Assembly (NCBI GenBank): GCA_023653025.1
Contig: JAMNXS010000033.1
Coordinates: 1 to 32,113, forward strand
Source: Burkholderiaceae bacterium
GTDB lineage: Bacteria > Pseudomonadota > Gammaproteobacteria > Burkholderiales > Burkholderiaceae_D
Length of the DNA: 32,113 nt
Direction of reading: 5' to 3'
A program made the position numbers and the translations under genes. Below are positions 1 through 32,113 of this stretch, one piece after another. Position 1 is the stretch's first letter, and every line of letters begins with the position of its first letter. The notes beneath the pieces were generated by a model, which worked only from the letters and a program-made list of their open reading frames with translations, ran no database searches and had not been told where the DNA came from.

Positions 1-767
1 ATGATGTCGTGCGTCTGCCGGTTGGTGTGGGTGATCCAGCACGGCAGCTGCTGCGGATGCATCGCCGCCGTGCCCATGACCGAGAACACGGGCACCGGGT
101 CGAGGTCGCCCGGCTGCTCGGTCATGACCGAAAAGTCGATCGTGCGTCCGTCGATGCGCGGCGGGGTGCCGGTCTTCAAGCGGCCCTGCGGCAGCTTCAG
201 TTCCTTGAGCCGCGCGGACAGGGAGGCCGCAGGCGGGTCCCCTGTCCGGCCGCCGGAATAGTGGTTGAGCCCGACGTGGATCTTGCCGTCAAGAAATGTT
301 CCTGCCGTCAGCACCACGGCGCGCGCACGAAAACGCAGTCCGATCTGAGTCACCGCGCCGACCACCTGGTCGCCTTCGATCATCAGGTCATCGACGGCCT
401 GCTGGAATAACCACAGATTGGGCTGGTTTTCGAGGCGTTGACGAATCGCGGCCTTGTACAAGATGCGATCAGCCTGGGCCCGGGTAGCACGAACGGCGGG
501 GCCTTTGGAGGAATTCAGGATGCGGAACTGTATGCCGGCTTCGTCGGTGGCAATCGCCATTGCGCCGCCCATCGCATCGACTTCCTTGACCAGGTGGCCC
601 TTGCCTATGCCGCCGATCGATGGGTTGCAGGACATCTGACCCAAAGTCTCGATATTGTGCGTCAGCAGCAGGGTCAGTTGTCCGGTACGGGCAGCCGCCA
701 GCGCGGCTTCCGTGCCGGCATGGCCACCGCCGACGACAATCACATCAAATTCTTTGGGGAAATCCAT
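1..767 (-). CDS. mnmG: tRNA uridine-5-carboxymethylaminomethyl(34) synthesis enzyme MnmG (N-terminal part)
   Basis: MnmG (GidA) works with MnmE to place the carboxymethylaminomethyl group on U34 of some tRNAs, using FAD in the cytoplasm. The reading frame starts at the ATG at 767 as [20 protein letters not shown], with the FAD-binding GGGHAG at residues 13-18. It continues through the family motifs [14 protein letters not shown] and GTPPRIDG and reaches the TNRQTHDI region at the window edge. About 255 of roughly 640 residues are visible; the C-terminus lies outside. A TATAAT-like -10 lies at 804-809 on the minus strand without a convincing -35. In many proteobacteria mnmG is followed by rsmG, parA and parB near the origin, which fits the parS sites just upstream. 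Identity is secure. Confidence 0.97.
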
Positions 768-885
768 CGGAGACCGAGACGAGAAAGGCGAGGCAGAGCC
801 CGGATTATAAAGGGATTTATCGGCACCGCGCCCCCTTTCCGGCGTCGCGGGCAAAGAAAAGCCGCAGCAAAAGCTCTTGGCGGAT

Positions 886-901
886 GGTTTCACGTGAAAC
901 A
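886..901. promoter_or_regulatory. parS site 1 (ParB-binding palindrome)
   Basis: GGTTTCACGTGAAACA matches the bacterial parS consensus TGTTNCACGTGAAACA at 15 of 16 positions; only the first base differs. It lies in the gap between mnmG and the TSUP gene, 112 bp (centre to centre) from a perfect copy. ParB loads at such sites to start chromosome segregation. Confidence 0.85.
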
Positions 902-993
902 CTGCCGGCCTGATGCTACGCAAGTTGCATCCTGCAGCAACGCCCTACCCTATTCTTGCTACCCCCCGAGACTGGCTGTGTACGCGGTGAGGC

Positions 994-1782
994 TTACTGT
1001 TTCACGTGAAACATCAACGGCGCATACGCATCCCAACCGGTTTTCGCGATCAGGACGACGGCGACGCACAAAAACACCCTGCGCACAAAGCCCGTCCCTT
1101 TCAGAATGGCCAGACGTGCCCCCACCACCGATCCGCATACATTACAGACGGACATCACGGCGGCCAGCGTCCAAAGCGGCGGACTGTTTGGCACCAGCCA
1201 CGCGAGTGCCGCGAGGTTGCAGGCCACGTTGACGATTTTCGCAGTGGCCGACGCGCGAAGGAAGTCCAGCCCGAAACTGCGGATAAACAGGAAGACCAAA
1301 AAACTGCCAGTGCCCGGCCCGAAAAACCCGTCATAAAAGCCGATCACGGCACCGACACCAGCGGCGGCCAACCATCGGCGTCGGCCTTGCGCCGCCGGCT
1401 GATAGACGCTGCCAAAATCCTTGCGCCGAAACACATGAATAGCCACCAGCAGCAATATCACCGGCAGCAGTTGGCGAAACAACTCCGCCGGAACGCGGGT
1501 CAGTGTCCAGGCGCCAATGAAGGCAAAGATCAGGGCAGCGATCGACGCCGGCACCACGAGCGCCCTGTCGATCGGGATCCGACGCCAATAGGTTCGGGCG
1601 GCCCAGGCGGTGCCGCACAGACTCGCGATCTTGTTGGTGCCGAACAGCGTCGCCGGCAAGGCTTGCGGTAGCGTCGAAAACAGGGCCGGCACTTGGATCA
1701 GACCGCCGCCACCGACGACCGCATCGACCATGCCGGCGATGGCGGCAGCCAAGCCCAGCGTCAGATACAGGTCGGGACTCAA
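994..1782 (-). CDS. TSUP-family (TauE/SafE, DUF81) membrane permease
   Basis: This 262-aa integral membrane protein belongs to the TSUP family, whose members move sulfite, sulfoacetate or other organic and sulfur anions across the inner membrane. The evidence is a glycine-rich N-terminal helix with VVGGGGLIQVPAL, the GTNK motif near residue 49, the repeat-partner motif GFYDGFFGPGTGSF in the middle, and about eight hydrophobic segments. The start is a TTG at 1782; an in-frame stop lies a short way upstream and no nearby ATG fits. The ribosome site is weak. It follows the GMC dehydrogenase gene on the same strand by about 60 bp, so it could export or import an acid of that pathway, but an inverted repeat sits in the gap. 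Its last codons are a parS site. Substrate unknown. Confidence 0.88.
   Translation of the reverse strand: MSPDLYLTLGLAAAIAGMVDAVVGGGGLIQVPALFSTLPQALPATLFGTNKIASLCGTAWAARTYWRRIPIDRALVVPASIAALIFAFIGAWTLTRVPAELFRQLLPVILLLVAIHVFRRKDFGSVYQPAAQGRRRWLAAAGVGAVIGFYDGFFGPGTGSFLVFLFIRSFGLDFLRASATAKIVNVACNLAALAWLVPNSPPLWTLAAVMSVCNVCGSVVGARLAILKGTGFVRRVFLCVAVVLIAKTGWDAYAPLMFHVKQ
998..1013. promoter_or_regulatory. parS site 2 (perfect consensus), inside the 3' end of the TSUP gene
   Basis: TGTTTCACGTGAAACA is an exact parS consensus. It overlaps the last codons of the minus-strand TSUP gene, where it encodes the terminal FHVK of MFHVKQ before the TAA stop. Together with site 1 it marks a segregation centre, which in most bacteria lies within a few tens of kb of oriC. 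Confidence 0.92.
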
Positions 1783-1805
1783 GACCGGAAGTCGGCCGGG
1801 AAGCC

Positions 1806-1829
1806 GCGATAGTTAGCGAACACTATCGC
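1806..1829. repeat. perfect 8-bp inverted repeat between TSUP and GMC genes
   Basis: GCGATAGT at 1806-1813 and ACTATCGC at 1822-1829 are exact reverse complements with an 8-nt loop. No T-run follows on the minus strand, so an ordinary intrinsic terminator is unlikely. It could be a regulator site for the TSUP gene or an mRNA processing hairpin. Confidence 0.5.
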
Positions 1830-1842
1830 CAAACGACAATAT

Positions 1843-3510
1843 TTACACACTCTCCAGCACAGCCCTTGGAAGCGCTGCTTGCGCCGCTGCCAGAACTAGG
1901 TCGGCCGCCCGGTCCGCGATCATGATGGTTGGCGAGTTACAGTTGCCAGACGTGATGAACGGCATCACCGACGCATCAACGACACGCAAGCCCTCGACGC
2001 CGCGCACCCGGAGCTCGCTATCGACAACAGCCAGCGCGTCGTCGTCGCGCCCCATCTTGCAGGTGCCGACCGGGTGAAAAATTGTTGTCGCAATGTCGCC
2101 GGCCGCTTTCGCCAGTTCTTCGTCGCTGCTGAATTGCGTGCCGGGCTTGAACTCTTCCGGTGCGAACGAGCGCAACGCGGGTGCGGCCGCAATGCGGCGG
2201 GTCAGGCGCAATGAGTCGGCAGCCACCCGCCTGTCTTCGGCCGTAGCCAGGTAATTCGGCGTGATGCGCGGCGCCGCCCACGCATTGGCGCTGCTGATCC
2301 GCACATGGCCGCGAGAAGTCGGACGCAGGTTGCAGACGCTGGCCGTAAACGCCGGAAAGCGATGCAGCGGCTCGCCGAAGCGGTCGAGCGACAGCGGTTG
2401 CACGTGATACTGAAGGTTAGCCGAGGGCTGTGACGGGTCGGAGCGCGTGAACGCGCCCAGCTGTGACGGTGCCATTGCCATCGGCCCGCTGCGATTGATC
2501 AGGTACTGCATGCCGATGCGCAGCTTGCCATGCCAGGAGTTGGCCAGCGTGTTGAGCGTTTTCGCGCCCTTCACCTTGAACACCATCCGGATCTGCAGGT
2601 GATCCTGCAGGTTCTCACCCACGCCCGGAGACTCGACCAGCGGCCGAATGCCGTGTTGCCGCAGCAGCGGCGCCGGCCCGATGCCCGACAACTGCAAAAT
2701 CTGCGGCGACCCGATTGCGCCGGCGCACAGCAGAGTCTCGCGCACCGCGGTTACAGTCCATGCGCGGCCGCCGCCGCTGAACTCGACGCCGGTGCAGCGC
2801 GTGCCCTGCGCGTCCTGCACGATCTTCAATTTCTCGACATGGCAGCCGGTCATGATCGTCAGGTTGCCGCGTTGCGATGCCGGGCGCAGGAAAGCCTTGG
2901 CCGTATTCCAGCGGATACCGCTCCTCTGGTTGACCTCGAAGTAGCCGCAGCCCTCGTTGTCGCCGCGATTGAAGTCTTCGGTGTTCGGAATGCCGGTCTG
3001 CCGAGCCGCCTCGCGAAAGGCGTCGAGGATGTCCCAGCGCAGCCGCTGCCTTTCGACACGCCATTCGCCGCCGGCGCCATGGAATGCGTTCGCGCCGCCG
3101 TGATGGTCTTCTGTCCGGACAAACAGCGGCAGCACCTTCTCCCAACGCCAGCGCTCGTCGCCGGTCGCTTCGGCCCAGCGGTCGTAGTCGCCCTGCTGCC
3201 CACGCATGTAAATCATGCCGTTGATGGACGAGCAGCCGCCCAGCACTTTGCCCCTCGGGTAAATGAGGCTGCGGCCGTTCAGGCCGGCGTCCGCCTCGGT
3301 GCGGAACAGCCAGTCGGTGCGCGGATTGTCGATGCAGTACAGGTAGCCGACCGGGATGTGAATCCATACATAGTCGTCCTTGCCGCCCGCCTCGATCAGC
3401 AGCACCCGAACGTTCCTGTCCTGCGTCAGGCGGTTCGCCAGCACGCAGCCGGCGGTGCCGCCGCCGATGATCACGTAATCGTAGGTGCCGGCGCTCTCGC
3501 GGTTCTGCAT
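1843..3510 (-). CDS. hpdH: GMC-family FAD-dependent alcohol dehydrogenase, probable 3-hydroxypropionate dehydrogenase
   Basis: A 555-aa flavoprotein of the glucose-methanol-choline oxidoreductase family, which oxidises an alcohol to an aldehyde. The N-terminal ADP-binding fold is YDYVIIGGGTAGCVLANRL, followed by the family signature GKVLGGCSSINGMIYMRG. The C-terminal FHPVGTCKMG contains the conserved catalytic His, followed by GNCNSPTIMIADRAADLVL. I chose the ATG at 3510 because GAGGA lies just upstream; the alternative ATG at 3525 directly abuts the mmsA stop (TGAATG) and has a poor ribosome site. It is transcribed after mmsA. In Pseudomonas and Cupriavidus an hpdH/mmsA pair beside a LysR gene (hpdR) degrades 3-hydroxypropionate via malonate semialdehyde. 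This layout matches, but GMC enzymes vary in substrate, so the specific role is inferred; the family is secure. Confidence 0.82.
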   Translation of the reverse strand: MQNRESAGTYDYVIIGGGTAGCVLANRLTQDRNVRVLLIEAGGKDDYVWIHIPVGYLYCIDNPRTDWLFRTEADAGLNGRSLIYPRGKVLGGCSSINGMIYMRGQQGDYDRWAEATGDERWRWEKVLPLFVRTEDHHGGANAFHGAGGEWRVERQRLRWDILDAFREAARQTGIPNTEDFNRGDNEGCGYFEVNQRSGIRWNTAKAFLRPASQRGNLTIMTGCHVEKLKIVQDAQGTRCTGVEFSGGGRAWTVTAVRETLLCAGAIGSPQILQLSGIGPAPLLRQHGIRPLVESPGVGENLQDHLQIRMVFKVKGAKTLNTLANSWHGKLRIGMQYLINRSGPMAMAPSQLGAFTRSDPSQPSANLQYHVQPLSLDRFGEPLHRFPAFTASVCNLRPTSRGHVRISSANAWAAPRITPNYLATAEDRRVAADSLRLTRRIAAAPALRSFAPEEFKPGTQFSSDEELAKAAGDIATTIFHPVGTCKMGRDDDALAVVDSELRVRGVEGLRVVDASVMPFITSGNCNSPTIMIADRAADLVLAAAQAALPRAVLESV

Positions 3511-3525
3511 AATGTCCTCAGCCAT

Positions 3526-5043
3526 TCACTTCGCGACCGGCATCGTGAATTCCGCGCCCTTGGCGATCGACTCCGGCCAGCGCTGCATGATCGACTTGTA
3601 GCGCGTGTAGAAGCGCACGCCCTCCTCGCCATAGACATGCGCATCGCCGAACAGCGAGCGCTTCCAGCCGCCGAATGAATGCCACGCCATCGGCACCGGA
3701 ATCGGTACATTGACGCCGACCATGCCGACTTCAATGCGGCGCGAGAATTCGCGCGCGGTATTGCCATCGGACGTGAACAGCGACACGCCATTGCCGAATT
3801 CATGCGCATTGATCAGCTTGATCGCCGCCGCGAGGTCCGGCACGCGCACCACGCACAGCACCGGCCCGAAGATTTCTTCGCGATAAATCGTCATCTGCGG
3901 CTGCACGTCGTCGAACAGCGTGCCGCCGACGAAAAAGCCCTGCTCATGACCCGGCACCGTGTAGCCGCGGCCATCGACCAGCAGTTTCGCACCCGCCTGC
4001 ACGCCCTGGTCGATATAGGACTCGATCTTGGCCTTGTGCGCGGCAGTGACCACCGGCCCCATTTCCGCTTCCGGATCCATGCCGTTGCGAATCTTCAGGG
4101 CTTTCACGCGCGGCTTTAGCCGCTCGATCAGTTCGTCGGCCACGCTGCCGACGGCAACGGCGACCGAAATCGCCATGCAGCGCTCGCCGGCCGAGCCATA
4201 GGCCGCACCGATCAGCGCGTCGACCGCCTGATCGAGGTCGGCGTCCGGCATCACCACCAGATGGTTCTTCGCGCCGCCGAGCGCCTGTACCCGCAACGGA
4301 TACACGCCCTTGCGCCTTGCCCCTTCGTGGTAGATGTATTCGGCAATCGGTGTCGAACCGACAAAGGACACAGCCTTCACGTCCGGGTGCTGCAGCAGCG
4401 TGTCGACCGCCAGCTTGTCGCCTTGCACGACGTTGAACACGCCATCGGGCAGGCCGGCGTCATGCAGCATCTCGGCCAGCATCAGCGACGGCGACGGGTC
4501 GCGCTCGGAAGGTTTGAGGACAAAGGTATTGCCGCAACCGATGGCCACCGGTGCCATCCACAAAGGCACCATCACCGGGAAATTGAAAGGCGTGATGCCT
4601 GCCGTGACGCCGAGCGGCTGCCGCAACTGCCAGTTGTCTATGCCACCGCCGATGTTGTCAGTGAACTGCGTCTTCAGCAGTTGCGGAATGCCGCAGGCAA
4701 ATTCGACGATCTCCAGGCCCCGCACGACCTCGCCCTTGGCGTCGCTGAAGACCTTGCCATGCTCGCGCGTGATGGCGGCGGCCAAATCGTCATGATGTTT
4801 TTCGATCAGTTCCTTGAACTTGTGCAGCACCCGGGCCCGCTTCAGCGGAGCCGTTTCTGCCCATGCCGGCGCCGCTGCCGCTGCTGCCGCCACGGCCGCA
4901 TTCACCTCGTCTGCAGCGGCCAGCGCCACCTGTGCAATGGCTTCGCCGGTGGCCGGGTTGGTCACCGGCTGGCTGCGCCCACTGCGGGAAGCCACCGTCT
5001 GGCCGTTGATGTAATGCGAGATCAGCGCATCGGCAGGTTTCAT
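3526..5043 (-). CDS. mmsA: CoA-acylating (methyl)malonate-semialdehyde dehydrogenase
   Basis: A 505-aa aldehyde dehydrogenase that converts malonate or methylmalonate semialdehyde to acetyl- or propionyl-CoA with CO2 release, using NAD and CoA. Visible motifs are the cofactor-binding [13 protein letters not shown] and [21 protein letters not shown], and the catalytic Cys289 in GSAGERCMA. The position usually held by the general-base Glu in non-acylating relatives reads GGAKNH, which is typical of the MmsA subfamily. Full length for the family. The ATG at 5043 is preceded by AAGGAAA. The gene heads an operon with the adjoining GMC dehydrogenase (stop and next ATG touching) and diverges from a LysR gene across a 108-bp promoter region with LysR-type dyads. 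Valine catabolism is the other known role, but other val genes are absent here. Confidence 0.92.
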
Positions 5044-5106
5044 AAGCTTTCCTTTTGTTTTGGACGAGATTCTCTGCAGCTTACTCTGGCAGATTCAAGC
5101 TTTCCA

Positions 5107-5118
5107 ATGAGTTATCAT
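5107..5118. promoter_or_regulatory. second dyad in the mmsA/LysR divergent promoter
   Basis: ATGAGTTATCAT has 4-bp arms ATGA and TCAT around GTTA. It lies beside the stronger T-N11-A dyad and could be an accessory LysR contact site near the mmsA promoter. Confidence 0.35.
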
Positions 5119-5127
5119 CCAAGTCGT

Positions 5128-5144
5128 CATAAGCAGAACTTATG
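5128..5144. promoter_or_regulatory. LysR-type T-N11-A box in the divergent promoter
   Basis: CATAAG (5128-5133) and CTTATG (5139-5144) are perfect inverted arms around CAGAA, and T5130-N11-A5142 fits the LysR recognition pattern. It lies just upstream of the LysR start codon, as expected of a site used both for autoregulation and for control of the divergent mmsA operon. Confidence 0.6.
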
Positions 5145-5151
5145 GATTCGC

Positions 5152-6027
5152 ATGGATTTGACACAACTGCGTGCGTTCATCACCGTCGCACGCGAAGGCA
5201 ACCTGACCCGTGCCGCAGAACGGTTGCACCTGACCCAGCCCGCGGTCAGTCTGCAGATCAAGGCGCTGCAGCGCAGCCTGAACATCGTGCTGTTCGCCCG
5301 CAGCCCTGCCGGCATGACGCTGACCGCCGACGGAGCGAAACTGCTGCCGCTGGCCGAGCGGGTCATGGCCAGCAGCCGCGAACTGCAGCAAGCCGCACAT
5401 TCTCTCAATTCCACGCTCAGCGGCAAGCTGGCCATCGGCACCATCCTCGATCCCGAATTCACCCGCCTCGGCGCCTTTCTGAAGGGATTAGTCGAAGGCT
5501 ATCCGCAAATCTCAACCGAACTGCAGCACGGCATGTCGGGCTGGGTCCAACAGCGGATACGGCACGGCGACCTCGATGTCGGCTACTACCTCTGTGACCC
5601 GCTGCCGCAGATGCAGGCCATGCCCTTGCGCAGCTTCACCTATCAGGTGCTGGCGCCGGCCGGCTGGGAAAAGCGAGTGACCGGCAAGGGCTGGTCGCAG
5701 CTGGCGCGGATGCCGTGGATTTGGTCGCCGCCCGAATCGGTGCATCACCGACTATTGTCGGCCGTCTTTGCCGCGCATGACGCCGCGCCGCCCCGGGTGG
5801 CGCTGGTCGATCAGGAGGCGTCGATGCTGGACCTGGTGAAATCCGGTGTCGGGCTGTCGCTGGTAAGAGACTCGATCGCGCTGCGCGAGTCGCAGGCGCA
5901 CGGGCTGGTGATGGCCGACAGCGTCAGCCTGACGACTCGCCTGTCCTTCATTTGCCAGGCAAGCCGGAAGGCAGAACCGGCCATCGCGACAGCCTTCCAG
6001 CTAATGGAGAGCGTCTGGCATCGCTAG
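5152..6027 (+). CDS. hpdR: LysR-family regulator, probable activator of the mmsA-GMC operon
   Basis: A 291-aa LysR-type transcriptional regulator. The winged helix-turn-helix spans residues 1-60 (MDLTQLRAFITVAREGNLTR, then AAERLHLTQPAVSLQIKAL). A periplasmic-binding-like effector domain occupies the remainder. The reading frame stays open far upstream across mmsA, but the family almost always begins at MDLxQLRxF, which fixes the ATG at 5152. It is divergent from mmsA with LysR-type dyads in the gap. By analogy with HpdR/C3-LysR of Pseudomonas it would respond to 3-hydroxypropionate; that ligand is inferred from neighbours only. Its 3' end points into the candidate replication origin and I see no clear terminator behind it. 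Confidence 0.85.
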   Translation: MDLTQLRAFITVAREGNLTRAAERLHLTQPAVSLQIKALQRSLNIVLFARSPAGMTLTADGAKLLPLAERVMASSRELQQAAHSLNSTLSGKLAIGTILDPEFTRLGAFLKGLVEGYPQISTELQHGMSGWVQQRIRHGDLDVGYYLCDPLPQMQAMPLRSFTYQVLAPAGWEKRVTGKGWSQLARMPWIWSPPESVHHRLLSAVFAAHDAAPPRVALVDQEASMLDLVKSGVGLSLVRDSIALRESQAHGLVMADSVSLTTRLSFICQASRKAEPAIATAFQLMESVWHR

Positions 6028-6059
6028 CCGCAGCCTGCCCTGCGCGGCCGAACATCAAT

Positions 6060-6370
6060 GCCGGTCATGTGGATAAGCATTGGGATAACTGCCATCGCAA
6101 AAGTGGACAAGTCGCGAAAAACCGGCAGGCCGTTTTTTTATCCAATTACTGTCCTTGCCATTCCCGGTACTCTGTTCAGGATTTATCTTGTTTGCACTTC
6201 ATTGATTTCAATGAACAAAAACCGGTTGTCCACAGAAAGTCGTCCAGCTTATCCATTACTACCAGTCTTAAATACAAACCTTGAAGAACAACTGAAAGAA
6301 AAAAACACGTGCGCGCAAAACATCGCCACAGCGTGGACAAGGCTGTGAATATCCGGTGAATAAATTGTGT
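6060..6370. other. oriC: candidate chromosomal replication origin (DnaA-box cluster)
   Basis: This AT-rich stretch between two convergent LysR genes contains a perfect DnaA box (TTATCCACA, minus strand, 6068-6076). One-mismatch boxes are TTGTCCACA (6226-6234), ATATTCACA (minus, 6344-6352) and TTATTCACC (minus, 6355-6363). Two-mismatch boxes lie at 6080-6088 (minus), 6102-6110 (minus), 6138-6146, 6249-6257 and 6332-6340 (minus). Poly-A/T stretches at 6133-6139 and 6297-6305 could help unwinding. parS sites lie about 5 kb away and mnmG, the oriC neighbour in enterobacteria, is close. No real gene is visible in 6028-6575. In Burkholderiales oriC is usually beside dnaA, which is not in view, so a DnaA-titration cluster is the alternative. 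Confidence 0.65.
6198..6215. repeat. perfect palindrome within the candidate origin
   Basis: TTCATTGATTTCAATGAA has 8-bp arms around a TT centre and lies between the DnaA boxes. It could bind an origin-associated regulator or extrude as a hairpin; no known factor is assigned. Confidence 0.5.
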
Positions 6371-6527
6371 GTATCTTCCATTCATCGGCTCTCTCGCTTT
6401 CTTCTTATTATCGTCAGCATGACGTGTGGTCTGCTTGAGAAGCCGTAAACACCCGACAACAGCCGTTCTGCCGATGAACACTCTTTGTGCAAGCTCAGTC
6501 AGCGCCGTCATGGCCATCGGATGAACG

Positions 6528-6552
6528 AAAAAAAAGCCGGACGAGCCGGCTT
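6528..6552 (-). terminator. intrinsic terminator of the minus-strand LysR gene
   Basis: On the minus strand AAGCCGG pairs with CCGGCTT across a 5-nt loop and is followed by eight T residues. It lies 24 bp past the LysR stop at 6576 and would stop that gene's transcript before it enters the DnaA-box region. Confidence 0.88.
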
Positions 6553-6575
6553 CCATAAAACTGGAGGTCACACTG

Positions 6576-7529
6576 TCAGTTGGACGAATCGTTGTTGTCC
6601 GTTCTTGCCAATACCCCCGAGTTGCGCAACTGCTCGCGCAACCAGCGATGGCCTGGACTGCGGGCATCACGCTCGTGCCACAGCATGTCGATGTGCACAT
6701 CGGGCAGCTTGAACGGCAAATCCTTCTGGATCAGCTGGTTCGACATGCCGGTGGCGTCGATCAGGTGGCGCGGAATCACCATGATCAGATCGGACGCGGC
6801 GACCACCTTGCCGGCAGTAAAGAACTGGTTCACGGTCAGCAGGATGCGGCGCTCGCGGTTCAGCGACACCAGCGCATCGTCAACCAGCCCGCGCGCCCGG
6901 CCGGAAAAGCTGACCAGAAGGTGGTTGGCCTCGCAGTACAAGTCAACCGTCAGTTCCTTGTCCGCCAGCGGATGCTCCTTGCGCATCACGCACACGTATT
7001 CGCCCGCATACAAGCGCTCGTGTCGCACCGGTGTTTCGGTCGAGCCTTGCAGTTGTGCGACCACGCCGGGGAAAAAACCTATGGCAAGGTCGATATCGCC
7101 GCGCAGCAGCAGCGGCCGCGGTTCACGCGTCGTCAGCGGCACCATGCGTATGTCGATGCCCGGCGCTTCGTTCTCGATCAGGCGCACCAGCGGCGGCAGC
7201 AACAGGCCGGCCGTCGCATCGGCCATCGCCATGCGGAAGGTGGCATTGGCCTTCGCGAGTTCGAAGGTGCGCGGAGCGACAGCTTCTTCCAGATCGGCCA
7301 GCGCCCGCCGCACGGCAGGCCACAGCGACTCGGCACGCGCGGTCGGTTTGACGCCGTGGGCGGTACGGATCAGCAATTCGTCGCCGAGCGCGTCGCGCAG
7401 GCGCTTGACTGCGTTTGAGACCGCCGGCTGCGTCATCGCCAGCCGGTTGGCAGCCCGTGTCAGGTTCTGCTCGGTCATGACTGCGTCGAAAACCCTTAGC
7501 AGATTAAGGTCCAGTGTCAAAAAGCTCAT
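6576..7529 (-). CDS. LysR-family transcriptional regulator
   Basis: A 317-aa LysR-type regulator. The DNA-binding domain is at residues 5-65 (LDLNLLRVFDAVMTEQNLTR, AANRLAMTQPAVSNAVKRL, then TPTARAE-like KPTARAE), followed by a substrate-binding domain. The style resembles the NodD/NahR/PcpR group rather than the CysB group. I chose the ATG at 7529 (MSFLTLDLNLL); upstream in-frame codons (to 7631) give an unusual hydrophobic extension and lack a ribosome site. It diverges from the small gene at 7667 across 137 bp of AT-rich DNA that includes a GATAT...ATATC dyad, so that gene is a possible target. Effector unknown. It terminates cleanly at the hairpin at 6528-6552. Confidence 0.88.
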   Translation of the reverse strand: MSFLTLDLNLLRVFDAVMTEQNLTRAANRLAMTQPAVSNAVKRLRDALGDELLIRTAHGVKPTARAESLWPAVRRALADLEEAVAPRTFELAKANATFRMAMADATAGLLLPPLVRLIENEAPGIDIRMVPLTTREPRPLLLRGDIDLAIGFFPGVVAQLQGSTETPVRHERLYAGEYVCVMRKEHPLADKELTVDLYCEANHLLVSFSGRARGLVDDALVSLNRERRILLTVNQFFTAGKVVAASDLIMVIPRHLIDATGMSNQLIQKDLPFKLPDVHIDMLWHERDARSPGHRWLREQLRNSGVLARTDNNDSSN

Positions 7530-7666
7530 TACTTGGCAAAACGTGAATTGGGTTCCGAGATATACCACAAAAATATGGGTGATATCATGACATGAAAGTA
7601 TTTTTATATCAGGCGGGTGTTTATACTGCAACGCAACACGACTTTATCCGCCTGCCAGGATCCATC

Positions 7667-7879
7667 ATGCAAAACTTCTTTGTCGCCGCCGCCGATACCT
7701 TCAAGCCTTTCCGGTTCAGCTTCCAGAACCCGCTGGCAGCCCTGTTGGGTGGAAAAGGCAGCAGCACGGCCAAGTCGGCCGCCGCAACCGCCCGTGAACT
7801 GCAGCGCGTCGCGCGTGAAGTGGAAAAGATGCAGCCGAACCTGGCGGCAGAACTGCGCCATTTCGCGGGCCGGTCCTAA
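7667..7879 (+). CDS. small conserved-looking protein of unknown function
   Basis: A 70-aa protein starting MQNFFVAAADTFKPFRFSFQ. The ATG at 7667 has AGGA six bases upstream; the frame extends further upstream without a better start. The N-terminal half is aromatic and Phe-rich; the C-terminal half (AAATARELQRVAREVEKMQP) is a charged amphipathic helix, so a small helical or membrane-associated protein is plausible. No signal peptide is evident. It is divergent from the LysR gene, which may control it, and ends just before a REP-like inverted pair. I do not recognise the family. Confidence 0.6.
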   Translation: MQNFFVAAADTFKPFRFSFQNPLAALLGGKGSSTAKSAAATARELQRVAREVEKMQPNLAAELRHFAGRS

Positions 7880-7888
7880 CGGTGTCAC

Positions 7889-7922
7889 GGCGGATTTCGT
7901 CTATGGCTCTATCCGCCCTATG
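7889..7922 (-). repeat. REP-like element, copy 1
   Basis: A 34-nt unit whose ends GGCGGAT (7889) and ATCCGCC (7911-7917) form a hairpin stem. It is the inverse of copy 2 across a 31-nt spacer, with only a few differences near the middle, giving a BIME-like pair between two convergent genes. Confidence 0.8.
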
Positions 7923-7953
7923 ATCTACTTATTGTCTGAATCAGCTATTGGCC

Positions 7954-7987
7954 CATAGGGCGGATAGAGCCAAAAGCGAAATCCGCC
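7954..7987 (+). repeat. REP-like element, copy 2
   Basis: A 34-nt unit beginning CATAGGGCGGATAGAGCC and ending GAAATCCGCC. It is inverted relative to copy 1 and in direct orientation with copy 3 at 31066. The pair could form a long hairpin that protects or ends the converging transcripts. Confidence 0.8.
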
Positions 7988-8004
7988 ACTAGCTCTCTGC
8001 CCGA

Positions 8005-9228
8005 TTATCCACTCCTCCGCGCCCTGAGCCGTGCAAAGCGCTCGCCAATTACCGCAACGCCGACACCGGCCGCGGCCAGCAGCGGCGCGGTCCCAAGCGG
8101 CTCCAGCAAGGCGCCGCCGGCCGCCACGCCGGCTGACTGTCCGATGAAGAAGCACGAGGCAAACGCAGCCACGGCCGCACCCCGGCGTTCCGGCGCCATT
8201 TGCGTCGCATTGATCTGCAGCGTGTTGTGCATCATGTAAAAGCCGAGCCCGAACACGAAACAGGCCGGAATGGACAGCCACCACACCGGGCTGGCCGCGA
8301 TCACGACGAGGCTTGCTGCCATCAGCAGCGCACCGAAGCGCACCAGACCGACCTCGCCCAGTTGCCTGACCAGCGATTTTGAGCGCATCGCGAACACGAA
8401 ACCGCCGAGGCCGAACAGCATGACCAGCCCTCCTGCGCCTGACAGCGATATCCGATGCACGGCATGCAGGTGCGTCGGAACGAAAGCCAGCCCGCCATAC
8501 ACCAGCGCGCCTTCGACGGCCACGGTGCCAAGCACCTTGCGCGCCCAATCCACCTCGACCACTCGCCGAAACTCCGACACCATCCGTGCCAGCGCATGAC
8601 CGTCGGCACGGTGCAGGCGACGCGCATGCGCCGGCAGCAGGCGATTCATTCTGACCAGCGCAATGCCGGTCACGAGAAAACACGCGCTGATCACGAAAAA
8701 GGGAAAGCGCCAGTCCAGATAGTCGGCGCTGATCCCGCCCAGCAGGATGCCGGATGACAGCCCGAGGATCTGGCCGATCAGGAAACGCGCAAGCACCGAC
8801 TGCCGCTCTTCATACACCACCACATCGCCTATCCATGCCATCGACAAAGGGATTAGCGATGCGCAGCTGGCGCCGGCGATCATGCGCGCAGCGAGCAGCA
8901 CCGAAAAATCGGTCGCGACGCCGCACAGCGCCGCCGTAAATGCGCAGGCAATGCAGCCCCAGGCAATCACGAGGTATTTGCCATAGCGGTCGCCGAGCGG
9001 GCCGAACAGCAATTGCGACAGGCCATAGGCAAAGCCGAACACGGTGATCACCATTGCGGCCGCGCCGAGCGCGATGCCGAAGTCGGCCGCCAGTTTCACC
9101 AGCATGGAATCGGCGATGCGCATCGACATCCCGCTGCCGAAGGCTGCAAAGGACAAGGCAATGATCGCTCGCGATGGAATGGCGGGCGCGGATTCTGTGG
9201 CAGATTCGGCAGCAGATGGGCGCATCAT
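8005..9228 (-). CDS. MFS-family transporter
   Basis: A major facilitator superfamily permease of about 407 aa with about 12 hydrophobic segments. The loop-2 motif reads FGPLGDRYGKY, close to the classic G-x-x-x-D-R-x-G-R, with the hydrophobic AARMIAGASCASLIPL following. A central hydrophilic loop (about residues 190-220) joins two six-helix halves. I chose the ATG at 9228; a TTG at 9240 would overlap the upstream pseudouridine synthase gene by a few bases. It lies four bases after that gene's stop, so the two are probably one transcript. It resembles drug-efflux or sugar-efflux MFS proteins, but the substrate cannot be told from sequence. Confidence 0.88.
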   Translation of the reverse strand: MMRPSAAESATESAPAIPSRAIIALSFAAFGSGMSMRIADSMLVKLAADFGIALGAAAMVITVFGFAYGLSQLLFGPLGDRYGKYLVIAWGCIACAFTAALCGVATDFSVLLAARMIAGASCASLIPLSMAWIGDVVVYEERQSVLARFLIGQILGLSSGILLGGISADYLDWRFPFFVISACFLVTGIALVRMNRLLPAHARRLHRADGHALARMVSEFRRVVEVDWARKVLGTVAVEGALVYGGLAFVPTHLHAVHRISLSGAGGLVMLFGLGGFVFAMRSKSLVRQLGEVGLVRFGALLMAASLVVIAASPVWWLSIPACFVFGLGFYMMHNTLQINATQMAPERRGAAVAAFASCFFIGQSAGVAAGGALLEPLGTAPLLAAAGVGVAVIGERFARLRARRSG

Positions 9229-9232
9229 GGAC

Positions 9233-10123
9233 TCAGTCAAGCCGACGCCGACTGTCGAATTGCCGTGCCTGGCCCGTCACGGGATCGGTGAACCGCAAAC
9301 TGCGCGCCAGCAGCTTCAGGGGTGCGGAAAAATCGTCGCCCTTGCAGGGCAGCGCGACCGGATAGAAACCGTCGTTGAGGATGGGTATGCCGAGCGCATT
9401 CATGTGCACCCGCAGCTGGTGCATCTTGCCGGTCGACGGCAGCAGGCGGTACAGTGCATGCCCGCCGCGCCGCTCGAGCAGCTCGATGCGGGAAAACGCA
9501 TTCGGCTCGCCATCGACCTCGCGCACGCGGAAGAACTGCTCGTCGCGCTCGATGCGGCTGCAGACCTCGACCGGCAGCCGCAGGTCTTCGCGCAACGGCG
9601 CCAGCGCCTCGTATTCTTTGTGGACCTGCCGAAAGCGAAATAGCGACTGCCACACCGAACGCGTGGCCGGGTTCACTGACAACAGCATCACGCCGGCCGT
9701 CTCGCGATCGAGCCTGTGGATGGGCACCAGCGTCTCGATGCCGGTCTTGCGCTTGAGCCTTACCAGCAGTGTCTCGTGCAAGAAGCGTCCGCCCGGCGTT
9801 ACCGGCAGGAAGTGCGGCTTGTCGACCACCAGCAGCTCGTCATCCAGGAACAGGACTTCCTCGTCGAACGGGATCGGCGTCTCGCCTTCGCGTTCGCGAT
9901 AGTAGAAGATGCAGGCGCCGCCGCGAAAGGCATCGTCATAGCCAACTGGATGGCCGCGCTCGTCGACCACCTCGCCGCGCGCCATGCGCATGCGCCAGCT
10001 GTCCGCATCGACCATAGGGAAGCGGTGCGCGAGATACTCGCCCAGCGTTGCCCAGCTGCCGTGCGGCAGCCAGGCAAAACTCGGAGAGACCCCATCGCGG
10101 GTGGGAAGATGTCGCTTGCTCAT
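9233..10123 (-). CDS. RluA-family pseudouridine synthase
   Basis: A 296-aa enzyme that isomerises specific uridines of RNA to pseudouridine. The catalytic motif HRLDRETAG (residues 136-144) contains the essential Asp139. LLVVDKPHFLPVTPGG precedes it and the C-terminal LLPSTGKMHQLRVHMNALGIPILND matches the RluA fold. The N-terminal region (about 60 residues, TLGEYLAHRFP) resembles a degenerate S4-like segment. I chose the ATG at 10123 (MSKRHLPTRDGVSPS), as relatives begin close to this; alternatives are ATG 10147 and TTG 10162. None has a strong ribosome site. The target RNA site is not predictable. It is followed four bases later by the MFS gene. Confidence 0.9.
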   Translation of the reverse strand: MSKRHLPTRDGVSPSFAWLPHGSWATLGEYLAHRFPMVDADSWRMRMARGEVVDERGHPVGYDDAFRGGACIFYYREREGETPIPFDEEVLFLDDELLVVDKPHFLPVTPGGRFLHETLLVRLKRKTGIETLVPIHRLDRETAGVMLLSVNPATRSVWQSLFRFRQVHKEYEALAPLREDLRLPVEVCSRIERDEQFFRVREVDGEPNAFSRIELLERRGGHALYRLLPSTGKMHQLRVHMNALGIPILNDGFYPVALPCKGDDFSAPLKLLARSLRFTDPVTGQARQFDSRRRLD

Positions 10124-10213
10124 GCAGGACTCGTCAGGAGTCCGCATGATAAACGAGGCCAAGGGGCGGCAGGTTCACGGAAGCCGAAGCCCAGCTTCGC
10201 CGCCCTCGCCTGC

Positions 10214-12070
10214 TCAGCTTTGCAGACGTCCTTCGAGGGCGCGCTTCACGGCCAGCATCTCGACCGGCAGGCGCTGGCCGAGCTTGTCGAACAGCTCATC
10301 ATGCAGCTTGAGCTCAGCCTCCCACGCGGCGCGGTCGATGGCGGTGATCTGGTCGTACAGGGCGGGCACGAAGTCGAGTCCGTCCCACGGCAGGTCGGCG
10401 TGACGCGGCGTGACGCCGAACACATTCTCCTCGCCGCCGCCGCAGCCGGCGATGCGGTCGAGCATCCACTTCAGCACGCGCATGTTGTCGCCGAAGCCGG
10501 GCCAAATGAACTTGCCGTCGGCGTCGGTGCGGAACCAGTTCACGCAAAAGATCTTCGGCGGTGTCGCACCCGATTGCGCGAGGCGCTGGCCGATCGACAG
10601 CCAGTGCGCGATATAGTCGCTCATGTTGTAGCCGATGAAGGGCAGCATGGCGAACGGATCGCGCCGCACCACGCCCTGCTGGCCGGCAGCGGCCGCGGTC
10701 GTCTCCGAGCCCATCGTGGCCGCCATGTAGACGCCTTCGACCCAGTCGCGCGCCTCGGTTACCAGCGGCACCGTGGTCGAGCGGCGGCCGCCGAAGATGA
10801 AAGCGGAGATCGGCACGCCTCGCGGATCGTCCCACGCCGGGTCGAGCACCGGGTTCTGCGTGGCCGCGACCGTGAAGCGCGCATTTGGATGCGCGGCCTT
10901 GCGACCGGTCTCGGCCGCGATCTGCGGAGTCCAGTCCTTGCCTTGCCAGTCGATCAGGTGCGCCGGCGGCTCCTTGCTCATGCCCTCCCACCAGACATCG
11001 CCGTCATCGGTCAGCGCCACGTTGGTGAAGATCACGTTTTCCGCCAGCGAGGCCATGCAGTTCGCATTGGTTCTCGCGTTGGTGCCGGGAGCAACGCCGA
11101 AATAGCCGGCTTCCGGGTTGATGGCGACCAGCCTGCCATCGGCATCCGGCTTGATCCACGCGATGTCGTCGCCGATGGTCGTCACTTTCCAGCCCGCGAG
11201 GCTCTGCGGCGGAATCAGCATCGCAAAGTTGGTCTTGCCACAGGCCGACGGGAAAGCAGCGGCGACATAGCGCTTGTCTCCCTGCGGCGATTCGACGCCG
11301 AGGATCAGCATGTGCTCGGCCAGCCAGCCCTGGTCACGGCCCATGGTCGACGCGATGCGCAGCGCAAAGCACTTCTTGCCCAGCAGCGCATTGCCGCCGT
11401 AGCCGGAGCCGAACGACCAGATCTCGCGCGTCTCCGGGTAGTGGACGATATATTTCGTCGCATTGCACGGCCACGGTACGTCCTTCTGCCCCGCCTCCAG
11501 CGGCGCGCCAACCGAGTGCACGCAAGGCACGAAGTCGCCGTCGGCGCCGAGCACGTCGAACACGGCCTTGCCCATGCGCGTCATGATGCGCATGTTCACC
11601 GCCACATACGGCGAGTCGGACAACTCGACGCCGATGTGCGCGATCGGCGAGCCGAGCGGGCCCATGGAAAACGGCACCACATACATCGTGCGCCCGCGCA
11701 TGCAGCCGGCGAACAAGCCGTTGAGCGTGGCGCGCATCTCGGTCGGGGGCATCCAGTGGTTGGTCGGGCCGGCGTCTTCCTGCTTTTCGGAGCAGATGAA
11801 GGTGCGGTCTTCAACTCGCGCGACATCGGACGGATCCGACTGCGCGAGGTAGCTGTTTGGGCGCTTGGCCGGGTTCAGCTTCTTCATGGTCCCGGCGGCG
11901 ACCATCTGCGCGCACAGGCGGTCATATTCTTCCTGCGAGCCGTCGCACCAGACGATGCGGTCCGGCGTGGTCAGGGCCGCTATCTCGGCGACCCAATCGA
12001 TCAGTTTGCGGTGTTGTACGAATGCGGGTGGGTTGACCGGCGCGATGCCGGCCATTACGGGCTGATTCAT
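10214..12070 (-). CDS. pckG: phosphoenolpyruvate carboxykinase (GTP)
   Basis: A 618-aa GTP-dependent PEP carboxykinase, converting oxaloacetate and GTP to PEP, CO2 and GDP in gluconeogenesis. Visible are the P-loop FPSACGKTN (residues 273-281), the substrate-binding [20 protein letters not shown], the active-site [16 protein letters not shown], and [14 protein letters not shown]. Length matches the family. The ATG at 12070 follows a strong GGAGGA. A long antisense frame covers the gene on the plus strand but lacks any protein-family sense. The gene stands alone; a likely promoter lies about 160 bp upstream. It would support growth on the acids and amides whose catabolic genes share this window. 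Confidence 0.97.
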
Positions 12071-12230
12071 CAAATCCTCCATGCCATGCAGCGGCCTGGG
12101 CGGCAGGATCGTCGTCAGCTTGTGGCGGGCCCCGGAGGACCAACGGCGGTCTTGTCGTGCGCGGCGCTGATGGCCGCTTTGCCGTACCGGGCGTGGATCT
12201 CCCGATGCGGCTGTTGGCGATGCTGTCTCG

Positions 12231-12259
12231 ATTAAAATGCAGAAAAACTTACTGACCAA
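12231..12259 (-). promoter_or_regulatory. predicted sigma-70 promoter of pckG
   Basis: On the minus strand TTGGTC (12254-12259) and TTTAAT (12231-12236) are separated by 17 bp, giving a leader of about 160 nt. The -35 is only half consensus. The rest of the 356-bp gap at 12071-12426 shows no gene. Confidence 0.4.
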
Positions 12260-12426
12260 ATTGTACCTCTCGCCGCGCTCTCTGGTCGCTGTCCGGACGC
12301 AAGGCGATACGGGGAACCTGAAGACATCGGGTGTGTTGCTTGTCGATATTCGATGATTTTCTTCCAACATCGAGTGTCGGCTTGCAAAGCACGCAGTTGA
12401 CGAAAATCTTTTCTGGGGAGCATGGC

Positions 12427-13020
12427 GTGAAACTGGTCAGCATCCATCGTGCGACAGTCGCGCCGCTGTTTGTCGGCAATGAGGGCCAGCGGCAGGTCGT
12501 GATGTCGGCCATTCGCAAGCAAGCGGTCGAGGGGGTCGTCGAAGTCGGGCCGCTGGGCCTGGCCGGCGACGAACAGGCCGACCTCAGCGTCCACGGCGGG
12601 CTTGACAAGGCGGTTTATCTCTACCCGCAGGAGCACTATGCGTTCTGGCACGCGCAACTCGAGCGCGTGCGCAGGCAGCCCGTGGTGCTTGCCTCGGGCA
12701 CCCTCGGCGAAAATCTCGCCACTGAAGGTCTGGTCGAGCAGGCGCTGTGGGTCGGCGACCGCCTGCGCATTGGCAGTGTGCTGCTCGAGGTGACAGAACC
12801 GCGCCAGCCCTGCTACAAGTTCGGCGCGGTGATGGGCTACGCGGCGGCCGTCAAGCACATGCTGCAATCGGGCTTGACCGGCGTTTACTTGAAGGTGGTC
12901 GAGCCGGGGGCGCTGCAGGCCGGCGAAGCGATCGTCGTGCTGCCGGGCCGGCGCGAGGTATCAATTGCGTCGATCAACGATCGGCGTCTGAAGGGGCGTC
13001 AGCGCGAACTGTTCGGCTGA
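12427..13020 (+). CDS. MOSC-domain protein (YiiM-like)
   Basis: A 197-aa MOSC-domain protein, a family that binds the molybdenum cofactor through a conserved Cys and serves in Moco-dependent reductions. Visible are [20 protein letters not shown] (residues 48-67), [12 protein letters not shown] and the conserved cysteine Cys119 in [10 protein letters not shown]. The start is a GTG at 12427 with GGGGAG six bases upstream; the frame runs further back to 12331 without another ribosome site. It resembles E. coli YiiM, which takes part in reducing N-hydroxylated bases. Its 3' end overlaps the convergent unknown gene by 47 bp. Confidence 0.9.
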
Positions 13021-13741
13021 CGACGTTGATGCGGCGCGCCGCCGCGCCACTGCTGCGCCACAGGTGCGTCCATCCCGGCGGCCACGGCAGCGCGCGTCCG
13101 TCGTAGGGCGCGACATTCGCGCGCAGCGGTATCACCGGCAGGAACTCCGGCTCGGGCCCCTGCTGCCTGTCCCAGCCGAGCGAATACGTATAGTTCGGCA
13201 GCAGCGCATCGCAGACATCGGCAAACCACGCCGCATGGTCTTCGTCGCGGCCCAGCGCCTGCGCCAGCCCCTGCGGGTCGAAGCGGGCCAGAGCCGACAG
13301 CAGCGCGTGCGTGGAGTCGCCGGGCGTGTCGCTCCAGCCGAGCACCGGGTTCAGGTTGTAATCGGCGCCCGACCCATACCAGCCTTCGCGCCAGCTGCGC
13401 TGCAGCCAGTGGCGCGGCCCGGTGAACAGGTGCCAGCGCCAGTGCAGGCCGGACGGCTTGGGCCAGCTGTACAGGTACAGCCGTTGGTAGCCGGCCTTGT
13501 GCAGTTCGCGCATCATCGCCATCAGTCGCCCGTGCGGCATGCGGTCCGGCGGCGCGCGGCGGAACTGGATGGGCTCGCCATCGGCATGCTGTACCTGGTC
13601 GCACGACAAGTTCAAGTCCAGCGTGCGGCCTTCGCTGCCGAAGCGTGCGCAGATCCAGCCCGTCATCAGGTTGACGGCCGTGATCACGCCATAGCCGCGG
13701 TAGCGGTGGAAGATGACGGTGCCCGGAGCGATCGGTTTCAT
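12974..13741 (-). CDS. conserved-looking protein of unknown function
   Basis: A 255-aa protein. The start MKPIAPGTVIFHRYRGYGVI at 13741 is chosen because this N-terminal segment resembles the SH3-like entry of CarD- or Tudor-type domains (PG-x-V-x-H-x4-GYG-x-V). The remainder is rich in Trp and Tyr (LYLYSWPKPSGLHWRWHLFTG; WREGWYGSGADYNLNPVLGW) and has no catalytic motif I recognise. The frame extends to 13795 with a less likely leader. The last 47 bp lie antisense to the end of the MOSC gene. The codon pattern is coding-like over the whole length. Function unknown. Confidence 0.7.
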   Translation of the reverse strand: MKPIAPGTVIFHRYRGYGVITAVNLMTGWICARFGSEGRTLDLNLSCDQVQHADGEPIQFRRAPPDRMPHGRLMAMMRELHKAGYQRLYLYSWPKPSGLHWRWHLFTGPRHWLQRSWREGWYGSGADYNLNPVLGWSDTPGDSTHALLSALARFDPQGLAQALGRDEDHAAWFADVCDALLPNYTYSLGWDRQQGPEPEFLPVIPLRANVAPYDGRALPWPPGWTHLWRSSGAAARRINVVSRTVRADAPSDADR

Positions 13742-14128
13742 TGGCAGTGCTGCGCGATTCGATGTGCGAAATTCGGAACTGAAGGATCGGAACAAAAGAA
13801 TCAGAATGTCGGCAGCAGTGTAACGGCATCCAGGAAGTGAGTGATAAAAGAATATTTGTGCGGTGCGCGGAACTTCTGATGCAGACAGCTATCGTCTGGC
13901 AAGTCCGCGCATACCATCATGCCAACATAGCATTGGATCTTGTGGCGGCTTCTCTCTTACGATGCAAGTCCATCTTGTCTCGGATGGCGGGCAGTGCAGA
14001 CGTTCGTCGCTTGCGCTGCCTTGCATTCAGGGAGTGGGGCCCCGGTGTCCCACTCCCTTTTTTTCAGCGTCGTTCGGTATCCGCAAAGTCCGCGCTATCA
14101 TCGCCCAAAAACTTTGATTGATTTCGCC
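13742..14128. other. 387-bp intergenic region, possible small-RNA locus
   Basis: No open frame here has a family-like sequence or stays clear of the terminator at 14029-14064. The lower-GC part at about 13840-13990 carries A/T-rich hexamers that could be a -10 (GATAAA at 13843, AATATT at 13851). A plus-strand transcript starting there and ending at the terminator would be about 200 nt with no evident protein. This is inference only. Confidence 0.3.
14029..14064 (+). terminator. strong intrinsic terminator with no obvious upstream gene
   Basis: AGGGAGTGGG (14029-14038) pairs with CCCACTCCCT (14049-14058) and runs straight into seven T residues. It lies about 65 bp before the asparaginase start. 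The nearest plus-strand gene upstream ends at 13020, so it must end an unannotated transcript or attenuate the asparaginase leader. Confidence 0.85.
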
Positions 14129-14617
14129 ATGAGCCTGCGCATCATCGCCACCGGCGGCACGTTCGACAAGCAGTACGACCCTCTCACCGGCCACCTCGTC
14201 TTCGGCGACAGCGTGCTGCCGGAAGCGATCGCGCGCGCGCGCCTGACCGAGCCGCCCGCGCTCGAGCTCCTGATGGCCATCGACTCGCTCGACATGGACG
14301 ACAGCCATCGCCAGCGGGTGCTGCAGGCCTGCGAACGCAGCCCGCAACGGCGGATCGTGATCGTGCACGGCACCGACACGATGCGCGAGACGGCCGAGGT
14401 GCTCGGCCGCGCCGCGCTGGGCAAGACCATCGTGCTCACCGGCGCCATGGTGCCCTGTCGCGTCGATGGCTCCGATGCGCCGTTCAACCTCGGCTTTGCC
14501 TGCGCCGCGGCGCAGCTCGGCGGCCCGGGCGTGTGGATAGCGATGCAGGGCAGGCTCTTTCCGTGGGATGACGTCCGGAAGAACCGCGAAGCCGGACGCT
14601 TCGAACCAGCCCGCTGA
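14129..14617 (+). CDS. short one-domain asparaginase-family protein
   Basis: A 162-aa protein that covers only the N-terminal catalytic domain of type I/II L-asparaginases, which normally exceed 320 aa. The first catalytic motif ATGGTFDK contains Thr11; the second, HGTDTM, contains Thr82-Asp83; VLTGAMVP follows, and Lys131 in PWDDVRKNREAG aligns with the catalytic-triad Lys region. The whole frame ends naturally with a TGA and is not broken by an early stop in a longer homologous frame, so it looks like a compact family rather than a fragment. The ATG at 14129 is the start of the homologous region. Whether it hydrolyses asparagine alone or needs to oligomerise is unknown. Confidence 0.82.
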   Translation: MSLRIIATGGTFDKQYDPLTGHLVFGDSVLPEAIARARLTEPPALELLMAIDSLDMDDSHRQRVLQACERSPQRRIVIVHGTDTMRETAEVLGRAALGKTIVLTGAMVPCRVDGSDAPFNLGFACAAAQLGGPGVWIAMQGRLFPWDDVRKNREAGRFEPAR

Positions 14618-14729
14618 ACCAATCGGGGCGGCACCGGTCGAAGTTGCGCTGCGCACGCAGCGACCAGACGGCCCGGGGAGTTCTGCACTGGGTCCGTGTC
14701 GCCTTCAGGCACGGACGAGAAGATCAACG

Positions 14730-15668
14730 ATGCCTTTCGATTCGCGAGCCTTGCGGCCTGCGGCCATGGCGGCCTGCCTTTTATGGCTGGCCGGCTGCGG
14801 CGGCGACGCCGATGCACCGCGCGCGCCCAGCGGCGCGCAACTCGCCGCGCAGGAATCCGGCGCGCCGCGCGCCAGCGGCGACATCGCCACCGACGGCCTC
14901 GCGTGGATCGCGTACCGCCGCCAGCAGGCCGGCTTGCCCGCACCCGTGCGCGATGCCGTGATCGACCGTGCCGCTTCCGGCCATTCGCAATACCAGCAGA
15001 TCAACAACCGCGTCACGCACGACCAGAGCCCCGCCGAGCCCGGGTTCACCGGCGCGACCGCGTCCGATCGCCTGCGCGGCGCCGGCTACGCGCTCGATGC
15101 GCTGGCGCAGGCCGATGGCGAGGTCATCGCCGCTACCGCCGGCGCCGACGGCTTCGCGGCGGCCGACGGATTGCTGGGCGCGATCTATCACCGCTACATC
15201 ATGCTGCAGCCGCGGTTCGACCGCTACGGCGCTGGCAGCGCGCGGCGCGACGGCGGCTATCACTGGCTGACGGTGAACTTCGTCGCCACGAACGAAGCGC
15301 CGCGTCCGGCCAACGCTTCGCTCGTGCTCTGGCCGGTGCCGGAGCAGGCGGGCGTGCGAACGAACTTCTTCAGCGATCAGGAAACGCCGGACCCGGTGCC
15401 CGGCATCGACGAGGTCGGCTACCCGGTCAGCGTGCACGCCGACCTCGACGCCACCCTGCGCGTCGAGCGTTTCACCCTCGCCGAGCGCGGCGGCGACCTG
15501 CTGCCGGTGCGGCTGCTCGCGCCGGGCGCAGACGAGGCTACGCCCGACTCGGCCGCCGCCATCGTTCCGCTGGCGCGCCTGCGCGCGGGCGCGGTGCATG
15601 ACGTCGTCTTCAGCGGCACGCTGGACGGCGTTCCGGTGGTTCGCCGCTGGTCTTTCAGCACGCGCTGA
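14730..15668 (+). CDS. CAP-domain (SCP/PR-1) lipoprotein
   Basis: A 312-aa exported protein. The N-terminus has a short basic stretch, a hydrophobic helix and a lipobox (WLAGC, lipidated Cys23), then a low-complexity linker rich in Ala and Ser. Residues about 50-190 match the CAP/SCP fold: LAWIAYRRQQAGLPAPVRD, a NNRVTHDQS segment with its conserved His, and YHRYIMLQPRFDRYGAG near the cleft. The C-terminal 120 residues form a beta-rich extension ending in GVPVVRRWSFSTR. Probably membrane-anchored in the cell envelope; activity unknown. The ATG at 14730 has GAGAAG upstream; a 7-bp hairpin (14692-14716) lies in the gap from the asparaginase gene. Confidence 0.85.
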   Translation: MPFDSRALRPAAMAACLLWLAGCGGDADAPRAPSGAQLAAQESGAPRASGDIATDGLAWIAYRRQQAGLPAPVRDAVIDRAASGHSQYQQINNRVTHDQSPAEPGFTGATASDRLRGAGYALDALAQADGEVIAATAGADGFAAADGLLGAIYHRYIMLQPRFDRYGAGSARRDGGYHWLTVNFVATNEAPRPANASLVLWPVPEQAGVRTNFFSDQETPDPVPGIDEVGYPVSVHADLDATLRVERFTLAERGGDLLPVRLLAPGADEATPDSAAAIVPLARLRAGAVHDVVFSGTLDGVPVVRRWSFSTR

Positions 15669-15669
15669 G

Positions 15670-15710
15670 GCGCCGCGTCGGCAGATGCCGCAGCGGATCG
15701 GGCGCGGCGC
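15670..15710. terminator. GC-rich hairpin between convergent genes, possible bidirectional terminator
   Basis: GCGCCGCG (15670-15677) pairs with CGCGGCGC (15703-15710), with an inner CGGC-agat-GCCG hairpin. It fills the 42-bp gap between two convergent stop codons. There is no T-run, so it may act with Rho or as a 3' stabiliser. Confidence 0.4.
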
Positions 15711-16625
15711 TTACGCCGGCAGCTTTCCCACCGCTAGCGCCGCCGCCGCCGCGCGCGTCTCGACGCCGAGCTTCACGAAGATGTGCTCGAGGTGCTTGTT
15801 CACCGTGCGCGGGCTCATGCCGAGGATCTCGCCGATGTCGCGGTTGGTCTTGCCTTTCGCGACCCAGCACAGCACGTCGGTCTCGCGCGGCGTGAGCTGG
15901 TAGTGGTCGAGCGCAGCGGCGGTCTCGGCCGGCCGCTCCTCCAGCAACAGCAGGAGCTCATGCCCGCGGCGCGACAGCGACAGTTGCAGGCAGTGTGCAT
16001 CCTGCGGCACCAACAGGCTTGAGCTTACGGCGGGCGCCTCCGTCGCCATCGCCTGCCGCAGCCACTCGCGCACCGCCGCCGGCAGCTCGCCGGGCGGCGC
16101 CGCCTCGCCCGGGAAGTATTTCGTCAGCCACTCGCCCGCCTGACGGGTCTGCCACAGCGGCATCCCGTCGCCGCGCAACGATACCGCCGCATGCGACACC
16201 GCATCGATAGCATGCGCGGCCTGCGCCAGCATGCGGGCGTTGCGGATGTGCGTGGCCACCCGCGCGAGCACTTCGGCCGGTTCGATTGGCTTGGTCACAT
16301 AGTCGAGGCCGCCCGATTCGAAGCCGCGCACCACATGCTCGGTCTCGGTCAGGCCCGTCATGAACATCACCGGCACGTGGCGCACGTCGGGCATCTGCTT
16401 GATGCGCCGGCAGGTTTCGAAGCCGTCGATACCGGGCATCACCGCGTCGAGCAGGATGATGTCCGGTGTCACCCGCTGCAGGCGCTCGAGCGCCGACAGG
16501 CCATCGGTCGCCACCAGCACCGCATAGCCGGCCTCGGACAGCGCGTCCGACAGCAGCGAGAGGTTTTCGGGCACGTCGTCGACGATCAGGGCAACGTCAC
16601 CCTCCAACGCGGTCCAGGTCTTCAT
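15711..16625 (-). CDS. LuxR/NarL-type response regulator of the amide locus
   Basis: A 304-aa response regulator. The receiver domain (residues 11-125) has acidic Asp16/Asp17, the phosphoacceptor Asp60 in IILLDAVMPGIDGFE, Thr90 and Lys112 in TKPIEP. The C-terminal LuxR helix-turn-helix spans about 243-300 (LTPRETDVLCWVAKGKTNRD, then GEILGMSPRTVNKHLEHIF). About 110 residues between the domains show no family I recognise; that spacer is much longer than in NarL. The ATG at 16625 overlaps the end of the histidine-kinase gene by 29 bp, so the two are translated together and surely form a two-component pair. The palindromes in the divergent promoter are its most likely targets. Confidence 0.93.
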   Translation of the reverse strand: MKTWTALEGDVALIVDDVPENLSLLSDALSEAGYAVLVATDGLSALERLQRVTPDIILLDAVMPGIDGFETCRRIKQMPDVRHVPVMFMTGLTETEHVVRGFESGGLDYVTKPIEPAEVLARVATHIRNARMLAQAAHAIDAVSHAAVSLRGDGMPLWQTRQAGEWLTKYFPGEAAPPGELPAAVREWLRQAMATEAPAVSSSLLVPQDAHCLQLSLSRRGHELLLLLEERPAETAAALDHYQLTPRETDVLCWVAKGKTNRDIGEILGMSPRTVNKHLEHIFVKLGVETRAAAAALAVGKLPA

Positions 16626-19600
16626 GTACCCACTCCTTCAAACGATTCATGTATTCGGGCAGGCGAAAGCGCTCGACCAGTGCCCGCAGTTCGCCGCAGA
16701 ACGGCGCGTACAGCGGGTTGCGCCGCTCCAGCGCGTCCAGTTCGCCATGGATGCCCTTCACGAAGCCGATGGCGCCCAGCTCGGCCAGCCGCACCAGCGT
16801 GCTTTGCTCCGGTATCAGGCGCACCGATTGTGCGGCTGCGGCCGCGGCCGGCGGCGAGGGCGTCGCGATCCACTCGATCCCCAGGTGCAGCTTCAGCTTG
16901 GCCAGCAGGTCCGGCAGCAGGAAGGGCTTGGCAATGAAGTCGTTGCAAAGCATGCTGTCGCGGTTCTTCGCGGTGGGGTCGAACACATTGGCCGACAGCA
17001 CGATGATCGGCAGCTCTTCATGTCCGATCGCGCGCAGCCGCACGCAGGTCTCCCACCCATCGATGCCGGACATCGAGATGTCCATCAGGATCAGGTCCGG
17101 TTGGCAGCTGTCGATCATCTGCAGGCAAGCTTCGCCGCTGTCGGCCTCGATGATGTCGAAGCCCAGCGGCTCCAGCATTTCTCTGAGAACGATACGTTGC
17201 GACGCATGGTCGTCGACTGCCAGCAGCCGCTTGCGCGGGCCGAGGTAGCCTTGCGGCTGGGCCGCAGAATCCTCGCGCCGCGTGGGCTGCCGCACTTCAC
17301 GCAGGTAGATGCGCAGGCGGAACAGGCTGCCGCGGCCGGCTTCGCTCTGCACGGAGAGCTCGCCGCCCATGATGTGCGTGAGCATGTTCGAGATCGCCAG
17401 GCCCAGGCCGGTGCCGACTTCCTGGCGCTGGTTGGCGGCCTGGCTGCGTTCGAACGGCAGGAATACGCGGTCGATGTCTTCCTGCGAGATCCCGATCCCG
17501 GTGTCTTGCACCTCGAAAACGGCGATTTCGCGCGCATAGGTCACGCGTAGCGTAACCGTTCCCTCGTCGGTGAACTTCACCGCGTTGGCCAGCAGGTTGA
17601 TCAGAATCTGGCGCAGGCGTCTCTCGTCCGCATGCACTGCCTGCGGTATGCGGCCCGACTCCTCGAAGCTGAAGCGCAGCCCTTTCTGCGCCGCCTGCGG
17701 CGCGACCATCTGCACGATCTGGTCAAGAAATTCGCGCAGCGGCAGTTCGCCTTGCTCGAGGCGCATCTTGCCGGCTTCGATGCGCGCGATGTCGAGCATG
17801 CCGTCGATCAGCGACAGCAGATGCTCGCCGCTGCGCCGGATCACGCTGACTGCATTCTGCCGGTTCGGCGGCAGCTGGCTGTCCGCTTGCAGGATCTGCG
17901 CGTAGCCGAGGATGCTATTGAGCGGCGTGCGCAGTTCGTGGCTCATGCCGGTCACGAAGCGGCTCTTGGCGAGGTTCGCCGCCTCGGCGCGGTCTCTTGC
18001 GCGCTGCAGTTCCTGGTCGGTCTTTTCGTGGGCCTCGATCTCCGCCCTCAGCAGACGGTTCTGGCGCTCCGATTCCTGCTGGGCGTTGCGTCGGCTGGCC
18101 GAGGTCAATACCAGCCACCAGGTGCCGATGCAGGTCAGCAGGAACAGGACGGCGAACAACTGGACAAACAGGCGCTGCACCTCCGGCACGTCCGGGCCGG
18201 GCAGCGCAAGTCTGTACAGCGCGCCCAGCGTGGTGACCAGCACCGTCGCGAACAGCGTCAGCATGAGCATATATCGGCCGACGTCGGTCTTGAGCCGCGC
18301 CGCAACCGGCGCCGGCAGCACGGCATCGAGCACGCCGTGGAACTGATCCGCGAGGCGCGCATCGGTCTTGCAACGATCCTCGCAGCGCACGTCGAGCGAG
18401 CAGCACAGCGAGCAGATCGTGCCGCAATAGGCCGGGCAGTGCGCTGTGTCGGCCGCTTCGAAAGTGTTGTCGCACACGGCGCAGCGCACTGCGTCTCCGT
18501 GTACCCGGCCGACGGCAGGCGCCGCGGGCTCGCGCGCGATGTAATATCGGCTGCGCGTGGCCACGGCAATCAGCGGCGCCAGCGCCATTGCCGACAGCAG
18601 CGCAATGAAAGGCGCCAGGGCCGCCGCCACCGCGCCGAAGACGCCCGCCAGCGCCGTCAGCGAGATCAGTGTGGCGATGAGCATCGATCCGACACCAACC
18701 GGATTGATGTCGTACAGATGCGCGCGCTTGAATTCGATGTGTCTGGGCGAGAGCCCGAGCGGCTTGTTGATCACCAGGTCCGACACCAGCGCGCCGATCC
18801 ACGAGATTGCCACCATCGAATACAGTGTCAGCACTTCCTTGAGCGCCGCGAACACACCGATCTCCATCAGCAGCAGTGCAATCAGCACGTTGAACACGAC
18901 CCACACCACCCGGCCCGGATGGTGCTGCGTTAGGCGCGCAAAAAAATTCGACCAGGCCAGCGAACCGGCGTAGGCGTTGGTCAGGTTGATTTTTATCTGG
19001 GATACCAGCACATACAGCGTGGTCGCTCCCATGACCCAGCGCGGATCGGAAAATACGTAGCCAAATGCGACCAGGTACATCTGCGCCGGCTCGACCGCCA
19101 GTTCCGTCGTCAGGCCGCGCTCGATGAACAGGTAGGCCAGCAGTGCGCCTCCCAGCATCTTCACGGCGCCCATCAGCACCCAGCCGGGTCCGGCGAGCAG
19201 CAGCGCCGACCACCAGCGAAGACGGCTGGTGCGGGTGCGCTCGGGCAGGAAGCGCAGGAAATCGACTTGCTCGCCGATCTGCGCGACCAGCGAAAAAATC
19301 ACCGTTGCCGCCGATCCGAACAGGATCCAGTCGAAGCGATCGCCGTGCGGCTGGCCGCCGGTGAAGCCCATCAGCCGCGACGGCAATGCCGGGTCCTGCC
19401 AGAGTACGGCCGCGAACGGCGCAGCCATCAGCAGCGCCCACAGCGGTTGGGTCCAGGTTTGCACGCGCCCGATCAGCGTAACTCCATGGATCACTAGCGG
19501 GATGATCAGCAGCGAACAGACCACGTAGCCCCAGGCCAGCGGCAGCCCCCATTGCATCTCGATCGCATGCGCCATGATCGACGCCTCGAGTGCAAAAAAG

Positions 19601-19989
19601 ATGAAGGTGAAGGTCGCGTAGATCAGCGACGTCAGTGTCGATCCGAGGTAGCCGAAGCCGGCGCCACGCGTCAGCAGGTCCATGTCGACGCCGTACTTCG
19701 CCGAGTAATAGCTGATCGGCAGGCCGGTCAGGAAGATCAGCAGCGACACGATCGCGATCGCCCACAGCGCATTCTGGAAGCCATAGGACACCGTAACGGC
19801 CGCGCCGATGGCTTCCAGCGCAAGGAAGGACACGGCGCCCAGCGCCGTATTCGCGATACGGAACTCGGACCAGCGCCGGAAGCTGTGCGGCGTGAATCGC
19901 AGTGCGTAGTCTTCCAGCGTCTCGTCGGCGACCCAGGCGTTGTAGTCGCGCCGGCTCTTGACGATGCGCTGGACTGACGATGAATTCAA
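16597..19989 (-). CDS. NCS1 nucleobase-permease/histidine-kinase/receiver hybrid sensor
   Basis: A 1130-aa fusion. Residues 40-480 resemble an NCS1 (cytosine/uracil/allantoin-type) permease with about 12 membrane helices. Residues 503-540 hold nine Cys (CAVC...CPAYCGTICSLCC...CEDRC), probably a metal-binding cluster on the cytoplasmic side. Two further hydrophobic segments (573-595, 607-630) precede a coiled coil and the HisKA domain with His684 (GMSHELRTPLN). The ATPase domain follows (NLLANAVKFTDEG; DTGIGISQEDI; GTGLGLAI), then a receiver with phosphoacceptor Asp970 and Lys1021, and about 80 helical residues with no canonical Hpt motif. The start is TTG 19989 with GGAG six bases upstream. 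It is analogous to CbrA, an SLC5-type transporter fused to a kinase. Ligand inferred as an amide- or nucleobase-like compound from its neighbours. Confidence 0.93.
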   Translation of the reverse strand: MNSSSVQRIVKSRRDYNAWVADETLEDYALRFTPHSFRRWSEFRIANTALGAVSFLALEAIGAAVTVSYGFQNALWAIAIVSLLIFLTGLPISYYSAKYGVDMDLLTRGAGFGYLGSTLTSLIYATFTFIFFALEASIMAHAIEMQWGLPLAWGYVVCSLLIIPLVIHGVTLIGRVQTWTQPLWALLMAAPFAAVLWQDPALPSRLMGFTGGQPHGDRFDWILFGSAATVIFSLVAQIGEQVDFLRFLPERTRTSRLRWWSALLLAGPGWVLMGAVKMLGGALLAYLFIERGLTTELAVEPAQMYLVAFGYVFSDPRWVMGATTLYVLVSQIKINLTNAYAGSLAWSNFFARLTQHHPGRVVWVVFNVLIALLLMEIGVFAALKEVLTLYSMVAISWIGALVSDLVINKPLGLSPRHIEFKRAHLYDINPVGVGSMLIATLISLTALAGVFGAVAAALAPFIALLSAMALAPLIAVATRSRYYIAREPAAPAVGRVHGDAVRCAVCDNTFEAADTAHCPAYCGTICSLCCSLDVRCEDRCKTDARLADQFHGVLDAVLPAPVAARLKTDVGRYMLMLTLFATVLVTTLGALYRLALPGPDVPEVQRLFVQLFAVLFLLTCIGTWWLVLTSASRRNAQQESERQNRLLRAEIEAHEKTDQELQRARDRAEAANLAKSRFVTGMSHELRTPLNSILGYAQILQADSQLPPNRQNAVSVIRRSGEHLLSLIDGMLDIARIEAGKMRLEQGELPLREFLDQIVQMVAPQAAQKGLRFSFEESGRIPQAVHADERRLRQILINLLANAVKFTDEGTVTLRVTYAREIAVFEVQDTGIGISQEDIDRVFLPFERSQAANQRQEVGTGLGLAISNMLTHIMGGELSVQSEAGRGSLFRLRIYLREVRQPTRREDSAAQPQGYLGPRKRLLAVDDHASQRIVLREMLEPLGFDIIEADSGEACLQMIDSCQPDLILMDISMSGIDGWETCVRLRAIGHEELPIIVLSANVFDPTAKNRDSMLCNDFIAKPFLLPDLLAKLKLHLGIEWIATPSPPAAAAAAQSVRLIPEQSTLVRLAELGAIGFVKGIHGELDALERRNPLYAPFCGELRALVERFRLPEYMNRLKEWVHEDLDRVGG

Positions 19990-20107
19990 GCGATGCTCCG
20001 GTGGGCGGCGATGCGGACGAAGAAAGTCGGTGGTGGCTTCGCGTACCTCAGCAGCAAGTTTTACGCCAACCTACTGTGCGTTCGCCTGCAGCAGGCGTTT
20101 CATCGCC

Positions 20108-20123
20108 TACGTCATTTGACGTA
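20108..20123. promoter_or_regulatory. perfect 16-bp palindrome, candidate response-regulator operator 1
   Basis: TACGTCATTTGACGTA has 7-bp arms around a TT centre. It lies 119 bp from the histidine-kinase start and about 340 bp from urtA, in the divergent promoter. A related element recurs at 20304. LuxR-type regulators bind dyads of this size. Confidence 0.55.
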
Positions 20124-20303
20124 AGCGGACGGTCGTTGCCGCGGTTCGCTTTACGGATAGCGCTTGCACCGCGCTAGTGCGCGCGCCGCCCCGCGATGGT
20201 GATGCCGCAGCGAGTCGCACGCAGCACATCGCGGCCCAACTTGGGGCGCTCGCGTGAATGTCAGTCACCGCTTCCATCCGGATCCGACCCGGTGTGCGCC
20301 CTC

Positions 20304-20319
20304 TACGTCAAACGGCGTA
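20304..20319. promoter_or_regulatory. imperfect 16-bp palindrome, candidate response-regulator operator 2
   Basis: TACGTCAAACGGCGTA repeats the TACGTCA half-site of operator 1 and has a degenerate second arm, with the same 16-bp overall length. It lies 145 bp upstream of urtA, directly next to a weak promoter-like TTGATG at 20320, as an activator site would. Confidence 0.45.
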
Positions 20320-20463
20320 TTGATGCGGTGCGTCACGCAAAACTACTCTCGGCCCAAGCCCTGCAGGCGAGCGGCGTCATCTCCCCGATACCCGCCCCGG
20401 CTTAGCAAGGTCACCGGCAGTCTTCCCTGTCAATCCAAACGCATCGTGTGAAAGGAATACCCC

Positions 20464-21717
20464 ATGTCAGACAAGTTTCTGAAATCCGCAGGTCGCCGCA
20501 AGGCGCTGCTGGGTCTCGCCGCCACCGCCGCCGTCGCCGCCGTCGCTCTTCCCGGCCTGTCGATGGCCGCTCCGCCGGCGACTGCCGCCATCAACACCAC
20601 CAAGCTGGCCGTGACCGACACCGAAGTCATCGTCGGCCAGCTGCACTCGGCGACCGGCACGATGGCCATCTCCGAGACCGGCTCGATCCAGGCCGAGCGT
20701 CTCGCGATCGAGCAGATCAACGCCGCCGGCGGCATCCTCGGCCGCAAGATCAAGATCATCCAGGAAGACGGCGCGTCCGATTGGCCGACCTTCGCCGAGA
20801 AGGCGAAGAAGCTGCTGGTCAATGATCGCGTCGCCGCGATCTTCGGCTGCTGGACTTCGGCGTCGCGCAAGGCGGTGCTGCCGATCGTCGAAAAAGAGAA
20901 CGGCCTGCTTTACTACCCGACCTTCTACGAAGGACTCGAGCAGTCGAAGAACGTGATCTACACCGGCCAGGAGGCCACGCAGCAGATCCTCGCCGGCCTC
21001 GACTGGGTCGTGAAGGAGAAAAAGGCCAAGAGCTTCTTCCTGGTCGGCTCCGACTACATCTGGCCGCGCACCTCGAACAAGATCGCGCGCAAGCACATAG
21101 AGAACGTGATCAAAGGCTCGGTCGTCGGTGAAGAGTACTACCCGCTGGGCAATACCCAGTTCGGCTCGCTGATCAACAAGATCAAGCTGAAGAAGCCGGA
21201 CGTCGTGTTCGTCGACGTGGTCGGTGGCTCGACCGTCGCCTTCTTCAAGCAGCTCAAGGCCGCCGGCGTGACCGGCAAGACGCAGGTCGTGCTGACCCTG
21301 TCGGTGACCGAGGACGAGATGCTGGGCATCGGCGGCGAGAACGCCGAAGGCTTCTACTCGTCGATGAAGTATTTCCAGTCGCTCGATAACGCCAACAACA
21401 AGAAGTTCGTGGAGGCGTTCAAGGCCAAGTACGGCCCGAACTCGGTCATTGGCGACGTGACCCAGGCCGCCTACCTCGGACCGTGGCTGTGGAAGGCCGC
21501 CGTCGAGAAGGCCGGGTCGTTCGACGTCGATAAGGTCGCTGCCGCATCGCCGGGCATCGAGCTCAAGGTCGCGCCTGAAGGCTACGTGAAGCTGCATCAG
21601 AACCATCACCTGTGGTCGAAGACCCGGATCGGCGAGATCCAGAAGAACGGCCAGTTCAAGGTGGTTTACGAGTCCGACCTGATCGAGCCGAACCCGTTCC
21701 CGAAGGGCTACCAGTAA
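20464..21717 (+). CDS. urtA: urea/short-chain-amide ABC transporter, substrate-binding protein
   Basis: A 417-aa periplasmic binding protein of the UrtA/FmdD/AmiC group. It starts with a signal peptide containing a twin-arginine-like GRRKALLG and a cleavage-like AAPPA region. The mature part has the family motifs HSATGTMAISETGS, EDGASDWPTFAEKA, FGCWTSASRKAVLP, YTGQEATQQI and LVGSDYIWPRTSN, all shared with urea and amide binders. ATG 20464 has AAGGAA upstream. As the first gene of the operon with fmdA at its end, the ligand is more likely formamide or a similar amide than urea (no urease genes are seen), but this is inference. It is probably induced through the divergent two-component system. 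Confidence 0.92.
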   Translation: MSDKFLKSAGRRKALLGLAATAAVAAVALPGLSMAAPPATAAINTTKLAVTDTEVIVGQLHSATGTMAISETGSIQAERLAIEQINAAGGILGRKIKIIQEDGASDWPTFAEKAKKLLVNDRVAAIFGCWTSASRKAVLPIVEKENGLLYYPTFYEGLEQSKNVIYTGQEATQQILAGLDWVVKEKKAKSFFLVGSDYIWPRTSNKIARKHIENVIKGSVVGEEYYPLGNTQFGSLINKIKLKKPDVVFVDVVGGSTVAFFKQLKAAGVTGKTQVVLTLSVTEDEMLGIGGENAEGFYSSMKYFQSLDNANNKKFVEAFKAKYGPNSVIGDVTQAAYLGPWLWKAAVEKAGSFDVDKVAAASPGIELKVAPEGYVKLHQNHHLWSKTRIGEIQKNGQFKVVYESDLIEPNPFPKGYQ

Positions 21718-21733
21718 TTGGCGGGAAAGCGGC

Positions 21734-21753
21734 CGGCAGCCTGCGGGCTGTCG
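21734..21753 (+). promoter_or_regulatory. stem-loop between urtA and urtB
   Basis: CGGCAGCC pairs with GGCTGTCG over 8 bp with a 4-nt loop in the 96-bp gap. No T-run follows. Such hairpins after a binding-protein gene often protect its mRNA and lower expression of the permease genes. Confidence 0.45.
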
Positions 21754-21813
21754 CCGCCTGTTTTGTTTCAGGACGGGCGCGCAGCCTGTCCGCGCTGCAA
21801 CCAAGGAGTGAAC

Positions 21814-22731
21814 ATGGACTGGTTATCTGAATTTGGCGGCATCCTGATGATGCAGGGGTTTAACGGCTTGTCCGTGTTCTGCGTGCTGCTGCTGATGGCG
21901 CTCGGGCTGGCGATTATCTTCGGCCAGATGGGCGTGATCAACATGGCCCACGGCGAGTTCCTGACCATCGGTGCCTATGCCACTTATCTGCTGTCGAAGC
22001 TGACCACCGAGTTTGCCCCGGCACTGCAGCCCTATTATTTTTTCGGCGCGATCGTGCTGGCCTTCCTCGTTGCCTACTTTGTCGGCTACTGGGTCGAGCG
22101 CCTGATGATCTCCCGCCTGTACAAGCGCCCGCTCGACACGCTGCTGGCCACCTGGGGCCTGTCGCTGATCATGCAGCAGATTTTCCGTTCCACCTTCGGG
22201 CCGAAGGAAGTGACCGCCACGCTGCCTGACTGGCTGATGGGCTCGGTGCAGCCTTTCGAGGGCGTCGACATTCCGCTGAACGGCCTGTTCATCATGGCCA
22301 TGACCGCAGTGCTGACCGGTGCCATCGTCATCCTGCTGTACCGCTCGCGCTGGGGCCTGCAGGTGCGCGCGACGATGCAGAACCGCCTGATGTCCGGCGC
22401 CGTCGGCATCAACACCCGTCAGGTCGACCGCACCACGTTCGCGCTCGGCTGCGGCGTGGCCGGCGTGGCCGGCGCGGCCTTCACCACCATCGGCTCGACC
22501 GGCCCCACCTCCGGCTCGCTGTACATCGTCGACACTTTCCTGACGGTGGTGTTCGGCGGCGCGCAGAGCCTGGTCGGCACCATCGTCTCGGCGTTTGCCA
22601 TTGCGCAGACGCAGTCGACCACCGAGTTCTTCATGAACGGCTCGCTGGCCAAGGTGCTGACGCTGTCGATCGTGATCCTGATCCTGCTGCTGCGTCCGCA
22701 AGGCCTGTTCGCCGTCAAGGTCCGCAAGTAA
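21814..22731 (+). CDS. urtB: urea/amide ABC transporter, permease subunit 1
   Basis: A 305-aa inner-membrane permease of the LivH/UrtB/FmdE type with about eight hydrophobic helices. Characteristic are IFGQMGVINMAHGEFLTIGA near the N-terminus, LDTLLATWGLSLI, and GGAQSLVGTIVSAFAIAQTQ. It lacks the long periplasmic N-terminal extension of typical proteobacterial UrtB (about 520 aa), which points to an amide rather than a classical urea system. The ATG at 21814 has AAGGAG upstream; the frame continues upstream to 21718 only as leader DNA. Confidence 0.92.
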   Translation: MDWLSEFGGILMMQGFNGLSVFCVLLLMALGLAIIFGQMGVINMAHGEFLTIGAYATYLLSKLTTEFAPALQPYYFFGAIVLAFLVAYFVGYWVERLMISRLYKRPLDTLLATWGLSLIMQQIFRSTFGPKEVTATLPDWLMGSVQPFEGVDIPLNGLFIMAMTAVLTGAIVILLYRSRWGLQVRATMQNRLMSGAVGINTRQVDRTTFALGCGVAGVAGAAFTTIGSTGPTSGSLYIVDTFLTVVFGGAQSLVGTIVSAFAIAQTQSTTEFFMNGSLAKVLTLSIVILILLLRPQGLFAVKVRK

Positions 22732-22760
22732 CCCGAACACCTGAATCGAAAGGACCCAAG

Positions 22761-23951
22761 ATGAACTCCGCATACGAGAAACTCCTCGGCGGCAAGCAGG
22801 GAGCGATCGGCCTGCTCGTGCTGTGCGCACTGCTGTTCGTGATCTTCCCGCTGGTGCTGAACGACTTCCGCCTCAACATGGTCGGCAAGTACCTGTCCTA
22901 TGCTTTCGTCGCCGTCGGCCTCGTGCTGTGCTGGGGCTACGGCGGCATCCTGTCGCTCGGCCAGGGCGTATTCTTCGGCCTGGGCGGCTACTGCATGGCC
23001 GCCTTCCTGAAGCTCGAGGCGTCCGACCCCGAAAGCACCAAAATCCAGTCCACGCCCGGCATCCCCGACTTCATGGACTGGAACCAGCTGACGGAACTGC
23101 CGGCAATCTGGCTGCCTTTCCAGAGCTTTCCGCTGACGGTGCTGCTGGTGCTGGCCGTACCGATGCTGCTGGCCTTCATCGTCGGCATCGCGATGTTCAA
23201 GCGGCGCGTCGGCGACGTGTATTTCTCGATCGTCACGCAGGCCATTGCCGCCATCCTCACCATTCTCATCATCGGTCGCCAGGGCTGGACCGGCGGCGTC
23301 AACGGCATCACCGACCTGAAGACCCTGCTCGGCTGGGATATCCGCACTGACGATGCCAAGCTGATCCTGTATTTCGTCTGCTGTGCCCTGCTGGTGGCCA
23401 CTATCCTGTTCGGGCGCTGGGTGCTGACGTCAAAGCTGGGCCGGCTGCTGGTGGCGATGCGCGACAAGGAAGAGCGCGTGCGTTTCTCCGGCTACGACGT
23501 GGCCAATTTCAAGGTCTTCACCTTCGTTGCCGCGGCCGGCATCTCGGCCATCGGCGGCGCAATGTTCACGCTGCAGGTCGGCTTCATGTCGCCTTCCTTC
23601 GTCGGCATCGTGCCCTCGATCGAGATGGTGATCTTCGCTGCTGTGGGCGGCCGCATGTCGCTGCTGGGCGCTGTGTACGGAACGTTGATCGTCAACTTCG
23701 GCAAGACCTATTTTTCCGAGACCATGCCCGAGCTCTGGCTGTTCCTGATGGGCGGCCTGTTCATCGCTGTCGTCATGTATTTCCCCAACGGCGTGGCCGG
23801 TCTGTGGGAGACCCATGGCAAGAGGTGGCTGGCAAAACTGGCGCTGCGCCGCGCGCCGAAGGCAGCGCCAGCGCCGGTGGCGGCCCGGTCCGCAAGCGCA
23901 CCGGCCCGTGACAACCCTGTTGATTTCGTCGGACTGGAGGCAAGCAAATGA
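22761..23951 (+). CDS. urtC: urea/amide ABC transporter, permease subunit 2
   Basis: A 396-aa LivM/UrtC-type permease. The helices include LSYAFVAVGLVLCWGYGGI, LSLGQGVFFGLGGYCMAAFL, the loop DVYFSIVTQAIAAIL and MVIFAAVGGRMSLLGAVYGT. Residues about 355-396 are a hydrophilic Ala/Pro-rich cytoplasmic tail. The ATG at 22761 follows AAAGGA. Its stop overlaps the start of the ATPase gene by four bases (ATGA), showing translational coupling. It forms the second half of the membrane pore with subunit 1. Confidence 0.93.
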   Translation: MNSAYEKLLGGKQGAIGLLVLCALLFVIFPLVLNDFRLNMVGKYLSYAFVAVGLVLCWGYGGILSLGQGVFFGLGGYCMAAFLKLEASDPESTKIQSTPGIPDFMDWNQLTELPAIWLPFQSFPLTVLLVLAVPMLLAFIVGIAMFKRRVGDVYFSIVTQAIAAILTILIIGRQGWTGGVNGITDLKTLLGWDIRTDDAKLILYFVCCALLVATILFGRWVLTSKLGRLLVAMRDKEERVRFSGYDVANFKVFTFVAAAGISAIGGAMFTLQVGFMSPSFVGIVPSIEMVIFAAVGGRMSLLGAVYGTLIVNFGKTYFSETMPELWLFLMGGLFIAVVMYFPNGVAGLWETHGKRWLAKLALRRAPKAAPAPVAARSASAPARDNPVDFVGLEASK

Positions 23952-24709
23952 GCGCCATCGGAGGCATCACCACCAATCGGCCGGTCCTCTCCATCGAAGG
24001 CCTGACCGTGTCGTTCGACGGCTTCAAGGCAGTCGATGACCTGAACCTGTACGTGGACCGCAACGAGGTGCACGTGGTCATCGGCCCCAACGGCGCAGGC
24101 AAGACCACGTTGCTTGATCTCATCTGCGGCAAGACGCGCGCCACTGCGGGCAGCATCCAGTTCAAGGACATCGAGCTGACCAGGCTGTCTGAGCACCAGA
24201 TCGTGCATGCCGGCGTCGGCCGCAAGTTCCAGACGCCGTCGATCTACGAAGCGCTGACCGTGTTCGAAAACCTGGAGATGTCTTTCCCGCGCGGGCGCGG
24301 CGTGTTCGGTGCGCTGGTGTTCCAGCGCACGCAGGACGTGATCGACCGCGTGCGCCGGGTTGCACAAGACATCTTCCTCACCGACTTCCTCGACATGACG
24401 GCCGACCTGCTGTCGCATGGCCAGAAGCAGTGGCTGGAGATCGGCATGCTGCTGATGCAGGAGCCGGAGCTGTTGATGCTCGACGAGCCGGTGGCCGGCA
24501 TGTCGGTCTCCGAGCGTGAAAAGACCGCCGAGCTGCTGGCGCGCATCAGCCAGGGCCGCTCGGTGGTGGTGATCGAGCACGACATGGAGTTCGTGAAATC
24601 CATCGCGCACAAGGTCACCGTGCTGCATCAGGGCAAGCTGCTCGCGGCCGGCAGCATGGAAGCGGTGCAGAGCAACCCGAAGGTCATCGAAGTGTATCTC
24701 GGCCATTAA
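23948..24709 (+). CDS. urtD: urea/amide ABC transporter, ATPase UrtD
   Basis: A 253-aa ABC ATPase that energises uptake. Walker A is GPNGAGKTT (residues 46-54), the signature is LSHGQKQWLEI (the H in place of G is normal in UrtD) and Walker B is LLMLDEPVAGMS, followed by the switch histidine in VVIEHDMEFV. It pairs with the second ATPase. The four-base overlap with the preceding permease and the 17-bp gap to the next gene place it inside the operon. Confidence 0.95.
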   Translation: MSAIGGITTNRPVLSIEGLTVSFDGFKAVDDLNLYVDRNEVHVVIGPNGAGKTTLLDLICGKTRATAGSIQFKDIELTRLSEHQIVHAGVGRKFQTPSIYEALTVFENLEMSFPRGRGVFGALVFQRTQDVIDRVRRVAQDIFLTDFLDMTADLLSHGQKQWLEIGMLLMQEPELLMLDEPVAGMSVSEREKTAELLARISQGRSVVVIEHDMEFVKSIAHKVTVLHQGKLLAAGSMEAVQSNPKVIEVYLGH

Positions 24710-24726
24710 CCCGTTCGGAGGCAATC

Positions 24727-25416
24727 ATGTTCAACGTCAGCAATCTCGCATCCGGGTACGGCCAGAGCCAGGTCATCCATGACCTCAATTTCAAGGTCGA
24801 CAAGGCCGAGATCGTCGCCATCATGGGCCGCAACGGCATGGGCAAGACCACGCTGTTCAAGACGCTGATGGGCATCCTGCCCACGCGCGGCGGCAGCGTC
24901 GCCATCGACGGCGCCAACATCTCCGGCATGGAAAGCCACGAGCGCGTCGCCAGCGGCATCGCCTACGTGCCGCAGGGCCGAATGATTTTCGGCAGCATGA
25001 CCGTGCTCGAGAACATCCAGACCGGGCTGCCGGCCGCGGCTGGCGGCCGGGTGCCCGACGAACTCTATGCGCTGTTTCCGGTGCTGTACGACATGCGGGG
25101 CCGCCGCGGCGGCAACCTGTCGGGCGGCCAGCAGCAGCAACTCGCCATCGCGCGCGCGCTCGCGACCAACCCGAAAGTGCTGCTGCTCGACGAGCCGACC
25201 GAAGGCATACAGCCGTCGATCATCAAGGACATTGCGCGCAGCCTGAAAGAGATCCGCAAGATCCGCGACCTCACCATCATCGTGTCCGAGCAGGTGCTGT
25301 CGTTCACGCTGGAGATCGCGGACCGCTTCTTCGTCATCGACAAGGGGCGCTTCGCCTATGAAGACACGCGCGCCAATGTGGACGCGGCGACCATCAGTCG
25401 CTACCTGTCCGTGTAA
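24727..25416 (+). CDS. urtE: urea/amide ABC transporter, ATPase UrtE
   Basis: A 229-aa LivF/UrtE-type ABC ATPase. Walker A is GRNGMGKTT (residues 34-42), the Q-loop region is YVPQGRMIFGSMTVLENIQT, the signature is LSGGQQQQLAIARAL and Walker B is VLLLDEPTEGIQPS, a wording typical of the UrtE group. The switch residue reads VSEQVLS, again a UrtE hallmark. The ATG at 24727 follows GGAGG. It completes the five-part transporter and is followed 67 bp later by the formamidase gene. Confidence 0.95.
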   Translation: MFNVSNLASGYGQSQVIHDLNFKVDKAEIVAIMGRNGMGKTTLFKTLMGILPTRGGSVAIDGANISGMESHERVASGIAYVPQGRMIFGSMTVLENIQTGLPAAAGGRVPDELYALFPVLYDMRGRRGGNLSGGQQQQLAIARALATNPKVLLLDEPTEGIQPSIIKDIARSLKEIRKIRDLTIIVSEQVLSFTLEIADRFFVIDKGRFAYEDTRANVDAATISRYLSV

Positions 25417-25483
25417 GCGCAGAGGGAAACACGGGCTGCGGAACAGCGCCGAATCAAACTCAAACTACAGAAAGGGACGCATT

Positions 25484-26713
25484 ATGGCTGATACCTTGAT
25501 CAAGGTAGACCTGTCGAAGCCCGCCACCGAGAACGAAAAGGTGCACAACCGCTGGCATCCGGACATTCCGATGGCCTGCTGGGTCAATCCGGGCGACGAG
25601 TTCATCCTCGAGACCTATGACTGGACCGGCGGCTACATCCAGAACAACGACAGCGCCGACGACGTACGCGACGTCGACCTGTCCACCGTGCATTACTTGT
25701 CAGGCCCGGTCGGCGTCAAGGGCGCGCAACCGGGCGACCTGCTGGTGGTCGATCTGCTTGACATCGGCGCGAAGGATGACAGCCAGTGGGGCTTCAACGG
25801 CTTCTTCAGCAAGAAGAACGGCGGCGGCTTCCTGACCGACCACTTCCCGCTGGCGCAAAAGTCGATCTGGGACTTCCACGGCATGTTCACCACGTCGCGC
25901 CACGTGCCCGGCGTAAAGTACGCCGGCCTGATCCACCCGGGGCTGATCGGCACGCTGCCCGACCAGAAGATGCTCGACATGTGGAACGAGCGCGAAGTCG
26001 ACTTCATCGCGACCCAGCCCGACCGCGTGCCGCCGCTGGCCAATCCGCCGTTCGCCAAAACGGCGCACTGCGGCCAGGCCATCGGCGAGGTCGCCGCAAA
26101 AATCGCGGCCGAAGGCGCGCGCACCGTGCCGCCGCGCGAGCATGGCGGCAACTGCGACATCAAGGACCTGTCGCGCGGCTCGAAGATCTTCTTCCCGGTG
26201 TATGTCGATGGCGCGGGACTATCGGTCGGCGACCTGCACTTCTCGCAGGGCGATGGCGAGATCACCTTCTGCGGCGCGATCGAGATGGCCGGCTGGGTAC
26301 ACATGAAGGTGCAGCTGATCAAGGGCGGCATGGCCAAGTACGGTATCCGGAACCCGATCTTCAAGCCCAGCCCGATCACGCCGAACTACAAGGACTACCT
26401 GATCTTCGAAGGCATCTCGGTCGACGAGCAGGGCAAGCAGCATTATCTCGACGTAAATGTCGCGTACCGCCAGGCCTGCCTGAACGCCATCGAGTACCTG
26501 AAGAAGTTTGGCTACTCGGGCGCACAGGCGTACTCGATCCTGGGCACGGCGCCGGTGCAGGGCCATATCAGCGGCGTGGTCGACATTCCGAACGCCTGCG
26601 CAACCTTGTGGCTGCCGACGGAGATCTTCGACTTCGACATTAACCCGACGGCGGCAGGCCCGATCAAGCACCTCGACGGCTCGATCGACATGCCGATCTC
26701 GCCGGACCTGTGA
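25484..26713 (+). CDS. fmdA: formamidase, FmdA/AmdA family
   Basis: A 409-aa cytoplasmic enzyme that hydrolyses formamide (and other short amides more slowly) to ammonia and formate. The N-terminus MADTLIKVDLSKPATENEKV and the stretch RWHPDIPMACWVNPGDEF are close to the Methylophilus methylotrophus formamidase. The conserved HGGNCDIKDL (residues 220-229) is the probable metal/active-site motif. No signal peptide. The ATG at 25484 follows AAAGGGA. Placed directly after the transporter genes, it gives uptake followed by hydrolysis, as in the Methylophilus fmd cluster. Confidence 0.95.
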   Translation: MADTLIKVDLSKPATENEKVHNRWHPDIPMACWVNPGDEFILETYDWTGGYIQNNDSADDVRDVDLSTVHYLSGPVGVKGAQPGDLLVVDLLDIGAKDDSQWGFNGFFSKKNGGGFLTDHFPLAQKSIWDFHGMFTTSRHVPGVKYAGLIHPGLIGTLPDQKMLDMWNEREVDFIATQPDRVPPLANPPFAKTAHCGQAIGEVAAKIAAEGARTVPPREHGGNCDIKDLSRGSKIFFPVYVDGAGLSVGDLHFSQGDGEITFCGAIEMAGWVHMKVQLIKGGMAKYGIRNPIFKPSPITPNYKDYLIFEGISVDEQGKQHYLDVNVAYRQACLNAIEYLKKFGYSGAQAYSILGTAPVQGHISGVVDIPNACATLWLPTEIFDFDINPTAAGPIKHLDGSIDMPISPDL

Positions 26714-26735
26714 TCGTCATCAGCGGAGATCATTC

Positions 26736-27077
26736 ATGCCGACTTACGACTATGAGTGCCCGGACTGCGGCGGCTTCGAGGCCATCCGCCCGATATCGGC
26801 GCGCAACGAGCCGGCCGACTGCCCGCACTGCGGCAGCTCGTCCGCGCGCGTGGTGGTGGCCAGCTTCGGTCTTGCGTATCTTGACGGAACGACGGTGAAG
26901 GCCATGGACGCCAACGAGCGTTCGCGGCACGAGCCGAGGAGCTCGAAGAACACCGCGAGCCACCGGCATCCGGCCGGTTGCGGTTGCTGCTCGTCGAGCC
27001 GCAAGACAACCACGGTCACAGCGCCCAACGGCGCCAAGGCCTTTCCGTCGAAGCGGCCCTGGATGATCAGCCACTGA
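26736..27077 (+). CDS. fmdB: FmdB-family zinc-ribbon protein
   Basis: A 113-aa protein with the FmdB zinc ribbon at its N-terminus: CPDC at residues 8-11 and CPHC at 29-32, within MPTYDYECPDCGGFE. A second group of Cys (82, 84, 85) follows in a His/Ser-rich tail. FmdB was proposed as a regulator of formamidase synthesis; in other genomes the domain occurs as a small accessory protein, so its role is uncertain. It starts at the ATG at 26736, 22 bp after fmdA, and a terminator-like hairpin follows at 27128. Confidence 0.9.
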   Translation: MPTYDYECPDCGGFEAIRPISARNEPADCPHCGSSSARVVVASFGLAYLDGTTVKAMDANERSRHEPRSSKNTASHRHPAGCGCCSSSRKTTTVTAPNGAKAFPSKRPWMISH

Positions 27078-27127
27078 CGTTCCCCCTGGCCGTCGCGGGT
27101 ATTGGTTCGCCGATGCCCGCGACGACG

Positions 27128-27163
27128 CGCCCCGCTCGCAGGAATGCGCCGGCGGGCGTTTTT
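27128..27163 (+). terminator. probable intrinsic terminator of the urt-fmd operon
   Basis: CGCCCCGC (27128-27135) pairs with GCGGGCG (27152-27158) with one bulge, followed by five T residues. It lies 50 bp after fmdB, suggesting the operon ends here and ctaD has its own promoter in 27164-27335. I see no other feature in that gap. Confidence 0.55.
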
Positions 27164-27335
27164 ATGTATCCGAAGCGAGGCGAAGCTTCAGGCGCGTCAA
27201 ATGATGGCAGCGCCATTTTGCGGCGGACCCGAGAATTTCATCGGGCGGGGCACTGTCCAATCGGCGGGCGTGCATCCGGGAACGGTCCGGGTCGCGGCCC
27301 GTGGTGAACCTTTCCGCCAGACAAGCGAGCCCGCC

Positions 27336-28994
27336 ATGCCTCCCAGCACCCGCACCACCGCCAGCGCCCCAGTCAGCGCCACCATCAGCGCCACCCATGC
27401 TCCCGGCTCCACCGTGATCGGCACGCCGGAGCATCCGCACGAGCACCAGCATGCGACGCCGCACGGCTGGCGGCGCTGGGCCTATGCCACCAACCACAAG
27501 GACATCGGCACGATGTACCTCGTGTTTTCGCTGGCGATGCTGATGTCGGGCGGGCTGCTGGCGATGCTGATCCGCGCCGAACTGTTTCAGCCCGGGCTGC
27601 AGATGATGCAGCCCGAGTTCTACAACCAGCTCGTCACGCTGCACGGGTTGGTGATGGTGTTCGGCGCCATCATGCCCGCCTTCGTCGGCTTCGCGAACTG
27701 GATGATCCCGCTGCAGATCGGCGCCGCCGACATGGCGTTCGCGCGGATGAACAATTTCTCGTTCTGGCTGCTGCCGCCGGCGGCCATATTGCTGATGGGA
27801 TCCTTCGCCGTCGAGGGCGGCGCGACCGCCTCCGGCTGGACGCTCTATCCGCCGCTGTCGGTGCAGATGGGCATCGGCATGGACATGGCCATCCTCGCGG
27901 TGCACCTGATGGGGATTTCGTCCATCCTCGGCGCGATCAACATCGTCACCACCGTGCTGAACATGCGCGCGCCGGGCATGACGCTGATGAAGATGCCGCT
28001 GTTCTGCTGGAACTGGCTGATCACAGCCTACCTGCTGATTGCCGTCATGCCGGTATTGGCCGGCGCGGTGACGATGGTCCTGACCGACCGCCATTTCGGC
28101 ACCACCTTCTTCAACGCGGCCGGCGGCGGCGATCCGGTGATGTTCCAGCATCTGTTCTGGTTCTTCGGCCATCCCGAGGTCTACATCATGATCCTGCCCG
28201 GGTTCGGCATTATCTCGCACGTGATACCGGCCTTCTCGCGCAAGCCGCTGTTTGGCTACGCGTCGATGGTCTATGCGACTTCGGCGATCGCCATTCTGTC
28301 CTTCATCGTCTGGGCGCACCACATGTTCACCACCGGCATGCCGGTCACGGCCCAGCTGTTCTACATGTATGCGACGATGCTGGTGGCTGTGCCGACCGGC
28401 GTGAAGATCTTCAACTGGCTGGCCACGATGTGGCGCGGCTCGCTGTCGTTCGAGACGCCGATGCTGTGGGCCATCGGCTTCATCTTCGTCTTCACGATGG
28501 GCGGCTTCACCGGCCTGATCCTCGCCGTGACCCCGATCGACATCCAGGTACACGACACCTATTACGTGATCGCGCACTTCCACTACGTGCTGGTGGCCGG
28601 CTCGCTATTCGCGCTGTTCACCGGGTACTACTTCTGGGCGCCGAAATGGACGGGCCACAAGATCAACGAATGGCGCGGCAAGTTCCATTTCTGGAATTCG
28701 ATCATCTGGTTCAATGTCGGCTTCTTCCCGATGCACTTCCTCGGGCTGGCCGGCATGCCGCGCCGCTACGTCGATTATCCGGCGCAGTTCGCCGATTTCA
28801 ACATGGTCGCCAGCATCGGCGCCTTCCTGTTCGGCCTGTCGCAGGTCTACTTCATCTTTTGGGTGCTGATACCCAACATCCGCGGCGGCGAGAAGGCGCC
28901 CGCCCATCCGTGGGATGGCGCCGAAGGCCTCGAGTGGACCGTGCCCAGTCCTGCTCCCTGGCATACCTTCGACAAGCCGCCGGTCGTGAAATGA
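27336..28994 (+). CDS. ctaD: cytochrome c oxidase subunit I (solitary aa3-type)
   Basis: A 552-aa haem-copper oxidase subunit with about 12 membrane helices. Heme-a ligands are His103 (LHGLVMVFG) and His416; heme-a3 His414 (AHFHYV); CuB ligands are His279 with the cross-linked Tyr283 (GHPEVY) and His328-His329 (WAHHM). The D-channel Asp132 and Asn-Asn ([10 protein letters not shown]) and Glu281 are present, so proton pumping looks intact. The N-terminal 45 residues are His- and Pro-rich ([14 protein letters not shown]). The ATG at 27336 is chosen because relatives begin with a hydrophilic leader near here. No subunit II or III, and no assembly gene, is beside it, which is unusual. It lies between two FmdA-family genes. 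Confidence 0.96.
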
Positions 28995-29064
28995 CGTATT
29001 GATGCCATCCCGGAATGCTGGCAGATTGTCCGGCACAACCATTTCCAGCCTCCGGGACGCATCG

Positions 29065-30294
29065 ATGAAAACTACCGCCCTCGCCCTCCTGCTCGCCGTC
29101 GCCGCCGCCGGTGCCGACGCCGACGCCATGCCCCTGCAACCGCTGGCCGACAAGCCGGGCCGGCTGACGGTCAAGGGCCTGCCTGGCAAGGTCTACTACG
29201 TGCCGTCGACGCCCGAGACCATACAGTGGGGCTACCTGCCGAATGCGAGCGACCGCCCGCTGCTGACCGTGCCCTCGGGCGCGACCGTCGTCTTCGACAC
29301 GCTGTCGCACGAGGGTTTGCTCGAGGATCAGGGGCGCGATGCGCAGCGCTACTTCGCCGCTCAGGGCGTGCCCGCGAACAGGGTGCTCAAGGATGCGATC
29401 GCGATCACCCGCTCGGCGCTGCCGCACGACTTCGCCAAGGACGGCCCGCACATCGTCACCGGCCCGATCGCCGTCGCCGGCGCGCAGCCGGGAGACGTGC
29501 TGAAGGTGGAAGTGCTCGCCGTCACGCCGCGCGTGCCGTACGGCGTCATCAGCAACCGCCATGGCAGGGGGGCGCTGCCGGGCGAATTTCCCGAAGGCCC
29601 GAAGCCGGAACCCGATGCCAGCGCCGCCGAGCCGGAGAAATTCCGCAACGTCTCGGTCTTCACGCCGATCCGGAAAGACCGGCGCGGCCAGTGGCAGGGC
29701 GTGATGAAAAACGCGCGCGGCGACGAGGTCACTTTTCCGACCGCGCCTTTCATGGGCGTGATGGGCGTGGCTGCCGCCACCGGCGAGCCGGTGCATTCGG
29801 TGCCGCCCGGCGTCCATGGCGGCAACATGGACGTGAAGGATCTCGGCGTCGGCAGCATCGTCTACCTGCCGGTGTTCGTGCCAGGCGCGAACTTCTACAC
29901 CGGCGACCCGCACATGGCGCAGGCCAATGGCGAAGTGGCGCTGACTGCGCTCGAGCATTCGATGCGCGCGACCTTCCGGCTCACGCTGCTCAAGCAGGGC
30001 GACCCGCGCATTCCATCGGCCTCCGGCTCGCTGGCCAAGCCCTTCGGCGAGACGAAGGATTACTGGATCGCGATCGGCCTCGACCCCGATCTCGACGAGG
30101 CAATGAAGGATGCCGTGCGCGAAGCGCTGCGCTTCCTGCACGAGAAGCTGGGCATGGATCGCGCGGTGGCGCTGGCCTACCTTTCGGCCGCGACCGACTT
30201 CAACGTCTCGCAGGTCGTCGACCGCACCAAGGGCATCCACGCGCTGATCAGGAAGCGCGACTTCGCGACAGTGAAGCGCCGATCTTCTCGGTGA
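29065..30294 (+). CDS. exported acetamidase/formamidase-family protein
   Basis: A 409-aa relative of FmdA/AmdA with a clear signal peptide (MKTTALALLLAVAAAGADAD), so it would act in the periplasm. The motif HGGNMDVKDLGVGSIVYLPV (residues 251-270) matches the active-site block of fmdA. A middle segment (about 165-200) is rich in Pro, Glu and Asp and differs from cytoplasmic formamidase. The ATG at 29065 lies shortly after the ctaD stop; the frame begins earlier at 28999 but only the signal peptide from 29065 makes sense. It may hydrolyse amides outside the membrane, or have another amide substrate. Substrate not predictable. Confidence 0.9.
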   Translation: MKTTALALLLAVAAAGADADAMPLQPLADKPGRLTVKGLPGKVYYVPSTPETIQWGYLPNASDRPLLTVPSGATVVFDTLSHEGLLEDQGRDAQRYFAAQGVPANRVLKDAIAITRSALPHDFAKDGPHIVTGPIAVAGAQPGDVLKVEVLAVTPRVPYGVISNRHGRGALPGEFPEGPKPEPDASAAEPEKFRNVSVFTPIRKDRRGQWQGVMKNARGDEVTFPTAPFMGVMGVAAATGEPVHSVPPGVHGGNMDVKDLGVGSIVYLPVFVPGANFYTGDPHMAQANGEVALTALEHSMRATFRLTLLKQGDPRIPSASGSLAKPFGETKDYWIAIGLDPDLDEAMKDAVREALRFLHEKLGMDRAVALAYLSAATDFNVSQVVDRTKGIHALIRKRDFATVKRRSSR

Positions 30295-30309
30295 TTGATA
30301 AGATGGGCC

Positions 30310-31005
30310 ATGTGCTCGAACTACACTCCCGCCAAGCGCGAGTCGCTCGCGCGCCATTTCGGCGTCGATGCGCCTGCTGACGACTGGAAAGACGAGACCT
30401 ATCCCGGCTATCTCGCGCCCATCGTGCGGCTGGCCGACGACGGCTCCGGCGCAACCGAGAGCGTGGCGGCCTGCTTCGGCATGGTGCCGCACTGGGCCGA
30501 GCTGAAACTCGCGCGCCACACCTACAACGCGCGCAGCGAGACGGCGGCGAGCAAGCCCTCGTTCCGGCATGCGGTGGCGAAACGGCAGCTGTGCATCGTG
30601 CCGGCCGAATCGATCTTCGAGCCCAGCCATGAAACCGGCAAGGCAGTGCGCTGGCGCATCGCGCGCGACGACGGCGCGCCGATGGGGCTGGCGGGGCTGT
30701 GGGAATGGCGGCCCCATGGCGGGCCCGGCGACAGGCCGCTGCTGTCGTTCACGATGCTGACCATCAATGCCGATACGCACCCGCTGATGAAACGCTTCCA
30801 TCGTCCGGAAGACGAGAAGCGGATGGTGGTGATACTGCGCGAGGATCAGTACCGGCCCTGGCTGCAGGCCCCCGGCGAGATCGCGGATTTTCTGTTGCCG
30901 TATCCGGCCGAGGGGCTCGTGTCGGAACCGGCGGCGCGCGCGACGGCACCGCGGGCGCCGAAGGTGAAGGCGCCGCAGGTGTTACCCAAGTCCTTGTGGG
31001 ATTAG
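30310..31005 (+). CDS. SRAP-domain protein (YedK/HMCES family)
   Basis: A 231-aa protein that forms a DNA-protein crosslink with abasic sites in single-stranded DNA. The catalytic Cys is residue 2 (MCSNYTP), which becomes the N-terminal residue after Met removal. The other catalytic residues are visible as Asn73 (TYNARSE), Glu100 (IVPAESIFEP) and His164 (KRFHRPED). The ATG at 30310 is fixed by Cys2, and the earlier TG-start frames in the track would destroy this. The C-terminal 25 residues are Pro/Lys-rich (APKVKAPQVLPKSLWD). It follows the exported amidase by 15 bp; functional connection is unlikely. Confidence 0.93.
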   Translation: MCSNYTPAKRESLARHFGVDAPADDWKDETYPGYLAPIVRLADDGSGATESVAACFGMVPHWAELKLARHTYNARSETAASKPSFRHAVAKRQLCIVPAESIFEPSHETGKAVRWRIARDDGAPMGLAGLWEWRPHGGPGDRPLLSFTMLTINADTHPLMKRFHRPEDEKRMVVILREDQYRPWLQAPGEIADFLLPYPAEGLVSEPAARATAPRAPKVKAPQVLPKSLWD

Positions 31006-31065
31006 CAGGAGGGATGGCAGGTTGCCACCCGGTGGTGCGGGAAGAACACGGTCGCCGGGAGGAAG

Positions 31066-31099
31066 CATAGGGCGGGTAGAGCCGAAGGCGAAACCCGCC
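31066..31099 (+). repeat. REP-like element, copy 3
   Basis: A 34-nt unit beginning CATAGGGCGGGTAGAGCC and ending GAAACCCGCC. It matches copy 2 (7954) at most positions; the stem bases changed together (GGCGGAT/ATCCGCC became GGCGGGT/ACCCGCC). It also lies between convergent genes. Confidence 0.8.
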
Positions 31100-31106
31100 G
31101 CTGTGA

Positions 31107-31625
31107 TCAGCAACCTGAATCGTTCGTGCTGCCGTCGGCCATGATGGTGTTGCACAGCTTGGCGCCGTCGAACTTCGCGCCATCGACTTTCGCGCCCGTC
31201 AGGTTCGCGCCCTTCATGTTCGCGCCGGGGAAGACCGCATTCGACAGATCCGCACCTTGCAGATTGGCGTCGCGCAGGAACGCGCCCTGAAAGTTCGCGC
31301 CGTTCAGTTTTGCTTCGGACAGGTTGGCCTTCTTCAGGTTGGCGCTCTCGAAACTGGTCGACAGCGTGCGCTTCTCCATTGGACGCTGCGAGAGATCAGC
31401 CTTCGACAAGTTCGCACCGGCGAGATTGGCGTTCTGGAAATCCGCGCCGCGCAGGTCGGCACCGGACAGCGCCGCGTCGGTCAGGTCGCAGTATTTGCAG
31501 GCGTTCGTGACGCGCAGGTTCTCGACTTTCGCCGGATCGGCAGCGACAGCGGTCAGTACCGCCGCGGACGCGACGGCAAGTGCGGCCAGTTTGAGGGCCG
31601 CGAGGTGTTTCGATTGCAGTGACAC
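31107..31625 (-). CDS. exported pentapeptide-repeat protein
   Basis: A 172-aa protein made of about 20 A(D/N)LXX-type pentapeptide repeats (ADLRGADFQNANLAGANLSK and so on; NLKKANLSEAKLNGANFQGA) that would fold as a right-handed quadrilateral helix. A signal peptide (residues 1-28, ending AVAA) sends it to the periplasm. Cys43 and Cys46 (CKYC) and a C-terminal Cys172 might form disulfides. The start is a GTG at 31625 with GGAG nine bases upstream. It resembles other exported pentapeptide proteins of unknown role, not the cytoplasmic gyrase-protecting Qnr group. Function unknown. Confidence 0.9.
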   Translation of the reverse strand: MSLQSKHLAALKLAALAVASAAVLTAVAADPAKVENLRVTNACKYCDLTDAALSGADLRGADFQNANLAGANLSKADLSQRPMEKRTLSTSFESANLKKANLSEAKLNGANFQGAFLRDANLQGADLSNAVFPGANMKGANLTGAKVDGAKFDGAKLCNTIMADGSTNDSGC

Positions 31626-31796
31626 TTTGAAATTCTCCGAAGTACAGACATCTGCGCAGACGCGCGCCCTGCATGATACTGGATCCCGATGACAGCGAAT
31701 CCGCAGCTATGCCGGCCAATCCTTTTAATTTTTATCAAGCTTCCACGCGTTGCCGCTGGTTACGATTCATCCGTGCCAACATGAAAGGATCCTTCG

Positions 31797-32113
31797 ATGA
31801 GCATGATCGGTGAATTCCGCGAGTTCGCGCTCAAGGGCAACGTGGTCGATCTCGCAGTCGGCGTGATCATCGGTGCTGCCTTCGGCAAGATCGTCGACTC
31901 GCTGGTCGGCGACATCATCATGCCCGTGATCGGCATGATCGTCGGCGGCCTGGACTTCAGCAATTATTTTTTGCCGCTCGCCGGCCAGACGGCCGCCACG
32001 CTGGCCGAGGCAAAGAAAGCCGGCGCCGTGCTCGCCTACGGCAGCTTCATCACCGTCGCGCTGAACTTCGTCATTCTCGCCTTCATCATCTTCCTGATGG
32101 TCAGGCAGATGAA
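31797..32113 (+). CDS. mscL: large-conductance mechanosensitive channel MscL (N-terminal part)
   Basis: MscL opens under membrane tension to release solutes on osmotic downshock. The N-terminus reads [20 protein letters not shown], the conserved amphipathic helix and start of TM1 ([20 protein letters not shown]), then a periplasmic loop and TM2 ([20 protein letters not shown]). About 105 residues are visible; the C-terminus is outside. The ATG at 31797 follows AAAGGA seven bases upstream; a second ATG two codons later is less likely. Confidence 0.97.

Follow-up and report, generated by a model that had tools for sequence, protein, structure and literature searches.

A very probable chromosomal replication origin upstream of mnmG and apart from dnaA in a Burkholderiaceae bacterium

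Where does chromosome replication begin in a poorly known genus of the Burkholderiaceae? The question is raised by a 32,113-nucleotide stretch of DNA (the window; contig C58 of a 2.89-Mb draft genome of 126 contigs, 96% complete), in which the initial annotation proposed that a gap between two convergent LysR genes is a chromosomal origin lying apart from dnaA. Both LysR genes do point into the gap, the left one (with a helix-turn-helix and a substrate domain) ending at 6027 on the plus strand and the right one at 6576 on the minus strand, and dnaA was found outside the window, on contig C102. The GC content of the 548 bp between the two genes is 0.48, versus 0.60 to 0.72 in the surrounding window. 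Ten DnaA boxes with at most two mismatches occupy positions 6068 to 6416, where such boxes are denser than in any other 500 bp of the window. One of these (6068, minus strand) is perfect, as annotated, and is among only five perfect boxes in the whole draft; eight carry two mismatches, in keeping with the several that had been claimed. Of three claimed one-mismatch boxes a single one exists (6226, plus strand), the other eight imperfect boxes having two mismatches, so that the clustering stands and the one-mismatch count was overstated. Dinucleotide shuffles of 6028 to 6575 contained a mean of 1.5 boxes, and none of 2,000 reached ten; a chance cluster was ruled out, since the number of boxes is far above that of the shuffles.

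The elements within the gap are listed with their genomic neighbours in Table 1. The trio region of the window reads CTTATCCATTACTACCAGTCTTAAATACAAAC, with two clear trios followed by a break, where the genus version is CTTATC(T/C)ATTACTA(C/T)... The first trio lies about 20 bp from R4, and the trios adjoin the weak box at 6249. Both R4 and the trio repeat of the window are weaker than the family consensus.

Table 1. Coordinates of the candidate origin, its neighbours in the window, and the two units found in dnaA-dnaN gaps of relatives
Feature	Position	Strand	Remark
Full conserved origin unit, from R1 through the AT-rich element	6068-6282	+	profile E=9.3e-19
R1, perfect DnaA box TTATCCACA	6068-6076	-	
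Weak DnaA box TTATCCCAA, 2 mismatches	6080-6088	-	GGATA recurs there in most relatives
Weak DnaA box TTGTCCACT, 2 mismatches	6102-6110	-	
Weak DnaA box TTATCCAAT after T-tract	6138-6146	+	TTTTTATCCA recurs in relatives
IHF-like site AATCAATGAAGTG, 1 mismatch	6195-6207	-	fixed place in unit
R4, DnaA box TTGTCCACA, 1 mismatch	6226-6234	+	158 bp from R1
Weak DnaA box TTATCCATT	6249-6257	+	edge of unwinding element
DnaA-trio-like repeat ATTACTACCAG	6255-6265	+	lower strand 3'-AAT-GAT-5'; third repeat degenerate
Presumed DNA unwinding element (DUE), AT-rich, TCTTAAATACAAAC...AAAGAAAAAAACAC	6266-6310	.	conserved block straight after trios
Left part of second unit, without R4 or DUE	6333-6402	+	265 bp after first; E=7.5e-4
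parS, 1 mismatch	886-901	.	motif scan
parS, perfect	998-1013	.	motif scan
mnmG (gidA), 5' part	about 3-752	-	remainder on contig C71
Left LysR regulator	5152-6027	+	predicted true start about 5152, inside ORF 4261-6027; HTH from ORF residue 298
Right LysR regulator, BsrA/LeuO-like	6576-7631	-	
Unit in dnaA-dnaN gap (locus L111)	G043:C23:7462-7666		relative
Unit in dnaA-dnaN gap (locus L113)	G036:C13:51805-52006		relative

Comparison of mnmG-centred loci from 80 Burkholderiales genomes and further genomes of the host's family revealed that box clusters often lie upstream of mnmG. Relatives share a pair of outward-facing boxes, TGTGGATAA...TTATCCACA, 157 to 159 bp apart (158 bp in the window). 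Of 145 family genomes, 90 contain the exact outward pair, with one to three occurrences apiece, and none contains a reversed control pattern of the pair. In a set of 120 genomes drawn from across the order, the exact pair was found in three, two of which belong to the host's family, so that the R1-R4 spacing appears to be largely a trait of the family. Alignment of the units extends over their full length, including R1, the GGATA boxes, the middle TTTTTATCCA box, and the IHF-like site; the last, at unit positions 127 to 130, has at most one mismatch in 19 of 26 units, versus 2.3% expected from shuffles. Directly after R4, most of the family has GTTAACTACTACTACTATTTATATATATAAA or close variants, followed by an AT-rich block. 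On its lower strand, GTTAACTACTACTACTATTTATATATATAAA gives 3'-GAT-GAT-GAT-5', which is the DnaA-trio motif known from the basal unwinding system. The trio repeat is conserved in the window's genus, its family-wide form being GTTAACTACTACTACTA, and family units carry about four trios.

Under stricter filters, the unit was detected in 133 of the 145 family genomes and in 41 of 44 genera, never in more than three copies. The same filters gave no match in the other 12 genomes, 8 of which are at least 90% complete, so incompleteness is not the whole explanation. Some relatives carry complete units as inverted pairs, 0.5 to 2.8 kb apart, in place of the usual tandem (G128:C1:4057306-4060343, G140:C10:228110-229091, and G115:C1:221793-224827). 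Two others contain groups of five and seven perfect DnaA boxes within 1.2 to 2.5 kb (G070:C1:773966-775207 and G054:C1:3590858-3593349); these groups lie far from dnaA and mnmG, are not among the listed origin-unit matches, and are possible titration or reactivation sites.

The window is recognized by profiles from which it and its genus were left out. A profile of 25 R1-R4 units matched it at E=4.9e-14 (nhmmer, among 3.1 Mb). A second profile, of 218 positions and extended by the trio and the AT-rich block, returned the complete unit from the host's own genome, and its only further match there was the adjacent half-unit, so the unit forms a single locus; at the dnaA of this genome the 218-position profile had no match. 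Four other genomes of the genus also contain the complete unit, with a partial second unit 261 to 262 bp farther on in three of them. The genus of the window would have retained a single complete unit together with a half that has decayed.

The proposed neighbourhood of mnmG and two parS sites within 6 kb was borne out: mnmG lies 5.3 kb and the parS sites about 5 kb from the cluster. Two parS sites in the window compare with 0.03 expected by chance, and the rest of the draft genome contains no perfect or one-mismatch site. In several loci of Janthinobacterium, Rugamonas, Massilia, and related genera, a consensus parS is missing within 10 kb of mnmG (L018, L022, L023, L024, L026, L027, L029, L031, L035, and L036). 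The mnmG gene itself is split over two contig ends (window positions 1 to 752 and G000:C71:25136-26395); because the matched residues overlap (203 to 248), the two contigs, C71 and C58, are probably chromosomal neighbours.

The position of the unit could be mapped in 42 genomes that have the unit, mnmG, and dnaA all on one contig. In 40 of these it is found upstream of mnmG, at a distance of 0.2 to 25 kb, and not at dnaA, which is 7 to 363 kb distant; four of the 40, all of one genus, have dnaA about 7 kb from the unit, closer than mnmG is. The other two genomes (G036 and G043), which belong to different genera, have a unit that starts about 60 bp after dnaA and extends to dnaN. The occurrence of the same unit in the dnaA-dnaN gap in two genera and near mnmG in most suggests that the origin and dnaA became separated within the family, by relocation of either the origin or dnaA. 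The initial annotation had proposed a displaced origin with an enterobacterial-style mnmG neighbourhood, most Burkholderiales having oriC beside dnaA. The position holds, with mnmG 5.3 kb away and dnaA distant, and displacement from dnaA is the rule in the host's family and is not peculiar to this organism.

An origin beside dnaA nevertheless has to be weighed, in which case the window cluster would be a site like datA or DARS, titrating DnaA or acting in regulation; datA-like clusters are known in other bacteria. The gene order of contig C102 is mnmE-yidC-yidD-rnpA-rpmH/dnaA-dnaN-gyrB (names read by eye from translations and order, dnaA alone being matched by a family model). Upstream of dnaA are one perfect box, another of the five in the draft, about 120 bp away (G000:C102:4147-4155), and two weak boxes; the dnaA-dnaN gap is about 58 bp, and no box cluster was found in either the rpmH-dnaA or the dnaA-dnaN intergenic region. 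With so few boxes and so short a gap, neither region resembles an origin. A single perfect box about 100 to 200 bp upstream of dnaA recurs in relatives (G033, G070, G128, G110, and G073). This recurrence could be taken in favour of a dnaA-side origin, yet a lone box fits dnaA autoregulation, and it stands without a profile match at the dnaA of this genome. A titration site, moreover, needs no unwinding element, yet the cluster has one, with parS within about 5 kb.

GC skew in relatives bears on the same choice. For the closed genome G030, the switch in GC skew was placed at 318 kb (95% interval, 238 to 390 kb; block-permutation p=0.02). Units in this genome lie at 277.7 and 278.1 kb, parS at 266 kb, and dnaA at 558 kb; the skew minimum is about 40 kb from the unit, within error. 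The skew favours the unit over dnaA, because the interval holds the unit and excludes dnaA. The contiguous scan covers 440 kb and ends at 490 kb, short of dnaA, and the exclusion of dnaA derives from the mostly positive skew at 310 to 490 kb and 0.85 to 2.05 Mb. The signal was too weak to discriminate in G070 (plain and fourfold-site skew) and in G128 (plain skew), and the rRNA operon directions in four complete relatives are compatible with both candidate origins. Taken with the G030 switch, which speaks against it directly, an origin at dnaA appears highly unlikely.

The gap might instead be a regulatory region or a double terminator of the LysR genes in which boxes occur by chance. LysR genes do flank it on both sides, and it contains one terminator-like hairpin (6532 to 6554). 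Since both genes point into the gap, neither promoter can lie there, and a promoter scan of the gap found no sigma-70-like site. The number of boxes is far above chance, and the unit is kept where the flanks differ, the left LysR gene not having been found at the loci of G047 and G135 although the origin unit is retained. Neither many copies per genome nor units apart from the origin region were seen, and such a reading is hardly credible. That the cluster is the origin of a plasmid or a secondary chromosome is extremely unlikely. Nothing speaks for this specifically beyond a contig of merely 32 kb, and the same contig carries mnmG and a GTP-dependent PEP carboxykinase; in one-contig relatives, the single unit locus per genome is on the main chromosome.

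Positions 6068 to 6310 of the window are therefore best read as the chromosomal oriC, very probably so, and the origin probably includes the half-unit to about 6400. This reading, which upholds the initial proposal, draws on the conserved unit, its uniqueness in the genome, its position upstream of mnmG across the family, and the skew of G030, all of them evidence from DNA sequence. The DNA elements, their conserved sequence and spacing, their uniqueness, and their position are observed; from known origins we infer binding, melting, and initiation. DnaA would bind the outward-facing R1 (6068) and R4 (6226), and bending of the DNA by IHF at its site would allow ATP-DnaA to occupy the intervening weak boxes. 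A DnaA filament would grow from R4 and the weak box at 6249 onto the DnaA-trio strand (6255 to 6265) and open the adjoining AT-rich DNA, where the helicase DnaB would be loaded. ParB on the two parS sites 5 kb away would then segregate the new origins.

The oriC of Escherichia coli lies beside mnmG (gidA) and far from dnaA. Its outermost boxes, R1 and R4, face outward about 181 bp apart and enclose weak boxes and an IHF site, and its unwinding element is outside R1. The window resembles it in the nearby mnmG, the distant dnaA, the outward R1 and R4 (TGTGGATAA...TTATCCACA), and the weak boxes and IHF-like site that these enclose. Unlike E. coli, it has its R1 and R4 158 bp apart and its unwinding element after R4, and the family has clear trio repeats and relatives with two or three complete units.

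In the basal unwinding system (BUS), described for Bacillus subtilis and many other bacteria, a strong box, a degenerate box, DnaA-trios (3'-GAT-5'), and an AT-rich block follow one another (PMC8287927, PMC6669920), and the window has the same order of elements. The published criteria for a BUS ask for three or more NAN trios no farther than 16 bp from a DnaA box (PMC8287927). The trio run of the window is short and interrupted, and the distance of about 20 bp from R4 exceeds 16 bp unless the box at 6249 is the adjacent box.

Within the Burkholderiales, chromosome 1 of Cupriavidus metallidurans CH34 was described in 2010 as having, some 90 kb from dnaA, a GC-skew switch with three perfect DnaA boxes inside 213 nt (PMC2864759). 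It is likewise an origin displaced from dnaA, a likeness drawn from the published description; unlike the window, it is given no relation to mnmG in the part of that report consulted (PMC2864759). The origin region of Burkholderia cenocepacia chromosome 1, the exact position of which its authors call uncertain, shares DnaA boxes, parS, an IHF site (IHF-like in the window), and an AT-rich block with the window (PMC4948915). No 158-bp unit turned up within 10 kb of mnmG in those Burkholderia loci that we examined. A partial literature search, made without DoriC, found no published origins of the host's family. Displaced origins are thus already known in the Burkholderiales (Cupriavidus), and it is the modular build in the relatives that is unusual.

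A likely origin is now placed for a poorly known genus and for nearly the whole family (133 of the 145 genomes sampled). Position 1 has been set at dnaA in several complete relatives, and coverage-based growth-rate estimates, gene-dosage work, and plasmid building all depend on the true origin. The evidence is evenly poised as to whether the family uses a modular origin. Its module would be a 218-bp unit with the anatomy of a complete origin (R1-R4, IHF site, trios, and DUE), of which a genome would carry between one and three complete copies, either tandem or inverted. Some genera would have the unit between dnaA and dnaN and most would have it near mnmG, so that the unit or dnaA would have moved within the family. 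If true, this would provide a natural series in which to ask if a single unit is enough and what follows when an origin leaves dnaA. Because the family includes genera with the unit beside dnaA and others with it hundreds of kilobases away, the separation of oriC from dnaA is directly testable.
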